Below are positions 1 through 64,000 of a DNA stretch of 64,000 nucleotides, piece after piece. Source of the DNA: Natronosalvus rutilus (GTDB taxonomy: Archaea; Halobacteriota; Halobacteria; Halobacteriales; Natrialbaceae). The stretch is from positions 3,329,451-3,393,450 of the forward strand of contig NZ_CP100355.1 of NCBI RefSeq assembly GCF_024204665.1. Reading direction: 5' to 3'. Under the pieces are notes generated by a model. That model worked only from the letters and a program-made list of their open reading frames with translations. It made no database searches and was not told where the DNA came from. The first letter of the stretch is position 1, and every line of letters starts with the position of its first letter. Made by a program: the position numbers and the translations under genes.

Positions 1-549
1 CTCGCCGTCCTGGACGCGCCAGTTGCGGAGGAGGCCGTCGCGGCCGCCGCCGTGGGCCTCGGTGTAGCGCTCGATCGCGCGGTTCGACTTCTCGTTGTCG
101 ACCAGCGCCGTGACGGCCACCAACTCGAGGTTCAGGCGCTCGAACGCGAGTTCCATAAACGCGGCTGCGCGCTCCCCGGAGTACCCGCGCCCCCAGAAGC
201 GCTTGCGGAACCAGACCCCGAGGGTCATGGTTCGCTTCTCCCAGTCGACCGAAAAGCCGGCGTCGCCGGCGAACGCGCCAGCGCTGTCCTCGCCGTCGCG
301 GAGGTACACGGCGTAGGAGCCGCCGTTCGAGTCGTCCCACTGCTCGCTGACGTACTCGAGGAACTCGAGGGTCTCTTTTGGGGTCCGGTGGGGATCCCAG
401 GTGACGTACCTCGTCACCTCCTCGATCCCCGGGTCCGACGAACAGATCTCGTAGAGGTCGAACAGCTGGTCGGCGTCGATCTCGTCGACGTGGAGCGCCT
501 CGAGACGGAGCCGGTCGGTTTCGATCACCTCGGGAAAGAGCACGGTCAT
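1..549 (-). CDS. GNAT family N-acetyltransferase (C-terminus cut by window edge)
   Basis: An open frame of 183 codons runs from an ATG at 549 to the window edge, so the C-terminus is missing. The N-terminus (VIETDRLRLEAL), the central RYVTWDPH segment and the acceptor-like stretch FRKRFWGRGYSGERAAAFME followed by VDNEKSNRAIERY are typical of RimJ/RimL-type GNAT acetyltransferases. These transfer acetyl from acetyl-CoA to an amine such as a protein N-terminus; the substrate cannot be told here. A T-rich TATA-like box at 572-577 lies about 25 nt upstream of the ATG, which supports this start and a leaderless transcript. The gene faces left, away from the nitrilase gene. Confidence 0.9.
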   Translation of the reverse strand, partial: MTVLFPEVIETDRLRLEALHVDEIDADQLFDLYEICSSDPGIEEVTRYVTWDPHRTPKETLEFLEYVSEQWDDSNGGSYAVYLRDGEDSAGAFAGDAGFSVDWEKRTMTLGVWFRKRFWGRGYSGERAAAFMELAFERLNLELVAVTALVDNEKSNRAIERYTEAHGGGRDGLLRNWRVQDGE

Positions 550-857
550 ATCGACCGAGACGAACGCGGGGTAAAAAGTACTATCCAGGGTGTGTTAACC
601 AGCCACAATAGATATTGTTGCGCGAGTTCGTCGTCATCGCTCACGAGAGTGTGACGACAGCAGCCTCGGGGGCACAGGAGAAAGCGGATGTGGCGAAAGG
701 AGTGGGCGAGGCGGTGAGTTGGCCTCGTTTCCCGGGAACGAGGCGCGACGGGCCGAGACGACGCGCAATGCCGGTCGTGACGTGAAAAGCGTCTTGTAAC
801 CGGCATCAGTAGGTGGTAGGCGAGCGGATAAAAACCCAGTGGTCTCGGCAGCGTAGA
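550..857. other. 308-base gene-free region with three inverted repeats
   Basis: No convincing reading frame was found here. The stretch holds the leftward GNAT promoter, a perfect 6-2-6 inverted repeat (ACAATA-GA-TATTGT, 605-618), a hairpin with 7-bp arms (GTCGTCA 630-636 with TGACGAC 652-658) and a second hairpin (CCTCGTT 723-729 with AACGAGG 737-743). It also receives the 3' end of the nitrilase gene, so part may act in termination. Confidence 0.5.
572..577 (-). promoter_or_regulatory. TATA-like box of the GNAT gene
   Basis: On the minus strand the sequence reads TACTTTTTAC, centred about 25 nt upstream of the ATG at 549. This is the usual spacing for a leaderless haloarchaeal transcript. 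Confidence 0.5.
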
Positions 858-1748
858 CTACAGTCGCCGATCCCGCAGGGCCGGAAACCGCGACCGGACC
901 TCCGAAACCGTCCCCGCGTCGACATCGGCCATCACCAGGGCGGGGTCGTCCCCGCTCGAGGCCAGTACCGTCCCCCAGGGGTCGTAGACGGTCGACCGTC
1001 CGAGCAGGGAGGCCTCCTCGAACGACCCCGACCCGTTGATCGTCGCCACGTAACACTGGTTCTCGATCGCTCGCGCTCGAGACAGCGTCTGCCAGTGCTC
1101 GAGGCGCGGGTACGGCCACGCGCTCGGGACCAGGATCAACTCGACGCCCTGGTCGACCAGCCGTCGGTACAGTTCCGGAAACCGCAGGTCGTAACACGTA
1201 CTGACGCCGACGGTGAGCCCGCAGACCGTCGCCGTCTCGATGGCCTCCCCGGGGACGAGGAGTTCGGTTTCGGCGGATTCGTACCCGAACAGGTGGTGTT
1301 TCCGGTAGACCAGCTCGAGGTTGCCCGACGCGGAGAGCAGCGCGGTAGTGTTCGCGTATCCCTCGTCGGCGGGCGTCTCCACCGAGTCGGTCGCCGCGAG
1401 GTCCTCGACGAAGCTGCCCGTGAGGACGGCGACGTCGTTCTCGATGGCGGCGTCGCGAAGTCGGCCCAGGGTCTCTCCCTCGAGCGGTTCCGCGCTGCGC
1501 GCGTACAGATCGAACTCGAAGTACCCTACCGTGAAGAGTTCGGGCAGGGCGACGAGGTCGGCACCGCGAGCGGCCGCTCGTTCGATCGCGTCGACCGCCC
1601 GGTCGCGGTTACCCTCGAGGTCGCCGGCCTCGACCGCCAGTTGGGCGAGTGCTAGGGAGATGCCCTCGTTCTCGTTCACGTCTTCGCGCCCGGCCGCTCC
1701 GTGCTCGTCTGTCGTCGCCTCCGCCGCCGCGTCGGTATTTTCGGTCAT
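858..1748 (-). CDS. Carbon-nitrogen hydrolase (nitrilase superfamily)
   Basis: A 296-aa protein of the nitrilase/omega-amidase superfamily, which hydrolyses C-N bonds of amides or nitriles through a Glu-Lys-Cys triad. All three signatures are visible: the Glu in LPELFTVGY, the Lys in YRKHHLFGYE and the Cys in VSTCYDLRFPELYR. The length fits single-domain members. The frame is open further upstream to 1862, but that would overlap the neighbouring SRPBCC gene; the ATG at 1748, followed by a short acidic lead, is preferred. The 67-bp gap to the SRPBCC gene suggests possible co-transcription. The substrate is unknown. Confidence 0.9.
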   Translation of the reverse strand: MTENTDAAAEATTDEHGAAGREDVNENEGISLALAQLAVEAGDLEGNRDRAVDAIERAAARGADLVALPELFTVGYFEFDLYARSAEPLEGETLGRLRDAAIENDVAVLTGSFVEDLAATDSVETPADEGYANTTALLSASGNLELVYRKHHLFGYESAETELLVPGEAIETATVCGLTVGVSTCYDLRFPELYRRLVDQGVELILVPSAWPYPRLEHWQTLSRARAIENQCYVATINGSGSFEEASLLGRSTVYDPWGTVLASSGDDPALVMADVDAGTVSEVRSRFPALRDRRL

Positions 1749-1815
1749 GGTGGTGTGTGAGTCCGTCGTGCGTGTCTCGTCTACCGTACTCGTGACCCGC
1801 CCGTCGGCGTCCCGG

Positions 1816-2241
1816 TCACTCGACCTCGCACTCGAGTTCGCGCTGCAGGTTCTCGAGTTCACCGTCGAGGTTACGCTTGAAGAAGCGTTCGACGCCCGGC
1901 AGGTGTCCGTCGACGACGAAGGTATTGTCGACGCGGCTTCCTCCGTCTGTCTCGGTGATCTCGTGTTCGCCCGTGACGTCGAGCAGCTTCGACCGGCCGA
2001 TGAACTTGACGTACTCCGGCGGGCGCCTGATGACGTCTTCGGTGTCGACGCTGACCGTTCGCGTCACCAGCGGAAGCGGGATCTCGACGTGCCAGGTCGC
2101 CCGTCGGCCGTCGGGGTCGTCCGTCGTGAAGTCTTTGACGACGCTAATCGCTCGAGCGCGCTTCTCCGGATCGGCGATGAACGCCCAGACGCGCTCGGGT
2201 GGTGCCTGTAACTCGAACGACCGATCGATCCGGACAGTCAT
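1816..2241 (-). CDS. SRPBCC family protein (CoxG/polyketide-cyclase-like)
   Basis: A 141-aa protein beginning MTVRIDRSFELQAPPERVWAF, the hallmark first strand and helix of the START/SRPBCC fold. The body carries the expected alternating strands (TWHVEIPLPL, GEHEITETDGG, NTFVVDGHL). Proteins of this fold bind hydrophobic ligands in a deep pocket; the ligand is unknown. The frame is open to 2304, but the internal ATG at 2241 matches the family's N-terminus. It lies directly upstream of the nitrilase-family gene on the same strand. Confidence 0.85.
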   Translation of the reverse strand: MTVRIDRSFELQAPPERVWAFIADPEKRARAISVVKDFTTDDPDGRRATWHVEIPLPLVTRTVSVDTEDVIRRPPEYVKFIGRSKLLDVTGEHEITETDGGSRVDNTFVVDGHLPGVERFFKRNLDGELENLQRELECEVE

Positions 2242-2397
2242 ACTCCTTTGTCGGTGGGTAAATGGTAAAAAGACGGTGAATTGAGCGAACTGCCGTTCAC
2301 GCACGCCTCGATAGGTCGGCTGCCGGGCGACACACTCCCCGAGTGGTTCGGCCGTGCAGCCGTGGGCCGTGTGGCCGTTCGATCCGAGACCGAGCGG

Positions 2398-2622
2398 TTA
2401 GCTCATCGTGACCTTCCAGGTCGTCGAGCGCGCGCGGCCCCACTTCTCGATGTCGATGTCCTCGGTCTTCTCGGCGAGGTGGGGGAGGCGGACGCCGACC
2501 TGTTTCGAAGAGAGGCCGATCGCTTTGGCGATATTTTTCGCACGGAAGTACTGCTCGCCACGGGCGGCGCTCTCACGGAGGTACGAGATTATCCGCTGCT
2601 CTTCGTCGGAGTAGTCCGTCAT
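2398..2622 (-). CDS. Small winged-helix-like protein (DUF7123 type)
   Basis: A 74-aa protein starting MTDYSDEEQRIISYLRES. The pattern of short helices, RAKNIAKAIGLSSKQVGVRLPHL as a helix-turn-helix and a basic end (WGRARSTTWKVT) indicates a small winged-helix DNA-binding domain. From memory it matches the haloarchaeal DUF7123 family, which is annotated without a known function. It could be a transcription factor or a nucleoid-associated protein. It stands alone, with 156 bp between it and the SRPBCC gene start. Confidence 0.8.
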   Translation of the reverse strand: MTDYSDEEQRIISYLRESAARGEQYFRAKNIAKAIGLSSKQVGVRLPHLAEKTEDIDIEKWGRARSTTWKVTMS

Positions 2623-2731
2623 CGTCCGTACGTAAGATAGGTCGTCTGTAGCCTTAACTCTTGAGAGGGGTTTCAGCCGATGGCGGTCGAAGAGAACCGC
2701 CCGTCCGTCGTCTGTCTCGAGCAGCGTGCAG

Positions 2732-2917
2732 TCAGTGCCAGTAGAAGTGCATGCCGACGATCGCCAGCGCGCTGAACGTGACCGCGGCGGCGAAGCCCCA
2801 GGCCGCCGAAATCTCCGGAGCCGTCGTGAGCATCACGAGTGCGCTGATGATCGCAACGGCGCCGAACACCAGCCCCACTCCGACCCCTTTGTCGGTCGTC
2901 TGCGTGTGGTCTGCCAT
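2732..2917 (-). CDS. Two-helix small membrane protein (DUF7525 type)
   Basis: A 61-aa protein with a short polar N-terminus (MADHTQTTDKG) and two hydrophobic segments at about residues 12-32 and 40-59, ending HFYWH. From memory it resembles the haloarchaeal DUF7525 family; its role is unknown. The frame is open to 2995, but the upstream codons encode a non-conserved lead, so the ATG at 2917 is preferred. It is divergent from the LEA14-type gene, with 220 bp between the two starts. Confidence 0.7.
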   Translation of the reverse strand: MADHTQTTDKGVGVGLVFGAVAIISALVMLTTAPEISAAWGFAAAVTFSALAIVGMHFYWH

Positions 2918-3101
2918 GCTGGCGCGTTGTGTGGGGGCCTCCTTAATTGCATTCATTCGCGTTAGTGACCCCATCATTCGCGGCAACGACCCCATTCGTT
3001 CGCATCACGACTCCCGTCTTTCAGCCGAGCCAGCACGCCCCTTCGCAGGCGCCTCGAGCGACGGCGGAGCCGCCGATATCTATTCCAGACAATCCCGCAC
3101 G

Positions 3102-3107
3102 TTTAAG
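3102..3107 (+). promoter_or_regulatory. TATA-like box of the LEA14 gene
   Basis: TTTAAG stands about 33 nt upstream of the ATG at 3138, consistent with a haloarchaeal promoter and a short or absent leader. Confidence 0.45.
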
Positions 3108-3137
3108 TCTCGAGGTTCGAACGGGTATCACGAACGC

Positions 3138-4373
3138 ATGGTACGCCAGACGATCCGATCACTCTTCTTCGGGAGCGCCTTTCGAATCGCGGGAACCCTC
3201 GTGCTCGCCGTCGCCGTCACCATCGGCGGCGCGTTCGGTGCGGGGGTGCTCGGCGTCCCCACGCTCGAGTCGATGGACAACGAGTTCGGCGACGTCGACG
3301 ACGAACGAACCGAGATCCTGACCGACCTGACGATTCACAATCCGAACCCGATCGGTCTGGGTTCCGCCGATGTCGACGCGAGCTACGACGTCTCGATGAA
3401 CGGCGTCGAGATGGCCAACGGGAGCGGCAAGAACATCACCGTCGAGCCGGGCACGTCGACTGAATCACTCCAGACTGAGATGCGAAACGAGCGCATTCCC
3501 GGCTGGTGGGTGACACACATCGAAAACGACGAGCAGACCCAGGTCGAGATCGATGCGACCATCTCGAGCGGCCTCCTCAATCGATCGACCGAGGTAACGA
3601 ACGAGCAGACCGTCGAGACGGACCTTCTCTCGGCCTTTAACTCCGAGGAGACTCGACCGATCAACGCCGACCGGGCGCTCGTCGAGGATCCAATCCTCTA
3701 CGTCAACGCCACGCGAGGCGAGTGGGCCGGCGTCGACCAGCAACACACGGAACTCAGGCTCGAGTTCGACGTCTACAACCCCAAGAGTTACGCGATCCCG
3801 GCGAGCCAGCTCGGCTACGAGATTACGATGAACGGCGTGACCGTCGGCCTCGGCGAGAGCGACCGTGAGTACGTCCTCCCACCCGGCGAGGAGACGACGA
3901 TCGTGACGACGACGCGCATCGAGAACGAGAACCTCGACGACTGGTGGGTCACCCACATCGAGAACGACCAGGTCTCGGATCTCCGGATTGAATTCGATGC
4001 GACCTTCGAACTGGCCTCCGGCACGACGATCACGATTCGCCTCGAGTCGATGACCTACGAGGAAACGATGGAGACTGACATCTGGGGGAACGACGAGGCT
4101 AGTGAGACGGGCTCAAACTCGAGTTCGGCCGACAACTCGAATTCGACCTCGAACTCGAGCGACGGAGAGACGAACGCGACCGACGAGACGGAGTCGGACG
4201 TCGAGGGTGCCGAGACCAACGACGAGACGGATGACGGTGCCGAAGAAGATATCGACGGCGGAACTGGCGAGGATGCGGATAGCACTGGTGACGGCGGAAG
4301 CGACGGGACCGACGATGGCGACACGAACAGTACGGACGACGAGGAAGACGACGACTCCCTGCTCGGCTCCTGA
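3138..4373 (+). CDS. LEA14/WHy-domain membrane-anchored protein
   Basis: A 411-aa protein with one N-terminal transmembrane segment (about residues 15-38, GTLVLAVAVTIGGAFGAGVLG) and two copies of a LEA14/WHy (water stress and hypersensitive response) beta domain at about 50-175 and 185-320. Each copy carries the same core (LTIHNPNPIGL and FDVYNPKSYAIP; the repeat WWVTHIEND occurs in both). The last 90 residues are Asp/Glu/Ser/Asn/Thr-rich low complexity. The orientation implied is a surface or membrane-proximal domain on a single anchor. The start at 3138 gives a clean anchor; the frame is open further upstream without protein-like sequence. Confidence 0.85.
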   Translation: MVRQTIRSLFFGSAFRIAGTLVLAVAVTIGGAFGAGVLGVPTLESMDNEFGDVDDERTEILTDLTIHNPNPIGLGSADVDASYDVSMNGVEMANGSGKNITVEPGTSTESLQTEMRNERIPGWWVTHIENDEQTQVEIDATISSGLLNRSTEVTNEQTVETDLLSAFNSEETRPINADRALVEDPILYVNATRGEWAGVDQQHTELRLEFDVYNPKSYAIPASQLGYEITMNGVTVGLGESDREYVLPPGEETTIVTTTRIENENLDDWWVTHIENDQVSDLRIEFDATFELASGTTITIRLESMTYEETMETDIWGNDEASETGSNSSSADNSNSTSNSSDGETNATDETESDVEGAETNDETDDGAEEDIDGGTGEDADSTGDGGSDGTDDGDTNSTDDEEDDDSLLGS

Positions 4374-4384
4374 CCAGCGACAGG

Positions 4385-4390
4385 ATTTTG
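4385..4390 (+). promoter_or_regulatory. TATA-like box upstream of the frame-broken gene at 4415
   Basis: ATTTTG lies 25-30 nt upstream of the ATG at 4415. It supports that ATG as the genuine start although its frame soon closes. Confidence 0.4.
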
Positions 4391-4414
4391 TCACCGGCGC
4401 CTGTATCCCTTCTC

Positions 4415-4916
4415 ATGCAACGGAGTCAAACCGCTCCTGATCGCGTTCTTCTCGCACAGCCTCGCTACTGACGACGACCAGGACGAGACCCGCGAGTCCG
4501 CCGACGACTCGATCGTCGTTCGCCCCGACGACGGCGGAATCACCCTCCAACTCGAGGAAACGACTCGTACACTCACTCGCGAGGAGGCCCTGGCGGTCCA
4601 GTCGGCGATCGGCGACGCGCTGACCGATCGCCGCGAGTACGTCCACACCGCCGGCACCCGGCGCGAGGACGGCTCGTACGTGGTCTCCCGGCGTAGTGCC
4701 GACTCGACGGGGAACCAGCAGGTGTTCGACTCGTTCGAGGCGCTCGAGTCCCTGTACGCCGACCTTCCGAACCAGTTCGACGCCGACGTGGTCGGACGCC
4801 AGGGGACGAGAATTACGGGCTCGAGGCGTCACATGCTGGTACGCCACTTCGTCGAGCATCCGGCGTTCGACTGCCGACTCGTGAGTCGGCGGCCGCTCGA
4901 GGTGGTAAAACGGTGA
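4415..4916 (+). pseudogene. Short haloarchaeal gene with an apparent one-base frame break (DUF7528-like)
   Basis: The ATG at 4415 has a well-placed TATA-like box, but its frame stops after 18 codons (MQRSQTAPDRVLLAQPRY). From about 4445 another frame gives a coherent acidic protein without an ATG: DDQDETRES, then TREEALAVQSAIGDAL, REYVHTAGTRREDGSYVVSRR, FDSFEALESLYADLP and RRHMLVRHFVEHPAFDC, ending at 4916. Joining the two needs one base removed between about 4440 and 4470. From memory the second part resembles haloarchaeal DUF7528 proteins of unknown function. It is either a recent pseudogene or a sequencing indel; a rare start codon is less likely. Confidence 0.6.
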
Positions 4917-4983
4917 AACGGTAGCCGCCGATCGAGTGTTTACGAGACTCGAGAGACTCGAGCACGACGGGGACTCAAGGGTC

Positions 4984-6015
4984 CTATTTGATCGTCGTGT
5001 GCTCGGACTCCTCGTTCAGCGCCAGGTTCGCCGCAATCTCGACGTTTCGAATCGCGTACTGGGCCGTCTGCTGGAGGCTGACCAGCACCTCCCTGACCTG
5101 GAGGAGGTCCCCGTTTTGCATCTCGGGCAGGTCCGCGAGGATCTCTCGTTCGCGGTCGGAAATGTCGTGAAACAGTTTGCGAGCCTCGATCGTCTTGTCG
5201 TAGTTGCGCTCGACGGCCGACTCGACGGCGAGAGCCGTGATCTCGTCGACGGCCTCCGTGAGTTCCCGAATTTCGCGCATCACCGACTTCTCGACGTTGA
5301 GGGTATGGCCCTCCGCTTCCATCACGATGTCGGCGATGTCCTCGGCGTTGTCTGCCGTCAACTCGAGGTTCTTCGCGATCGACCGGTAGCCGATCAGGGG
5401 GAAGCCCGACTCGAGGCCGACGGCACGAGCGAGCGTGGGATTCTGGTAGGCCGTGAAAATCAGGCGCAAGAGGAGAACGAAGATCTTGTTTGCCTGGCGC
5501 TCCCGGTTGAGCGCCCGCTGGGCGAGGTCAGGATTGCCGTGAGCGAGCGCCTTGATCGCCTCCCCGCGCATCGTCCGCCCGGTTCGCTCGAGGCGCTCCA
5601 AGAGGTTGTCGAGGGTGAAGTCCTCGGGGTCGACCGAACACCGGATCGAGATGCTCTCGGGCGTTTCCTCGATGACGCCTAGGCCCATGAGCTGGGTCTC
5701 CGCCCGGTAGACCGCGTTGATGTGGGCGGACTCGAGGGCGCCGTCGGTACACTCGATCCGAATGACTCGCCGTCCGAGGACGTACTGGGCGACGATGGCA
5801 CGCTCGACCGCGTCGGCGTCCAGGTTGTCGGTTCTGATGGTGGCCTCGGTCTCTTCGAAGTTCGCCGATTCGGGCATCACCGTCAGCGTGCCCTTACCGC
5901 CCATCCGCAGCGAGACCTCGTCGCCTTTTTCGACGCCGTGCTCGCTGGCCCACTCCGCCGGGAGGGTCATCGCCAGAGTCGACGGTCCGAGTCGCTGAAC
6001 TTTCCGCGTCTCCAT
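4984..6015 (-). CDS. AbrB-PhoU domain protein (phosphate uptake regulator-like)
   Basis: A 343-aa protein with an N-terminal SpoVT/AbrB swapped-hairpin DNA-binding domain (METRKVQRLGPSTLAMTLP, residues 1-50) and two helical PhoU repeats at about 125-215 and 225-330. This AbrB-PhoU arrangement is a known archaeal family. PhoU proteins link phosphate transport (Pst) to regulation, and the AbrB part suggests direct DNA binding. No pst genes lie nearby, so the target is open. Stop codons bound both ends and the start is unambiguous. Confidence 0.9.
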   Translation of the reverse strand: METRKVQRLGPSTLAMTLPAEWASEHGVEKGDEVSLRMGGKGTLTVMPESANFEETEATIRTDNLDADAVERAIVAQYVLGRRVIRIECTDGALESAHINAVYRAETQLMGLGVIEETPESISIRCSVDPEDFTLDNLLERLERTGRTMRGEAIKALAHGNPDLAQRALNRERQANKIFVLLLRLIFTAYQNPTLARAVGLESGFPLIGYRSIAKNLELTADNAEDIADIVMEAEGHTLNVEKSVMREIRELTEAVDEITALAVESAVERNYDKTIEARKLFHDISDREREILADLPEMQNGDLLQVREVLVSLQQTAQYAIRNVEIAANLALNEESEHTTIK

Positions 6016-6162
6016 AGCGCGAGGTAGGCGCTGTCACACCTTAGTCCTGACTATACGTCCATTATTCGTTGCAGATTGTTCATGTGTACTAGTGTCTCCC
6101 GGTCCATTCGAGCACGACCTTATACGCCTTGTCGAGCCGAGCTACTCGGACCCGCCACCCGC

Positions 6163-7296
6163 TCAGACCACCTTCAACAACCGCGTCGTGAACCGACCGG
6201 TGCGAACGTGCATCCACCCGCGGAGGGACTCGTCGACCGCCTCGTCGTCCGTATCGACCCGTAGCTGGCCGACGCCGTCGAGTTTGTCGTCGCTGGCGAC
6301 CACCTCGATGTCCGCTCGTTCGATCACTGCGGGGGAGATCTGGTGGTTACCCCGCCCGAAGACGAACCCCTGGCCGCCGATGGGTGAGACGACGATCACG
6401 GCGGGCTCCTCGAGCACCGCCAGGATCTCGGACTCACTCGCGTCGCGGGCCAGCACCTCGCCGTCGCGCCAGACGTCGACGCCCAGCGGCGAGGGGTCGA
6501 TTCCGAGGGCGGACTCGATCGCGCCGACGGTGCTTCCGGGTCCGAAGACGTAGGTCGTTTCCGGCTCGACCTCGTCGGCGAACCCCTCCGCGAGCGCGTC
6601 GACGCTCCCGCTCGAGAGCTGTTTGCTCGACTGGACGCCGCTCGCGACGGGGACGGGGACGACCGCCCGGAGTTCGGCCTGGACCTCGCCCTCGCGGTAG
6701 GCGTCCTCGTCGATGTCGTTGACCTCGCGGTCCTCGACGCGGTCGAACTCGGCGGCGATCCGCCCCGCGTCGGTTGGTGTGACGCCGAAGACGGAGGAGT
6801 AGATCTTGACGCCCGCAGGAACGCCGAGCATGGGCGTCTCCCTCTCGCCGTCGGCCTCGGAGAGCACCTCGGCCACGTCGACGGCCGTCCCGTCGCCGCC
6901 GACGAACAGCACGAGGTCGACGCCGCGCTCGAGGAACGCGCGAACGGCGGCTTTCGTGTCGTCGGCCGACGTCTCCGACGAATCGCCGTGGTCGTTCGTC
7001 TCATCGTCCTCGCTGCCTTCACTGCCATCACCGGCGACGCACGACGGCTCGTAGACGACCTCGGGATCGTACCCCGCTGCTCGAGCCGCGTCCTCACCCA
7101 TGGGGCCCGCAGCGGCGTAGAGCGTCAGATCGGGCCGGCGTCGTGCGAGCGCCTCGAGGGCTTCGACCGCCCGCTCTGGTGCGCGAGGTTCGGCCCCGCG
7201 ACGACGCGCTTCCGCGACCTTCCCGTCGGTTCCCTTGAGTCCGACGCGGCCGCCCATGCCGGCGATCGGATTGACGACGACCCCGAGCGTGTCCAT
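6163..7296 (-). CDS. ATP-NAD kinase family protein
   Basis: A 377-aa protein with the ATP-NAD/AcoX kinase fold. MDTLGVVVNPIAGMGG opens a Rossmann-like half, GGDGT at residues 133-137 is the nucleotide-binding signature, and VSPIGGQGFVFGRGN occurs late in the chain. The family phosphorylates NAD or related substrates, but members of this AcoX-like branch are poorly characterised, so an exact reaction is not claimed. A low-complexity acidic insert (about 89-113) interrupts the N-terminal half. It is transcribed leftwards, divergent from the 40-aa membrane protein. Confidence 0.85.
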   Translation of the reverse strand: MDTLGVVVNPIAGMGGRVGLKGTDGKVAEARRRGAEPRAPERAVEALEALARRRPDLTLYAAAGPMGEDAARAAGYDPEVVYEPSCVAGDGSEGSEDDETNDHGDSSETSADDTKAAVRAFLERGVDLVLFVGGDGTAVDVAEVLSEADGERETPMLGVPAGVKIYSSVFGVTPTDAGRIAAEFDRVEDREVNDIDEDAYREGEVQAELRAVVPVPVASGVQSSKQLSSGSVDALAEGFADEVEPETTYVFGPGSTVGAIESALGIDPSPLGVDVWRDGEVLARDASESEILAVLEEPAVIVVSPIGGQGFVFGRGNHQISPAVIERADIEVVASDDKLDGVGQLRVDTDDEAVDESLRGWMHVRTGRFTTRLLKVV

Positions 7297-7417
7297 GGTC
7301 GGTCATCGACGGCGCGGCAAAAAAGCCGTGCGACTCGGCTGTCAACGACCTGTGCTGTCGCTCGAGACTCCGGACGCTTTCTGAACAGTTAAGAAGGGCG
7401 ACGACACAGGTGTGCGC

Positions 7418-7540
7418 ATGGTCGACCTCACGCACGTCGTACTCGCCTCGAGCGACTTCCCGATCGAGATCGCCGGCTGGACCGTCCTCGTCGTCAGCCT
7501 CCTGATCACGGCGTTCTGGGCTCTGTACCTGTATCGGTGA
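7418..7540 (+). CDS. 40-aa single-span membrane protein
   Basis: A short frame encoding MVDLTHVVLASSDFPIEI followed by one hydrophobic helix (about residues 19-37) and ending LYLYR. It resembles small haloarchaeal membrane proteins of unknown role that I recall near cinA-like genes. Its TGA (7538-7540) directly abuts the stop of the convergent CinA-like gene, the two stops forming TGATCA, so no spacer separates the genes. The calm amino-acid composition and the intact stop-to-stop arrangement support it as real. Confidence 0.65.
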   Translation: MVDLTHVVLASSDFPIEIAGWTVLVVSLLITAFWALYLYR

Positions 7541-8242
7541 TCACTCCTCGACTTCCTCGACCTCCTCGACGCGCTCGCGGAGCCACGCCGTCGCCGCCTC
7601 GACGACTGCCGGGTCGGGGCTCTGGACGGTGATCCGAACGGACTCGCCGGGGTAACTGCCGACGACCACGTCGAACTCCTCCTGGACCGCCTCGAGTCGC
7701 CCGACGAGCGCACTCTCCGGTTCGTCGGCGACGACAACCTCGCGGTGCCGAGGCTCTCCGTCGAACTCGTCGACGATGGCCGCGAACATCGCCTCCATCT
7801 CCGCGGGCACGCCCGGGAGAACGTACACTGACCCGACGACGCACCCGGGCGCGACCCCCTCGACGTTGTGGAGGGGACGAGCACCGCGCGGCAGGTCGGC
7901 CGTCCCCGCGGTCAGGTCCTCGCGCGCGTACCCGCCCTCGGACTCGAGCCAGGCGAGCGCCTCGTCGTTGCGCTCGAGCGACCGGCCGAAGGCAGCGGCG
8001 ACGCCCTCCATCGTGAGGTCGTCGTGGGTGGGCCCGAGGCCGCCGGTGACGACGACCGCGTCGTACTCGGCCCGGTACTCGTTGACGACGCGGGCGATGT
8101 CACCGACGCGGTCCGGAAGCGTCGTCACGCGCTCGACGTCGATCCCTCGTTCGTCGAATCGGGTACAGAGCCAGGTGGCGTTCGTGTTCTCCGTCCGTCC
8201 GGCGAGCAGTTCGTCTCCGACTGTGACGACCGCGACGTTCAT
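7541..8242 (-). CDS. CinA-like / molybdopterin-binding domain protein
   Basis: A 233-aa protein starting MNVAVVTVGDELLAGRTENTN, with VVVTGGLGPTHDDLTMEGVA and VYVLPGVPAEMEAMF. These are the signature segments of the MoaB/CinA N-terminal molybdopterin-binding fold. Full-length bacterial CinA adds a nicotinamide-nucleotide deamidase domain that is absent here. Archaeal stand-alone forms are annotated as competence/damage-inducible protein A or nicotinamide mononucleotide-related pyrophosphatase; activity is not certain from sequence. The C-terminus ends in a Glu/Val run (VEEVEEVEE). Confidence 0.88.
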   Translation of the reverse strand: MNVAVVTVGDELLAGRTENTNATWLCTRFDERGIDVERVTTLPDRVGDIARVVNEYRAEYDAVVVTGGLGPTHDDLTMEGVAAAFGRSLERNDEALAWLESEGGYAREDLTAGTADLPRGARPLHNVEGVAPGCVVGSVYVLPGVPAEMEAMFAAIVDEFDGEPRHREVVVADEPESALVGRLEAVQEEFDVVVGSYPGESVRITVQSPDPAVVEAATAWLRERVEEVEEVEE

Positions 8243-8334
8243 ACCCGTGGTTGGGACCGCTGGTGGAAAGGTTGCTCGTCACCTCGCGTCCAGATATATA
8301 ACTGTATGGGTAGAAACAGCCACAAGATTCAATT

Positions 8335-8340
8335 CTTATA
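8335..8340 (+). promoter_or_regulatory. TATA box of the winged-helix regulator
   Basis: CTTATA lies about 22-25 nt upstream of the tandem ATGs at 8359/8362. A second TATA-like stretch (ATATATAA, about 8293-8300) lies further upstream and may serve an alternative start. Confidence 0.5.
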
Positions 8341-8358
8341 ATTCACATAGCGAAGACA

Positions 8359-8718
8359 ATGATGACACGTGGTGGTTGGACGGAACAACGGAATAGCGAA
8401 TCAGATGCGCTTCTGTCGGCCCTCGGCAGCAAGTACAGTGCGGAAATTCTCTGTGCAGCGGGCACCCCCAAATCCGCACAGGCCCTGAGCGAGGACATCG
8501 AAGTCCCGATCGCGACCTGTTATCGCCGAATTGAGGAACTCGTCGACGCCGGTCTGCTCGAGTGCGAGGGACGAAAGCTCTCGAACGAGGGGCGCCGGAC
8601 GAACATCTATCGACGAACGCTCGACGAGATCGAGGTCGATTTCTCCTCCGAGCGCCCACAGTTCTCTCAGAAGCGCCGGACGGAAGCGAAGAATCGGCTC
8701 CAGGACCGGCTGCGGTGA
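8359..8718 (+). CDS. ArsR-like winged-helix transcriptional regulator
   Basis: A 119-aa protein with a helix-turn-helix in the pattern LLSALGSKYSAEILCAAG, SAQALSEDIEVPIATCYRRIEELVDAGLL and a wing (ECEGRKLSNEGRRTNIYRRT), typical of haloarchaeal ArsR-type or DUF7343-like winged-helix proteins. There is no ligand domain. The C-terminal basic tail (QKRRTEAKNRLQDRLR) may extend DNA contact. Two in-frame ATGs (8359 and 8362) are both compatible with the TATA box. It is divergent from the CinA-like gene; its target is unknown. Confidence 0.85.
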   Translation: MMTRGGWTEQRNSESDALLSALGSKYSAEILCAAGTPKSAQALSEDIEVPIATCYRRIEELVDAGLLECEGRKLSNEGRRTNIYRRTLDEIEVDFSSERPQFSQKRRTEAKNRLQDRLR

Positions 8719-8895
8719 CGGCGACGCCGGGGAAGGGGACCGACCGTTCGAACACGTGGTCGTCGGATGTGGTGGGAAGGAGTTCGGATTCGGTCTCGAG
8801 CGCGTAGCTGTGCCTGCAATCGCGTCGGGGCCATTTGCTACAGACTATATAATCGATAGTATCAGCCGAGCGGACAAACCGCAGATGATCGTCGA

Positions 8896-9552
8896 TCACT
8901 CGAAGGGGCGCGGCGGCAACCTGAGTTCGTCGAGTTCGGGGAGATGCTTGACGTTGAAGACGACGGTCGCGTCGTCGGTGAGCGGCCGGCCGACACAGGA
9001 GAGGCGGATACCGCGGTCGACCATCTCCTCGGGCAGGATGTGATCGACCGGCGTCGACAGGTCGCCCTCGAGCATCGCCACGGCGCAGTTCGCACAGGCG
9101 CCGCCCCGACAGGCGTAGGGCCAGTCGAACCCCTCGTCCTCGGCGGCTTCGAGCAGCGTTTCGCCGGAGTCGACCTGGACGCGTCCGTAGTCGCTCGAGG
9201 CGAGGTCGGCCTCGGCCGCCTTCTCCAGGAGGGCGTCGTCCTCGAGGGCCCAGCCGTGGTCGGTGAGGGCGTCGTAGTTGAGGTAGGTGACTTCGGCGGT
9301 GTTCGAGGTGTCGTCGTCGGATTTCGCCGCGCCGTTCGTCTCGGGTCCGGAGTCCACGGCGAAATCGCTTCGCTCGAGCGGCCCGGTGTCACCCACGAGC
9401 AGTTGCTCGCGGGCCGCGTGGACTTTCCTAAACTCGACGGTCGACCCGCCGTGGTCCGGGTGGGCTTCCTTCACCCGCTGGCGGAACGCGCGTTCGATTT
9501 CCGCGTCGTCCGCGCCGGGTTCGATTCGCAGGACGTCGAACGGGGACTCCAC
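8896..9552 (-). CDS. J-domain-fused plant-type [2Fe-2S] ferredoxin
   Basis: A 218-aa protein with two parts. Residues 1-52 form a J domain (MESPFDVLRIEPGADDAEIERAF, HPD at 31-33). Residues 88-218 match haloarchaeal plant-type ferredoxins, including their acidic insert (YLNYDALTDHGW) and the cluster ligands C148, C153, C156 and C186 (CRGGACANC then SCVGRP). The ferredoxin part should carry electrons in the cytoplasm; the J domain suggests a contact with DnaK-type chaperones. Stand-alone ferredoxin is the usual haloarchaeal form of about 129 aa, so the fusion is notable. Confidence 0.92.
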   Translation of the reverse strand: MESPFDVLRIEPGADDAEIERAFRQRVKEAHPDHGGSTVEFRKVHAAREQLLVGDTGPLERSDFAVDSGPETNGAAKSDDDTSNTAEVTYLNYDALTDHGWALEDDALLEKAAEADLASSDYGRVQVDSGETLLEAAEDEGFDWPYACRGGACANCAVAMLEGDLSTPVDHILPEEMVDRGIRLSCVGRPLTDDATVVFNVKHLPELDELRLPPRPFE

Positions 9553-9685
9553 AGTAGGGCTAGCGGGATGGCGGTTGTATACTTTGTCCCAACGGTCGAT
9601 CCCGCCGGTTGCGATACTCGGTGGCGACCGTTGGTTGGATAGCCAGTGGCGAGCACTGGTTGTGATACCCGCCAGCGAGCGCAGT

Positions 9686-9691
9686 CTTTAC
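9686..9691 (+). promoter_or_regulatory. TATA-like box of the MutS5-like gene
   Basis: CTTTAC is positioned 25-30 nt before the ATG at 9716, supporting this start over the longer open frame reaching 9287. Confidence 0.4.
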
Positions 9692-9715
9692 GGTCCTCGC
9701 TTCGAACCGAGAGGT

Positions 9716-11566
9716 ATGCGACTCGAGGCGTACTGGGGCGTCGGGCCGAAGACCCGCGAAGCCCTCACCGAAACGCTGGGGACCGAGCGGGCGATCAGGG
9801 CGATCGAGGGCGGCGACGTACGGGCGCTGACCGACGCCGGTCTCTCCAGGGGACGAGCGACGCGAATCCTCCGGCGAGCGACCGGCGGGGAGGGCATGGA
9901 CACCCTCGCGACGAGCGACGCCCGGGCGGCGTACAAGGAACTCCTCGACCTGGCAGTCGACCACGCCGTGACCGACCGGGCGGCCGACCGCATCCGTGTG
10001 CTCACCCCGCTGACGAGCGTCGACGCGATGGAGGCCCGACTCGACGACGTGCTCGCGGCCCGGGGCGCCTGGGAATCGCTCGCGGACGACGACCGCGAGA
10101 CCGTCCTCGAAGCCTACGCCCGCTACGACGACCGTGACGGGAGCGAGCGGGCCGCCGTCGAGGCCGCGCTCGCGCTGTGTGACTCCGGGGTCGAGACCGG
10201 CCCCTTCGAGACCATCGCCGACCTCGAGACGGACGCGCTCGAGGCGGCGGCCGCGGCACTGGGCGCGCTCGAAGGCGAGAACGGCCGCGTTCGGGAGGGG
10301 GCGGACGAGGAACTCGATCGACTTCGCTCGGCGCTCGGCGCCGTCGAAGACATGGACGCCAACGCCCTGCAGGTGATCGAGGACCTTCGTTCGGACGGCG
10401 TCGGCGACGTGACCGCCTTCCGGGACGCCTTCGAGGACCGATTGCTCTCCGAGACGCAGGTCACGATCGACCAGGTCCGCGAGGCCATGCCGACCGAGGC
10501 GACGGACGCGACGGACTTCGTCGGCGGCACCCTCCGGAGCCTGCGGTCGGATCTCACGAGCGCCGTCGACGAACGCGAGGCGACCGTTCGAAGCGACCTG
10601 GAAGCCACGCTCGAGGACGCCCGCGAGGCGATCGACCGGGCGGTCGGGGCCGTCGACGACATCGCCTTCCACCTCTCGCTGGCCCGGTTCGCGCTGGCGT
10701 ACGACTGCACCCGGCCGACGTTCCGGACGGGCGACGAGGCCGCGGTTTCCGTCGTTCGGGCGACGAACATCGCGCTGGCCGCTCGAGGCGAGTCGGTACA
10801 GCCGGTGACGTACGCGCTGGGCGAGCACGGCGTGACGGGCGACGCGCTCGAGGCCGAGGGACTCGAGGCCGAGGGCGATACCGACGCCGCGACCCGGATC
10901 GAACTCGAGGCCAGGAGCAACCCCGTCACGGAGGAGGAACTGCCAGCCGACGAACGCGTCGCCGTCCTCACCGGCGCCAACAGCGGCGGGAAGACGACCC
11001 TCCTCGAGACGCTGTGCCAGGTCGTCCTGCTGGCGACGATGGGGCTGCCCGTCCCGGCCGACTGCGCCGAGGTGACGCCCGTCGACGCGCTCGTCTTCCA
11101 TCGCCGGCACGCCAGTTTCAACGCCGGCGTCCTCGAGTCGACGCTGCGATCGATCGTCCCGCCGCTCTCGAGCGGCGGCCGAACGCTCATGCTCGTCGAC
11201 GAGTTCGAGGCGATCACCGAACCCGGCAGCGCCGCCGACTTGCTCCACGGGCTCGTCCGGCTGACCGTCGAGCGCGACGCCCTGGGCGTCTTCGTCACGC
11301 ACCTCGCGGACGACCTCGAGCCCCTGCCACCCGAGGCCAGGGTCGACGGCATCTTCGCCGAGGGGCTGAACCCGGACCTCGAGTTGCTGGTCGACTACCA
11401 GCCTCGGTTCGGGACGGTGGGCCGGTCGACGCCGGAGTTTATCGTCTCGCGGCTGGTGGCCAACGCCGAGGACCGGAGCGAGCGGGCCGGATTCGAGACG
11501 CTGGGCGAGGCGGTCGGCAACGACGTGGTCCAGCGGACGCTCGCGGATGCGCGCTGGAGCGGGTAG
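9716..11566 (+). CDS. MutS5-like DNA mismatch repair family ATPase
   Basis: A 616-aa protein. Residues 1-55 carry helix-hairpin-helix-like motifs (YWGVGPKTREAL, LTDAGLSRGRATRIL), the middle (about 90-330) is a helical lever/clamp region, and the C-terminus is a MutS-type ABC ATPase with Walker A GANSGGKT (420-427), Walker B LMLVDEFE (491-498) and a downstream THLADDLE His motif. No N-terminal mismatch-recognition domain and no C-terminal Smr nuclease are present. This places it with archaeal MutS5-type proteins rather than MutS1 or MutS2. The role is probably in recombination or repair; the start was chosen from the promoter and the first HhH. Confidence 0.85.
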   Translation: MRLEAYWGVGPKTREALTETLGTERAIRAIEGGDVRALTDAGLSRGRATRILRRATGGEGMDTLATSDARAAYKELLDLAVDHAVTDRAADRIRVLTPLTSVDAMEARLDDVLAARGAWESLADDDRETVLEAYARYDDRDGSERAAVEAALALCDSGVETGPFETIADLETDALEAAAAALGALEGENGRVREGADEELDRLRSALGAVEDMDANALQVIEDLRSDGVGDVTAFRDAFEDRLLSETQVTIDQVREAMPTEATDATDFVGGTLRSLRSDLTSAVDEREATVRSDLEATLEDAREAIDRAVGAVDDIAFHLSLARFALAYDCTRPTFRTGDEAAVSVVRATNIALAARGESVQPVTYALGEHGVTGDALEAEGLEAEGDTDAATRIELEARSNPVTEEELPADERVAVLTGANSGGKTTLLETLCQVVLLATMGLPVPADCAEVTPVDALVFHRRHASFNAGVLESTLRSIVPPLSSGGRTLMLVDEFEAITEPGSAADLLHGLVRLTVERDALGVFVTHLADDLEPLPPEARVDGIFAEGLNPDLELLVDYQPRFGTVGRSTPEFIVSRLVANAEDRSERAGFETLGEAVGNDVVQRTLADARWSG

Positions 11567-11677
11567 GAACTCGGCGCTCGAGTGTCGGAGCCGAGTGCTG
11601 GATACCGAGTACCGAGCACCGAAACGCGCCGATAGAATTACCCTTTCGACGGACGAACCTCGAGCGACCCCGAAGTG

Positions 11678-13066
11678 ATGGCTCCCCGACTGCTCCACTA
11701 CTCCGACCTCGAGAACGCCTACGACGACCCCGCTCGCCTCGGCCGACTCGCGCACCTGATCCGCGAGCGTCGAAGCGACGAGACCCTGCTCTGTGACACC
11801 GGCGACACCACCGCGCCGGGACTGCTCTCGATGGAGACGCGCGGTCGCCACGTCGAACGATTCTACCGGGCCGTCGAACCCGATCTGGCGACCTTCGGTA
11901 ACCACGACTTCGACAACGGCCGGGACGCCCTCGAGTCCGTCGTCGCGAACTCTCCACAGACCTGGCTCACGGCGAATCTCCTCGAGTCGGCGACCGACGA
12001 GCGGTTCGCCAGCGAGCGGGGCGTCGAACGGACCGCCCTTCGATCCGTCGGAGGCACCCGAATCGGCTTCGTCGGCGTCACCGATCCGGAGACCGTTCGG
12101 CCGCACCCGTGCACCCAGTCGCTGACGGCCGAGGACCCGGTTCCGGCGGTCGAACGGGCGGTCGACGCGCTGGCAGACCGGGGCGCGGAGACCGTCGTCG
12201 TCCTCTCACACGCCGGTCACGCCGACGACGATATCGCCCGACTCGAGGGCGTCGACCTCGTGCTCGGTGGGCACGTCCACGACGTCCGGGCCGAGCGCGT
12301 CGACGGCACCTTTGTGGTCCATCCGGGCCAGCGCGGGAGCCTGCTGGCCGAGGTGCGACTGACTCCCGAGGGGGCCACGGCCAACCTCCACGACGTGCCC
12401 GCCGCCCCGGTCGCGACCGACGTGGCCGACGCCTACCGCGACCTGCGGGCCGAACTCGGCCTCGAGCAACCGATCGCCGAGGCGCAGACGCCGATTCCCC
12501 GGACCGTCACCGAGTGCTACCCCGAGAGCGCGGTCGGCAACACTGTCGGTGACGCCATCCGCTGGGCCGCCAACGCCGACCTCGCGGTGTACAACGCGAT
12601 GTCGCTTCGAAGCGGCCCGCCGCTATCCGGCGCCGTCACGGTCGGCGACCTCCGGTCGGCCGTCCCCTTCGACAACGAGATCCGAACTGCCCAACTGGAC
12701 GGTGAGGAGGTCACCACCCTGCTCGAGAGCCTGGCGACGCCCGGCCCCGACCTCGAGGTGTTCGGCCACCTCAGCGGCGGGCGCGTTCGCTGGCGTCGCA
12801 CCGAACGCGACCTCGAATTCGAGTCGGCGACGATTGGCGGGGATTCTGTGGAGGCGGCGGCGACGTACACCGTGGCAGCACCGGCGTTCGCGTTCGAGCA
12901 CCGGCTGTTCGACCCGCTCGGGCCCGGCCGCGTCGTCGACGTTCACGGCCGATGTCACCCCGCGCTGGTCGAGTACGTCGACCGATACGGGCTCTCGACA
13001 GTCGAGGGGCGCATGACGGCGACCGTCGACGACGCGCCGGACTCGGTTCGATCGCTCAGGGAGTGA
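11678..13066 (+). CDS. Bifunctional metallophosphatase/5'-nucleotidase
   Basis: A 462-aa protein with an N-terminal calcineurin-like metallophosphatase domain. Its metal ligands are visible: the HYSDLEN opening, CDTGDT, TFGNHDFDNG, LSHAGHADDD and LGGHVHD. The C-terminal 5'-nucleotidase domain (about 265-462) has ESAVGNTVGDAIRWAANADLAVYNA and SGGRVRW. The family hydrolyses nucleoside 5'-monophosphates or other phosphoesters. No signal peptide is seen, so it is likely cytoplasmic, unlike secreted UshA. A GTG three bases upstream is possible, but the ATG at 11678 is preferred. Confidence 0.9.
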   Translation: MAPRLLHYSDLENAYDDPARLGRLAHLIRERRSDETLLCDTGDTTAPGLLSMETRGRHVERFYRAVEPDLATFGNHDFDNGRDALESVVANSPQTWLTANLLESATDERFASERGVERTALRSVGGTRIGFVGVTDPETVRPHPCTQSLTAEDPVPAVERAVDALADRGAETVVVLSHAGHADDDIARLEGVDLVLGGHVHDVRAERVDGTFVVHPGQRGSLLAEVRLTPEGATANLHDVPAAPVATDVADAYRDLRAELGLEQPIAEAQTPIPRTVTECYPESAVGNTVGDAIRWAANADLAVYNAMSLRSGPPLSGAVTVGDLRSAVPFDNEIRTAQLDGEEVTTLLESLATPGPDLEVFGHLSGGRVRWRRTERDLEFESATIGGDSVEAAATYTVAAPAFAFEHRLFDPLGPGRVVDVHGRCHPALVEYVDRYGLSTVEGRMTATVDDAPDSVRSLRE

Positions 13067-13185
13067 CAGCGTCTCGAGGGAAGAGGGATTCCGTCGGTTT
13101 CCTTGACGCTCGAGAGACGACACCGGAGACGGTGCATGGCGAGTAGCACACCCGTTCGAGCGCTCGACGATACCGTCTCGGCGTC

Positions 13186-13640
13186 TCAGTTCTCGTCGGT
13201 ACGAACGACGGACAGGCGAAAGTCGTCGAACTCGCGAATCACGTCGACGAACTCGCCCAGATCGACCGGCTTCTCGAGGACCGCATCCTCGTCCGCATCG
13301 TGGTCGAGATCGCGCGACTTGACGAGGCCTTCGTCCATTCCCGACAGAATAACGACCGGGACGTCTTCCAGCTCTTCGTGGTATTTGATCTCGTGAAGGA
13401 CGTCTTCGCCGTCCACTCGCGGCAGATGGAGGTCCAGCAAGATGAGGTCCGGACGAGGTGCATCTTCGTACTCGCCGCGGCGGTGGATGAAGTCCAGCGC
13501 TGCCTGACCGTCGGTGACGGTGTGGAGGTGGTTGTTGATGTGGCCGTCGCGGAAGGCTTCCTCGATGAGGCGCACGTCTCCAGGGTTGTCTTCGACCAGT
13601 AATAGTTGCGCTTCGGTGGGGGCGAGGGGCGGCTACCCAT
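13186..13640 (-). pseudogene. Response regulator receiver protein with an apparent frame break in a G/C run
   Basis: The body is a clear CheY-like receiver (LLLVEDNPGDVRLIEEAF, phospho-acceptor in PDLILLDLHLPR, VVILSG and the Lys in VLEKPVD), and the C-terminus resembles the receiver at 21388. No start codon exists upstream in this frame before a TAG. The ATG at 13640 lies about 26 nt after a TATA box (13664-13669) and would give MGSRPSP then PTEAQLLLVED if the G run at 13618-13622 had one more base. Either a real frameshift or a homopolymer error is therefore likely. A shorter product from the GTG at 13575 would lose the first strand and acidic pocket. Confidence 0.75.
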
Positions 13641-13663
13641 AGTTGCATCTGCCGGCGAAAGAG

Positions 13664-13669
13664 TATAAG
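13664..13669 (-). promoter_or_regulatory. TATA box of the frame-broken response regulator
   Basis: CTTATA on the minus strand is centred about 26 nt from the ATG at 13640, marking 13640 as the ancestral leaderless start. Confidence 0.5.
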
Positions 13670-13751
13670 TGGCTCGCCTGAGCCCGTTTTCGATTCACGA
13701 CTCGGTACGAGGAATGAGCGAGAACAATCGCACACTCCCTCGAGCGCCGTT

Positions 13752-13973
13752 TCATCCATCGACGCTCGCCTCGAGTCGCCGCCGTCCGCGGTCGGTAACC
13801 GCGTACGTGCCCTGCCTGGACGGAGCCAGACAGCCCTCTTCGTAGAGGCGATCACACGCCAGGTCCACCGTCACCGGGTGCGCCTCGAGACGTTCGGCGA
13901 GGTCGATTACGTGCATCGACGACCCCTCCTCAAGGGCACGCAGGATCGGTCGCTCGAGGTGTGCCTGGTGCAT
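13752..13973 (-). CDS. Small winged-helix protein downstream of TFB
   Basis: A 73-aa winged-helix protein: LERPILRALEEGSSMHVIDLAERL, then HPVTVDLACDRLYEEGCLAPSRQGTYAVTDRGRRRLE. It is built like haloarchaeal PadR/ArsR-type minimal HTH proteins. Its ATG follows the TFB stop with no intervening base (TAGATG), so the two are almost certainly co-transcribed and perhaps translationally coupled. A role tuning or partnering the TFB is an inference from position only. Confidence 0.8.
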   Translation of the reverse strand: MHQAHLERPILRALEEGSSMHVIDLAERLEAHPVTVDLACDRLYEEGCLAPSRQGTYAVTDRGRRRLEASVDG

Positions 13974-14975
13974 CTATCCGTCACCGTGTTCGCCGTAGAC
14001 CTCGAGCAGTTCCTGGTACCGGTTCCGGATGGTGACCTCGCTCACGTTCGCGGTGTCGCTGACGGTCGACTGGGTGACCGTCTCGTTCGTCAGACGCGAC
14101 GCGGAGTAGACGGCCGCGGCCGCGAGTCCCGCCGGACTCTTCCCGCTGTGGACGCCGCGTTCCTTCGCCGTCTCGAGCATCTCGCGGGCGAGGCGCTCGG
14201 CGTCGCTGCTGACCTCGAGGTCCGAGGCGTACTGACGAAGATAGTGAACCGGATCGGCCGGCTCCATCGCGAGCCCGAGTTCCTGGGAGACGTACCGGTA
14301 GGCCCGCTGGATCGGCAGTTTTTCGACCCGGCTGACCGTCTCGAACTCGACCAGCGTGCGCGGGGTGTCGTGGCGTCGAGCGGCGGCGTACAGGCAGGCG
14401 GTCGTCATCGCCTCGATAGATCGCCCAGGGAGCAGTTCCTCCTGGACGGCTCGCCGGTAGAGGACGCCAGCCGTCTCGCGGCACGGATCCGGCAACCCGA
14501 GCGCCGACGCCATGCGCTCGAGCTCCCCGAACGCCTGTTTGAGGTTTCGCTCCTGGGCGCTCTTCGTCCGGAAGCGTTCGTCCCAGGTTCGCAGTCGCTG
14601 GAGCTGTGCCCGCTTCTGAGACGAGAGACGATTGCCGTAGGCATCCTTGTCACGCCAGTCGATGACGGTGCTGAGCCCCTTGTCGTGCACGAGGTCGCTG
14701 GTCGGCGCGCCGACGCGGCTTCGCGCGTTCGACTCCGCGTCGGAGAACGACCGCCACTCGGGGCCGCGGTCGATTTCGTCGTCGTCGAGGACCAGCCCGC
14801 ATTCGGCGCACGCGCGTTCGCCGTGCTCCGCGTCGTGTGCGATTCGCCCGTCGCACTCCGGACACGTCCGAACTCGAGCGTCGCTGGTCGTCCGGTCGGT
14901 CTGCCCGGTCCTGTCGCGCTGGTCGGTCCGGTCGGTCGCTTCCTGGTCGGTCTGGGTGACGAGTGTCTCGTTCAT
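13974..14975 (-). CDS. tfb: Transcription initiation factor IIB (TFB)
   Basis: A 333-aa TFB. The N-terminal zinc ribbon (TCPECDGRIAH followed by ERACAECGLVLDDDEIDRGPEW) leads into the B-reader/linker (SRVGAPTSDLVHDKGLSTVIDW) and two cyclin-like repeats at about 135-225 and 230-325, the second ending in an HTH-like TIRNRYQELLEVYG. TFB recruits RNA polymerase to TATA/BRE promoters. Haloarchaea encode several TFB paralogs; this one has a long Thr/Asp/Arg-rich tail before the ribbon (residues 5-35). It forms an operon with the small winged-helix gene. Confidence 0.95.
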   Translation of the reverse strand: MNETLVTQTDQEATDRTDQRDRTGQTDRTTSDARVRTCPECDGRIAHDAEHGERACAECGLVLDDDEIDRGPEWRSFSDAESNARSRVGAPTSDLVHDKGLSTVIDWRDKDAYGNRLSSQKRAQLQRLRTWDERFRTKSAQERNLKQAFGELERMASALGLPDPCRETAGVLYRRAVQEELLPGRSIEAMTTACLYAAARRHDTPRTLVEFETVSRVEKLPIQRAYRYVSQELGLAMEPADPVHYLRQYASDLEVSSDAERLAREMLETAKERGVHSGKSPAGLAAAAVYSASRLTNETVTQSTVSDTANVSEVTIRNRYQELLEVYGEHGDG

Positions 14976-15052
14976 CGGTGGATCGTCGGCGATCAGCGGT
15001 CGGTAGACCGCCGGGCCGTCTGTGGTTGTCTAGCGCTATTTCGGAGCGACCC

Positions 15053-15212
15053 ATGAACGAACGGCAGATTCCCACCGACTGGGAACCGGCCCGAACGTCG
15101 TGTTGTGACGTCGATGCCGGATGCTCGAGAAGGTCGATACTGGACCCTCGAGGGGACGTCGATTTCGGACGTGCTCGAAGATGTCGGTGCCAGATTGCTC
15201 GAGCGACACTGA
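15053..15212 (+). pseudogene. Possible short gene with shifted frame (uncertain)
   Basis: The ATG at 15053 opens a plausible peptide (MNERQIPTDWEPARTSCCDVDA) but soon turns Arg-rich. A frame offset by one then reads DAREGRYWTLEGTSISDVLE, DVGARLLERH and a stop at 15210-15212, which looks protein-like. Together they suggest a small decayed or frame-broken gene between TFB and the EamA gene. I do not recognise a family, and chance cannot be excluded. Confidence 0.25.
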
Positions 15213-15274
15213 TTCGGACGTGCCCGACGGCATCGGACAGCAAACTACTGGTACCGCCCCGTCCCCCTACGACC

Positions 15275-15688
15275 ATGAGCCAGCACGCGATCGCCCTCGC
15301 CGTCCTCGCCATGTGCGCCTGGGGGCTCTGGACGGTCCTCGCGAACGAAGCGACCCGGACGATCGACCCGAAACTCGCGATGATCCTCTCCTACGCCGCG
15401 AGCGTCCTCATCGCACTCGGCTACGTCGCCGTGCAGAACGAACCGCTGGCGCTCGAGCGAACGGGCGTCACCTATGCGCTCGCGGCCGGGGTCTTCGCCG
15501 GAGTCGGCGCCGTCGCGTTCTACGCGGGCCTGAGCGCCGGGCGGGTCGGCGTCGTCGCCACCGTCTCGGCGCTGTACTTCGTCGTCGCGGCGATCATCGG
15601 CGTCGTCGTCCTGGGTGAATCACTGACGATCCAGAACGCCGCTGGGATCGGATTCGCCGTCCTCGCCGTCGTCTTGCTCGCGAACTGA
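15275..15688 (+). CDS. EamA/DMT-type small membrane transporter
   Basis: A 137-aa protein with four to five hydrophobic helices and the EamA signatures AMCAWGLWTVLANEAT and AVAFYAGLSAGRVGVVATVSALYFVVAAIIGVVVLGE. It is one half of a drug/metabolite transporter unit, so it should act as a dimer, like small single-EamA proteins. The substrate is unknown. The ATG at 15275 starts directly with the first helix; the frame is open upstream to 14963 without membrane character. Confidence 0.85.
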   Translation: MSQHAIALAVLAMCAWGLWTVLANEATRTIDPKLAMILSYAASVLIALGYVAVQNEPLALERTGVTYALAAGVFAGVGAVAFYAGLSAGRVGVVATVSALYFVVAAIIGVVVLGESLTIQNAAGIGFAVLAVVLLAN

Positions 15689-15703
15689 CGTTCTCTCTCC
15701 CTG

Positions 15704-15774
15704 CCTCGAGCGGGCTGGGCACGGTTTCCTCGAGCGAGTTGTTCGCGATTCCTCGAGCGTGCTGCTCACGCTCG
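15704..15774. repeat. Three degenerate tandem copies of a 24-bp unit
   Basis: Copies begin CCTCGAGCGGGCTGGGCACG, CCTCGAGCGAGTTGTTCGCG and CCTCGAGCGTGCTGCTCACG, at 15704, 15728 and 15751. They occupy the convergent gap between the EamA gene and HalOD1, 15 bases after the EamA stop. Confidence 0.7.
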
Positions 15775-15801
15775 TAACCAGAGCGACGAATCGCTCGCCT
15801 C

Positions 15802-16116
15802 TCAGGCCCGCTGGACGACGACCAGTCCGGAGCCGTAAACGGTGACGGTACACCCCTCGAGCGTGAACATCACCAGGCCGTCTCCGGCGTACCGATCCGT
15901 GTCGGTCCGGGAAAAGAGGCTGTTGAGCGAGTCCGGATCGAGTCGGTCGTAGAGGCGCTCGACGTGGGTCTCGTCCTGGTCGGTGATCTCGGCGACGGCC
16001 TCAACGATCCTGGTCGCGAGATCGTCGTCGCCGTCCGCCCAGTCGTGGGTGAACGAGGTCGTTCGTGGAACGGTTGCAGCGGGCGTACCGGGGTGGGTTG
16101 ATGATGGTGCGGTCAT
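15802..16116 (-). CDS. HalOD1 output domain protein
   Basis: A 104-aa protein whose core (DLATRIVEAVAEITDQDETHV, LYDRLDPDSLNSLF, FTLEGCTVTVYGSGLVVV) matches the HalOD1 domain. This haloarchaeal output domain was defined by its occurrence after receiver domains; here it is stand-alone. The biochemical function is unknown. A TATA-like stretch lies about 60 nt upstream on the minus strand, and a perfect inverted repeat (16137-16151) sits between it and the ATG, suggesting repression. Confidence 0.9.
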   Translation of the reverse strand: MTAPSSTHPGTPAATVPRTTSFTHDWADGDDDLATRIVEAVAEITDQDETHVERLYDRLDPDSLNSLFSRTDTDRYAGDGLVMFTLEGCTVTVYGSGLVVVQRA

Positions 16117-16136
16117 GTGTATCAGCTGTGGAGACA

Positions 16137-16151
16137 GTCACATCGTGTGAC
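16137..16151. promoter_or_regulatory. Perfect inverted repeat, possible operator of HalOD1
   Basis: GTCACA-TCG-TGTGAC, 6-bp arms with a 3-bp spacer, lies 20-35 nt upstream of the HalOD1 ATG and downstream of a TATA-like stretch (CTTTATTG, about 16172-16180). It is placed where a dimeric repressor would block initiation. Confidence 0.45.
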
Positions 16152-16384
16152 GGACCAGTTGCTATGCTGGAATAGACAATAAAGGCTTGTGAGACGCGTT
16201 ACACGAATTTGTCCTACAAAATAAAGTCCGAACGGGGGGCGTGCGGGCGACGGCCCCGGGGACGTTGTCTTACGGCGTTCCCTCTCTCGATTCACATACT
16301 GAAGTGAACGACATCTAATTATTATCCCGACCAAACCAGTGGGAATGTACGAATTACACCGTAGACTCGATCAATGGTCGGACG

Positions 16385-17221
16385 TCAGGGCCCCTCGTCC
16401 GCTGCCTCCGGAGCGTCCGCCGGATCGACGACCTCGCCCGTCTCGGGGTAGACGCCGACCTGGTCGCAGACGTCGGCCATCGGGCACGCTTCGGGGTCCT
16501 CGAGACACGCCGGCTTGCGCGCCATACAGAACTCCCGGCCGAACTGGATGCTGGCGGTGTGGCCGAAGCCGCACTTTTCCGCCGGCACGTCCCGCTCGAG
16601 CACCTCGCGAACCCCCTCGTGGTCGGCGTCGGCGGGGGCGATGCCGAGCCGGCGGTAGATGCGGTGGACGTGCGTGTCGACGGGGAAGACGCCGTTCCGG
16701 CCGCCCGCGAACAGGAGTACGCAGTCGGCCGTCTTCGGTCCGACGCCCGAGACCTCGAGCAGCGTCTGCCTGACCTCGGCGGGGTCGCTCTCGCGAACGA
16801 ACGCGTCGAAGGCGGCGGCCGAGCCCCAGCGCTCGAGGACCCAGTCGGCGGCGACCTGGATGACCTCGGACTTTTGATTGTACAGCCCGGCCGGCTGGAT
16901 GGTCTCCGCGAGTCTCGAGCGCTCGGCGTCGGCGAGCGCGGCGGCCAGGTCGGTCTCCGGGCCGTCGTAGCGCTCGATCAGGGCGTCGTGAGCGGGTTGG
17001 CTCGCCACGTCGCTCGTGTTCTGGCTCAGGATCGTCCGGACGAGACACTCGAAGGCGTCCTGTCCGCCGTAGGTCTTCTGCCAGTAGCGTTCGCCCAGGC
17101 GGTCGACGACGAGTTCGGCCCGCGTGTCCGCGGTCGCGGGGTCGAAGGTGGCCGCCGTACCGCCGCCGTCGGCGCCGCCGCTGATGTTCACCGCGGGTTC
17201 GGGGTCGGCCTCGTCTCCCAT
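16385..17221 (-). CDS. nth: Endonuclease III-type DNA glycosylase/AP lyase
   Basis: A 278-aa HhH-GPD glycosylase that should excise oxidised pyrimidines and nick abasic sites. Visible: the HhH LEVSGVGPKTADCVL with the catalytic Lys at 163, VDTHVHRI with the catalytic Asp at 182, and four Cys of the C-terminal [4Fe-4S] loop at about 232, 239, 246 and 252. The second Cys interval has six residues where the textbook Nth loop has two. An Ala/Gly/Asp-rich N-terminal extension of about 35 residues precedes the domain. It is divergent from the polB2 operon. Confidence 0.92.
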   Translation of the reverse strand: MGDEADPEPAVNISGGADGGGTAATFDPATADTRAELVVDRLGERYWQKTYGGQDAFECLVRTILSQNTSDVASQPAHDALIERYDGPETDLAAALADAERSRLAETIQPAGLYNQKSEVIQVAADWVLERWGSAAAFDAFVRESDPAEVRQTLLEVSGVGPKTADCVLLFAGGRNGVFPVDTHVHRIYRRLGIAPADADHEGVREVLERDVPAEKCGFGHTASIQFGREFCMARKPACLEDPEACPMADVCDQVGVYPETGEVVDPADAPEAADEGP

Positions 17222-17513
17222 GCTCGAGGGTAGCCGCTGCGGTCACAAAACGGCGCCGGAATCGGCGGTCGACGGGCGGCGGTTCGCTGAGCGTCTCGAG
17301 TTCGTCGTCGGAGCGTCGGGTCCACAGAGCGCCGTTGCGCCGTTGCGCTGGTTCGTCGACGACTACCCTCGAGTTTCGGAAGTGATTTTGGAAAGCCCGT
17401 TTCCCGCGTTAGACGCTCCGGGAACCACGATATGGGCACTTCGACAGTTATCGGAAATTTCGGAAACGACCCCCCGATGGTTATCCCGGCCGCTCTCGAC
17501 CGATCGGATAGCT
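17222..17513. other. Intergenic region between nth and the polB2 operon with TCGGAA repeats
   Basis: A lower-GC gap of 292 bases between divergent genes. TCGGAA occurs at 17376-17381, 17451-17456 and 17460-17465, the last two 9 bp apart. No gene is seen. It must hold promoters for both directions; the repeated hexamer is a candidate regulatory site. Confidence 0.4.
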
Positions 17514-18266
17514 ATGACGGTAATCACACACGATTCGACGCTCGAGCCTGGACTCACGCTGCTTCGAACGCCGTCACGACAGTCGGCCGCGGTTCACCGA
17601 CTCGTCTGTGAGTATCTGGCCGACATCCGTGCGTCTCCCGAGCGGCCGGACCGTCCGCCCGAGAAATCAGCGACCGGGGACGGCCTCCGCGGTCGAGCCT
17701 ACTGGATCGACGCCGGCAACGTCGCCTCGACCCACGCGCTCTACGAGTGCGCACCGGGCTCCGGCCGGGCGCTCGAGCGACTGCGGATCGCACGGGCGTT
17801 TACCGCCTACCAGCACCACTCGCTGGTCCAGGCGGTCGTGCGACGAGCCGACGCCGACACCCCGCTCGTGGTCGCGCCGAACGTCGCCTCGCTCTACCAG
17901 GACGGCGACCTCCGCGAGTGGGAGCGGACGGATCTGCTCGCGTCGACGCTCGCCGTCCTGGGCGAACTCGGTCGCGGCCTCGAGTGCCCTGTCGTGATCA
18001 CGTCGGGGCCGGACGTCCCCGGGGCGACCGTCGAGCGCCTCGAGGCCGCGGCGGACTCGGTCGTCGAGTGTACGCGCACCCGCGAGGGGCTGCGGTTCGA
18101 GGGGGCGGGGTTCGAAACGATGGGCTACTGGCACGGTCCCGTCTGGCAGACGACGATTCCCTACTGGGTCGACCTCTTCGGGACCGTCGATCCCGAGCGG
18201 CCGTGGGAGTCCAGGACGAGGACGAGTCACCCGTCGATCGACCCGCTCGAGGGGGTGCTCGCCTGA
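17514..18266 (+). CDS. RecA/RadA-like protein of the polB2 operon, without a P-loop
   Basis: A 250-aa protein resembling the core of RadA paralogs: AYWIDAGNVASTHALYE, then LRIARAFTAYQHHSLVQAVV and PLVVAPNVASLYQDGDL, then CPVVITSGPD. The place where a Walker A GxxxxGK[ST] should lie reads LLRTPSRQSAAVHRLV, so ATP binding is probably lost. Its stop overlaps the ATG of the next gene (TGATG), and the whole forms a tight three-gene unit with polB2. A RecA-like gene linked to inactivated archaeal PolB2 is known from comparative genomics; here it likely assists the polymerase in damage tolerance. The start at 17514 is the first ATG before the conserved part. Confidence 0.8.
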   Translation: MTVITHDSTLEPGLTLLRTPSRQSAAVHRLVCEYLADIRASPERPDRPPEKSATGDGLRGRAYWIDAGNVASTHALYECAPGSGRALERLRIARAFTAYQHHSLVQAVVRRADADTPLVVAPNVASLYQDGDLREWERTDLLASTLAVLGELGRGLECPVVITSGPDVPGATVERLEAAADSVVECTRTREGLRFEGAGFETMGYWHGPVWQTTIPYWVDLFGTVDPERPWESRTRTSHPSIDPLEGVLA

Positions 18267-18625
18267 TGGGGCGAACCAACCCCACCTATCGCGACGCGCT
18301 CCGGCGGCTGGAGGCGGACTGGAAACCGATGCGGCGCGCGTTGCGCCGGGAGCGCCAGGCCGACTTCGATCGGCTCTTCGAGCGGGCGCGGAACGTGGCC
18401 GACGCGGCGGGGTACGCGAACCCGACGGATCCGGAGCAGGCGCTGGTGCTGTCGCTGCTGGTGGCCCACGAGACGGCAATCCGGCGGCTCGAGGCGCGGG
18501 TGGTGACGCTCGAGTCGGCGCTGGATGCGCTCGAAGCCGAGGTTGACAGCGACATCGTCATCGGCACCGACACCGACACCGACGCCGAATCGAGAGCCGG
18601 CACCGGAGAGGGCGACCGGCCGTGA
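18266..18625 (+). CDS. Small helical protein of the polB2 operon
   Basis: A 119-aa protein: MGRTNPTYRDALRRLEADW, then basic helices (RRALRRERQADFDRLFERARN), ANPTDPEQALVLSLLVAHETAIRRLEARV, a coiled-coil-like stretch and an acidic tail. I do not recognise a named family. Small proteins between the RecA-like and PolB2 genes are part of the conserved archaeal cassette. It overlaps both neighbours (TGATG upstream, GTGA downstream), so equimolar translation and a physical complex are plausible. Confidence 0.75.
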   Translation: MGRTNPTYRDALRRLEADWKPMRRALRRERQADFDRLFERARNVADAAGYANPTDPEQALVLSLLVAHETAIRRLEARVVTLESALDALEAEVDSDIVIGTDTDTDAESRAGTGEGDRP

Positions 18626-20922
18626 CCTTCACCCTCGAGTTCGAGGGCGACCTCGTCAGGGAGTGGACGCTCAAGGGCGAGGATAGCGATTCGGACGACG
18701 AGAACCGCCCGGGGGCGACCTTCGAGGAACGTACCGACTACGTTCCCGCGCTGTTCGTCGACGGCCCGCTCGAGGCGCTCGAGGACGTCGGAGACGCCCT
18801 CGCGTCCGATCCCAAAGTGTGCGAGACGACGTTCGAGGATCGGTACCCAAGTCTGCACGCCCACCACGCCGACGACACCTCGAGAATGCTCCGCGTCGGC
18901 CTCGAGCGCGTCGACGAGGTTCGGACGCTGGCCGCAGAAATTCGAGGCGTCTACGGTCGCGAGCACCACGCCCCCGGGACGCTCCGCCTGTTCGACGTCG
19001 ATCTCACGCCCGGCTTTCGGTACTGCCTCGACGAGGGAGTCGATCTCGCGCCGAGCCGCCCCCTCCGGACCCTCGAGATTGGGATCGACGACCGGGCGCT
19101 CGCGGCGGGCGACTTCTCGAGCCTCGAGATCGACGGCGAGTCGGTGACGGGCGATCCGGCGGACGTCCTCTGGTCGCTCGGACGGCGACTCGAGCGCCGC
19201 AACCCCGACGTACTCGTGGTGAGCCACGGCGACCTCGTACCGACCGTCGAGCGAGCGGCGGCCGACGCGGGCCTCGAGGGCGTCCACCTCGGTCGGCTCC
19301 CCGGCTGGACGAAGCTGGCAGGCGAGAGCACGTACGCGAGTTACGGGCAGGTCGGCCACTCCCCGGCGCGCTACCGGGTTCCGGGCCGGGCGATCGTCGA
19401 CCGATCGAACAGCTTTCTGTGGCACCAGTCCGGACTCGCCGGCCTCGAGTACCTGGTCCAGCGGTCGAGAAAACCCCTCCAGGAAGCTGCCTGGGCGAGT
19501 ATCGGGTCAGTGCTGACGGCGATCCAGATCCGCGAGGCGCGAGCGTGGGACGTCCCGGCCCCGCTCAACAAGTGGGAGCCCGAGGCGTTCAAGGAGGTCT
19601 CGACGCTCCACGCGGCCGACCGCGGCGGGTTCACGTTCGCTCCCGAGGTCGGCCTCCACGAGGACGTCCACGAACTCGACTTCGCGTCGCTGTACCCGCG
19701 GATCATCTGCCGACACAACGTGAGTCCGGAGACCGTCGGCTGCGACGGCGCCTGCCGGGACGTCCGTCCGACCCTCGGAACTGGCCGCGAAGACGAGGAG
19801 GTTCCCGACCTCGAGTACGACGTCTGCGGGACCGACGGCTTCCTCCCGGCGGTGTTGCGTCCCCTGCTCGACCGTCGGGCGGCCTGCAAGCGTCGACTGC
19901 GCGACGGCCCAGGCGAGGACGAGGCCGCTCGGTTGCGAGCCGAGTCCGGCGCGATCAAGTGGGTGCTCGTCTCCTGTTTCGGCTACCAGGGCTACCGCAA
20001 CGCGAAGTTCGGGCGCATCGAGTGCCACGAAGCGATCAACGCACACGCCCGCGAGATCGCCCTCCGGGCCAAAGAACGCCTCGAAGACGCCGGTTGGCGG
20101 ATCGTCCACGGCATCGTCGACAGCCTCTGGGTTACGCCGCGAGTCGACGAGCCCGATCCGCTCGAGGACGTAATCGCCGAGATCAGCCGCGACGTCGGCA
20201 TCGACATCGAGCACGACGGACGCTACGAGTGGGTGTGTTTCGTGCCGTTGCGGGGGTCCAGCGGCGGCGACCACGAGCGCGGAAGCGAAAGCGAAAGTGG
20301 TTCAGGAACCACGATCGGTGCTGGCGCCGGCGCCCTCACGAAATACGTCGGCAAACGGACGACCGGCGAGTTCAAAGTCCGCGGCCTCGAGTGCCGGCAG
20401 CGCCACACGCCGGCGTTCGTGGCCGACTGCCAGCGCGAGTTTCTCGAGGTACTCGACGAGACCCGCGACCCAGCCGCCGTCTGTGACCACCTCGCCCGTC
20501 GGCTGGGCGACCTCCGTCGCGGCGCGGTCGACCGCGACGACCTGGTGATCGCGAAACGCGTCTCGAGACGGCTCGAGGCGTACAGCCAGGAGACGCACGT
20601 CGTGGGGGCGTTGCGCCGGTACGAACGCCACGACGTCCCCCGTCGGCCGGGGCAGGCCGTCGAGTACGTCGTCGTCGACGACAGTGCGACGCGAACCGAG
20701 GAGCGCGTACGCCTCGCCTTCGAGAATGCGGATACACGCCGTGAGCGTGCAGTAGCGGACTCCACCGGGGAGGAGCGATACGGATACGACGTCGACTACT
20801 ACGTGACCCTGCTGATCCGCGCGGCCGAGAGCGTCACCGGCGCCCTGGGCTGGGATCGATCGCGGATCCGGCGCGCCCTCGAGGACGAGCGGACGGTTTC
20901 GCTGTCGGTATTTTCCCGATGA
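18622..20922 (+). CDS. polB2: Family B DNA polymerase PolB2 with altered motif C
   Basis: A 766-aa protein. Motif A is retained (ELDFASLYPRII, 351-362), and a motif B equivalent is present (AIKWVLVSCFGYQGY, 444-458). Motif C, normally YGDTDS, reads HGIVDS (496-501), so the first catalytic Asp is replaced by Ile. The exonuclease region (about 145-290) lacks recognisable ExoI-III acids. This matches the archaeal PolB2 family described as inactivated; some archaeal PolB2 proteins have been reported to retain translesion activity, so complete inactivity is not certain. A GTG start overlaps the previous stop. Ser/Glu/Gly low complexity occurs at about 545-570. Confidence 0.9.
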   Translation: MTFTLEFEGDLVREWTLKGEDSDSDDENRPGATFEERTDYVPALFVDGPLEALEDVGDALASDPKVCETTFEDRYPSLHAHHADDTSRMLRVGLERVDEVRTLAAEIRGVYGREHHAPGTLRLFDVDLTPGFRYCLDEGVDLAPSRPLRTLEIGIDDRALAAGDFSSLEIDGESVTGDPADVLWSLGRRLERRNPDVLVVSHGDLVPTVERAAADAGLEGVHLGRLPGWTKLAGESTYASYGQVGHSPARYRVPGRAIVDRSNSFLWHQSGLAGLEYLVQRSRKPLQEAAWASIGSVLTAIQIREARAWDVPAPLNKWEPEAFKEVSTLHAADRGGFTFAPEVGLHEDVHELDFASLYPRIICRHNVSPETVGCDGACRDVRPTLGTGREDEEVPDLEYDVCGTDGFLPAVLRPLLDRRAACKRRLRDGPGEDEAARLRAESGAIKWVLVSCFGYQGYRNAKFGRIECHEAINAHAREIALRAKERLEDAGWRIVHGIVDSLWVTPRVDEPDPLEDVIAEISRDVGIDIEHDGRYEWVCFVPLRGSSGGDHERGSESESGSGTTIGAGAGALTKYVGKRTTGEFKVRGLECRQRHTPAFVADCQREFLEVLDETRDPAAVCDHLARRLGDLRRGAVDRDDLVIAKRVSRRLEAYSQETHVVGALRRYERHDVPRRPGQAVEYVVVDDSATRTEERVRLAFENADTRRERAVADSTGEERYGYDVDYYVTLLIRAAESVTGALGWDRSRIRRALEDERTVSLSVFSR

Positions 20923-20985
20923 GCGACCAGTAGACTGTCTCGACCGCTACATTTACCCGAGCAGATCACCTTTTCGACGCTAGCG

Positions 20986-21398
20986 ATGGCGAGCAGGGAT
21001 CAGGCATCCGGCGACCGGTGCGCTCACCTGGGTCAACGGGAGACCGTCCCTGAATTGGGGGTGATGACCAGAGAGCGTGGCGCGGTAGTGACGGTCGCGT
21101 CGCTGCCGGCAGTCGCACCACTGCCGACGGTCGCCAGTGACGAACGTCGGCCGCGGCGCCTCCTGACGAACCCGATCGACACCGCGATCACGAACGTCGA
21201 AACCGACACACCGAGAATTCACAGTGACGCGACGCGGAACGGAATGCGTGGACCCTCTCGGTGAGCGATACCGGGACCGAGACGACGCTCGAGACGGGAT
21301 CGACGGTCCAGTTCACGCTCCCGGCCGCCGACCACGACGAACGGAAGCGGGACCACGAGAACGACGATACACACGAGGACACTACTCATGCACTCTGA
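20986..21398 (+). pseudogene. Decayed sensor histidine kinase
   Basis: Fragments of a histidine kinase catalytic domain remain. From about 21064 comes ERGAVVTVASLPAV, then LPTVASDERR and RLLTNPIDTAI with PRIHSDATRNG, corresponding to the segment before the N box and the N box itself (normally LLxNLIDNAI). After a frame change AWTLSVSDTG corresponds to the G1 box, and then only ETGSTVQFTLPAADH, the end of the G2 region, survives. The stretch between G1 and G2 and all sensor domains are gone. It ends at a TGA at 21396-21398, overlapping the response regulator start as an intact kinase would. Confidence 0.75.
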
Positions 21399-21831
21399 CC
21401 CGATCGACATACTGCTCGTCGAGGACAACCCCGGCGACGTCCGACTCACCAAAGAAGCGTTCAAGGAGGGGCGAATCGATAACACGATTCACGTCGCCCG
21501 CAACGGCGTCGACGCGCTGTCGTTCCTCTACCGGCGAGAGGGCTACGAGGACGCCCCCCGTCCCGATCTGATCCTGCTCGATCTGAATCTGCCCCGAAAG
21601 AACGGCGAAGAGGTACTCGAGGAACTCAAGGACGACCCCACGCTCAGGCGCATTCCCACGGTCGTCCTGACGAGTTCCGAGGCCGAAGAGGACGTGGTCA
21701 GGTCCTACGAGAAGTACGCGAACGCCTACCTCACGAAACCGATCGACCCGGACGAGTTCATCGAGATCGTCCGGTCGTTCGAGAGCTTCTGGCTGTCGGT
21801 CGTCAATCTACCGCCAGCGGAGGAACAATGA
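21388..21831 (+). CDS. Response regulator receiver protein
   Basis: A 147-aa stand-alone CheY-like receiver: ILLVEDNPGDVRL (acidic pocket), phospho-acceptor in PDLILLDLNLPR, Thr in VVLTSS, Lys in YLTKPIDPDEF. Haloarchaeal members of this type are the partners of multi-PAS kinases. The adjoining kinase is decayed, so phosphorylation would have to come from another kinase. It overlaps the next gene by ATGA. Confidence 0.92.
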   Translation: MHSDPIDILLVEDNPGDVRLTKEAFKEGRIDNTIHVARNGVDALSFLYRREGYEDAPRPDLILLDLNLPRKNGEEVLEELKDDPTLRRIPTVVLTSSEAEEDVVRSYEKYANAYLTKPIDPDEFIEIVRSFESFWLSVVNLPPAEEQ

Positions 21832-23609
21832 GCGGGGACGGCCCTCTCGAAATTCTGCTCATCGAGGACAATCCGGGTGACGCCCGTCTCATCGAGGAGA
21901 TGCTCTCGGGCGTCGAGGAGTTGAACCGTCGACTCGGATCGGACCCCTCGAGCGGCGAGACACCGGTCGTTCACCACGAGACGCGACTCGAGGACGGCCT
22001 CGCGTACCTCGACTCCTCCGACGCCGACGCCACGTCGTCGACCGACGGGAACGGTTCCGGGGCTACGCTGCCGACCGGCTCTGCGTCCGCATCCGGGTCC
22101 GAGTCCGAGTCCGCATCCGCGTCGGCCACCCCGATCAACGTCGTCCTCCTCGACCTGAACCTCCCCGACAGCGCCGGACTCGAGACGCTGACGGCGGTTC
22201 TCGAGAGCGACGCGACGGCCCCGGTCATCGTCCTGACCGGACTGCAAGACAGCGACGCGGGGATCGAAGCCATCTCGCGAGGTGCCCAGGAGTACCTCGT
22301 GAAAGACGAGGTAACCAGCCCGATGCTCGTCCGGACGATTGCCCACGCCATCAAACGCCACGAGCAACTCATCGAGCGCGAGCGCCGACGCGAGGAACTC
22401 GAGGCGCTCAACCGACTCAACCGGATCGGCCAGGAGATTACCCGCGACGCGATCACGACCAGCAGCCGCGAGGCGCTCGAGCAGGCGGTCTGCGATCGAC
22501 TCGCCGCCGACGACGCCTACCGATTCGTCTGGATCGGCGACGTCACCCCCGGCGGCCCCCAGGTCGTTCCCAGGGCAGCCGCCGGTGTCGAAGACGGGTA
22601 CCTGGACGAGATTACGATCACCGACGGCGACGGCGAACACAGCAGCGGGCCGACCGCCCTGGCACTCGAGACGGAGGAGATTCAGGTCGTTCGAGACATC
22701 GAGCACGACTCGACCTACGATCCCTGGCGAGAGTCGGCACGAGAGCGCTCGTTCCGATCGTCGGCGGCGATCCCGATCCTCCACGACAAAGTCCGCTACG
22801 GCATCCTGAACGTGTACTCGTCCCGCCCACACGCGTTTACCGAGTACGAGCAGACGCTTCTGGGTCGGCTCGGCGACGTCATCGGGCACGCCATCGCGGC
22901 GCTCGAGCGAAAGGACGCGCTCCTCTCGGATGCCGTCCTCGAGCTCGAGTTCCGGGTCGAGGGCGCGATCGGACCGCTCGTCGAGGCGACGGCCAGGGAG
23001 TCGGCCAAGGTCTCGATCGAGCAGTTCATCCGATCCGGCGACCGCATTCTGGCGTACGGCTCCGCCGAGGGAATCGCCCACGAGGAGCTGGGTTCGGCGA
23101 TCGACCGCACGGACGACCTGGAGGAGTTTCGCGTCCTCACACCCGGGCGAAACGAGTACGACTTCGAACTCACGAAGACGGGCAACATCGAGCTGTTCGA
23201 GACGGTCGCGTCCCGGGGCGGCCGCGTCAAGTCCGCCCGAATCGACGACGGCACGTTTCGGCTGGTCATCGAACTCTCCCAGCAGAGCGAGACGGCGCGA
23301 GTCATCGAGACCGTCGAGTCGATCTGCCCGGGGGCGACCTACGCCGCTCAGCGGACGGCCGACCGCTCGAGTCCGTCGATTCCCAGCCCGGGCCTGCTCG
23401 AGACAAAGCTAACCGACCGACAGTACGAGGCCCTCGAGACGGCCTACCTGTCGGGCTTTTTCGAGTGGCCGCGAACGAGCACGGGCGAGGAGGTCGCCGA
23501 GCGCCTCGACATCTCGCCGGCGACGTTCACCCAGCACCTGCGAGCGGCCGAGCAGAAGTTCTTCGATTCGGTGTTTTCGGCGTCCGAAGCAACCAGGGAC
23601 GGCGAGTAG
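21828..23609 (+). CDS. Receiver-GAF-Bat-HTH10 transcriptional regulator
   Basis: A 593-aa bacterio-opsin-activator-type regulator. In order: a receiver domain (LLIEDNPGDARLIEEM; acceptor in VVLLDLNLPDS) interrupted by a Ser/Ala/Thr-rich insert at about 60-100, a coiled coil (about 175-200), a GAF domain (about 200-355), the Bat sensory region (about 365-510) and a C-terminal HTH_10 (LTDRQYEALETAYLSGFFEWP, AERLDISPATFTQHLRAAEQKF). It binds DNA and activates or represses unknown targets. It is translationally coupled to the preceding receiver protein. Confidence 0.92.
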   Translation: MSGDGPLEILLIEDNPGDARLIEEMLSGVEELNRRLGSDPSSGETPVVHHETRLEDGLAYLDSSDADATSSTDGNGSGATLPTGSASASGSESESASASATPINVVLLDLNLPDSAGLETLTAVLESDATAPVIVLTGLQDSDAGIEAISRGAQEYLVKDEVTSPMLVRTIAHAIKRHEQLIERERRREELEALNRLNRIGQEITRDAITTSSREALEQAVCDRLAADDAYRFVWIGDVTPGGPQVVPRAAAGVEDGYLDEITITDGDGEHSSGPTALALETEEIQVVRDIEHDSTYDPWRESARERSFRSSAAIPILHDKVRYGILNVYSSRPHAFTEYEQTLLGRLGDVIGHAIAALERKDALLSDAVLELEFRVEGAIGPLVEATARESAKVSIEQFIRSGDRILAYGSAEGIAHEELGSAIDRTDDLEEFRVLTPGRNEYDFELTKTGNIELFETVASRGGRVKSARIDDGTFRLVIELSQQSETARVIETVESICPGATYAAQRTADRSSPSIPSPGLLETKLTDRQYEALETAYLSGFFEWPRTSTGEEVAERLDISPATFTQHLRAAEQKFFDSVFSASEATRDGE

Positions 23610-23714
23610 ACGACACGTCGAACGGCCGACTCGAGATGTACTCGGGACGCGCCCGAGGCCGTAATCGAGCCCACAATCGAACCGCTTACCCCCGACCACT
23701 GGCTACGCGCTCGT

Positions 23715-24932
23715 ATGAGCCGGTCTAGGACGGATGGGAGGCAGAGCGACGGGAGAGAGCCGATTGTCGACGTCGAGGCCGACGCCCTCGAGAAATCCTA
23801 CGGAGAGACCGTCGCGCTCTCGGGCGTCTCGCTGACCGTCGATCCGGGCGAGGTCGTCGGCCTCATCGGGCCCAACGGGGCCGGAAAGACGACGCTCGTT
23901 CGGGCGCTGACCGGCACGACCGTCCCGGACTCGGGATCCGTAACGATCCTCGGCGATGAGCCGTCGACCGTCGATCGAAACCGGCTGTCCGTCCTGCCAC
24001 AGGACTTCTCGCCGCCGGATCGGCTCACCGCGCGCGAACTGCTCGCGTACTACGCCGGATTGTACGACGACGCGCGCGACCCCGAAACTGTCCTCGAGGA
24101 CGTCGGGCTCGACACCGCTGGCGACACGTGGTACGAGAACCTCTCCGGCGGCCAGCAACGGCGGGTCTGCGTCGGCGCTGCCCTGGTCAACGACCCTGAC
24201 CTGCTCTTTCTCGACGAACCGACGACCGGCATCGACCCCGCGGGTCGACGAACCGTGTGGAGGCTGCTCGAGGCCCTCGCGGCGGGCGGAACGACCATCG
24301 TCCTGACGACCCACGACATGGCCGAGGCCGAGCGCCTCGCCGACCGGGTCGGCCTGCTCGCGAACGGGTCGCTCCTCGCGGAGGGAGCGCCCGCCGAACT
24401 CGTCGCCGAGCACGGCGGCTCGAGCCGTTTGAAGATCGAACTCGAGTCGGCCGGCGACGGTGGCGACGACGGCGACGAGCCTAACCGGCGGGACGCCGAC
24501 ACCAGCACCGATCCTCATCCCGCCGACACCGGAGCCGATAGCGACGTCCCCGCAGCGACCACCGCCCTCGAGTCGCTGCCCTACGCCGTCGACTCGAGTC
24601 CGGACGAACTCGTCGTCCGCGACCTCCCGCCGACCGACATCGGCCGCGTGGTCGAGGCCCTCGAGGCCGCGGGCGTGAGCTACACCGGCCTCGAGTGGAG
24701 CGAACCGACCCTCGAGGACGTCTACTTGGCGCTGGCGGGCGACCTCGAGGATAGCGCGGCGACCACGGGGAGCACGAGACGGAACGACCGAGCGCGCGAC
24801 GGGTTGGCGACCGACGGCGGCACCCTCGAGACTGGTAGCGGAAGGTTCCTCAAAAGTGCCGGCGGCAAATCCCTCGAGGCCACCGGCGAGCGTAACCCCG
24901 AGACCGCGGACCGAGGAGGTGAGCAACGATGA
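23715..24932 (+). CDS. ABC transporter ATP-binding protein (ABC-2 type exporter)
   Basis: A 405-aa ATPase with Walker A GPNGAGKTT (52-60), signature LSGGQQRR (about 143), Walker B LLFLDEPTTGIDP and the switch His in TTHDMAEAE. It belongs to the NatA/DrrA group that energises ABC-2 exporters. The C-terminus is extended by an Asp/Thr/Ala-rich linker and a second small domain (SLPYAVDSSPDELVVRDLPP, LEDVYLALAGDLED). It overlaps the permease gene by ATGA and forms a two-gene exporter. The substrate is unknown. Confidence 0.92.
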   Translation: MSRSRTDGRQSDGREPIVDVEADALEKSYGETVALSGVSLTVDPGEVVGLIGPNGAGKTTLVRALTGTTVPDSGSVTILGDEPSTVDRNRLSVLPQDFSPPDRLTARELLAYYAGLYDDARDPETVLEDVGLDTAGDTWYENLSGGQQRRVCVGAALVNDPDLLFLDEPTTGIDPAGRRTVWRLLEALAAGGTTIVLTTHDMAEAERLADRVGLLANGSLLAEGAPAELVAEHGGSSRLKIELESAGDGGDDGDEPNRRDADTSTDPHPADTGADSDVPAATTALESLPYAVDSSPDELVVRDLPPTDIGRVVEALEAAGVSYTGLEWSEPTLEDVYLALAGDLEDSAATTGSTRRNDRARDGLATDGGTLETGSGRFLKSAGGKSLEATGERNPETADRGGEQR

Positions 24933-25708
24933 GCTCCCTCGGCCGGCTTCGCGCCCAGATCGACGCCGACTGGCGATCGTTCACCCGTCGGCGGACCGCC
25001 GTCTTCTTCACGTTCTTCTTCCCCGTCATCCTGATCGTCATCTTCGGCGCTCTCGTGCGCACCGATCCGACGGGCGGCGGCCTCTTCGCCGAGCCGGCGG
25101 CCTACTACGTCCCCGGCTACCTCGCCGTCGTCGTCCTCTTCACGCCGTTCTCGCGGCTCGGAAGCGAGGTCGCCCGCCACCGCGAGGGAAACCGCTTCGA
25201 GAAACTGGCGACGACCCCGCTCTCCCGCGCCGAGTGGCTGGGCTCCCAGACCGTCGTCAACGCGGCGATCATCGGCCTGGCGAGCCTGCTCATCCTCGTG
25301 CTCGTCGTCGTCCTCACGGGCGCCGAGATCGTCTACTCGCCGCTGGTCGTCCTCTACGTGTTCGTCGGCGTCGTCTGCTTCTGTGGCATCGGGGCGATGA
25401 TCGGCAGCTACACCGACTCCCAGGACGGCGCCGTCGCCGCGAGCAACGCCCTCGGGCTTCCCCTGCTCTTTCTCTCCGAGACGTTCGTCCCGCTCGAGCA
25501 ACTACCCGACTGGTTCGAACCGGTCGTGGCCCTCTCGCCGCTGACGTACTTCGCCCGCGGCGTCCGCGCGGTCACGTACCCCGAGGCCGCGGCGGGCACC
25601 GCGGGCGTCGCCGGGGTCGATCCCGCGCTGGGGAACCTCGCAGTCCTCGCCGCCCTCGCCGTCCTGGGGTTCGCACTGGGGGCTCGGTCCATTCCGCGGA
25701 CGGACTGA
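24929..25708 (+). CDS. ABC-2 type transporter permease
   Basis: A 259-aa membrane protein with about six hydrophobic helices and the ABC-2 features: N-terminal cytoplasmic lead (RRTAVFFTFFFPVILIVIFG), NRFEKLATTPLSRAEWLGSQ between helices 2 and 3, and PLLFLSETFVPLEQLP with PLTYFARGVRAV near the end. With the preceding ATPase it forms an exporter of unknown cargo. Confidence 0.92.
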   Translation: MSSLGRLRAQIDADWRSFTRRRTAVFFTFFFPVILIVIFGALVRTDPTGGGLFAEPAAYYVPGYLAVVVLFTPFSRLGSEVARHREGNRFEKLATTPLSRAEWLGSQTVVNAAIIGLASLLILVLVVVLTGAEIVYSPLVVLYVFVGVVCFCGIGAMIGSYTDSQDGAVAASNALGLPLLFLSETFVPLEQLPDWFEPVVALSPLTYFARGVRAVTYPEAAAGTAGVAGVDPALGNLAVLAALAVLGFALGARSIPRTD

Positions 25709-25721
25709 CGGGAGGTGAAAA

Positions 25722-26171
25722 CTACTCGACCGCGTCGGCCATCCGCTCGCTGAAGTCCCAGCCGTAGACGACGCTAGGGTCGACGGTGATCGTCACCTCT
25801 TCACGATCTTTTTCGAGCAACGAGCGCGCGAGTTTCGAGTCCGTCCCGCCGAGGTACCGCTCGAGCAGTTCGCGTAGGACCGCTTTCTCGGGATCCGGGT
25901 CGATTGTCGCCGTCCCCGATCCGCGGACGCCGGCGTACGGTGGCTTGTTAGTCGAAACCTCGAACGCGACGGCAGAATCGTGCTCGAGGTACCGGACGAC
26001 ATCGGCGTCCGCGCCGGTCGCACACCGAAAGACGCCGTCGCGGTACTGGAACCACAGCGAGAGCATCCAGAGACGGCCAGCAGGCGTGTGACAGGCGAGG
26101 CGAAGCGGAATCGTCGCCTCGTCGAGATAGTCGTCGATTTCCGCCCTCGAGAGCGAGCCGCGAATCTTCAT
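25722..26171 (-). CDS. Pyridoxamine 5'-phosphate oxidase-family protein
   Basis: A 149-aa split-barrel flavin-binding-fold protein: LACHTPAGRLWMLSLWFQYRDGVFRCAT, VAFEVSTNKPPYAGVRGSGTATI, REELLERYLGG-like helix, ending VYGWDFSERMADA. Haloarchaeal members of this fold bind FMN or F420, but the reaction is unknown. The ATG at 26171 gives the typical MKIRGSLSR opening; the frame is open to 26354 without family-like sequence. It is convergent with the ABC permease, 13 bp apart. Confidence 0.85.
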   Translation of the reverse strand: MKIRGSLSRAEIDDYLDEATIPLRLACHTPAGRLWMLSLWFQYRDGVFRCATGADADVVRYLEHDSAVAFEVSTNKPPYAGVRGSGTATIDPDPEKAVLRELLERYLGGTDSKLARSLLEKDREEVTITVDPSVVYGWDFSERMADAVE

Positions 26172-26262
26172 GGAGTCCCCGTCGACGAGTCGGAACAAAA
26201 AGCCGCCACCAGATGCGAGTCTCCGCCGCGGAGGGAGCGGCGGCACTTCCGAGCGCCTCGAG

Positions 26263-27270
26263 TCACTCCTCCTCTCCTTCGACCGGCGGCCAGTACCAGG
26301 CGTCGGCCCTGACGACGCCCAGGAGGTGCCGGCGCCGCGTTTCGGATTCCTCAAGGGTCCGCTCGAAGTCGTCGTTCGAGACCGTGTCGATCCCAGCCTC
26401 GCGCAAGCGGTCGAGATCCGGCGGCGGCGGAAGTTCCTCCGTTGGCTCGATAAACGCCGAGTCGAGCGTCTCGAGGTAGTCGTCCGTACTCGAGCGGGCG
26501 TGAGTGAGAACCGTCTGGTTCGGTCGGTTCTCCGCTTCGACGGCGTGGCGAAGCAGCGTGAGCGCCTCGTCCAGAATCGGCACCGCCATCGCGGAGGCCC
26601 GACCTCCCTGCTCGCTGTGGTAGTAGTGCAAGATCGGGTAGGACTTGTGCTGTTCGGCCAGCAGGCTCAACTGCGTCGCGAGCGACTCGAGGGGACGCTC
26701 GAGACCCTCGAAGGAGTCGCCGTCCCACCCCGTCCTGACGAATTCCTCGCTACTGTTCCCCAGTCCCGTGACGTCGCTGGCGAACGACCGCTTTGACGAG
26801 ACGGCGCCCAGTACCGTGATCACGTAGGAAACGCCGAGCGTGACGAACGCCATCCCCGTGGCCGTCGTGAACGAACTCGCGATCTCCCAGGTGCTCGAGG
26901 TCGGCGCGTAGTCGCCGTTGCCGCTGGTGAACATCGTGTAGGCGACGTAGTAGAGCCGCCCCGCCCAGTCGGCCGGATTCCCGTTGCGTGTACTCACGAG
27001 GGCGACGTCGCCGCCGGCGAAGAGAAACGTCCAGCCGGCCCAGAGGAGGCCGATCCACATGGCGAGCGTGAGAGTGAGGATCAGCGGACCGGCCGTGCTG
27101 AGCGCTCGTGGTCGACTTCGACCTACGACGCGTATTATCCGCCAGGTGCCCGTCGTCAGATGCCTCGAGAGCGGGCCGGCGCCGCCATCGACCCAGAGGG
27201 TCGTCCAGATGATGTCGACGATGACCGCGATCAGGAGAGCGGCACCGAGTCCGAGGTACAGCCATTGCAT
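26263..27270 (-). CDS. Ion channel protein with a non-canonical filter
   Basis: A 335-aa protein with an N-terminal helix (1-25), a second helix (about 60-85), a pore loop and a third helix (about 132-155), like two-TM ion channels plus an extra helix. The filter reads TSGNGDYAP (115-123) instead of TVGYGD. The long cytoplasmic C-terminus (about 160-335) is helical and not an RCK domain. The family appears in haloarchaea as an ion channel or K+ channel-like protein; with Asn for Tyr in the filter, selectivity may differ. The start at 27270 puts the first helix at the N-terminus. Confidence 0.75.
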   Translation of the reverse strand: MQWLYLGLGAALLIAVIVDIIWTTLWVDGGAGPLSRHLTTGTWRIIRVVGRSRPRALSTAGPLILTLTLAMWIGLLWAGWTFLFAGGDVALVSTRNGNPADWAGRLYYVAYTMFTSGNGDYAPTSSTWEIASSFTTATGMAFVTLGVSYVITVLGAVSSKRSFASDVTGLGNSSEEFVRTGWDGDSFEGLERPLESLATQLSLLAEQHKSYPILHYYHSEQGGRASAMAVPILDEALTLLRHAVEAENRPNQTVLTHARSSTDDYLETLDSAFIEPTEELPPPPDLDRLREAGIDTVSNDDFERTLEESETRRRHLLGVVRADAWYWPPVEGEEE

Positions 27271-27385
27271 ATCTCGTTTCACGACGCCGACATCCGTCAA
27301 AGGGTCGCGTGACAATGCCCACTGTCGAACCCGCTATCCGATCGACGATTGCTCGAGGCGGCGCCTCTACGTTCACGCCGATTCC

Positions 27386-27465
27386 CAGCGGTCAGTTGGC
27401 AATCACTCGACGACCAGCCGACTCTCAGCGGCCAGTCGGTGATCAATCGACGATCAACCGACGAC
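27386..27465. repeat. Two tandem copies of a 40-bp unit over the 3' end of the DUF420 gene
   Basis: Copies at 27386-27425 and 27426-27465 both begin CAGCGG and share CAG..GG..ATCA.TCGACGA.CA.CCGAC; 30 of 40 positions match by eye. The second copy contains the last codons of the DUF420 gene; the first lies beyond its stop. Confidence 0.7.
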
Positions 27466-28056
27466 CAGCCAGCTAAATTCGTAACTGTAGACGTGGTCGA
27501 GCAACAGGTAGGTGACGACGCCAAGAACGAGGCTCAGGAGCCACGACCCGGCGGCGAATCGCCCGACTCGAGCGTGGGCCGTCTGGCGCAGTTCCGCGGG
27601 GGTGTGCGTCAACCCGAGTAACAGCGCGTAGAGCACCAGCGGGACGGCGACGATCGACAGCAGGATGTGGATCGCGAGCATGAGCAGGTAGACGGTTCGC
27701 ACGAGGTCTGGACCGACGAAAGACTTGGTCCCGCCACCGCCCACCCGGATCAGGTAGACCACGAGGAAGAGGAGGATGAGCGCGAACGCCGTCACCATCG
27801 CCAGGCGGTGCTTCTTGACCTCGCCGTTACGAATCCAGTACCAGCCAGCAGCGAGGAAGACCGTCGTCGTCGCGTTGATGAGGGCAATGACGCTCGAGAA
27901 GACGTTCACCTGTGCGTTCGTCAGGTCGGGGTAGATGGGCAGATCGAGCAGGAACGTCCCCAGGACGAGTCCGTAGCCGACGACCGTCAGGAGGATCGTC
28001 GCCCGGAGCGGGTTGTTCCTGATCCGCCGTTTCGCGGTCGCCGTTGCGGTAGCCAT
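27454..28056 (-). CDS. DUF420 membrane protein
   Basis: A 200-aa protein with five to six transmembrane helices and conserved His residues in the DUF420 (YozB/COG2322) pattern: ITTT-like LINATTTVFLAAGWYWIRNGEVKKHRLAM, VYLLMLAIHILLSIVAVPLVLYALLLGLTH and ARVGRFAAGSWLLSLVLGVVTYLLL. The family is often linked to cytochrome oxidase biogenesis or heme-copper systems; the His residues in KKHR, AIHI and LTHT could bind metal. No oxidase genes lie nearby. Repeated sequence covers its 3' end. Confidence 0.9.
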   Translation of the reverse strand: MATATATAKRRIRNNPLRATILLTVVGYGLVLGTFLLDLPIYPDLTNAQVNVFSSVIALINATTTVFLAAGWYWIRNGEVKKHRLAMVTAFALILLFLVVYLIRVGGGGTKSFVGPDLVRTVYLLMLAIHILLSIVAVPLVLYALLLGLTHTPAELRQTAHARVGRFAAGSWLLSLVLGVVTYLLLDHVYSYEFSWLVVG

Positions 28057-28406
28057 TGTCGGAGGTTTGGACGCGTTTCCTATCTGTCTTGCCCTTTTCT
28101 AGTACCCGTCTGCTTCTCTCGATTCTCAACACCCGACGACCTCGCTCTAGCAGTCGGCCTCGTACTACACTATATTATGTATAGTAGCGTGTTTGCCGTC
28201 GAACCTGCCTCTCGAGGCGGCTCGAGTCCGGTACCAAAGTCTCTGCAGCGTCCACTCGCGTCGACGCGCAGGTTCGCGGTCGCAATTGCGCGGAACGCCA
28301 CCTTTTTGCTCGCGTACCGCCCAGGGTCGAGCACATGGTCGCACAGACGATGGATCGAGTTCCGCGTGTTTTCTAGTTATTGCGCCGTCGCACAGGGTGA
28401 TCGCCG
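28057..28406. other. 350-base divergent intergenic region
   Basis: It separates the leftward DUF420 gene from the rightward gene at 28407. It contains the hyphenated inverted repeat ACTATA-TTATG-TATAGT (28169-28185) and an AT-rich stretch before 28407 (CTAGTTATTG, about 28373). A frame from 28178 encodes an unconvincing 65-residue peptide and is not annotated. Confidence 0.45.
28169..28185. promoter_or_regulatory. TATA-containing inverted repeat in a divergent region
   Basis: ACTATA and TATAGT flank TTATG symmetrically. Each arm is TATA-like in either direction, so this may be a bidirectional promoter or an operator; no gene starts within 30 nt on either side. Confidence 0.35.
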
Positions 28407-29189
28407 ATGCTGACGAGCACCGCCGCCGTCGCGCGAGCGGGCCTCGACGGCATTGCCGTCAAACCCGCCGAGTGTGACGTCCTGGACGCCCGAGACGTCC
28501 CCGTCGACACGGTCACCGTCGACTACGAGGGACGAGACCACCTGCCGAGCGCCGAGGCCCTCGAGGCACTCGCCCGGACGGCCGACGTCCGGGTCACGGC
28601 GCCGGTCCGCGCCGACGGGTTCGACCCGCTGGGGGACGACTCACTGCTCTCGGCGCTGCCCGAGACCGTCGGCCGCGTGTTCGTCGCCGGTCACCCGGCC
28701 TACCTGACCGAAGCCGAACGCGAGCGGGCGGTCGCCCCGCGCCTCGGGGCCGCCCTTCAGGCCACACCGGGCGCCTGGGTCGGTACCGAGAGCGTCGAGC
28801 GCGTCGCGATGGCGACCGGCGCGACCCAGTACGACCTGCTCTCGCGGACGACCGAGCGCGAGCTCCGGGCCATCCGCGCGGCCGGCTTTACGGGCGAGAT
28901 CGCCGTCTACGCGCCGACGGTCCTCACCGACGACGAGGACGCCGTCTTGGACGCGGTCGGGGCCTACATCTCGAGGCGTCGGCCCGTCTCGCGAGCGCTC
29001 CCTGAGGGTGCGCCCGTCGATTCGACCGCGAAGGGCCGAGCGCGGGAAGTGCTGCTGGCCGCCGCCGACGACTACGCCCTCGTGGGAACCGACCGGGAGG
29101 TCGCCGCCCGGACGGACGCGCTCCGGGAGGCGGGCGCGACCACGGTCGTCGGCTATCCGGCCCAGGGACTCGAGTCGCTGCTCGAGTGA
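28407..29189 (+). CDS. Conserved haloarchaeal protein (DUF7388-like)
   Basis: A 260-aa protein: LTSTAAVARAGLDGIAVKP, VDTVTVDYEGRDHLPSAE, VFVAGHPAYLTEAERERAVAPRLG, GAWVGTESVERVAMATGATQYDLLS, ending VGYPAQGLESLL. Alternating strands and helices suggest an alpha/beta (TIM-barrel-like) fold. From memory this is the haloarchaeal DUF7388 family; no function is known to me. It lies 96 bp before the creatininase gene on the same strand, so the three genes to 31279 may be one unit. Confidence 0.75.
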   Translation: MLTSTAAVARAGLDGIAVKPAECDVLDARDVPVDTVTVDYEGRDHLPSAEALEALARTADVRVTAPVRADGFDPLGDDSLLSALPETVGRVFVAGHPAYLTEAERERAVAPRLGAALQATPGAWVGTESVERVAMATGATQYDLLSRTTERELRAIRAAGFTGEIAVYAPTVLTDDEDAVLDAVGAYISRRRPVSRALPEGAPVDSTAKGRAREVLLAAADDYALVGTDREVAARTDALREAGATTVVGYPAQGLESLLE

Positions 29190-29285
29190 TTCTCGGCCCA
29201 AATCCACTTTCGACGGTTCGGCACGAGCCGACGTTTCAGCGAGAAACCACCTACACGTAAGTGTCCCGGACGCCCACGGTGGCAC

Positions 29286-30050
29286 ATGACACTGCTCGCC
29301 GAACAGACAACCACGGTGGCCGCCGACGCGCTCGAGGCCGCCGAGGTCGCCGTCCTCCCAACCGGGAGCACCGAACAGCACGGCCCGGCCCTGCCGCTGG
29401 GTATGGACCACATGGCCGCGCAGGCGTTCGCCCGGACGGCCGCCGACCGCGAGGACGCCGTCGTGCTCCCGACCGTGCCGGTCGGCGTCTCCGTCCACCA
29501 CCGCCAGTTCGACGGGACGCTCTACGTCACCGAGGAGACCTTCGAGCGCTACGTTCGGGAAACGCTCTCGAGCGTCACCGAACACGGCGTCCGAAAGGCC
29601 GTCGTGGTCAACGGCCACGGCGGGAACTCCGCAGCGCTGAACCGGGTTGCTCGCACCCTCCGCGACGAGGAGACGGCCTTCGCGCCGCCGTGGAACTGGT
29701 GGGACGGCGTGGGCGACCTCGCCGACGACCTCTTCGACGAGAACGGCGGCCACGCCGACGCCATGGAGTCGAGCGTCCTCTGGCACGTCCGCGAGGACCT
29801 GATCCAACCGGACCGACTCGAGGAGGCCGAATCGGGCGCCAGCGAGGGCTGGGGCGAGGCGGTCCACGGTGCGAACGTCGGCTTCGACACCATCGACTTC
29901 TCGGAGACGGGCGCCGTCGGGAAACCGACCCAGGCCGATCCAGAGAAGGGCGAACGGCTGTTCGAGGCCGCCAGCGACGAACTCCACGCGCTGATCGACT
30001 GGCTGGCCGAGCGGTCGCTCGAGGACTGCTGGCCCGCGGATCACGTATGA
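29286..30050 (+). CDS. Creatininase family metal-dependent hydrolase
   Basis: A 254-aa creatininase-fold amidohydrolase: PTGSTEQHGPALPLGMDHM with metal ligands Glu, His and Asp, VNGHGGNSAALN and GHADAMESSVLW. Family reactions include creatininase and the archaeal ArfB deformylase of riboflavin/F420 synthesis; the motifs alone do not decide between them. The stop overlaps the next gene's ATG (ATGA), which couples it to an FAD-dependent oxidoreductase. Confidence 0.88.
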   Translation: MTLLAEQTTTVAADALEAAEVAVLPTGSTEQHGPALPLGMDHMAAQAFARTAADREDAVVLPTVPVGVSVHHRQFDGTLYVTEETFERYVRETLSSVTEHGVRKAVVVNGHGGNSAALNRVARTLRDEETAFAPPWNWWDGVGDLADDLFDENGGHADAMESSVLWHVREDLIQPDRLEEAESGASEGWGEAVHGANVGFDTIDFSETGAVGKPTQADPEKGERLFEAASDELHALIDWLAERSLEDCWPADHV

Positions 30051-31279
30051 GGGGGAACGGACGCGGTAACGCGAAAAACGGGGCGCCGGAGACGGATTCC
30101 GAACTCGCCGTCGGTGCCGACGCCTTCGTCGACCGCGGCGCCGGCCTCGAGGTCGCCGTCGTCGGCGCTGGTGCCGTGGGCTCGACGGCCGCCTACGACC
30201 TCGCCCGCGAGGGTGCCGACGTCACGCTCTACGAGAAGGGGCAGGTCGCCAGCGGCTCGAGCGGCCGCGCCGCCGGGGTCTGTTACAACGCGTTCGCGGA
30301 CGACCTCGACGCCGAAATCGGCGCGGCAGCGATCGAGCGCTTCCGGTCGCTCTCGAGCGACGACACCTTCCCCTTCGTGGAGTGCCCGTACGTCTGGCTC
30401 GCCCGCGAAGGCGACGAGCAGCGAACGGCACACATCCGCGAGGGAATCGAAGCGATGCAGTCTCGAGGGGTGGTGGCCCTCGAGGTCGACGCCGACGAAC
30501 TCGCCGAGCGGTTCCCGCACCTGCGAACCGACGACGTCGCCGTCGCCGGCATCGCCGGGGCCGCAGGCTACACCGACCCGGCGCGGTACACGGCGTGCCT
30601 CGCCGCCGCGGCCAGCGGCGCCGGCGCGTCCGTCGAGACGGACACCCCGGTCGAGGTTCGCGTCGATCCGCCGCGTGTGGTTCTCGAGGGAGAGGGCACG
30701 GAACGCGAGTTCGACGCCGTCCTGGTCGCCGCGGGCGGGCACACGAAGGCCGTCCTCGAGGCGGCGGGCCTCCCTATCGCAATGAAGCCCTACCGCGTCC
30801 AGGCGATGACGGCGACGGGGACGCTCCCGGAGCCGATGTGTTACGACGCGACGGATGGCTTCTACGCCCGCCCACATCCGGACGGACTCCTCGCGGGCAA
30901 CGGCACCGAGGAACGCGAGATCGATCCCGACGACTACGAGCGAGGAGCGAACCCCGGATTCGCCGACGAACTGTGCGAGCGCGTCGCCCACCGGTTTCCC
31001 GAGGCCGAACTGGATGGGGCGAAGATCACTCGCGCCTGGGCCGGCGTCTGCACCGCGACGCCCGACGGGGACCCGCTCGTGGGCGAACGCCACGACGGCC
31101 TGTACGTGGCGACGGGGTTCCAGGGTCACGGCTTCATGCGTGCGCCGGCTATCGGTTCTAGAATCGCGGACGAGATCCTCGGCGGCGAGGGAATCGACGC
31201 GTTCGACCCCACTCGATTTTCGGGAACGGAATCGTTCGATATCGTCGAGGGAATGGCCATTGAGGACAAACCGCGATAG
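30047..31279 (+). CDS. FAD-dependent oxidoreductase (DAO family)
   Basis: A 410-aa D-amino-acid-oxidase-type flavoprotein. The dinucleotide-binding motif is EVAVVGAGAVGSTAAYDLAREG with the Glu of TLYEKG; GSSGRAAGVCYN follows, then GYTDPARYTACLAAAA, FDAVLVAAGGHTKAVL and a C-terminal FAD motif GLYVATGFQGHGFMRAPAIG. It oxidises an amine or hydroxy acid such as glycine, sarcosine or glycerol-3-phosphate; the substrate is not evident. The short Gly/Asn-rich N-terminal lead is unusual. It is co-transcribed with the creatininase-type gene. Confidence 0.9.
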   Translation: MRGNGRGNAKNGAPETDSELAVGADAFVDRGAGLEVAVVGAGAVGSTAAYDLAREGADVTLYEKGQVASGSSGRAAGVCYNAFADDLDAEIGAAAIERFRSLSSDDTFPFVECPYVWLAREGDEQRTAHIREGIEAMQSRGVVALEVDADELAERFPHLRTDDVAVAGIAGAAGYTDPARYTACLAAAASGAGASVETDTPVEVRVDPPRVVLEGEGTEREFDAVLVAAGGHTKAVLEAAGLPIAMKPYRVQAMTATGTLPEPMCYDATDGFYARPHPDGLLAGNGTEEREIDPDDYERGANPGFADELCERVAHRFPEAELDGAKITRAWAGVCTATPDGDPLVGERHDGLYVATGFQGHGFMRAPAIGSRIADEILGGEGIDAFDPTRFSGTESFDIVEGMAIEDKPR

Positions 31280-31323
31280 TTCGACGAAGACTAACCCGTT
31301 TCTCGGACCGTAGGTAGGCGCCC

Positions 31324-32331
31324 TCAGGCGACCTTCTCGCCCCTTGGTCCTGGTTTCTCTCCGGGCTCCGCACCGAGTTCGGCGAGCGTTCCGTCGGACT
31401 CCCAGGTCTCGACGACCTGCTTCAGGCCGTCTCGGTGGGTCGGATGCTCCGGTTCCCACCCGAGTTCGCGCTTCGCTTTCGCGTTCGTCGTCGGCATCGG
31501 ACTGGTCATCATCCTGGCGGTGACCTCCCCGACGAACACTCGGGCTAGCCACCCCGGAATTCGACGCGGCTTCCCGGCTCCTAACAGCGCCGCAAACGTC
31601 TCGAAGAACGCGGCGCCGGTGGCCGGTTCGTCGTCGACGACGTGGTAGCGCCCGCTCGCTTCGGCGGCGACGGCGGCGACGAACGCCGCAGCCGCATCGT
31701 CGGCGTGGACGAACGAGAGTTCGGCGTCTCGCCGACCGAGCAAACCGCTGTCAACGATCGGGAGCCTGCCCTCGAGCAGGCCTTCGGCCCAGGCGCGGGT
31801 ATCCCTGGCATCGGGGGCGTAGAAGAGCCCGCACCGGAGAACCGCCGCGTCGAAGCCGTCCGTATTGGCGTGTCGCTCGAGGAGGTCCTCCACCTCGGCG
31901 GCCGATCGGGTCGCTCGATCGGGGTGGCAGTCGGCCGTCTCGTCGAACTGAGGGCCGTCGGGCTGTCGGGCGACCCAGACGACGCTTGGAAAGAGCACCT
32001 GCCGAAGCGAGGACGGGCTGGCTTCGAGCAGGTTCCTCGCTCCCTCGAGTCGCACGCGGTCGTTTCTGGCCCAGGCCTCGTCTGCTGGCCTGGTCGAATC
32101 CGGAATAGCCGTCGCGGCGTGAATCACCACCCCGACATCGTCGTCGACGGCGCGCTCGAGCGACTCCGGCTCGAGGACGTCTCCCCGCCGCGGGGTTCCT
32201 CCGCGACGCTCGACGACGCGTTCGCCAGCGACGTCCCTGGCCAGCCCGACGACCTCGTGATCGCGCTCCGCGAGCCGTTCGACGAGCCGACGACCGAGAA
32301 CGCCCGTCGCACCCGTGATAAACACCTTCAT
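31324..32331 (-). CDS. NAD-dependent epimerase/dehydratase family protein (atypical SDR)
   Basis: A 335-aa extended SDR starting MKVFITGATGVLGRRLVERL, with VVIHAATAIP and FPSVVWVAR. The catalytic YxxxK is not visible where expected, which marks it as an atypical SDR. The C-terminal part (GRYHVVDDEPATGAAFFETFAALLG, KRELGWEPEHPTHRDGLKQVV) is epimerase-like. The reaction is unknown. It is divergent from the frame-broken Bat-type gene. Confidence 0.88.
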   Translation of the reverse strand: MKVFITGATGVLGRRLVERLAERDHEVVGLARDVAGERVVERRGGTPRRGDVLEPESLERAVDDDVGVVIHAATAIPDSTRPADEAWARNDRVRLEGARNLLEASPSSLRQVLFPSVVWVARQPDGPQFDETADCHPDRATRSAAEVEDLLERHANTDGFDAAVLRCGLFYAPDARDTRAWAEGLLEGRLPIVDSGLLGRRDAELSFVHADDAAAAFVAAVAAEASGRYHVVDDEPATGAAFFETFAALLGAGKPRRIPGWLARVFVGEVTARMMTSPMPTTNAKAKRELGWEPEHPTHRDGLKQVVETWESDGTLAELGAEPGEKPGPRGEKVA

Positions 32332-32387
32332 GAGACGAACGGTCGCGCCCGCGAGACGAAACGCTGTCGACGGATGCGCACGGGGGG

Positions 32388-32393
32388 TTTAAG
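32388..32393 (+). promoter_or_regulatory. TATA box of the frame-broken Bat-type regulator
   Basis: TTTAAG lies 25-30 nt before the ATG at 32418, indicating a leaderless promoter still intact. Confidence 0.45.
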
Positions 32394-32417
32394 TCGAGCG
32401 TCGGTCGATAGCGTCGC

Positions 32418-33094
32418 ATGAAGCACGTTCGCGTCCGCATCACCGCCCACGGCCGCGAGGGGGAGATCCATCCGATGTACGACCTGTGGGCCAACGCCCC
32501 CTTCGTCGATCGGGCAGTCGCCCTCCAGTGGAATTTTACGGGCGACGCGCTGGGCATCCTTCACTACGCCGTGGGCGATGCCGACGCCTTCGAGGCGGCG
32601 GTCGCGGACGTTCCGGAGGTCCTGGATTACGACCTCGTGCGCGACGGCGTCGACGCGTTCTACGTCTACGTCAGAGACGACACGACCGACGCGCTTGGCG
32701 AGTTGTTCGACCCCGTGACGCAGGGCGGACTGGTCGTCATCCCGCCGATCCGCTATCGCGAAGACGGCTCGGTGGCGTTCTCGATATTCGGCCCGGACGC
32801 CGAGATACAGGCGGCCATCGAGGCCGTCCCCGATCCGATCGACGTAACCGTCGGCGGGATCGGTGGGTTACGCGCGACGGCTCCGGCCGTCGAAACGCGA
32901 CTCAGCGAACGGCAGCGCGAAGCGATTCGAACCGCGATCGAACTCGGCTACTACGAGGTCCCACGCGAAGCCGATCACCGAAGATAGCCCCGGCGCTCGA
33001 GTGTGCGCCGAGCACTGCGGCCGAACACCTCCGGAAAGCCGAGTCGACGATCGTGACCACGGCGATCGAGGACGGTTCTCGATCCATGCAGTAA
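32418..33094 (+). pseudogene. Bat/HTH-10 type regulator interrupted by a frame break
   Basis: The first frame (189 codons from ATG 32418) has a Bat-like sensory N-terminus (MKHVRVRITAHGREGEIHPMYDL, VALQWNFTGDALGILHYAVGD) and the first half of an HTH_10 (LSERQREAIRTAIELGYYEVPR), then hits TAG at 32985. The second half of the same HTH (IAPALECAPSTAAEHLRKAE, STIVTTAIED) continues in the frame offset by one to a TAA at 33092-33094. One added base near 32980 would restore a normal HTH of about 225 residues in total. It is either a pseudogene or a sequencing indel. Confidence 0.85.
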
Positions 33095-33139
33095 AAAACG
33101 GCAGCGAGCAGCTTCGATACCCGCGTTCGGACGAGCGCG

Positions 33140-33643
33140 TTAGTCGTCGACGACGACCTGCTCGGCGCCCGGCTTGAGATCTGACGGCGCCATAGTGTCG
33201 GGATTCCCCTCGAGCGAGTCGTCTTCGGCGGCCGCCGGAGCTTCCTCGGCCCCGTCGCTGTCGATAGAGCCCTCCTTCGGAATCGTGATCTGCAGGGTGC
33301 CGGCGTCGGTGAGCGTCGCGGTACCGGCGTCGGGGTTGACGATCGCGTCGTCGGGCAGGGTCGTTTCGCCGTCGAGGGTCATCCCGCGACCGGGAAATCG
33401 CATCTCGAAGCCGTCGTGGTACGCTCGATAGCGCTCGACTCGTACCTTGACGGTGCCGTCGATGTACCGGACCTGCAGGTCCCCGGGTTCGGCACCGGCG
33501 GCGTCGAAGACGACGAGATACGACTCCTCGCTCTCGAGGACGTCGACGGGTAGCGAACGGTGCTTCTGGACGTGGCTGCGTGCGCGACCGACCTGACGGT
33601 AGAGCGTGTCACCGACGGTTTCGCGCAGCGATCTGAGACTCAC
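33140..33643 (-). CDS. Hsp20/alpha-crystallin family small heat-shock protein
   Basis: A 167-aa protein with an alpha-crystallin domain at about 30-125 (LPVDVLESEESYLVVFDAAGAEPGDLQV, YRAYHDGFEMRFPG, LTDAGTLQITIPKEG), the last containing the G-x-L-x-I type signature. The acidic, Ala-rich C-terminal tail is typical of haloarchaeal members. It should act as an ATP-independent holdase. It is convergent with the broken Bat-type gene. Confidence 0.9.
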   Translation of the reverse strand: MSLRSLRETVGDTLYRQVGRARSHVQKHRSLPVDVLESEESYLVVFDAAGAEPGDLQVRYIDGTVKVRVERYRAYHDGFEMRFPGRGMTLDGETTLPDDAIVNPDAGTATLTDAGTLQITIPKEGSIDSDGAEEAPAAAEDDSLEGNPDTMAPSDLKPGAEQVVVDD

Positions 33644-33802
33644 TTGTTGTCACCTCGCGGGGAGTGGGAAGGGCGGCCTGTACGGGTGGGAGGGCTCCCC
33701 TGTATACCGGTACCACGTCCACCTTGTTATTCTTTTTGGGTTTGCTAAATAAACGTCAGACAGTGTCCGGGTCGCTGACGTGACGAGAAACTCTGAGAGC
33801 GA

Positions 33803-33961
33803 TTATAGTTCAATCTCCTCGAGACAGTCGGTCCCTCCGCAGACCGGACACGAGAGGTCGCTCACGCCGTGGTCTTCGGGGACGTCGTAGGTGTAGTGGT
33901 TCTCGAACATGTCGAGGAAGCAGTCCTCGTCCGTGCACGCGATCTCCTTCGTCGGTGGCAT
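33803..33961 (-). CDS. Small zinc-ribbon protein (DUF7559 type)
   Basis: A 52-aa protein, MPPTKEIACTDEDCFLDMFENHY followed by LSCPVCGGTDCLEEIEL. Two CxxxxC/CxxC-type pairs should bind one zinc ion. From memory it matches the haloarchaeal DUF7559 family, of unknown function. The ATG at 33961 is preferred to the further-upstream frame because the family starts MPPT. It is divergent from the radical SAM gene. Confidence 0.85.
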   Translation of the reverse strand: MPPTKEIACTDEDCFLDMFENHYTYDVPEDHGVSDLSCPVCGGTDCLEEIEL

Positions 33962-34122
33962 ACGCCAGGGTAGCGCGGGCAGCGGTATCAAAGCACGGTT
34001 CGCGGCACGGGAGACGAGTGAGCCACCCTCTCGTCGGGGCGATCACGAACGCCAGAACGATCACCGTCGGGTTCGGGCGATCACGGACGCCACAGACGAA
34101 CGCGACCCGCGGACAGTCACGG

Positions 34123-34128
34123 TTTTAC
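34123..34128 (+). promoter_or_regulatory. TATA box of the radical SAM gene
   Basis: TTTTAC centred about 26 nt upstream of the ATG at 34152 supports this start. Confidence 0.45.
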
Positions 34129-34151
34129 GCCTCGAGGCGCTACCTCGAGCC

Positions 34152-35882
34152 ATGACCGATCCCGAAACGCTCGCGGTGACCATCGTCGACGGCTACGTCG
34201 ACGAACCGGCTCACTTCGGGGTCCCGCCGTACGTGTCGACATACCCGCGCTACACGGCCGGAGCACTCGTCGACGCTGGCGTTCCGCCCGAGCACATCAC
34301 CTACCACACCATCGACGGCCTGCGCGAGGTTCCCGACCGCTGGCGGGACGTCGACGAGGCCGACCTGCTGATCTACCTCGGCGGGATGACCGTCCCCGGC
34401 AAGTACGTCGGCGGGACGCCTGCCGAACCCGACGAGGTCAGGAAACTGGCCTGGACGGCCGGCGGCACGAGCCTGATGGGCGGCCCCGTCAAGTTCGGCG
34501 TCGGCGACGCCAACGAGGGGGCGACTGAGACCGAGCGTCAGGACCTGGACTTCGACTTCGTGGCCAAAGGCGATGTCGAGGCCGCCGTCTACGACCTCCT
34601 CGAGAGCGGTCTCGAGGGATTCAACAACCGGATGCGCGACGTCCCCGAAGCCACGCGGTGGGCCCGAAAGGGTGCGTTCATCGTCGAACAGCACCCGAAC
34701 CATCCCGACTACCTCATCTGCGAACTCGAGACCTCGCGGGGCTGTGCCTACCGATGTTCGTTCTGTACGGAACCGCTGTACGGCAATCCCTCGTTCCGGC
34801 CCCCCGAGTCCGTGATCGATGAGGTCGACGCGCTCTCCGACTACGGCGTGAACCACTTCCGAATCGGCCGCCAGGCCGACATCCTCGCCTACGGCGGCGA
34901 CGGGGAGGCCCCGAACCCCGACGCCCTTCGGGCACTGTACGGCGGCATCCGGGAAGTGGCTCCCGACCTCGAGACACTCCACCTCGACAACATGAATCCG
35001 ATCACCATCGCGAACTGGCCCGAGGCCTCGCGGGAGGGGATTCGGATCATCGCCGAGCACAACACACCCGGCGACACGGCTGCGTTCGGCCTCGAGTCCG
35101 CGGATCCGGTGGTCCAGGAGGCGAACAACCTCAACGTCACTGCCGAGGAGTGTCTCGAGGCCGTTCGCGTCGTCAACGAGGAAGGCGGCTGGCGGCCCGG
35201 CGAACAACCGGAGAGCGGCCCCTCGCTGCCGACCGACCTCGATGCGAAGCCGCCCCACCTCCCGAAACTCCTCCCCGGCATCAACCTGCTCCACGGCTTG
35301 CTCGAGGAACGCGAGGAGACCTACGAGCACAACCTCGAGTTCCTCAGGCAGGTCTACGACGAGGGGCTGATGCTCCGGCGAGTGAACATCAGGCAGGTGA
35401 TGGCCTTCGACGGCACCGAGATGTCCGACACCGGGGCTTCGATCGCCAGGGAGCACAAGAAGCTGTTCAAGCGGTACAAGCGCGAGGTCCGCGAGACCGT
35501 CGACAACCCGATGCTCGAGCGCGTCGCGCCGGCCGGGACCGTGCTGTCGGACGTCCACCTCGAGTACCACCAGGACGGCCACACGTTCGGCCGCCAACTC
35601 GGGACCTATCCCCTCCTGGTCGGCATCCCCGGCGAGCGCCCGCTGGGTTCGACGATCGACGTGGCCGTCGTCGATCACGGCTACCGATCCGTCACGGGCG
35701 TCCCGTACCCGCTCGACCTCAACGCGGCGTCGATGGACGAACTGACGGCGATCCCCGGCGTCGGCGACCGCACCGCGGGCGACATCATCGTCGATCGACC
35801 ACACGAATCGATGCCCGACCTCGAGTCGGCGGTCGACGTCTCGATGTTCGCGACCCTCTCTCAGCCCCCGGCGCTGGACTGA
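34152..35882 (+). CDS. Radical SAM protein with C-terminal helix-hairpin-helix
   Basis: A 576-aa protein. The N-terminal half (1-190) resembles B12-binding-like/accessory regions of this group (LLIYLGGMTVPGKYVGG). The radical SAM [4Fe-4S] motif is CAYRCSFC (C198, C202, C205) in LETSRGCAY, followed by the barrel (HLDNMNPITIANWPE, GLESADPVVQEANNLNV) and a C-terminal HhH (LNAASMDELTAIPGVGDRTAGDII, about 525-550). Related proteins are annotated only as radical SAM; a tRNA or nucleic-acid substrate is suggested by the HhH but is inference. Confidence 0.92.
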   Translation: MTDPETLAVTIVDGYVDEPAHFGVPPYVSTYPRYTAGALVDAGVPPEHITYHTIDGLREVPDRWRDVDEADLLIYLGGMTVPGKYVGGTPAEPDEVRKLAWTAGGTSLMGGPVKFGVGDANEGATETERQDLDFDFVAKGDVEAAVYDLLESGLEGFNNRMRDVPEATRWARKGAFIVEQHPNHPDYLICELETSRGCAYRCSFCTEPLYGNPSFRPPESVIDEVDALSDYGVNHFRIGRQADILAYGGDGEAPNPDALRALYGGIREVAPDLETLHLDNMNPITIANWPEASREGIRIIAEHNTPGDTAAFGLESADPVVQEANNLNVTAEECLEAVRVVNEEGGWRPGEQPESGPSLPTDLDAKPPHLPKLLPGINLLHGLLEEREETYEHNLEFLRQVYDEGLMLRRVNIRQVMAFDGTEMSDTGASIAREHKKLFKRYKREVRETVDNPMLERVAPAGTVLSDVHLEYHQDGHTFGRQLGTYPLLVGIPGERPLGSTIDVAVVDHGYRSVTGVPYPLDLNAASMDELTAIPGVGDRTAGDIIVDRPHESMPDLESAVDVSMFATLSQPPALD

Positions 35883-35964
35883 CAGTCAGCCCGAATCGAG
35901 GGGCTTTCGGGCCGATCGAGTCCGTAATTGGGCAATATCGGTCGGTAGTACTATTACACATGCG

Positions 35965-36468
35965 ATGCAGACTGAAATCGAGGGTCTACCTGTGGAAATA
36001 TCTGAAAAACTCCTGTGTCTGTTTAGCACAGAAGTATCGGAAGAGGACGACCGCTACGTCATCGAAATACCGCGTCAGGAAATCGAAACGGGGGACGTCG
36101 AACCCGGAGAGGTGTTCCGCGTCGCGCTCATCTCGCGCGAACGCGCGGCCTCGAGCGTCGATACCGACGCTGGAACCGCGAGCGGCGCGAGTGGGACCGG
36201 AACCGGAACCGGGACTGGTGCAAACGGCTCGGGGACGGCGTCGTCGCGAACGACCTCGCCGTCGGAACCGCAACCACCGGTCAACGTCGGCGAAACCCGC
36301 TACGTCGAGATCGAAGACATCGGCAAGCAAGGCGACGGGATCGCTCGCGTCGAACGCGGGTACGTCATCATCGTCCCCGGTGCAGACGTTGGTGACCGCG
36401 TGAAGATCGAGGTCAGCGAAGTCAAGTCGAATTTCGCCGTCGGCGAGATTATCGAGGAGACCTTCTGA
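35965..36468 (+). CDS. TRAM domain protein with an N-terminal domain and a low-complexity linker
   Basis: A 167-aa protein. Residues 1-62 form a small domain (MQTEIEGLPVEISEKLLCLFS, YVIEIPRQEIETGDVEPGE), residues 63-102 are a Gly/Thr/Ser/Ala-rich linker encoded by short repeats, and 103-165 are a TRAM domain (VNVGETRYVEIEDIGKQGDG, VIIVPGADVGDRVKIEV). TRAM binds RNA, and single-TRAM proteins act as archaeal RNA chaperones. A TATA-like stretch (about 35946-35952) precedes the start. A T-run follows the stop (TTTTT at 36473-36477). Confidence 0.88.
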   Translation: MQTEIEGLPVEISEKLLCLFSTEVSEEDDRYVIEIPRQEIETGDVEPGEVFRVALISRERAASSVDTDAGTASGASGTGTGTGTGANGSGTASSRTTSPSEPQPPVNVGETRYVEIEDIGKQGDGIARVERGYVIIVPGADVGDRVKIEVSEVKSNFAVGEIIEETF

Positions 36469-36472
36469 CGGT

Positions 36473-36477
36473 TTTTC
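36473..36477 (+). terminator. T-run terminator candidate after the TRAM gene
   Basis: GGTTTTTCTCG begins 2 bases after the TRAM stop codon. Archaeal intrinsic termination uses T-runs without an obligatory hairpin. Confidence 0.35.
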
Positions 36478-36508
36478 TCGAGATCCCATCCCGTTCCAGG
36501 TTCTGGTC

Positions 36509-36564
36509 GGCTACTAGCTATTAGCTACCAGCTGCCGGCTACCAGCTATCGGCTATCAGCGTCA
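36509..36564. repeat. Four tandem copies of a 14-bp unit (GGCTACCAGCTATC-like)
   Basis: Units at 36509, 36523, 36537 and 36551 follow the consensus GGCTACCAGCTATC with a few changes each. They lie between the converging TRAM and YkgJ genes, 41 bases after the TRAM stop. They contain CTAG, a tetramer usually rare in haloarchaeal DNA. Confidence 0.75.
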
Positions 36565-36657
36565 AATATCGATTAACATCGGCGATCGATTGCCAATGAC
36601 CCGCCGTCAGCGGATCGCACCCGCCACCGAGCGACACCCGTCCCACCGCGGCTCCGG

Positions 36658-37413
36658 TTACTCGTCCTCGAGTCGGCTCCCGTCCGGCCGCTTCGCCCCC
36701 TCCGAATCGTGGACGACGACTGCCTGGTCAGCGTCTGCGGCCGCGGGCGCATAGTTCTCGACGACCGCAATCGCCTCCTCGAGTTCGCGAACGGCTCGCG
36801 TTTTCAGCGCGCGAGCGAGGTCCTCGGCCTCGCCCCTCGAAATATCGCGACCGAGCCCCTCGCACTCGTGGGCACGGACGTTACCGACCTCGTCGACGGC
36901 GTCGCCCATCGGCTGGCTGGTTCCTGCGAGGTCGACGCTAAACGGGTAGGTTCGGCAGATCAGCGGACGATCCTCGTGGACGGAACAGGCGCCGACGCCG
37001 TCGTCCTCGGTGTAGAACGTGCAGTCCCCACAGTCGTCGGTCTGGAGCGCCCACTCGAAGGTTTCTCCCTCGAGTCCGTTCGAGCCTTCGGTCAGGCCGT
37101 AGGGCATCGGCCGGGCGACGTCGCGCCAGTCGTAGCTGGTGTCGTCGCTGCCGTCGCCGTTGTCGTCGTTGTCGTCGTTCGAGACGTCTCGAGGAGACGC
37201 CTCGCCCGTTTCGAGCGTCTCGCCGAGATCACGCACCTCGTCGGGAAACACCGTCGCGGTGTGCTCGTCCTCCCCGTGTCCCCGGCAGCACGCACCACAG
37301 CGGGTGCACTCGAAACCGATGGACTCGATAGCCGTCGCCAGGTCGTCGACCGACAGCGCGCGGGCGCGCTCGAGTTCGTCCTCGAGCGACGCCGACTGTG
37401 ACTCACTGCTCAC
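36658..37413 (-). CDS. YkgJ family cysteine cluster protein
   Basis: A 251-aa protein with the CxxCxxCC signature ECTRCGACCRGH near residue 35, then CGDC, ACSVHEDRPLICRTYPFS and a later HECEG. These are the zinc or iron-sulfur ligands of the YkgJ (UPF0153) family, whose function is unknown. An acidic low-complexity insert (NDDNDDNGDGSDD) interrupts the domain. The 33-bp gap to the MBL hydrolase gene upstream suggests one transcript. Confidence 0.9.
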   Translation of the reverse strand: MSSESQSASLEDELERARALSVDDLATAIESIGFECTRCGACCRGHGEDEHTATVFPDEVRDLGETLETGEASPRDVSNDDNDDNGDGSDDTSYDWRDVARPMPYGLTEGSNGLEGETFEWALQTDDCGDCTFYTEDDGVGACSVHEDRPLICRTYPFSVDLAGTSQPMGDAVDEVGNVRAHECEGLGRDISRGEAEDLARALKTRAVRELEEAIAVVENYAPAAADADQAVVVHDSEGAKRPDGSRLEDE

Positions 37414-37446
37414 GGATACGTATCGTCGGTGTCGCCGGGGGATAAG

Positions 37447-38259
37447 TCACTCGTCACGGGCGCTCCCGTCCTCACCCATTGCCGCACCGGCCCGCGCCCC
37501 GTCCCAGGTCACCGCCCCCTCGACGGCGAGTTTCTCGAGGTGCGCCTCGACCGTCGCGCCGGCGAGGTCCCGGACGCCGTCGAGCGGTTTGTCGTACGCC
37601 GCCTCGAGAATCGAATCAACGGTACGGGCACCGCCGTCGACGGCAACGAGGACGTGTCGCTCGCGACGTTTCCGGTGCTCGAGGAGGTCTGCCAGTCGTT
37701 CGCGCGGGTTTGCGACGGGCGGGTCGTGTCCTGGATAGAGTCTCGGGGGGTCTCGAGCGTGGAGTCGTCTGAGCGTGCTCACGTACGCGCGCATGTCGCC
37801 CTCGGGGGCGCCGACGGCGACGCTCCCCTCGGCAATGGCGCAGTCCCCGACGATCACCGCACCCGTTTCCCGCTCGACGAACGCGAGGTGGTCCGGGGCG
37901 TGGCCGGGGGCGTCAATGACCTCGAGGGCGCCGCCGCCGAACGCGAGAACGTCCCCCGGGGAGAGTGTCGCATCCGCTCGAACGCCCGTCGCGTCCTCGA
38001 ATCGAGAGTCTCGTCCGTATCGCGCCCAGACCGTCGTCTCGAGGTCCGCGGCGTACGACGAGACAGCGCCGACGTGGTCGGGGTGGGTGTGGGTGACCAG
38101 GACGTGGTCGACCCCGCGCTCGCGAACGGTCCGGTCGAGGTCGGGCGTTCGGCCGGCCGGATCGACGAGGATAGCCGGGTCCTCGCCGACGACGTAGGCG
38201 TTCGTGTGGCCGCCGGGCACCCGCGTCGAGACCGGGATCTTGTGGCGCGTGATCGTCAT
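37447..38259 (-). CDS. MBL-fold metallo-hydrolase (LACTB2-like)
   Basis: A 270-aa metallo-beta-lactamase-fold protein with HTHPDH (zinc site), GGALEVIDAPGHAPDH, IVGDCAIAEG and LYPGHDPP, plus a C-terminal winged-helix-like end (HRKRRERHVLVAV, TVEAHLEKLAVEGAV). That layout is like LACTB2-type endoribonucleases and related hydrolases. Substrate not known. It is likely co-transcribed with the YkgJ gene. Confidence 0.9.
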   Translation of the reverse strand: MTITRHKIPVSTRVPGGHTNAYVVGEDPAILVDPAGRTPDLDRTVRERGVDHVLVTHTHPDHVGAVSSYAADLETTVWARYGRDSRFEDATGVRADATLSPGDVLAFGGGALEVIDAPGHAPDHLAFVERETGAVIVGDCAIAEGSVAVGAPEGDMRAYVSTLRRLHARDPPRLYPGHDPPVANPRERLADLLEHRKRRERHVLVAVDGGARTVDSILEAAYDKPLDGVRDLAGATVEAHLEKLAVEGAVTWDGARAGAAMGEDGSARDE

Positions 38260-38364
38260 CGGTTCACGGTTGGCACTCGGCGGTGCTGAAAATGGCGGTG
38301 TCGGCGAGCGACACCGGAAGTATGGCAGGGTGCAGTCGTCAGTGCTAACGCGTGCGGTTCGCGT

Positions 38365-38646
38365 TCAGTGATTGAGGTAGTAGACCTGCTTGCGCGCGTC
38401 GCGGAAACTGTACCGCGAGTCCACGAGGTCGACTTCCTCGAGACGGTTGAGCGCGTACCGGACGGTCCGGTCGGGCAGGAGCGATTCGTCGGCGAGTTGT
38501 CCCTGCGAGAGCGGGGAATCGGATTCGAGAACCTTCGCGACGAGTTTCGCACTCGGTGGCAGATCGCGGAGGCGGTCGCGGTATTCGGCCTCGGAGAGAA
38601 CCTCCTCGGCGGCTACGGCATGGTCGTCAGCGGTACTCATGCTCAT
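38365..38646 (-). CDS. MarR-like helix-turn-helix regulator
   Basis: A 93-aa winged-helix protein: YRDRLRDLPPSAKLVAKVLES, then LSQGQLADESLLPDRTVRYALNRLEEVDLVDSRYSF and a Tyr-rich end. It matches small haloarchaeal MarR/TrmB-like regulators. A TATA-like CTATATGG (38683-38690) on the minus strand is 38 nt from the ATG at 38646 and 29 nt from an in-frame GTG at 38655, so the GTG may be the true leaderless start. It is divergent from the F420-type PPOX gene. Confidence 0.85.
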   Translation of the reverse strand: MSMSTADDHAVAAEEVLSEAEYRDRLRDLPPSAKLVAKVLESDSPLSQGQLADESLLPDRTVRYALNRLEEVDLVDSRYSFRDARKQVYYLNH

Positions 38647-38781
38647 ACTACACACGATCCGAGACGCAGTGGTAAACCTTCCCTATATGGGGATACGAAC
38701 AATTGAGATTATAATAGGTGTTTAAGGCACATACCTATCCGGCGCCCGAGGACCTTTTTCCCGGCACCTCGAGACGGACGT

Positions 38782-39186
38782 ATGGAGTCTATTCCAGCGG
38801 CGTTCGCGGACCTCTTCGAACGGAAAACCGTCGCTCACCTCGCCACTATCATGCCGGACGGCACGCCGCAGGTGACGCCGGTCTGGATCGACCGCGACGA
38901 CGACGGCTACGTCATCGTGAACACGGCCCGAAATCGCCAGAAAGAGCGAAACGTCCGCCAGAACGAGAAGGTCGGCGTCTCCATTCCCGATCCCGAGGAT
39001 CCGTACCGGTACCTCTCGATTCGCGGGGAAGTAGAGGACGTAACGGCCGATGGGGCTGTCGAGCACATCGACAAGTTGACCCGGCGGTACTTCGAACGCG
39101 AGGAATACCCGCACCACGGCGAGGAAGTGGGCGAACGCGTCATTTTACGAATTCGACCTGATCGCGTGGTCGCGAACGGTGACTGA
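38782..39186 (+). CDS. PPOX class F420-dependent oxidoreductase
   Basis: A 134-aa split-barrel protein, MESIPAAFADLFERKTVAHLAT, MPDGTPQVTPVWID, NTARNRQKERNVRQNEKV and LSIRGEVEDVT. These match F420-dependent PPOX-class enzymes that reduce various substrates with reduced F420; the exact substrate is not known. A TTTTT box ends about 23 nt before the ATG. The stop codon lies inside a 27-bp tandem repeat. Confidence 0.88.
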   Translation: MESIPAAFADLFERKTVAHLATIMPDGTPQVTPVWIDRDDDGYVIVNTARNRQKERNVRQNEKVGVSIPDPEDPYRYLSIRGEVEDVTADGAVEHIDKLTRRYFEREEYPHHGEEVGERVILRIRPDRVVANGD

Positions 39187-39314
39187 CCCAGGACGCGCTC
39201 GAGCGGGGACTAACCTGAGACGCACTCGAGCAGTGACTGACTCAAGACACGCTCGAACGGAGGTTGATCCGCGTGGTCTCGAACAGTAGCCGACCCCGGA
39301 CGCGCTCGAGTTGC
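39181..39314. repeat. Five degenerate tandem copies of a 27-bp unit
   Basis: Units start at 39181, 39208, 39235, 39262 and 39288, with a core like GACTGACYCARGACRCGCTC followed by GARCRG. The fourth copy is 26 bp. The array begins with the last codons of the PPOX gene and runs to just before the stop of the converging zinc-ribbon gene. Confidence 0.7.
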
Positions 39315-39325
39315 CCGCTGCGATT

Positions 39326-39463
39326 TCAGAACCGTCCTGGTTCCCGGTAGGTGCCGAGGGCGCCGTGGCAGTCGGGACAGTGCACGATCAGGAGGTCGCC
39401 GGTTTCGTGACGAACGAGCGCCGACGTTTCGACCGTTCGCTTGCAGTACGGGCACGTTGGCAT
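39326..39463 (-). CDS. 45-aa zinc-ribbon microprotein
   Basis: A short frame encoding MPTCPYCKRTVETSALVRHE, then VHCPDCHGALGTY and a Phe end. The two CxxC pairs form a zinc ribbon. Haloarchaea are known to encode many zinc-finger microproteins of unknown or regulatory function. It lies alone between the PPOX gene (convergent) and the methyltransferase gene (divergent). Confidence 0.8.
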   Translation of the reverse strand: MPTCPYCKRTVETSALVRHETGDLLIVHCPDCHGALGTYREPGRF

Positions 39464-39521
39464 ACTATGTACTACGGCACCACGGCACAAAGCTCGTTCT
39501 GTCGAACTGACTCCAGTATCG

Positions 39522-39527
39522 TTTTAT
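39522..39527 (+). promoter_or_regulatory. TATA box of the methyltransferase gene
   Basis: TTTTAT lies about 30 nt upstream of GTG 39555 and decides for that start over in-frame codons further up. Confidence 0.45.
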
Positions 39528-39554
39528 CCTCCGGCCCGTGTAGATTCGCCCAGT

Positions 39555-40259
39555 GTGAAAGGACAGGAATGGTACCAGGCCGACGATATCGCCCAGGAGT
39601 ACGACGAGAAGCGCTTCTCGCGTGGCGGTCAGTTGATCGATCGCCGGGAGAAAGCCGCCGTCCTCGACGCGCTCGGCCCGCTCGAGGATCAGGACGTACT
39701 CGAAATCGCCTGTGGTACCGGGCGATTCACGGTGATGCTGGCCCAGGAGGGGGCAAACGTCGTCGGGCTCGACATCTCCGCAGCGATGTTACAGCAGGGA
39801 CGCCGAAAAGCGAAAGTCGCCGACGTCTCGGGAACGCTCGAGTTTCTCCGCGGCGACGCGGGCCGGCTTCCGTTTCCGGACGACCACTTCGATACCGTCG
39901 TCGCGATGCGCTTTTTCCACCTCGCGGACGATCCGGCGGCGTTCCTGAGCGAAATGAAACGCGTCTCTCGCGAGCGAATCGTCTTCGACACGTTCAACCG
40001 GTTCAGCACGCGAAGCGTCTACAACTGGGCGCTGCCGATGGGATCGCGACTATACTCGAAGAGCGAAGTGAGCGTCTTGCTGGCGAAAAACGCTCTCGAA
40101 CTGGTCGACGTCGAGGACGACTTCCTCGTCCCCTACGGACTCTATCGGGCGATCCCGAACGCGTTCGCGTCACCGATTCGAACGATCGACCGGGCGATCG
40201 GTCGACTTCCGCTGAGCGACCACCTGATGTCGGTCTCCTACTGGAACGTAAGACTCTGA
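39555..40259 (+). CDS. Class I SAM-dependent methyltransferase
   Basis: A 234-aa protein with motif I VLEIACGTGRFTVML, motif II VVGLDISAAML, motif III RGDAGRLPFPDDHFDTVVAMRFFHL. This is the classical UbiE/type-11 methyltransferase pattern, transferring methyl from SAM to a small molecule or lipid. It starts with GTG (39555, VKGQEWYQADDIAQEYD) next to a good TATA box. A quinone or lipid substrate is possible but unproven. Confidence 0.9.
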   Translation: MKGQEWYQADDIAQEYDEKRFSRGGQLIDRREKAAVLDALGPLEDQDVLEIACGTGRFTVMLAQEGANVVGLDISAAMLQQGRRKAKVADVSGTLEFLRGDAGRLPFPDDHFDTVVAMRFFHLADDPAAFLSEMKRVSRERIVFDTFNRFSTRSVYNWALPMGSRLYSKSEVSVLLAKNALELVDVEDDFLVPYGLYRAIPNAFASPIRTIDRAIGRLPLSDHLMSVSYWNVRL

Positions 40260-40313
40260 GACGGCACCATCCGTCGTGTCGGCTGAAATGACTGTATCGA
40301 CACGAACCCGGTC

Positions 40314-40320
40314 TATTTTT
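40314..40320 (+). promoter_or_regulatory. TATA box of the GT2 gene
   Basis: TATTTTT is centred about 30 nt before the ATG at 40347. Confidence 0.45.
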
Positions 40321-40346
40321 AGTATCGGTGTCGTTTACACGTTCGT

Positions 40347-41291
40347 ATGGACGCGACGCTCTCGGTGGTCGTCTCGACGCTGAACGACCGAGAGCGGTTG
40401 CTCTCGTGCCTGGACGCCCTCGCCGACCGGCTCCCGGCCTCGAGCGAAGTGATCGTCGTCAACGGACCGTCCTCGGACGGGACGACGGGGGCCGTTCGCG
40501 AGCGCGACGACGTCGACGTACTCGTCGAGATTTCGGATCGCGCCCTCAACGTCTCGCGGAACGCGGGCCTCGAGGCGGCGACGGGCGACGTGGTCGTCTT
40601 CCTCACCGGCGAGTACGTCGTCGAACCCGGGTGGTACGACGCACTCGAGACGGCCATCACCGGTCACGCGGAGGTCGTCACGGGCCCGATCCGGGGTCAA
40701 ACGGACCGCGGTCCGCGAGGGACCGACTCGACGTCGATCGTTGGCCGATCGGTCACCCTCTTCGAGGGCGCCAACGTCGCGTTCGATCGGACGGTGCTCG
40801 AGGACCTCGACGGGTTCGACGAGTACGTACCGACCGCAGGCGCCCAGGACTGCTCACATCGACTTGCCGGACTGGGCTTCGACGTGACCTGGCTCCCCGA
40901 GATGGCGGTCCGAAGCGAGGTCGGAACCGACGGCGGCACGCCCGACCGGGACTGGGGTGACCGGTACCAGTCGCTCGGCTACCGACTGACCAAGAACTAC
41001 GGGCCCAGGCCGACCGCACTCGGTCGCCTCGTCTGTCGAGCGATCGCCGACGCCGCGGCCAGTGCTCGCGGCATCCTCGCGGGTGAGGGGACGCCGACGA
41101 ACTGGCTCGGAAACGGCGTCGACGTGCTCAGGGGGTCGGCTCGCGGTCTCGTCGACGGGCTTCGAGCCCGCTACGACGATCGGACCCCGAGACGAAACCC
41201 AAACGGGGTCTCGACGCGCCACGATCGAGCCGTCCGCGTCTACGACCGTCGATCCACCGACGGCGAGAATCCGGACGCCGCCCCGGAGTGA
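40347..41291 (+). CDS. Glycosyltransferase family 2 protein
   Basis: A 314-aa GT-A-fold protein: LSVVVSTLNDRERLLSCLDAL, VIVVNGPSSDGT, ALNVSRNAGLEAATGDVVVFL and FEGANVAFDRTVLEDLDGFDE. The usual DXD metal site after VVFL reads TGE, so catalysis may be altered or use another acid. No transmembrane segment is seen. The acceptor is unknown; cell-surface glycan or glycoprotein synthesis is the usual role. It stands alone upstream of purK. Confidence 0.85.
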   Translation: MDATLSVVVSTLNDRERLLSCLDALADRLPASSEVIVVNGPSSDGTTGAVRERDDVDVLVEISDRALNVSRNAGLEAATGDVVVFLTGEYVVEPGWYDALETAITGHAEVVTGPIRGQTDRGPRGTDSTSIVGRSVTLFEGANVAFDRTVLEDLDGFDEYVPTAGAQDCSHRLAGLGFDVTWLPEMAVRSEVGTDGGTPDRDWGDRYQSLGYRLTKNYGPRPTALGRLVCRAIADAAASARGILAGEGTPTNWLGNGVDVLRGSARGLVDGLRARYDDRTPRRNPNGVSTRHDRAVRVYDRRSTDGENPDAAPE

Positions 41292-41331
41292 CCGAGACGG
41301 GCGAGCCGGCGACGCGTACGGAGTGAGAATC

Positions 41332-41338
41332 CTTATAC
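41332..41338 (+). promoter_or_regulatory. TATA box of the purKE operon
   Basis: CTTATAC lies about 27 nt before the ATG at 41362, consistent with a leaderless purK mRNA. Confidence 0.5.
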
Positions 41339-41361
41339 CTGACCGCTGAGAATCGCCGGAC

Positions 41362-42525
41362 ATGACGACTCTCGAGTCACCTGGCCCGACGGTCGGCGTC
41401 GTCGGCGGCGGGCAACTCGGCCGGATGCTCGCGGAGGCCGCCTCGCCGCTCGGCGTCGACGTGATCGTCCTCGATCCGACGCCCGACTGCCCGGCCGCGG
41501 GCGTCAGCCGCGATCAGCTCGTGGGGGACTTCGACGACGAGGCCCGCATTCAGGAGCTCGCCGAGCGTTCGGACGTCCTCACCTTCGAGATCGAACTCGC
41601 CGACCAGGACGCCCTCGAGCGCGTCCGCGAGGAGACCGGCGTCCCCGTCCACCCCGATCCGGCGACGCTACGGACGATTCACGACAAACTGGTCCAGAAG
41701 CGCGAACTCGAGGCCGCCGGGGTGCCGGTGCCGCCGTTTCGAGCGGTCGAAGACGTTGCCGACGTTCGGGCGGCCATCGACGACTACGGCGCCTCAGTGA
41801 TGCTCAAGGCCCGAACCGGCGGGTACGACGGGCGCGGCAACGTCCCCGTCGAGTCGAAAGCCGACGCCGAAGCTGCCCTCGAAGCCGTGGCTGGTCCGGC
41901 GATGGTCGAGTCCTTCGTCGACTTCGAGCGCGAGATTTCGGTCATCGCGGCCAAGGGCTACGGCGAGACGGCGACGTTCCCCGTCGGGGAGAACGTCCAC
42001 GAGGACGAAATTCTGCGAGAAACCGTCGTTCCCGCCCGCTCGAGCGACGCCGTGCTCGAACGCGCCCGCGAGGTCGCCGAGGACGTACTCGAGGTGATGG
42101 CAGGACGGGGCATCTACGGGATCGAGTTGTTCGAAACGACTGGCGGGGAGATTCTGCTCAACGAAATCGCCCCGCGTCCGCACAATTCGGGCCACTGGAC
42201 CATCGAGGGCGTCCGCACCTCGCAGTTCGAACAGCACGTACGGGCGGTGCTGGGGTGGCCCCTCGGTTCGACCGCCCTTCGGGCACCGACAGTCTCGACG
42301 AACCTGCTCGCCGACGTCGAGGCGCCGCGACCGGCCGCCCTCGCCAACGTCGAGCGAATCTTCGAGACGCCCACCGCGAGCCTCCACTGGTACGGCAAAC
42401 GGGAGGCCCGCCCGCTGCGCAAGATGGGCCACGTCACGGTGACTGCCGACGGCGACGAGACGCGCGAGGAACTGCTCGAGCGTGCCCGTGGGCTTCGAGA
42501 CGCCGTGACGTTCGAAAGCGAGTAA
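41362..42525 (+). CDS. purK: 5-(carboxyamino)imidazole ribonucleotide synthase (PurK)
   Basis: A 387-aa ATP-grasp enzyme of purine synthesis, converting AIR, ATP and bicarbonate to N5-CAIR. GVVGGGQLGRMLAEAASPLG begins the N-domain; the central and C-domains show VMLKARTGGYDGRGNV, FVDFEREISVIAAKG, IYGIELFET, LLNEIAPRPHNSGHWTIEG and GKREARPLRKMGHV. The length is normal for PurK. purE follows after 22 bp on the same strand and catalyses the next step. Confidence 0.95.
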   Translation: MTTLESPGPTVGVVGGGQLGRMLAEAASPLGVDVIVLDPTPDCPAAGVSRDQLVGDFDDEARIQELAERSDVLTFEIELADQDALERVREETGVPVHPDPATLRTIHDKLVQKRELEAAGVPVPPFRAVEDVADVRAAIDDYGASVMLKARTGGYDGRGNVPVESKADAEAALEAVAGPAMVESFVDFEREISVIAAKGYGETATFPVGENVHEDEILRETVVPARSSDAVLERAREVAEDVLEVMAGRGIYGIELFETTGGEILLNEIAPRPHNSGHWTIEGVRTSQFEQHVRAVLGWPLGSTALRAPTVSTNLLADVEAPRPAALANVERIFETPTASLHWYGKREARPLRKMGHVTVTADGDETREELLERARGLRDAVTFESE

Positions 42526-42547
42526 AAGGAACAGAAACACCACACAG

Positions 42548-43180
42548 ATGGCAGACACCGTAACCGACCTCATCGACCGACTGCACCGCGAAGCCGACCA
42601 GGACCGACCCACCGAGGAGACCCCCGACGTGGGCATCGTCATGGGCAGCGACTCCGACCTCGAGGTCATGCTGACTGGCGGCCGGCGACCCGGCGCCTAC
42701 GACGCCCTCGTCCGCGAACTCGGGTTCGGCGAACAGACCGACTACGAGAACCCGCCCGACGAGCGCTTCACCTTCGAGACCTACGTCACCTCCGCCCACC
42801 GCACGCCCGACCTGATGGCGGCCTACGCCGAGACGGCCGAGGACCGCGGCCTCGAGGTGCTCATCGCCGGCGCGGGCGGGAAGTCGGCGGACCTGCCGAA
42901 CATGACGGCCTCCATCGCCTACCCCCTGCCAGTCATCGGCGTCCCCGTCCAGGAGAAGTCCGTCGACAGCGTGATCGGGATGCCGACGGGCGCCCCGCTC
43001 ACGGCCGTCGACGCGGGCAAGTCGTTCAACGCGGCGCTGTCGGCCGCCCAGATCCTCGCCCGCCAGCACGACGAGATTCGCGAGCGACTGGTGGCCTACC
43101 ACGAGAACCTCCAACTCGAGGTCGGCGCCGTCTCGAAGCGGCTCCACGACGGCGGCGTGACGGCCTACCGGGAGGAGTAG
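42548..43180 (+). CDS. purE: 5-(carboxyamino)imidazole ribonucleotide mutase (PurE)
   Basis: A 210-aa class I PurE, converting N5-CAIR to CAIR. Visible: GIVMGSDSDLEVM, YVTSAHRTPDLM, VLIAGAGGKSADLPNM, IGVPVQEKSVDSV and NAALSAAQILA. It is longer than bacterial PurE (about 160 aa), with an N-terminal lead and an insert after SDSDLEVM, as in other haloarchaea. It is the partner of the preceding purK. Confidence 0.95.
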   Translation: MADTVTDLIDRLHREADQDRPTEETPDVGIVMGSDSDLEVMLTGGRRPGAYDALVRELGFGEQTDYENPPDERFTFETYVTSAHRTPDLMAAYAETAEDRGLEVLIAGAGGKSADLPNMTASIAYPLPVIGVPVQEKSVDSVIGMPTGAPLTAVDAGKSFNAALSAAQILARQHDEIRERLVAYHENLQLEVGAVSKRLHDGGVTAYREE

Positions 43181-43373
43181 CCGGCGACCGTCGGGTGGCC
43201 ACTCGTCGAACCGGCTCGAAGCCGCGCCTCGAGCGACGGCACACCGGCCGCATTCCGCCGTTTTTTCGTGCCTCGACGGCGACGACCGTTCGGGGCGTCT
43301 GACTCTCACTCAAGCGATCCGTTCGCAGGGGGCTCCAGCGGGTCGAAATCGGGCGAAAAACAAAGAATCAACC

Positions 43374-43380
43374 CTTATAT
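43374..43380 (+). promoter_or_regulatory. TATA box of the nuo operon
   Basis: CTTATAT is centred about 36 nt before the nuoA ATG at 43413, giving a short leader that contains GGAG directly before the start. One promoter probably drives the eleven-gene unit; the only sizeable internal gap is 53 bp before nuoJ1. Confidence 0.5.
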
Positions 43381-43412
43381 GGGTGCGTTTCCAACCCCCG
43401 AACGTTACGGAG

Positions 43413-43826
43413 ATGAACGATTGGATAGCTATCGGGGCGCTGGCGCTCGTGGGGCTACTGATTCCGCTCAGCATGATGGCGGTATCGTACCTCTTGCGGC
43501 CGACCGTCCCCGAGACGAGCAAACGTGCCACCTACGAGAGTGGCGAGGTGCCGACCGGCGGGACGCGCATTCGGTTCAACATCCAGTACTACATGGTTGC
43601 GATGCTTTTCCTCGTTTTCGACATCGAGACCGTCCTGTTGTTCCCCTGGGCAGTCACCTACGCCGATGCGCTCGGAGCCGAGGAGTACGGACTCGCGTCC
43701 ACACTGGGTCCGATGTTGCTCTTCGTCGCCATCCTCGTCGTCGGACTCGCGTGGGCCTGGCGCAACGGTGCCGTACAGTGGGCGAAATCGCCCCAGCAGG
43801 TCGAATCCGAGGTCGATCGACCATGA
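43413..43826 (+). CDS. nuoA: Complex I-like subunit A (NuoA)
   Basis: A 137-aa three-helix membrane subunit: WIAIGALALVGLLIPLSMMAV, YESGEVPTGGTRIRFNIQYYMVAMLFLVFDIETV (the family hallmark with an acidic pair) and GPMLLFVAILVVGLAWAW. It belongs to the proton-pumping membrane arm next to the quinone site. First gene of the operon, overlapping nuoB by ATGA. Confidence 0.95.
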   Translation: MNDWIAIGALALVGLLIPLSMMAVSYLLRPTVPETSKRATYESGEVPTGGTRIRFNIQYYMVAMLFLVFDIETVLLFPWAVTYADALGAEEYGLASTLGPMLLFVAILVVGLAWAWRNGAVQWAKSPQQVESEVDRP

Positions 43827-44527
43827 GTAACCAACCAACCCAACAGATCTACGAGAGTACCGCTCCCTCGACGGCGGACCGCGACGCCCGCATGGGTGCC
43901 GGCGTCGACGCCAGGATGAACTCGAAGCTCCGGGAGGCATTCGGAGCATCGCCGTTCATCCTCACCAAGTTCGACCAGTTCATGAACTGGGTCCGGGGGT
44001 CGTCGATGTTCATGCTGCAGTTCGGAATCGCCTGCTGCAGCATCGAGATGATTCACACGTACGCGATCAAACACGACCTCGACCGATTCGGGGCCGGCGT
44101 CCCGCGCGCGTCGCCGCGACAGGCCGACGTCATGATCGTCCCCGGGACCATCGTCTCGAAGTTCGGGCCGCGCATGAAGCGCGTCTACGACCAGATGCCC
44201 GAACCCAAGTTCGTCGTCGGCATGGGCTCGTGTACGATCTCCGGCGGCCCGTTCCAGGAAGGGTACAACGTCGTGAAGGGCGCCGAGGAGATCATTCCGG
44301 TCGACATCCACGTGCCAGGCTGCCCGCCGCGCCCGGAGGCGCTCATCTACGGCGTCGCCAAACTCCAGGAGCGCATCGCTAACGGCGAGTCCTCGCCGGT
44401 CGTCGTCAAACCCTACGAACTCGAGGAGTTCGGCGACCTGCCGCGGGACGAACTCGTCGAGAAACTGGCTGCCGAAATCGACGAGGAGGACCTCGTCATG
44501 CGGTACAACTGGGGTGACTCGCCATGA
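43823..44527 (+). CDS. nuoB: Complex I-like subunit B (NuoB, cluster N2)
   Basis: A 234-aa subunit carrying the N2 [4Fe-4S] cluster that passes electrons to quinone. Ligands are visible as the Cys pair in [12 protein letters not shown], the Cys in [12 protein letters not shown] and the Cys in [11 protein letters not shown]. The start at 43823 overlaps nuoA; a longer in-frame extension to 43268 is not credible. An N-terminal extension of about 45 residues precedes the fold. Confidence 0.95.
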
Positions 44528-46179
44528 GCACCGGACTCGAACCCCGAGGAGGACTTGAGGTCACCGAGGACGAACTCGAGGCGCTGATCGGCGATCGCGC
44601 GCTCGCGCGAGACGACCACATGAACGCGCCCGGCTTCGTTATTCGACCTGACGCCGTCCAGGACGTACTCTTCGACCTCCGCGACGAGGCCGGCTTCGAC
44701 TACCTCTCCTGTGTAACGGCCCAGCAGTACGCGGACCGTTACGAGTCTATATACCACCTCAAGAAGTACGACGACCCGACCCAGGAGGTCAGCGTCGTCG
44801 TTCCGACGTCGACTGACGAGCCCGTCAGCCAGACGGCCGAACCCGTCTTCCGGGCGGCCGACTGGGCCGAACGCGAGAACTTCGACCTCGTCGGCATCGA
44901 CTACGAGGGTCACCCGGACCCACGACGGATTCTCCTGCCCGAGACCTGGCAAGGACACCCGCTCTCGAACGACTACAACCAGGAGAAACCGCAGGTCGTG
45001 ACGCTTTCGGAACACGCCAACCCGCTCCAGCCCGACCACCACGACTCGGACACGGACACGATGTTCCTGAACGTCGGGCCTCACCACCCGGCGACCCACG
45101 GCGTGTTGCACGTCAAGACCGTCCTCGACGGCGAGACGGTCGTCGACGTCGACCCCGACATCGGTTACCTCCACCGCTGTGAGGAGCAGATGTGCCAGCA
45201 GGGAACGTACCGCCACCAAATCATGCCCTACCCCGACCGCTGGGACTACGTCTCGGCCGGCCTGCTCAACGAGTGGGCCTACGCCCGGGCCGTCGAGGAC
45301 CTCGCGGACATCGAGGTCCCCGAGTACGCCCAGGTCATCCGGACGATGGGCGCAGAACTGTGCCGGATCGCCGCGCACATGCTGGCACTCGGCACCTTCG
45401 CGCTGGACGTCTTCGGCGACTTCACCGCCGTCTTCCAGTACGCCTTCCGCGACCGCGAGGTCGTCCAGGACATCTTAGAGGACCTCACGGGCCAGCGGCT
45501 CATGTTCAACTACTTCCGCCTGGGCGGCGTCGCCTGGGACCTGCCCGAACCCCGCGAGGAGTTCTTCGAAAAGACGCGGGACTTCCTCGACGACCTCCCC
45601 CAGAAGGTCTCGGAGTACGAGGACCTGATCGTCACCAACGAGATTTTCCAGATCCGCTGCGTCGACACCGGTATCCTCGAGCCAGAGGTCGCCAAATCCT
45701 ACGGCGCGACCGGTCCGACCGCTCGCGGCTCCGGAGTCGACATCGACCTCCGGCGGGACGACCCCTACGGCTACTACGAGAACCTCGAGTGGAACGTCAT
45801 CACCGAGGACGGGATGGACAACTACTCGCGCGTGCTCGTGCGCATGCAGGAAGTCGAGGAGAGCGCGAAGATCATCGAACAGTGTGTCGACATACTCGAG
45901 GACTGGCCCGAGGACGACCGGGAGATCCAGAGCAACGTCCCCCGGACGCTCAAGCCGCCGGCGGACACGGAAGTCTACCGTGGCGTCGAGGCGGCCAAGG
46001 GTGAACTCGGCATCTACATCCGTTCGGACGGAACGGACAAGCCTGGCCGCTTCAAGATCCGCAGTCCGTGTTTCCACAACCTCTCGGCGCTGCCCGAGAT
46101 GACTCGCGGCGAGTACATCCCGGACCTGATCGCCTCGCTCGGGAGCCTCGACATCGTGCTCGGGGAGGTGGATCGATGA
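44524..46179 (+). CDS. nuoCD: Complex I-like fused subunit CD (NuoCD)
   Basis: A 551-aa fusion. The NuoC part is about 30-150 ([52 protein letters not shown]), and the NuoD part runs from about 180 ([36 protein letters not shown]), ending [14 protein letters not shown]. NuoD helps form the quinone cavity (HHPATHG). The C-D fusion occurs in several prokaryotes and in haloarchaea. It is coupled to both neighbours by ATGA overlaps. Confidence 0.95.
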
Positions 46180-47294
46180 CCGCGGCGGGCCTGACACCGA
46201 TCCAGAGCGACAGCGGCGCCTTGCTCCCCGAACGGCTCGGGGACCTGACCGGGCTCAACAACCTCGGATTCGGCGGCGAATTGATCGCGACGTTACTCGC
46301 GGCGGCCCTCGTCGGCACACTGATGCTGACGATGACCGCCGTCGCCGGTCCGTGGGCGAAACGAAAGATCACGGCCGCGTTCACCGACCGAATCGCGGTC
46401 AACCGAATCGGTCCGTTCGGCCTGTTGATCATCGTCGCCGACGCCGTTCGACTGCTCTCGAAGGAACTCATCGTCCCCGAGAACGCCGACCGACCCGCCT
46501 ACGACCTCGCGCCGATCGTCATCGCCGCCTCCGCGCTGCTCGGGTTCGCCGTCATCCCGATGGGGTCCGGCATCCACCTCGCGGACCCCGAGGTCGGGCT
46601 GGCGTACGTCTTCGCCGTCGCCGGCATCGCCAGCGTCGGCCTCGTGATGGCCGGCTACGCCTCCGCGAACAAGTACTCGATGCTCGGCGGCCTGCGCGCG
46701 GTCGCCCAGAACGTGGCCTACGAGATTCCGCTCGTCGTCACGGGGATGTCCGTCGTCATCTTCGCCGGCACCCTGCAGATGAGCGAGATCGTGGCCGCAC
46801 AGGCCGAGACGCTGGTCAGCCTCGGCGGCCTCGACATCCCGATGTGGTACGCGTTCGTCAACCCGTTCGCGTTCGTCCTCTTCCTCGTAGCGAACGTGGC
46901 AGAGGTCGGCCGTAACCCGTTCGACACGCCCGAAGCGCCGACCGAACTCGTCGCTGGCTACCAGACCGAGTACTCGAGCGTCTACTTCGTCCTGATCTAC
47001 CTCGGGGAGTTCATCCACATCTTCCTCGGTGGGGCGATCATCGCGACGATCTTCCTCGGTGGCCCGGCCGGCCCGGTGCTGCCGGGCATCGTCTGGTTCA
47101 CCATCAAGATCTGGGGCGTCTTCCTGTTCACCCAGTGGCTCCGCTCGGCGCTTCCGCGCGTCAGAATCGATCAGCTCATCGAGATCGGCTGGAAGGGGAT
47201 GCTCGTGCTCGCCTTCGCCAACCTGGTGTTCACGGCGATCATCGTGGGTCTCCTCGAGACCGATCTCGCCCTCGCGATGGTGATCTTCCCATGA
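46176..47294 (+). CDS. nuoH: Complex I-like subunit H (NuoH)
   Basis: A 372-aa polytopic subunit with eight or so helices: [75 protein letters not shown] and [19 protein letters not shown]. The conserved loop with [15 protein letters not shown] lines the quinone channel at the join of the two arms. ATG 46176 overlaps the NuoCD stop. Confidence 0.95.
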
Positions 47295-47752
47295 TCGGAC
47301 TCCTCAAATCCATGGCCACGACGATGAAACACGCACTGGACGGCAACACCTTCACGGTGGAGTACCCCGAGACGACGCCAGACGTTTCGCCGCGGTTCCG
47401 CGGCGTCCACAAGTTCAGCCAGGAGCGGTGCATCTGGTGTCGCCAGTGTGAGAACGTCTGCCCGAACGACACGATCCAGATCGTCACGGACGCCCAGCGA
47501 AACGGCGAACAGTACAACCTCCACATCGGCCAGTGCGTCTACTGCCGACTCTGTGAGGAGGTCTGTCCCGTCGACGCCATCTTGCTCACCCAGAACTTCG
47601 AGTTCACGGGCGACACGAAACACGACCTCGTCTACAACAAAGAGCAGCTGAAGGCCGTCCCGTGGTACAAGGACATTGATCCGCTCGAGTCCCGGGAACC
47701 CGACCGGGGCGGCTGGATCGGCGAGGGCGAAGGAGAGGTCGACTACCAGTAA
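47291..47752 (+). CDS. nuoI: Complex I-like subunit I (NuoI, two [4Fe-4S])
   Basis: A 153-aa subunit with two ferredoxin-type motifs, CIWCRQCENVCPNDT and CVYCRLCEEVCPVDA, ligating clusters N6a and N6b. It is the outermost electron-carrying subunit encoded here. As no NuoEFG genes follow, electrons must enter at NuoI or an unknown partner, possibly a ferredoxin. A 53-bp gap follows before nuoJ1. Confidence 0.95.
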   Translation: MIGLLKSMATTMKHALDGNTFTVEYPETTPDVSPRFRGVHKFSQERCIWCRQCENVCPNDTIQIVTDAQRNGEQYNLHIGQCVYCRLCEEVCPVDAILLTQNFEFTGDTKHDLVYNKEQLKAVPWYKDIDPLESREPDRGGWIGEGEGEVDYQ

Positions 47753-47805
47753 GAGACCAGCCCATCTCGAAATCTACAAAGGGCATACAACACCAGACAA
47801 CACCA

Positions 47806-48084
47806 ATGACATACGAGCTGATCGCGTTCGCACTGTTCGCGTTCGTCACGCTGGGCAGTGCGGTCGGCGTCGTGCTCATGCAGGATCCGTGGCATTCGGC
47901 GCTCCTGCTGGGCGTGTCGCTGACGAGTGTCGCGGTCTACTACGTGATGTTGGCGGCGGAGTTCGTCGCCATGATGCAGATTCTCGTCTACGTGGGCGGG
48001 GTTCTCATCCTCATTACGTTCGCCGTGATGCTCACGCAGGCAGAGAAGGAAGCGGAACCGGACGAGGAGGTGCCGCGGGCATGA
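47806..48084 (+). CDS. nuoJ1: Complex I-like subunit J, N-terminal half (NuoJ1)
   Basis: A 92-aa membrane protein with three helices, matching the first half of bacterial NuoJ: MQDPWHSALLLGVSLTSVAV and AAEFVAMMQILVYVGGVLILITFAVML. In haloarchaea NuoJ is split into two genes. The acidic tail follows helix 3. It overlaps the next gene by ATGA. Confidence 0.92.
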   Translation: MTYELIAFALFAFVTLGSAVGVVLMQDPWHSALLLGVSLTSVAVYYVMLAAEFVAMMQILVYVGGVLILITFAVMLTQAEKEAEPDEEVPRA

Positions 48085-48494
48085 CGACGGGCCCGAAGCT
48101 CCGACTCGGAACGAGCCTGGTACCCGGCGTGCTCGCCGTGGTACTCTTTGCGATGATGGCGCTGATCACGTGGAACGCCGGTCTCGGCAACATGGTCGGC
48201 TTCCCCGAGGGCGTCTCGATCACCGCCGAGATCGGCTACGCGATGTTCGATTACACGGCGTTGCAGTCGGGCGAGATGGGAATGGGCAACACCGAACCGT
48301 TCCTCTTTTCGTTCCTGCTGATCGCTGTCGTCCTCGACGCCGCCCTCGACGCCTCGCTCGTGCTCGCAAAGCGCGAAGAGGCTGGCGAACCCGTCACCGC
48401 GCTCTCGACGCAGAGTCAGAGCCAATCGGCCGACTCGAGTGCGGGTGCGGGGACGAGCCCCGAGGCAGCCACCGACGGAGGTGAGGACCGGTGA
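48081..48494 (+). CDS. nuoJ2: Complex I-like subunit J, C-terminal half (NuoJ2)
   Basis: A 137-aa protein with two helices (LVPGVLAVVLFAMMALITW; TEPFLFSFLLIAVVLDAALDASLVLA) corresponding to the second half of NuoJ, then a Ser/Gln/Ala low-complexity cytoplasmic tail. Position between nuoJ1 and nuoK confirms the assignment. Confidence 0.88.
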   Translation: MTTGPKLRLGTSLVPGVLAVVLFAMMALITWNAGLGNMVGFPEGVSITAEIGYAMFDYTALQSGEMGMGNTEPFLFSFLLIAVVLDAALDASLVLAKREEAGEPVTALSTQSQSQSADSSAGAGTSPEAATDGGEDR

Positions 48495-48796
48495 CCGTCG
48501 CGGTCACGTCCTACGTCTTGCTGGCGATAGCCCTGTTCTGTATCGGGCTGTTCGGCGTCCTGACGCGTCGCAACGCACTGATGTTCCTGATGTCCGTCGA
48601 GCTGATGCTGAACGCGGCCAACGTCAATCTGATCGCGTTCTCGTCCTACCACGGCAATCTCACGGGGCAAGTGTTCGCCCTGTTTACGATGGCGCTGGCC
48701 GCCGCGGAGGTCGCCGTCGGCCTCGGGATCATCCTGGTGCTGTATCGCAACTTCCGTGACGTCGACGTCACGGTTCCGTCGGCAATGAGGTGGTAA
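48491..48796 (+). CDS. nuoK: Complex I-like subunit K (NuoK)
   Basis: A 101-aa three-helix subunit: SYVLLAIALFCIGLFGVLTRRN, LMFLMSVELMLNAANVNLIAF (with the conserved Glu in SVELM) and FTMALAAAEVAVGLGIIL (second conserved Glu). Together with A, J and H it forms the proximal proton path. It starts with GTG, overlapping the previous stop. Confidence 0.95.
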   Translation: MTVAVTSYVLLAIALFCIGLFGVLTRRNALMFLMSVELMLNAANVNLIAFSSYHGNLTGQVFALFTMALAAAEVAVGLGIILVLYRNFRDVDVTVPSAMRW

Positions 48797-48800
48797 TTCT

Positions 48801-50837
48801 ATGGAAACTGCATTCGATCTGGCGCCGGCAATCGTCCTCCTGCCGCTCGCGGCGTTCGTCGTCGCATTGCTCTTCGGCGACTACATGCCGAAGAAGGGCG
48901 CGCTCGCCGGCATCGTCGCGACCGCCGGGTCGCTGGTCCTGTCGCTTTTCGTGCTGGCAGGCGTCGCGACCGGCGGCCAGCGACAGGAGACGTACTTCAC
49001 GTGGGTGGCCGGCGACGCGCTGAGTCAGACTGGCGAAGAAACGATCGAGTTCACGTTCGGCATCCTGCTCGACCCGCTGTCGGCGCTGATGCTCGTCATC
49101 GTGACGCTCATCGCATTCCTCGTCCACCTGTTCAGTCTCGGCTACATGAACGCCGAGGGCGAAACGGGGCTCCGACGCTACTACGCCGAGCTGGGACTGT
49201 TTACGTTCAGCATGCTCGCGTTCGTCGTCGCGGACAACCTGCTGATGGCGTTCATGTTCTTCGAGCTGGTCGGACTCTGTTCGTACCTGCTCATCGGCTT
49301 CTGGTTCCGCACCGAATCCGCGCCGTCGGCCGCGAAGAAAGCGTTCCTGGTGACACGCTTCGGGGACTACTTCTTCCTCATCGGCGTCGTCGCCATTGGC
49401 GCGACCTTCGGCACCCTCGCCTTCCAGGGCGATGGCTCGTTCGTCGCGGCCGCCGAGGAGGCGATCAGTAACGAGGAAACCCTGTTCGGCTTCGACGCCG
49501 AGACCTGGGTGACGATCACCGGCCTGCTCGTCCTGGGCGGGGTCATCGGGAAGTCCGCACAGTTCCCACTGCACACCTGGCTGCCCGACGCGATGGAGGG
49601 TCCGACCACGGTGTCGGCCCTGATCCACGCCGCGACGATGGTCGCCGCCGGGGTCTACCTCGTCGCCCGCATGTTCGGCTTCTACGCCCAGTCGCCGACG
49701 GCGCTCGCGGTCATCGCCTTCACCGGCGGCTTCACCGCGCTCTTCGCCGCGACGATGGGCGTCGTCAAAGACGACATCAAGCAGGTGCTCGCGTACTCGA
49801 CCATCAGCCAGTACGGCTACATGATGCTCGGACTGGGCGTCGGCGGCTACGTCGCCGGCGTCTTCCACCTGATGAACCACGCCTTCTTCAAGGCGCTCCT
49901 CTTCCTCGGCGCCGGGGCCGTCATCGTCCTCATGCACCACGAACAGGACATGTGGAAGATGGGCGGGCTCAAGGACAGAGCCCCGGTCGTCTACTACACG
50001 TTCCTCGCGGGCGCGCTCGCGCTTGCGGGCATCGTCCCGTTCTCGGGCTTCTGGTCGAAAGACGAGATCCTCTACGACGCGCTCATCGTCGGCCTCGAGC
50101 AACCCGTCTTCCTCGTGGCCTACGCGATGGGGCTGATCGCCGTGTTCTTCACCGGCTTCTACACCTTCCGGATGGTCTTCCTGACCTTTCACGGTGAACC
50201 CCGGTCGGACACGGCGCGCAACCCCCACCCGGTCGGGTTGCCGATCAAAATCCCGCTCGCGACGCTGGGCGTGCTGGCGCTGGTCGCCGGCGCCGCCAAC
50301 CTCGCGCCGATTTACAAGCTCACCGGCGCCGAGATCACGTTCCTCGAGTTCTGGCTCGACGGCGAGTACGGCGGGTTTACCGACCTGACCTACCACCACT
50401 ACACCGAGATGGTGGCGTTCGAGGAGGGCTACATCGGCTCCGAGACGATTACGCTCTTGCTCGGCGCCGGCCTCTCGCTCGGCCTCGCGCTCGCGGGCGC
50501 CGGACTCGCGTACATCCTGTACAACGTGCCTGACCCGGTCCCGCACACCCAGAACCTGGGCAGCGCGCGAACCGTCCTGCGCAGCAACTACTACCAGGAC
50601 GAGTACCAGGTCTGGCTCGCCGAGAAGTTCACGCTGCCGCTGGCTCGAGCCGCCGACCGGTTCGACCAGACGGTCATCGACGGCGTCGTCAACGGCGTCT
50701 CGAGCGTGAGCCTCTTTAGCGGAAGCCGCGTGAAGCGGTTGCAGACCGGTGTCGTGACGAACTACGCGGCACTGATCATCGTCGGGTTCATCGCGTTGCT
50801 TGTGGTGCTCGGCGTGCTCGGAGGGTGGTTCGTATGA
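48801..50837 (+). CDS. nuoL: Complex I-like antiporter subunit L (NuoL)
   Basis: A 678-aa Mrp-antiporter-type subunit with the family core: MFFELVGLCSYLLIGFWF, GKSAQFPLHTWLPDAMEGPTTVSALIHAATMV and KDDIKQVLAYSTISQYGYMMLG. Some 14-16 helices are followed by a lateral C-terminal extension (about 580-678) typical of NuoL. It is a distal proton pump. Translation begins four bases after the nuoK stop. Confidence 0.95.
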   Translation: METAFDLAPAIVLLPLAAFVVALLFGDYMPKKGALAGIVATAGSLVLSLFVLAGVATGGQRQETYFTWVAGDALSQTGEETIEFTFGILLDPLSALMLVIVTLIAFLVHLFSLGYMNAEGETGLRRYYAELGLFTFSMLAFVVADNLLMAFMFFELVGLCSYLLIGFWFRTESAPSAAKKAFLVTRFGDYFFLIGVVAIGATFGTLAFQGDGSFVAAAEEAISNEETLFGFDAETWVTITGLLVLGGVIGKSAQFPLHTWLPDAMEGPTTVSALIHAATMVAAGVYLVARMFGFYAQSPTALAVIAFTGGFTALFAATMGVVKDDIKQVLAYSTISQYGYMMLGLGVGGYVAGVFHLMNHAFFKALLFLGAGAVIVLMHHEQDMWKMGGLKDRAPVVYYTFLAGALALAGIVPFSGFWSKDEILYDALIVGLEQPVFLVAYAMGLIAVFFTGFYTFRMVFLTFHGEPRSDTARNPHPVGLPIKIPLATLGVLALVAGAANLAPIYKLTGAEITFLEFWLDGEYGGFTDLTYHHYTEMVAFEEGYIGSETITLLLGAGLSLGLALAGAGLAYILYNVPDPVPHTQNLGSARTVLRSNYYQDEYQVWLAEKFTLPLARAADRFDQTVIDGVVNGVSSVSLFSGSRVKRLQTGVVTNYAALIIVGFIALLVVLGVLGGWFV

Positions 50838-52360
50838 TGATCGAGACGCTACTCGCAGTCACGTTTGCGGGCGCGCTAGTGACGTTCCTCGCGCCCAACC
50901 GTATCGCCGGAAAACTAGCCTTCGCGATCAGCCTCGTGCCGGTCGCGCTGTCGGTCTGGCTGTTCACTGCCTTCGATGGCAGCGGGAACGCGTTAGTCGA
51001 CGGCGGCACGCTCGCGTTCGAATCCCGGACGACCTGGATCGAACTCGGCGCCTACGAGATTTCGTGGTACGTCGGGCTCGACGGTATCAGCCTGCCGCTG
51101 GTCGTCCTGACGACGATCCTCTCGACGCTGGCGATCCTGAGCTCCTGGACGCCGATCGACACCCGCCAGTCGCAGTTCTACGGCCTGATCCTGTTCATCG
51201 AGGCGAACCTGATCGGCGTCTTCGCCGCGCTGGACTTCTTCGTCTGGTTCATCTTCTGGGAGGCCGTCCTCATCCCGATGTATCTGCTGATCGGGGTCTG
51301 GGGCGGTCCACGCCGGAAGTACGCCGCAATCAAGTTCTTCGTCTACACGAACGTCGCCTCTCTGCTGATGTTCGGGGCGTTCATGACGCTCGTCTTCAGT
51401 CTCGACGTCTCGTCGTTCGCGCTCACGGAGATTACGCAGGCGATGCTCGCGGGTGGCCCCGAGGGCTTCGCCGGCGTCGCCGGTAGCACGGTCTCCTCGC
51501 TGGTGTTCATCGCGATGTTCATCGGCTTCGCCGTGAAGGTTCCCGTGGTGCCGTTCCACACCTGGCTGCCCGACGCTCACGTCGAGGCACCGACGCCGGC
51601 GTCGGTGCTCCTGGCGGGCGTCCTGCTGAAGATGGGGACCTACGCCCTGCTCCGGTTCAACTTCACGATGTTCCCCGAACAGGTCGAGATGTACGCGATT
51701 CCCATCGCGGCCATCGCCGTCATCAGCGTCATCTACGGCGCGATGTTGGCGCTGGCCCAGACGGACCTCAAGCGCATCGTCGCCTACTCCTCGGTCTCGT
51801 CGATGGGCTACGTGATCCTCGGCCTGATCGCGTTCACCCACTTCGGCGTGGGCGGCGCGACCTTCCAGATGGTTTCCCACGGCCTGATCTCGGGCCTGAT
51901 GTTCATGGCCGTCGGCGTGATCTACAACGCCACCCACACCCGGATGGTCACCGACATGTCCGGGATGGCCGACAAGATGCCCATCGCCGTCGGCATCCTC
52001 ATCGCCGGCGCGTTCGGCTACATGGGCCTGCCGCTGATGAGCGGCTTCGCGGCGGAGTACTTCATCTTCTTCGGGACCTTCGGTTCCGAGGTACTGACGT
52101 ACGCACCGCTGTTTACCGGCCTGGCGATGTTCGGCATCGTCATCGTCGCCGGCTACTTGCTGTTCGCGATGCAGCGGACGCTGTTTGGCCCCTTCCGGCT
52201 CGAGACCGACTACGAGATCGGTCGCGCGCCGTTCCACGACGTCGCACCGATGTTCGTGTTGCTGGGGCTGATCATCGCCCTCGGCGTCGCACCGGAGTTG
52301 ATCTTCGACATGATCCTTGACGCAGTCGATCCGATCCTCGAACAGGGAGGTGGTGCCTGA
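50834..52360 (+). CDS. nuoM: Complex I-like antiporter subunit M (NuoM)
   Basis: A 508-aa antiporter-type subunit: FFVWFIFWEAVLIPMYLLIGVWGG, KVPVVPFHTWLPDAHVEAPTPASVLLAG, LAQTDLKRIVAYSSVSSMGYV. Lacks the lateral helix of NuoL. ATG 50834 overlaps the nuoL stop (ATGA); nine bases earlier there is an in-frame GTG, less likely. Confidence 0.95.
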   Translation: MMIETLLAVTFAGALVTFLAPNRIAGKLAFAISLVPVALSVWLFTAFDGSGNALVDGGTLAFESRTTWIELGAYEISWYVGLDGISLPLVVLTTILSTLAILSSWTPIDTRQSQFYGLILFIEANLIGVFAALDFFVWFIFWEAVLIPMYLLIGVWGGPRRKYAAIKFFVYTNVASLLMFGAFMTLVFSLDVSSFALTEITQAMLAGGPEGFAGVAGSTVSSLVFIAMFIGFAVKVPVVPFHTWLPDAHVEAPTPASVLLAGVLLKMGTYALLRFNFTMFPEQVEMYAIPIAAIAVISVIYGAMLALAQTDLKRIVAYSSVSSMGYVILGLIAFTHFGVGGATFQMVSHGLISGLMFMAVGVIYNATHTRMVTDMSGMADKMPIAVGILIAGAFGYMGLPLMSGFAAEYFIFFGTFGSEVLTYAPLFTGLAMFGIVIVAGYLLFAMQRTLFGPFRLETDYEIGRAPFHDVAPMFVLLGLIIALGVAPELIFDMILDAVDPILEQGGGA

Positions 52361-53967
52361 TGGTTAACGCACTCATACCGGCGGAGTGGCTCGCACTCGC
52401 ACCGACGCTCGTGCTGGCCCTGACCGCCATGGTATTGTTCGTCTTCGACAGCATCAGCCCGCGGTCGACAAACCGTCCGGCACTCGCCGGCATCGCCGCC
52501 ATCGGCGCGATCGTCTCGCTCGCCATCGCGGTCTGGTTCGCCGTCGCGGGAACCGGCTCCGAGAACGCCGACGCCGGCTACGACCTCTGGTTCGTCGTCG
52601 GCGAGTCCCAGGCCGGGGCCGGCGCCATCAACCTCTTCGGCGGCCAGATGGTCGTCGACCAGATGGCGCTGTTCTTCATGATCGTCGTCGCCGTCGTCAC
52701 CGCGATGGTGGCGATCGCGAGCTACGACTACATGGCCGGACACACCTACCAGGCCGAGTACTACTCGCTGCTCTTGCTCGCGGCGACCGGGATGTCGACG
52801 ATGGCTGCTGCAAACAGCCTCGTCACCATCTTCCTCGCCCTCGAGCTGGCGAGTCTCCCCTCTTACGCGCTCGTGTCCATTCTCAAGACCAACCGCGGGA
52901 GCGTCGAGGCCGGTCTGAAGTACTTCCTGATCGGCGCGTTCTCCTCGGCTATCTTCGTCTTCGGGATCAGCCTCGTCTACGGCGTCACCGGCCACCTGCA
53001 ACTCGAGGCCATCGCGGACGTCGTCACGGGCGAAGCCGAGCCGGGGTCGGGCCACGACGTCTCCGAAATGGGCGGCCTGCTCGGACTCGGACTCCTGATG
53101 CTCATCGGTGGCTTCGCGTACAAGACCTCGAGCGTACCATTCCACTTCTGGGCGCCGGAAGCCTACGAGGGGGCGCCGGCACCGATCTCGGCGTTCCTCT
53201 CCTCGGCCTCGAAGGCCGCCGGCTTCGTGATCCTCTTTCGTGTGTTCACGACGGCCTTCCCGCTCGAGGCGACGGCCGAGATCATCGGCCTCGAGTGGAC
53301 CCACGCGTTCATCATCCTGGCCATCGCCACGATGACGGTCGGGAACTTCGCGGCAGCCACCCAGGAGAACGTCAAGCGAATGCTCGCGTACTCCTCGGTC
53401 GGACACGCGGGCTACGCGCTGATCGGACTGGCCGGACTCACCGTCGACGGCGGCGAACTCGTTCTCGGCGCCGCGATGATGCACCTGCTGGTCTACGGCT
53501 TCATGAACACCGGCGCGTTCCTGTTCGTCGCCCTGGCGGAATACTGGGGCGTCGGCCGGACGTTCGAGGACTACAACGGCCTCGCGACCCGGGCGCCCGT
53601 CGCCTGTGCCGCCCTGGCCGTGTTCATGTTCAGCCTCGCCGGTATCCCGCCCTTCGGCGGCTTCTGGAGCAAGTACTTCCTGTTCACGGGCTCGCTCGAG
53701 GCGGCGTCGGCCAACCCCGCGATGTTGATCGTCGCGGCCACGCTGGTGATCAACAGCGCGCTGTCACTGTACTACTACTCGCGGCTCGTGAAGGCCGTCT
53801 GGATCGACGACCCCGTCTCGGGCGTCGACCGGGACTTCGGCGGCTCGCCGACGGGACTGTACGCGGCCATCGTCTTCGCGGCCGTGATGACGCTCGTCCT
53901 GTTGCCCGGCTTCGGGCCGGTCGCGGACCTCGCGATCGATGCGGCGAGTGCGGTCGTTGTCTCCTGA
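52360..53967 (+). CDS. nuoN: Complex I-like antiporter subunit N (NuoN)
   Basis: A 535-aa antiporter-type subunit: FLALELASLPSYALVSILKTNRGSVEAGLKYFL, TSSVPFHFWAPEAYEGAPAP and TQENVKRMLAYSSVGHAGYAL. Last gene of the operon; ATG follows in TGATG overlap with nuoM. The stretch to the next gene is 41 bp and holds a new TATA box. Confidence 0.95.
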   Translation: MVNALIPAEWLALAPTLVLALTAMVLFVFDSISPRSTNRPALAGIAAIGAIVSLAIAVWFAVAGTGSENADAGYDLWFVVGESQAGAGAINLFGGQMVVDQMALFFMIVVAVVTAMVAIASYDYMAGHTYQAEYYSLLLLAATGMSTMAAANSLVTIFLALELASLPSYALVSILKTNRGSVEAGLKYFLIGAFSSAIFVFGISLVYGVTGHLQLEAIADVVTGEAEPGSGHDVSEMGGLLGLGLLMLIGGFAYKTSSVPFHFWAPEAYEGAPAPISAFLSSASKAAGFVILFRVFTTAFPLEATAEIIGLEWTHAFIILAIATMTVGNFAAATQENVKRMLAYSSVGHAGYALIGLAGLTVDGGELVLGAAMMHLLVYGFMNTGAFLFVALAEYWGVGRTFEDYNGLATRAPVACAALAVFMFSLAGIPPFGGFWSKYFLFTGSLEAASANPAMLIVAATLVINSALSLYYYSRLVKAVWIDDPVSGVDRDFGGSPTGLYAAIVFAAVMTLVLLPGFGPVADLAIDAASAVVVS

Positions 53968-53979
53968 ATACCCGGTAGC

Positions 53980-53985
53980 TTTTAC
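53980..53985 (+). promoter_or_regulatory. TATA box of the DHH phosphoesterase gene
   Basis: TTTTAC is centred about 26 nt before the ATG at 54009, separating this gene from the nuo operon. Confidence 0.45.
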
Positions 53986-54008
53986 CCTGTTCGGTGGAAA
54001 TCCGCGGT

Positions 54009-55604
54009 ATGATCTCCCGGCTCGTCCTCGGATGTGGGGACGTCGGACAACGCGTCGTCGAGCGGCAGCCGGACTCGGCACCGCCACCCCTTCGATCGAC
54101 GGCTGGCTCCGCCACGAGGGCGCGCGACCGCGAGAAACTGTTCGTCGTCTCGAGGGACGCCGATGTCGTCGAGACGCTTCGGGAGGAGAACGTGCGGGCT
54201 CGTCAGGGCGAGCCGTCGGAGCGGTCGCTTCTCGAAGGTCTCGAGCTGGAGTTCGAATCCGGCTCGCCCGACCTCGTGTTCGTCGCCAGTGACGACAGCG
54301 GCGAGAACCGGCGGACGCTCGAGACGGCGCGTGAGGTATTTCCCGACGCGATATTCGTGGCGTACGTGGGAGAGAGCGAGTCCGAAGCGGACCGCCGGGC
54401 CGACAGGCAGGCCATCGAGCGTCAGGCGACCCACGTCGTCGATTCGATCGAAACCGTCGTCGAGTGGGTCGCCGAGCGAACGGTCTCCCAGGGGGCCCAG
54501 AAGGCGATCGAACTCCGGGCGCACCTCTCTCAGATCACGGGGACACTCGCCGTCATCGCACACGACAACCCCGATCCGGACGCCATCGCGAGCGCCGTCG
54601 CGCTGGTCGAACTCGCCGAGAGCGTCGGCGTCGAGGCCGAGGCCTGTTACTACGGCGAGATTTCCCACCAGGAGAACCGGGCGATGGTTAACTTGCTGGA
54701 TCTCGACCTTCGCACGCTCGAGCCGACGGACTCCCTTGAGGCATACGACGCGTTCGCGCTCGTCGACCACTCCCGGCCCGGCGTGAACGACCAGCTCCCG
54801 GCCGACCTCGATATCGACATCGTGATCGACCACCATCCGCCGCGCGGCCCGGTCCCGGGCGAGTTCTACGACCTCCGCCAGCGCGTCGGCGCGACGAGTA
54901 CGGTCCTCACCGAGTACCTCGAGTACTTCGGGATCGACGTCGACAGCCAGATCGCGACGGCGTTGCTCTACGGGATTCGCGTCGATACCAGGGACTTCAC
55001 CCGGGAAATCTCACCACCCGACTTCGAGGCCGCCGCGACGCTCTGGAACGCCGTCGACTTCGCGACGCTTCGAAAGATCGAGTACCCGACCGTGGAGGGC
55101 GACACCCTCGATACCGTCGCGCGAGCGATCAAGAACCGCGTCCAGCGTGGATCGGTGATCGCCGCCAGCGCCGGCCGCATCACCGACCGCGACGCACTGC
55201 CCCAGGCAGCCGACCAACTGCTCGCCATGGATGGCGTCGACACGACCCTGGTCTTTGGCTTTCGCGACGAGATGGTGTTCGTCTCGGCTCGTTCACGTGG
55301 GAACGACCTCGACCTCGGGGAGACGCTTCGCGACGCGTTCGACCAGATCGGAAGCGCCGGCGGGCACGCCGACATGGCCGGGGCCCAGCTCGAGATGGGC
55401 GTCCTCGGCGACATGGAGGAGAGCACCGAGCGCGAGTCCATCCTGAATATCGTCGAGGAGGTAATCACGGACCGCTTCTTCGAGGCGGTGGATACCCAGC
55501 CAGGAACCCCCGTCGGCATCTACAGCCAGACCAGCGAGATGCTGTTCGGCTCGAGCGCCATCCTGGACGAGCAAATCGAAGCTGACGCCGAACGCGACGG
55601 GTGA
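54009..55604 (+). CDS. DHH family phosphoesterase with N-terminal RCK/TrkA-like domain
   Basis: A 531-aa protein. The N-terminal Rossmann-like domain (MISRLVLGCGDVGQRVVE then LFVVSRDADVVETLREE, to about 155) resembles TrkA-N/RCK. The DHH domain follows with HDNPDPDA (185-192), VDH (252-254) and the name-giving DHH (274-276), and a DHHA1 domain ends with GSAGGHADMAGAQL. The family hydrolyses phosphodiesters such as linear dinucleotides or oligonucleotides. Residues 21-42 (Pro/Ala/Arg-rich) interrupt the Rossmann fold where other members have none. Confidence 0.88.
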   Translation: MISRLVLGCGDVGQRVVERQPDSAPPPLRSTAGSATRARDREKLFVVSRDADVVETLREENVRARQGEPSERSLLEGLELEFESGSPDLVFVASDDSGENRRTLETAREVFPDAIFVAYVGESESEADRRADRQAIERQATHVVDSIETVVEWVAERTVSQGAQKAIELRAHLSQITGTLAVIAHDNPDPDAIASAVALVELAESVGVEAEACYYGEISHQENRAMVNLLDLDLRTLEPTDSLEAYDAFALVDHSRPGVNDQLPADLDIDIVIDHHPPRGPVPGEFYDLRQRVGATSTVLTEYLEYFGIDVDSQIATALLYGIRVDTRDFTREISPPDFEAAATLWNAVDFATLRKIEYPTVEGDTLDTVARAIKNRVQRGSVIAASAGRITDRDALPQAADQLLAMDGVDTTLVFGFRDEMVFVSARSRGNDLDLGETLRDAFDQIGSAGGHADMAGAQLEMGVLGDMEESTERESILNIVEEVITDRFFEAVDTQPGTPVGIYSQTSEMLFGSSAILDEQIEADAERDG

Positions 55605-55715
55605 GCGGGGCTCGAGGCCTGTCCTGTATCGACGGTGTCCACGCGCGAGCCCGACGAGCCAATGAGGCGAACCGCAGAGAGGAGCGTTTTTTACGACGGC
55701 CGACGATGAACGGAC

Positions 55716-56522
55716 ATGGACATCGTCACCGACAGCAAACCCCGCGTAAAGGACTACATGACGCGAGACGTGGTGACGGTCTCGCCCGACCAGACGGTGG
55801 CCTCGGTCGCCGAACGGATCGCCGAGAGCGAAGAACACAGCGGCTTCCCCGTCTGCGATCGCCGCCGCGTCGAGGGATTCGTGAGCGCGCGCGACCTCCT
55901 GCTCGCCGACGACGACGCCCCGATCTTCCGGGTGATGTCCCGCGAGTTGATCGTCGCCCACCCCGACATGAAAGTGATCGACGCCGCCAGAGTGATCCTC
56001 CGGTCGGGGATCCAGAAACTCCCGGTCGTCGACGACGCCGGCAACCTCGTGGGGATCATCGCGAACGCCGACGTGATCCGGAGCCAGATCGAACGCGCGA
56101 CCCCCGAGAAGGTCGGGAAGCTCATGCGGACCCTCGAGAACATCCACGAGGTCGAGTTGCGCCAGGAGCGCCGGATGATCACGCTGTCCGACCTGACGCC
56201 GACTCAGGGTCGAGTATACGCGGACGAACTCGAGGGGCGAAAGTACGAACTCGAGCGAGGACTGGCCGAACCCCTCGTCGTCATCGACAACGCCGGCGAG
56301 TTGTTGCTCGCCGACGGCCACCACCGGGTGATGGCCGCTGATCGGATCGACCTCGATGAGATGGACGCCTACGTGATCGTGGTCGACCAGCGCCTCGATC
56401 TGGGGATGGCCAAAACGGCGAAAAAGGAGGGGCTCGAATCTATCTGCGACATCGAGGTGGTCGACTACGCGAGACATCCGCTGGTGGAGACGACGAAGCG
56501 ATTGCAGTCGAGCGAGCAGTGA
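55716..56522 (+). CDS. CBS-domain protein fused to a ParB/sulfiredoxin-like domain
   Basis: A 268-aa protein. Two CBS domains (about 10-125: VKDYMTRDVVTVSPDQTVASVAERI, FPVCDRRRVEGFVSARDLL, QKLPVVDDAGNLVGIIANADVI) are followed by a ParB/Srx-like fold (about 150-260) with EPLVVIDNAGELLLADGHHRVMAA. CBS pairs sense adenine nucleotides; GHHR resembles the nucleotide site of ParB-like enzymes. This architecture is known in archaea but its function is not. The gene's stop lies in an 11-bp tandem repeat. Confidence 0.88.
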   Translation: MDIVTDSKPRVKDYMTRDVVTVSPDQTVASVAERIAESEEHSGFPVCDRRRVEGFVSARDLLLADDDAPIFRVMSRELIVAHPDMKVIDAARVILRSGIQKLPVVDDAGNLVGIIANADVIRSQIERATPEKVGKLMRTLENIHEVELRQERRMITLSDLTPTQGRVYADELEGRKYELERGLAEPLVVIDNAGELLLADGHHRVMAADRIDLDEMDAYVIVVDQRLDLGMAKTAKKEGLESICDIEVVDYARHPLVETTKRLQSSEQ

Positions 56523-56553
56523 GCGAGCAGTGAGTGACCAGCGAGCGGCCAGG
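56510..56553. repeat. Four tandem copies of an 11-bp unit over the stop codon of the CBS gene
   Basis: GAGCGAGCAGT at 56510-56520 and again at 56521-56531 (identical), then GAGTGACCAGC and GAGCGGCCAGG. The TGA stop of the CBS gene is formed at the first junction (56520-56522). Confidence 0.75.
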
Positions 56554-56574
56554 AACGAAACTCATCGATCAGCA

Positions 56575-56581
56575 AAATTTT
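56575..56581 (+). promoter_or_regulatory. TATA box of the NUDIX gene
   Basis: AAATTTT centred about 28 nt upstream of the ATG at 56606. Confidence 0.45.
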
Positions 56582-56605
56582 GTCCACGCCGCGTCGTCCT
56601 CGAGT

Positions 56606-57151
56606 ATGCGAGAGGACGGTTTCCGTGATCCACCTGACCCCGAAAATGACAATTGCGGTGTCGGCGACGACCCTGTTACCGCTGACGGTTCGACTACCAC
56701 TGACGGCTCCATCGACGTCGACGTCGACGCTGGCAGCGACGACCACGTCCACGCAGACGCCTCCGTCCGCGGCCTAATCGAGGACGACGGCACCTACCTC
56801 CTCCTGAAACACGACATGCCGGGCGGGCCAATATGGGGCGTCCCCGGGGGCCGAGCGCGAATCGGCGAGGACCCTCGAGACGCCCTCGTCCGCGAGGTGT
56901 ACGAGGAGACACGCCTCGAGGTCGCAATCGGCGACCCCCTCGAGGCGTTCGCCCACACCTGGGCTGACGGCGAGCAGGGCACCGTCTCCGTAGTCTTCGA
57001 GTGTGCGGTAGTCGGTGGAACAGTAGACATCGAGGCGAACCCGAACGACGACGAGCCCATATCTGAGTACGTCTGGCTCGAGCCCACAGCACTAGACGAT
57101 GTGCCGATGGAACCTGAACTCCAGCGGCTCCTCGAGCGTTACGCGAACTGA
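56606..57151 (+). CDS. NUDIX hydrolase
   Basis: A 181-aa protein with an acidic N-terminal lead of about 50 residues and a NUDIX domain: IWGVPGGRARIGEDPRDALVREVYEETRLEV fits the GX5EX7REUXEEXGU box with Asp at the first Glu position and no Gly after EET, so the box is slightly degenerate. NUDIX enzymes hydrolyse nucleoside diphosphate derivatives. Its last 13 bases overlap the 3' end of the gene on the other strand. The long start at 56534 is rejected because the TATA box lies inside it. Confidence 0.88.
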   Translation: MREDGFRDPPDPENDNCGVGDDPVTADGSTTTDGSIDVDVDAGSDDHVHADASVRGLIEDDGTYLLLKHDMPGGPIWGVPGGRARIGEDPRDALVREVYEETRLEVAIGDPLEAFAHTWADGEQGTVSVVFECAVVGGTVDIEANPNDDEPISEYVWLEPTALDDVPMEPELQRLLERYAN

Positions 57152-57522
57152 TCGCTCACGCTCAGCAGGTAGGCCAGAATCACGAGGGAGATGAGCAGGC
57201 CGATGACGTTGAGCGTCACCAGGTCCAGGAGTGCACTGAGCCCGTAGAGGACGAGCGCCCATGTCAGCGCCCATCCCTCCATGTTCCAGAGGCCGACGAG
57301 GACTGCCAGCATGCCAACGTTGACGACGGTGAACACGAACGCGAGGAGCGTACCGACGCCGCCGTAGGCGAGCAGTTGGAGGATTGGAATCCAGGCGAAC
57401 AGGAATCCGAGGCCGCCGAGGACGCAGATGATCGAGATGCCGAGCGGTCGGGACGACCCGCTAGCGTACGACGCGTTCGTCGACGACCGAGTAGAGCGAG
57501 GGGCTGGAGAGCGGGGATTCAT
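57139..57522 (-). CDS. Four-helix membrane protein of unknown function
   Basis: A 127-aa protein with a Ser/Pro/Arg-rich N-terminus and about four transmembrane segments from residue 26 to the end (LGISIICVLGGLGFLFAWIPILQLL, LLAFVFTVVNVGMLAVLVGLW, WALVLYGLSALLDLVTLNVIGLLISLVIL). I do not recognise a named family. It overlaps the NUDIX gene antisense by 13 bp at the 3' ends. Confidence 0.75.
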   Translation of the reverse strand: MNPRSPAPRSTRSSTNASYASGSSRPLGISIICVLGGLGFLFAWIPILQLLAYGGVGTLLAFVFTVVNVGMLAVLVGLWNMEGWALTWALVLYGLSALLDLVTLNVIGLLISLVILAYLLSVSDQFA

Positions 57523-57641
57523 GTTAAATCATCTACATCACAGCGATGAATATATTCTGGACAACTGACGCTTCGCGCTCGCTCGAGCACGGTCCCAAAG
57601 CGCCGATAAAACACGAATCGCTCGAATGCCGTTCCGACGGC

Positions 57642-59615
57642 TTACTTGCCTTCGAATTCCGCGTCCTCGCCGCTCATGAACGCGGTAATCCCCGTCATGA
57701 GGTCGTCGGTTGCCATCAGGTGGCCGAACGCCGCGGCCTCGAGTTCGAGCCCCGCGTCGGTGTCGTCGCGGCCGGCGAGCATCGCGCGCTTGGTGAAGCG
57801 CTGAGCGATCGGCGGGCCACCGGCGAGTTTCTCGGCGAGGTCGAGGGCCTTCTCGAGCAGTTCGTCGTTACCCACGACCTCGTTGACGAAACCGTAGTCT
57901 TCCATCGTCTCGGCCTCGTAGCGGTCGGCCGTGAGGATGATCTCCTTTGCGCGGCCCTCCCCGACGATGTGCTTGAGCCGCTGAGTGCCGCCCCAGCCGG
58001 GAATCAACCCGAGGTTGAGTTCTGGCTGACCGAGTTCCGAGCGCTCGGAGGCGACCCGGATGTCGGCGCAGGTCGCCAGTTCCATCCCGCCGCCGAGGCA
58101 GTAGCCGTCGATGCCGGCGACGACGGGCATGTCACAGGACTCGAGCTTGCCGAAGGTGTCCTGACCCTGTTTCGAGAGTTCGATAGCACCGATCGGGTCG
58201 GCCCCGCCCGCGGCCATACTCTGGACGTCCGCGCCCGCGGAGAATGCCTTCTCGCCCTCGCCGGTGATGAGGATCGACCGCACCTCGTCGTCGTCTCCGA
58301 GGACGTCGATGGCTTCGCTCAGTTCCGAGAGGAGTTCCGAACTGATCGTGTTCATCCGGTGGGGCCGGTCGATGACGACGTGGCCGACCATGTTGCCGGG
58401 GTACTCGAGGCGGATGGTCTCGAACTCGAGTTCGCCGTCGTCCTCACTCGGCCCGTAGAAGCCGCCCTCGTCGACGAACCCGCTGAGCGCGTCGGAGGGT
58501 TCGTGCCGGGCCGCACCGCTCTCGTCGTAGGCGTCCTCGAGGGCCTCGAACAGGTCGGCGAGGCCGCGAGCGTCGGCCATCTTCGCCGGGCCGTCCGGGA
58601 AGCCCGCGCCGAGTTTCATCGCTTCGTCGATGGCATCCGGACCGGCCACGTCGTCGTCGATCAGCTGGGCCACCTCGTCGGCCATCACGGCGAGCAGGCG
58701 GTCGGAGATCCACTCCTTGCCCTCGTCGGTCGGGATCTGGACGCCCTCGCCGTCCTCGTAGTCGTAGACGCCCTTGCCGGTCTTCTTCCCGAGTTCCTCG
58801 GCCTCAACTTTCTCCTCGGTCATCGGGCACGGGGCGTACGCCTCGCCGAGGGTCTCGTGCATGTACTCCTGGACGTGCAAGCCCACGTCGAGACCGACCT
58901 GGTCGGTGAGTTCGAACAGGCCCATCGGGAGCCCCATGTCGAACTTCGCGGTCGAGTCGACCTCGGCGACGGTGGCCTCGTCCTCGTAGACCATCCACGC
59001 GGCCTCGTTCATCAGCGGGACGAGCACGCGGTTCACGATGAAACCAGGGCTGTCCTTGTGGACCCGGACCGGCGACTTGTCGACGTCCTCGGCGAGCGCC
59101 TCGATCAGGTCGAGCGTTTCGTCGGCGGTGTGAGCCCCGGAGATGACCTCGACCAGCGGCATCCGGATCGGCGGGTTGAAGAAGTGCATCCCGCAGAACT
59201 GCTCGGGTCGGTTGGTGACCTCCGACAGTTCGGTGATCGACAGCGAGGAGGTGTTCGTCCCGAAGATGGCGTGGTCGGGCGCGTACTCCTCGACCTCGCC
59301 GTAGACGTCCTTCTTGATGTCCATCTTCTCGGGAACGGCCTCGATGACGACGTCGGCGTCGGCGACCGACTCCTCCACGTCGACCAGCGGTGTGATCCGC
59401 TCGAGGGTGTCGTCGGCGACTTCGTCGGTAATCTGGTCGTTTTCGGCAAGCTTTCCGAGCGACCACTCGATCTGGTCGTAGCCGTCCTGGACGAACTCCT
59501 CGTTGATGTCGCGCAGGTTCACGTCGTAGCCGGCGAGCGCCGCCACTTCGGCGATGCCGTGGCCCATGTTCCCCGCACCGAGAACTGCGATGGTGTTGAT
59601 ATCCTCCAGTTCCAT
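57642..59615 (-). CDS. 3-hydroxyacyl-CoA dehydrogenase/enoyl-CoA hydratase fusion
   Basis: A 657-aa bifunctional beta-oxidation enzyme. N-terminal 3-hydroxyacyl-CoA dehydrogenase: NAD-binding IAVLGAGNMGHGIAEVAALAGY, FGTNTSSLSITELSE, MHFFNPPIRMPLVEVI, then the C-terminal dehydrogenase domain (GFIVNRVLVPLMNEA). A crotonase domain follows from about 395: GEKAFSAGADVQSMA, IDGYCLGGGMELATCADIRVAS, LGLIPGWGGTQRL. The order is reversed from bacterial FadB, as in other archaea. The start at 59615 (MELEDI) is preferred over 59645. It is divergent from acyl-CoA dehydrogenase, so both catalyse steps of the same spiral. Confidence 0.95.
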   Translation of the reverse strand: MELEDINTIAVLGAGNMGHGIAEVAALAGYDVNLRDINEEFVQDGYDQIEWSLGKLAENDQITDEVADDTLERITPLVDVEESVADADVVIEAVPEKMDIKKDVYGEVEEYAPDHAIFGTNTSSLSITELSEVTNRPEQFCGMHFFNPPIRMPLVEVISGAHTADETLDLIEALAEDVDKSPVRVHKDSPGFIVNRVLVPLMNEAAWMVYEDEATVAEVDSTAKFDMGLPMGLFELTDQVGLDVGLHVQEYMHETLGEAYAPCPMTEEKVEAEELGKKTGKGVYDYEDGEGVQIPTDEGKEWISDRLLAVMADEVAQLIDDDVAGPDAIDEAMKLGAGFPDGPAKMADARGLADLFEALEDAYDESGAARHEPSDALSGFVDEGGFYGPSEDDGELEFETIRLEYPGNMVGHVVIDRPHRMNTISSELLSELSEAIDVLGDDDEVRSILITGEGEKAFSAGADVQSMAAGGADPIGAIELSKQGQDTFGKLESCDMPVVAGIDGYCLGGGMELATCADIRVASERSELGQPELNLGLIPGWGGTQRLKHIVGEGRAKEIILTADRYEAETMEDYGFVNEVVGNDELLEKALDLAEKLAGGPPIAQRFTKRAMLAGRDDTDAGLELEAAAFGHLMATDDLMTGITAFMSGEDAEFEGK

Positions 59616-59662
59616 GCACACGTATGCGTCTGGCACCCGTTTCAACGTTTCCCTCTCGACAG

Positions 59663-59674
59663 GAACAACTGTTC
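59663..59674. promoter_or_regulatory. Inverted repeat in the divergent beta-oxidation promoter region
   Basis: GAACA-AC-TGTTC (5-bp arms, 2-bp spacer) lies in the 114-bp space between the two divergent fatty-acid genes, a plausible site for a shared regulator. Confidence 0.35.
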
Positions 59675-59701
59675 TCGAGTTTAGTTCCGGTTACAAAGTT
59701 C

Positions 59702-59707
59702 TTTATC
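59702..59707 (+). promoter_or_regulatory. TATA box of the acyl-CoA dehydrogenase gene
   Basis: TTTATC is centred about 26 nt upstream of the ATG at 59730. Confidence 0.5.
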
Positions 59708-59729
59708 GTTCAGGCAGGAACCTAGGGCC

Positions 59730-60881
59730 ATGGACTTTGGACTCACCGACGAACAACAACAGATCCGTGAGGAAGTCAAGCGCTTCGCCGAAAACGAGAT
59801 CAAACCAGTCGCGACCGAGTACGACGTCGAAGAGAAGTACCCCCACGACATCGTCGAGAAGGCCGCCGAGATGGGCCTGACCGGCGCCTACATCCCGATG
59901 GAGTACGGCGGCGCGGGCTACTCGATCCTCGACACCGCCATCATCACCGAGGAACTGTTCGCCGTCGATCCCGGCATCGCGCTCTCGATCGTCGCCACCT
60001 CCTTCGGCTGTGAGGCGATCATGAACTTCGGGACCGAAGCACAAAAAGAGGAGTACCTCGAGCCCGTTGCGCTGGGTGAAGCGGTTTCGGGCGCCGCGAT
60101 TTCGGAACCCGACACCGGCTCGGACGTCTCCTCCGTCTCCACGCGCGCCGAGAAGGACGGCGACGAGTGGGTCATCAACGGCAACAAGATGTGGATCACC
60201 AACGGCACGGTCGCCGACTTCCTGGTCGTCCTCACGAAGACGAACCCCGACGCCGAGGGCCGCTACAACGGCTTCAGCCAGTTCATCGTCGAGACCGACC
60301 GCGACGGCGTCTCGACCGAGAAGATCACCGGCAAACTCGGCATTCGCGCGTCGGACACCGCCGAAGTGATCCTGGACGACGTGCGCGTCCCCGAGGAGAA
60401 CCTCGTCGGCACGAAAGACGCCGCCTTCCTCCAGCAGATGCAGTTCTTCGACGAGACCCGTACCGCCGTCGCGGCACAGGGCGTCGGCATCGCCAAAGGG
60501 GCCACCGAGGCCGCCCTCGAGTACGCCCAGGACCGCGAACAGTTCGGCAAGTCCATCTCTGAGTTCCAGGCCATCCAGCACAAACTCGCCGACATGGCGA
60601 CCAAGACCGAGGCTGCCCGCAACCTGACCTACAAGGCCGCCTGGAACGTCGACCAGGGCGAAGACATCACCCAACTGGCGTCGATGGCCAAGGAGTACGC
60701 CTCCCGCGTCGCCGTCGACGTCGCCGACGAGGCCGTCCAGATCCACGGCGGCGCCGGCTACGTCAACGACTTCCCCGTCGAACGGCTCTACCGCGACGCG
60801 AAGATCACCCAGATCTACGAGGGCACGACGGAGATTCAGAAGAACATCATCGCCCGCGAGATGCTCGGGAAAGGGTTCTAG
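59730..60881 (+). CDS. Acyl-CoA dehydrogenase
   Basis: A 383-aa acyl-CoA dehydrogenase, catalysing the FAD-dependent first oxidation of an acyl-CoA and passing electrons to ETF. Visible: [19 protein letters not shown], the FAD/substrate loop [72 protein letters not shown] with the catalytic Glu in YEGTTE. The length is standard. A compound stem-loop begins nine bases after the stop. Confidence 0.96.
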
Positions 60882-60889
60882 AGACCCAC

Positions 60890-60960
60890 CTTTTGCACTG
60901 CGTTTTTAACGCGTCGACGCCAGCGTAGCTGGCGCACGACGCGCTGACACTCGGCAAAAG
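60890..60960. repeat. Three-tier nested inverted repeat
   Basis: Outer arms CTTTTGC (60890-60896) and GCAAAAG (60954-60960), middle arms GCGTCG (60911-60916) and CGACGC (60937-60942), inner arms GCCAGC (60919-60924) and GCTGGC (60928-60933) with loop GTA. It could fold as a cruciform or as a structured RNA or terminator just after the acyl-CoA dehydrogenase stop. Confidence 0.7.
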
Positions 60961-61085
60961 CTGGACCAAAAGCACTCCTCCTTCTGTTTCGTTCACTCCG
61001 TTCACTTCACCTGAGTCGTCGGCCCGCTTGCTCACTGCGTTCGCTCGCGGTGAATCTCCTTTTATTGCCTGCCCGTCCCCGTTGA

Positions 61086-61130
61086 GCGAACGCGACGCGT
61101 TCGCGATGCTCGGAAACGCGCGCGTTTCCG
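61086..61130. repeat. Two adjacent perfect palindromes
   Basis: GCGAACGCG-A-CGCGTTCGC (61086-61104) and the perfect 20-bp palindrome at 61111-61130 (CGGAAACGCG joined to its reverse complement), 6 bp apart. Confidence 0.75.
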
Positions 61131-61236
61131 TTGGAGCACCCGCCTCTCGCTGTCGCTCGAGTCGCGTGCTCGGCCACTACCGCCTCGTTCGGTTACGATT
61201 ACATCGCCTCTCGAGCCGGGAGTCGGGAACGTTCGA

Positions 61237-61719
61237 TTACTCCAGTGAGGACGTATCGAAATCGGAGTCCGAATCACCGTCGTTACTATCTGAATCCGTG
61301 TCTGTATCACCATCGTCACTGTCCGAATCAGAGTCGGTATCCGTATCACCACCGTCGCTGTCCGAATCAGAGTCGGTATCCGTATCACCACCGTCGCTGT
61401 CCGTATCCGAATCCGAGTCGCTGTCAGTATCGCCATCACCCCTGGCCCGGTTATCGACACCGCTGTCTGCGACCATTTCACGCGGTATTTCCCTCTCGTT
61501 CTCGCCCACGTCATCGGCTATCGACGGATCCCGCTCAAGCACGTAGAACACCACGGGCGGTACGACGTAGACACCGATCGCGAGCACGGCGAAGAGCGAA
61601 TCGACGAACACTAGGAGCGCGAAGATGGCGAACGCCGCCGCGGTCGCCGTGTGCATCCCCGTTCTGGTGTACTCGAGGTAGAACGTCCAGAGTCCCCGGA
61701 ACCATTCACGATCGCTCAT
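61237..61719 (-). CDS. Membrane protein with C-terminal Ser-Asp repeat tail
   Basis: A 160-aa protein. Two hydrophobic segments at about residues 22-70 (TATAAAFAIFALLVFVDSLFAVLAIGVYVVPPVVFYVL) follow a short N-terminus (MSDREWFRGLWTFYLEYT). The last 65 residues are Asp/Ser/Thr/Gly repeats with a 13-residue period; two 39-bp DNA units (61316-61354 and 61355-61393) differ at one base. The function is unknown. Tail length probably varies between strains. The ATG at 61719 is chosen because the first helix follows directly. Confidence 0.75.
   Translation of the reverse strand: MSDREWFRGLWTFYLEYTRTGMHTATAAAFAIFALLVFVDSLFAVLAIGVYVVPPVVFYVLERDPSIADDVGENEREIPREMVADSGVDNRARGDGDTDSDSDSDTDSDGGDTDTDSDSDSDGGDTDTDSDSDSDDGDTDTDSDSNDGDSDSDFDTSSLE
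61316..61393. repeat. Two near-identical 39-bp direct repeats inside the SD-tail coding sequence
   Basis: The units TCACTGTCCGAATCAGAGTC... and TCGCTGTCCGAATCAGAGTC... differ at one position, and a partial, more divergent copy follows from 61394. They keep the reading frame (13 codons). Confidence 0.8.
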
Positions 61720-62040
61720 GCGTTCGTTATTACTACGCGAACCAACGACAACCCTCTTTCGAGGGGGGCCGTTACGATCTCCCAGTGTCGATCCACGTTC
61801 CCCCATCGAGCACTCGCTTCTCGACGGGAGCAACGACCAGTCCGCTCTGGACGGCTGCCACTGTCGTATCGCGACGCGGTGTGGTGGCTCAACTTTCCGA
61901 CTAGAACGAGGGAACCAGAGCGACGGTAGTCGCGGGTGCAACAAAAAAGCCGAGCACCCGTCTACGGAATCGACGACGGTCGTGCTTGCGACCGACGGCC
62001 GGTGTTACTTACTGCCGAGTGGTGCCAGTTACCTCGCACC
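61720..62040. other. 321-base gene-free region
   Basis: It lies between the leftward SD-repeat gene and the rightward C2H2 microprotein. Frames reading through it are Arg/Pro/Ser-rich and not convincing. No inverted repeat or TATA box stands out apart from a weak GTTACTTAC before 62041. Confidence 0.4.
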
Positions 62041-62139
62041 ATGGCAGACGAACACGAATGCAACCTCTGTGGAGCAACGTTCGATAGCGAAGAACAGCTA
62101 CAGGAACACAACCAGGAGGAACACCGGGACGAGATGTAG
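62041..62139 (+). CDS. 32-aa C2H2 zinc-finger microprotein
   Basis: A tiny frame encoding MADEHECNLCGATF, then DSEEQLQEHNQEEH and a short tail, fitting Cx2C-x12-Hx4H. Such single-finger microproteins are known in haloarchaea. The ATG is preceded by GTTACTTAC about 30 nt upstream. It is convergent with the alpha/beta hydrolase gene, 14 bp between stops. Confidence 0.8.
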   Translation: MADEHECNLCGATFDSEEQLQEHNQEEHRDEM

Positions 62140-62153
62140 TCGTCCAGGCGCTT

Positions 62154-62990
62154 TCAGGCACCCTCGAGGAACGAGTGAAGCCGATCGAGGTACGCCTCCG
62201 GCTGGTCGACCATCACCCAGTGGTTCGCCCCGTCGAGGCCGACGAGTTCCGCGTCGGAAACGTCCGACTCGAGTCGCTCCGCGTACTCCATTGGCTGAAA
62301 CTCGTCGTCGCCACCCCACAACAGCAGCGTCTGCGCGGTAACCTCGCCGGGATCGATCTCGGTCGTGTGGCTCGTGTTCGTCGCGATGGCGTTTCGCGAG
62401 AGCGAGACGATCCCTTCCTCGGTGTTCCACGGCGCGAGCATTCCCTCCAGGAACGCCTCGTCCGGATCGCCAGCGAGGGTGCTGCGGAAGATCTTTTCGA
62501 CCATCTCCTGCACGTCGTCGACGCTCATCTCGTCAATGGTCGACGGAATACCGAGATCGACGATCGTCTCGATCGGCCAGGAGTCGTAGCTGACCGCGTT
62601 CGAGAGAACGAGTCGATCGACCGCCTCGGGTTCGTGGACGGCGTACCGGAGTCCGACGCCCCCACCGAGGTCGTGACCGACGAACGTAACGGGGTCGACG
62701 CCCAGTTCGTCGAGCAATCCGTCGATCATCTCCTCTTGCGCCCTGATCGAGCGGTCGAACCCGTCGTGCATCGCCGAGTTCCCGTACCCCACCATGTCGG
62801 GGACGATCACGCGGTAGTCGTCGGCGAGCGGCGGGGCGATTTCGCGCCAGAGGAACGAGGACGTTGGGATCCCGTGGCAGAATACTATCGGCTCGCCGTT
62901 GCCCTCATCGTAGTAAGCGACCTCGAGGTCGTGTTCGTCGACGGAGACCGTTTCCGTCCGCTGCTCGCTCGTCCAGCGTTCGTACTCCAT
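62154..62990 (-). CDS. Alpha/beta hydrolase with Asp nucleophile (epoxide hydrolase/haloalkane dehalogenase-like)
   Basis: A 278-aa alpha/beta hydrolase: oxyanion-hole segment CHGIPTSSFLWREI, nucleophile elbow VGHDLGGGVGL with Asp in place of Ser, and the His in DGANHWVMVDQP. Asp nucleophiles mark epoxide hydrolases and dehalogenases. The HGxPTSSxLW segment resembles haloalkane dehalogenases, but their halide-binding Trp after the nucleophile is Leu here and the HGN Asn is Ile, so true dehalogenase activity is doubtful. The ATG at 62990 is preferred; the frame is open to 63239. It follows the HAD gene on the same strand after 104 bp. Confidence 0.85.
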   Translation of the reverse strand: MEYERWTSEQRTETVSVDEHDLEVAYYDEGNGEPIVFCHGIPTSSFLWREIAPPLADDYRVIVPDMVGYGNSAMHDGFDRSIRAQEEMIDGLLDELGVDPVTFVGHDLGGGVGLRYAVHEPEAVDRLVLSNAVSYDSWPIETIVDLGIPSTIDEMSVDDVQEMVEKIFRSTLAGDPDEAFLEGMLAPWNTEEGIVSLSRNAIATNTSHTTEIDPGEVTAQTLLLWGGDDEFQPMEYAERLESDVSDAELVGLDGANHWVMVDQPEAYLDRLHSFLEGA

Positions 62991-63094
62991 ACCGTGTCGC
63001 GCTGCCACACCACTGGCATTAGTGCTTGGCCTTGCTTCCGCACGGAGGACGGCCACGGACAGTGAGGGCGGGGGCAGACGCGAGTTCTCCGAAT

Positions 63095-63793
63095 TTACGC
63101 CTTCTCGAGTTCGGCCGCGAAGTCGTGGATCGTCTCGATCGTCAGATCGGGTTCGACGTCGTATGGCCCCCAGAGCGTGTCCTGTCGGTTGATCCAGACG
63201 CCCTGCATCCCGGCGTTCATCGCGCCCGGCACGTCCCACCAGCCCGCGCCGACGAACGCGATCGATCCCACCGGGGCACCGATTCGGTCAGCGGCGTGGC
63301 GATACAGTTCCGATTCCGGCTTGAACTGCTCGACCTCGTCCGCGCTGATCGTGTCGACGAGCAGGTTCTTCAGGTCCCCGTGGTCGACCAGTGACTCGAG
63401 CATCGCCTCGTTACCGTTCGAGACGACGTAACAGTCGTACCCGAGGTCGCGGACGCGCTCGATGCCGTCGCGAACGTCGTCGAACACCGGCAGTTCGTGG
63501 TACGTCGAGAGCACGGCCTCACGCTCGGCTTCCTCGAGGTCGACGCCGACCGTCTCGAGCGCGAATCGCAGGGCGTGACGGTTCATCGCGTAGAACGAGT
63601 CGTACTCGCCGATGGCGTTCCCGACCATCGCGTACGCCAGCGAGCGCTGCCGCCAGATCGTCGCGACGAGGGCCGGGTCGGCTTCCTCGAGGTGCGGCTC
63701 GAGGGCGTCGGCGATCCCCGAGACATCCACGAGCGTGCCGTACGAATCAAACGCGACCGCTTCGACCGCGTCGGGATCGAAGGACGAGGACAT
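63095..63793 (-). CDS. Haloacid dehalogenase type II-like HAD hydrolase
   Basis: A 232-aa HAD-superfamily protein: nucleophile Asp16 in VAFDSYGTLVD, motif II VVSNGNEAML, motif III Lys in EQFKPESELYRHA and motif IV FVGAGWWDVPGAMNAG. The DSYGTL opening and the SNG motif are those of L-2-haloacid dehalogenases (type II), which hydrolyse 2-haloacids; activity is not proven. It is upstream of the alpha/beta hydrolase on the same strand. Confidence 0.88.
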   Translation of the reverse strand: MSSSFDPDAVEAVAFDSYGTLVDVSGIADALEPHLEEADPALVATIWRQRSLAYAMVGNAIGEYDSFYAMNRHALRFALETVGVDLEEAEREAVLSTYHELPVFDDVRDGIERVRDLGYDCYVVSNGNEAMLESLVDHGDLKNLLVDTISADEVEQFKPESELYRHAADRIGAPVGSIAFVGAGWWDVPGAMNAGMQGVWINRQDTLWGPYDVEPDLTIETIHDFAAELEKA

Positions 63794-63924
63794 ACCGTTT
63801 GATTCGCGGCCGACGTCGAAATAACTTGGGCGGCCCCCGTTCTCGCGCTCGGCTCAACTCGACCGCGTTCACCGGGCTAGAAGCTGATCCCCTCGAGTCA
63901 GCGCCACGAAAACGGTGTCGTTGA

Positions 63925-64000
63925 TTACGCGCCGTCCGCGTGTCGGTCGAGTTCCTCCGCCGCCCGGATCTCGGGCGGCTTCTCAAGCCGTTCGTCGACC
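63925..64000 (-). CDS. C-terminal end of an unidentified gene (cut by window edge)
   Basis: The minus strand reads VDERLEKPPEIRAAEELDRH, then ADGA and a TAA (63925-63927). Its charged, helical character is like a genuine protein C-terminus, and the frame is open to the window edge. I cannot identify the protein from 24 residues. Confidence 0.5.
   Translation of the reverse strand, partial: VDERLEKPPEIRAAEELDRHADGA

Follow-up and report, generated by a model that had tools for sequence, protein, structure and literature searches.

The closest described counterparts of the locus studied here are the Dpo2 proteins of Sulfolobus islandicus and S. solfataricus, which are robust DNA polymerases without exonuclease activity that extend mismatches and lesion-paired primer ends (PMC8764526). 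In the PolB2 family, the YxDTD form of motif C is replaced by HxxxD as the norm, and the second Asp of the motif serves as the metal ligand (Feng et al., PMC8764526). Sulfolobus Dpo2, with the same HxxxD substitution, is as active as the replicase, and mutagenesis induced by damage in Sulfolobus is due solely to polB2, a damage-inducible gene (PMC8764526). A heteropentamer of PolB2, PPB2 and iRadA has been modelled, and the D(K/R) loop of PolB2 is predicted to contact the N-terminal arm of PPB2 (PMC11791011). Induction of Dpo2 in Saccharolobus islandicus depends on Orc1-2, a protein that also binds its own promoter (PMC9738581); the neighbourhood association of polB2 with orc1/cdc6 genes is already known as well (PMC4104785, PMC11791011). 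Haloferax volcanii PolB2 continues to be listed as predicted inactive, and deletion of its gene is tolerated (PMC7776575). No demonstration of activity for a haloarchaeal PolB2 was found in the literature searched.

The window analyzed here is a 64-kb stretch of the Natronosalvus rutilus genome (genome G000 of our sample, contig 1, positions 3329451-3393450). Its PolB2 locus is an ordinary, intact haloarchaeal copy of the PolB2 mutasome, as the latter is described in PMC11791011. Like the published complex, it displays the gene order iRadA-PPB2-PolB2, a PPB2 arm of the MGRT type with Arg3 and Arg9, a D(K/R) loop and an ATPase-dead RadA. No structural difference was found; the promoter element described below and its sharing with orc1/cdc6 genes do not appear in the accessible portion of that report. 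An earlier note on this DNA had proposed a three-gene machine for damage tolerance, a proposal that is probable but not new, since such a machine has been reported before under the name PolB2 mutasome (PMC11791011). The operon is a well-kept copy of a known machine, and the added value of the present analysis lies in a candidate regulatory element.

Like the Dpo2 proteins of S. islandicus and S. solfataricus, the polymerase belongs to family B, has no exonuclease motifs, carries an HxxxD motif C and is encoded in an operon with PPB2 and iRadA. Unlike Sulfolobus Dpo2, which is described as the smallest known, the haloarchaeal PolB2 is longer (766 aa), and its motif C reads HGIVDS. A functional analogy can be drawn with E. 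coli Pol V (UmuC-UmuD'2-RecA), which also combines a bypass polymerase, a small oligomeric partner and a RecA-fold subunit. The locus is not a member of that system, in which the polymerase is of the Y-family, RecA is active and the small subunit is unrelated.

Organization of the operon

The features of the locus are collected in Table 1. The three genes overlap, as the earlier note had described: iRadA and PPB2 share 1 nt (TGATG), PPB2 and PolB2 share 4 nt (GTGA), and this arrangement suggests that they probably form one operon. Homologues were gathered from a genome sample of the order, in which 117 of 195 genomes gave a match, and from a scan of named genomes (80 loci). In the usual layout, the genes follow the order iRadA-PPB2-PolB2 and either overlap or are separated by very few nucleotides (94 complete haloarchaeal operons); since about 100 haloarchaeal loci show this gene order and the motif, the features of the present locus are not due to chance. 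A single PPB2 match of note occurs in the window genome, which therefore has one copy of the operon, and no further iRadA or PPB2 copies of note were detected in this genome. Pairwise dN/dS values against three relatives, which are rough because the synonymous distances are large, amount to 0.24-0.39 for polB2, 0.29-0.50 for PPB2 and 0.35-0.57 for iRadA and indicate purifying selection. A decaying pseudogene is ruled out by the open frames and by dN/dS values of 0.24-0.57.

Table 1. Positions in the window of the operon, its promoter region, sequence motifs and neighbouring genes
Feature	Position	Strand	Details
Endonuclease III-like gene	16385-17221	-	divergent; HhH-GPD, EndIII iron-sulfur motif
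Second, degenerate half-site pair	17374-17394	+	TTTCGGAAG / TTTTGGAAA; one-mismatch matches, farther upstream
Operon promoter region	17449-17490	+	tandem TCGGAAATTTCGGAA (17451-17465), then weak TATA-like GGTTATCC
iRadA ORF	17514-18266	+	ATG start; 250 aa
PPB2 ORF (arCOG07300-type)	18266-18625	+	ATG start; 119 aa; N-terminal MGRTNPTYR
PolB2 DNA polymerase ORF	18622-20922	+	GTG start; 766 aa
D(K/R) loop motif, D333-R334	19618-19623	+	before motif A; invariant in 101/101 homologues
Motif A, DFASLYP	19678-19698	+	catalytic D353, invariant in 101/101 homologues
Cysteine group (residues 374-402)	19741-19827		C-x-C-H...C-like; between motif A and fingers
Motif C, HGIVDS (496-501)	20107-20124	+	catalytic D500, invariant in 101/101; H496 in 100/101
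C-terminal tail, ERTVSLSVFSR	20887-20919	+	possible degenerate PCNA-binding (PIP-like) tail
Response regulator and bat-type regulator genes	21388-23609		downstream of PolB2

The PolB2 polymerase

The PolB2 ORF matches Pfam DNA_pol_B and, with 802.7 bits against a cut-off of 692, NCBIfam NF004418, a model named for type B DNA-directed DNA polymerases and not for PolB2. The best Foldseek matches of its AlphaFold model (single chain, mean pLDDT 85.2) are archaeal family-B polymerases, with E about 5e-35. The assignment to PolB2 made in the earlier note is upheld by the HxxxD motif C, the loss of the exonuclease and the D(K/R) loop. Its reading of the individual motifs also proved correct: motif A is intact and contains D353; HGIVDS occupies the place of motif C, which in the replicative PolB of the same genome (L001) reads YGDTDS; and the Exo I (FDIE), Exo II (NFDDFD) and Exo III (YNLRD) residues of that replicative PolB are not kept in PolB2, in an alignment that is weak over the N-terminal half.

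The same note had regarded the catalytic motif as altered. The HGIVDS sequence is real but not peculiar to this protein, as 96 of the 101 aligned haloarchaeal homologues are identical in this motif, the others having HAIVDS (two), HGLVDS, HGVVDS or QAIVDS. Only the first Asp of YxDTD, which is not a metal ligand, has been replaced, and both D353 and D500 are kept; the catalytic pair is therefore complete and in place, with no displacement of either residue. Lys446 and Tyr455 of motif B, together with Y575, are likewise invariant in the PolB2 homologues. The AlphaFold model places motif C in a hairpin of strand-turn-strand form (492-498 / 501-506), as expected for this motif. The possibility that the first Asp of motif C has been displaced was considered and rejected: no homologue restores this residue, and PMC11791011 gives the Asp of the D(K/R) loop another role. 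The rare forms QAIVDS and HAIVDS (L016, L017 and L019, in Halobacterium-type genomes) provide a naturally occurring test of what the His and Gly residues do.

Two further segments of the protein were observed. The segment that separates motif A from the fingers contains the cysteine group with C374 and C402, which are invariant in PolB2 homologues, and the PolBs of hyperthermophiles also have cysteines there. At the C terminus, an L-x-x-[FYW] pattern occurs within the last 16 residues in 94 of the 101 homologues, and this tail, whose putative PCNA-binding function would be degenerate here, aligns with the PolB3 tail QTQTGLDSFM.

The partner proteins PPB2 and iRadA

At the N terminus of PPB2, all 94 complete operons encode [MVL]GRT (MGRT in 82, VGRT in eight and LGRT in four), and residues M1, G2, R3, T4, N5, T7 and R9 are invariant among 32 aligned sequences. 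This signature, with its MGRT start and Arg9, matches that given in PMC11791011.

The product of the first gene gave only a sub-threshold match to RadB in sequence searches. Its AlphaFold model (pLDDT 85.9) retrieved RadA, Rad51 and DMC1 ATPase domains as all of its best Foldseek matches, with E about 2e-10, and its profile could be aligned with RadA and RadB of the same genome over 119 columns. Walker A (GxxxxGKT) is absent from the protein and from 39 aligned homologues. The 250-residue protein thus displays a RadA/Rad51 fold without the N-terminal domain or ATPase motifs, and the combination of this fold with the missing Walker A identifies the first gene as iRadA. The linkage of a RecA-like gene to PolB2, claimed earlier, is correct. 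The genome also encodes normal RadA and RadB proteins.

A promoter element shared with Orc1/Cdc6 genes in related genomes

The promoter region of the operon contains a tandem of the form TCGGAA-n(2-3)-TCGGAA, which we took as the strict definition of the element. The tandem is the sole strict match in the 64-kb window, where 0.06 would be expected. In most Natrialbaceae PolB2 operons the tandem lies at about -59 and a CTTAT box at about -30 relative to the start codon; in the window operon it lies at -63. The second half-site pair farther upstream is also visible in several relatives. Strict tandems were found in 22 of 93 haloarchaeal iRadA upstream regions, versus a mean of 0.035 in shuffles. 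No prior description of the element was found in a limited literature search, and the Halobacterium UV motif TTTCACTTTCA (PMC2556686) differs from it in sequence.

Across the family, the strict tandem occurs 118 times in 41 genomes. The motif read backward gave 0 matches, but this control is without CpG and so is not composition-matched. Of the 118 tandems, 22 precede an Orc1/Cdc6-family gene at a distance of 20-110 bp, where about 0.002 would be expected, and seven lie upstream of a PolB2 operon; the remaining 89 are unassigned, and many of them are probably chance occurrences. A genome-wide TCGGAA regulon in the window genome was considered and rejected, as the genome has three strict sites only and the other two look unrelated.

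Behind many of the inspected tandems, Pfam Cdc6_lid identified an Orc1/Cdc6-family AAA+ gene (loci with the tandem include the window, L170-L190 and L154-L156). Most of the orc genes nearest to the query (at least 72% identity, plus a group at 55%) possess the element, and most of the sampled, more distant Orc paralogues are without it, with exceptions in G189:C1, G106:C1 and G213:C4. In the sample, a close PolB2 (at least 60% identity) is always accompanied by a close Orc gene (11 of 11 genomes), whereas seven of the other 30 genomes have that gene (Fisher p = 1e-5, without correction for relatedness). In several genomes the Orc gene and the element occur in the absence of PolB2, so that a regulator acting through the element would have other roles. 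The orthologous Orc1/Cdc6 gene of the window genome (G000:C1:2311-3309) has no tandem upstream, although the element is present before iRadA in the same genome, and the orthologue of the genus-mate G094 is also without one. The window itself contains no orc1/cdc6 gene, as none of the eight Cdc6_C matches of the genome falls there.

Proposed function and regulation

We consider it highly probable that the locus is a mutasome operon in which PolB2 is an active extender without exonuclease and PPB2 and iRadA are structural subunits. D353 of motif A and D500, the second Asp of motif C, would hold the catalytic metals, and PolB2 would specialize in extension from mispaired or lesion-paired primer ends once a different polymerase has placed a nucleotide opposite the damage. 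A single Y-family polymerase gene, of the DinB type, is present in the genome and could serve in the insertion step. PPB2, probably as a trimer, and the ATPase-dead iRadA would hold PolB2 on damaged primer-template DNA, with the MGRT arm of PPB2 predicted to sit against the DR loop of PolB2 and iRadA. Because the Sulfolobus and haloarchaeal proteins are distant, polymerase activity and the extender role are argued for the latter by analogy, and complex formation and damage induction are likewise extrapolated from the relatives.

In the original proposal for the family, which early comparative work termed inactivated (PMC4104785), PolB2 would have no catalytic activity and would be retained as a scaffold or regulator that binds primer ends. 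Replacement of the Tyr and the first Asp of YxDTD and disappearance of the exonuclease residues would agree with such a protein, but a scaffold need not keep both catalytic Asp residues, Lys446, Tyr455 and Y575 invariant, and Sulfolobus relatives with the same substitution match the replicase in activity (PMC8764526); this reading is therefore improbable here. The conserved catalytic pair speaks against the "predicted inactive" label still attached to haloarchaeal PolB2. We regard as very improbable a complex that acts mainly in replication restart or alternative initiation rather than in lesion bypass. Such a role was suggested earlier from the association with RadA-like and Orc1/Cdc6 genes (PMC4104785), and the sharing of the promoter element of the PolB2 operon with Orc1/Cdc6 genes points in the same direction, but the Sulfolobus gene responds to damage and alone accounts for damage-induced mutagenesis (PMC8764526), and the Orc1-2 paralogue of Sulfolobus is a transcription regulator and not an initiator (PMC9738581).

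The shared element itself can be read in two ways. It is plausible, if somewhat short of probable, that in haloarchaea (Natrialbaceae, perhaps wider) an Orc1/Cdc6-family protein is a DNA-damage regulator of the PolB2 mutasome, acting via the TCGGAA tandem at its own promoter and that of iRadA. Such a regulator would switch the operon through the tandem, a step more tentative than the rest of our explanation. As in the Orc1-2 regulon of Saccharolobus islandicus (PMC9738581), an Orc1/Cdc6-family gene and the polB2 operon have a common promoter element; unlike that regulon, the haloarchaeal site is a TCGGAA tandem rather than an ANTTTC hexamer, and the regulator is a candidate. A shared, position-fixed element would thus fit the Orc1-2 logic with another DNA site. 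The link is weakest in the genus of the window genome, because the orc orthologue there is without the tandem. That the tandem is not a regulator site but a promoter duplicated locally, which has travelled with orc and polB2 genes lying next to each other, seems doubtful: one promoter could have copied the other where orc and iRadA are adjacent (G128, G106, G213 and G208, the first three with one element at each gene), but both genes also have the element where they are unlinked, on different contigs in G140 and about 2 Mb apart in G087, and the element has been kept while its intergenic surroundings diverged. The TCGGAA tandem and the Orc1/Cdc6 paralogue together represent a concrete, testable candidate for a haloarchaeal damage-response regulator.

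Neighbouring genes and additional PolB2 loci

The endonuclease III-like gene adjoining the operon was considered as a part of the system and rejected, since it is not conserved beside the operons of relatives. Nine of 80 haloarchaeal PolB2 loci (L092:2246-2899; also L046, L065, L066, L079, L086, L089, L097 and L103) have, within the operon or next to it, a stand-alone gene for an exonuclease-like protein (Pfam RNase_H_2, FDIETTGF...GGFDLPFLR). This gene could possibly provide proofreading in trans for the exonuclease-less PolB2; the window genome has no match to it. The pair of genes downstream of PolB2 codes for a response regulator and a bat-type GAF/HTH_10 regulator, and 11 Natrialbaceae loci have kept this pair close to the operon. 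As many as five PolB2 matches per genome occur in the haloarchaea G102, G108, G156, G166, G171, G190 and G194, and many copies of a more distant PolB2 group (about 50% identity) are located on small contigs or named plasmids.
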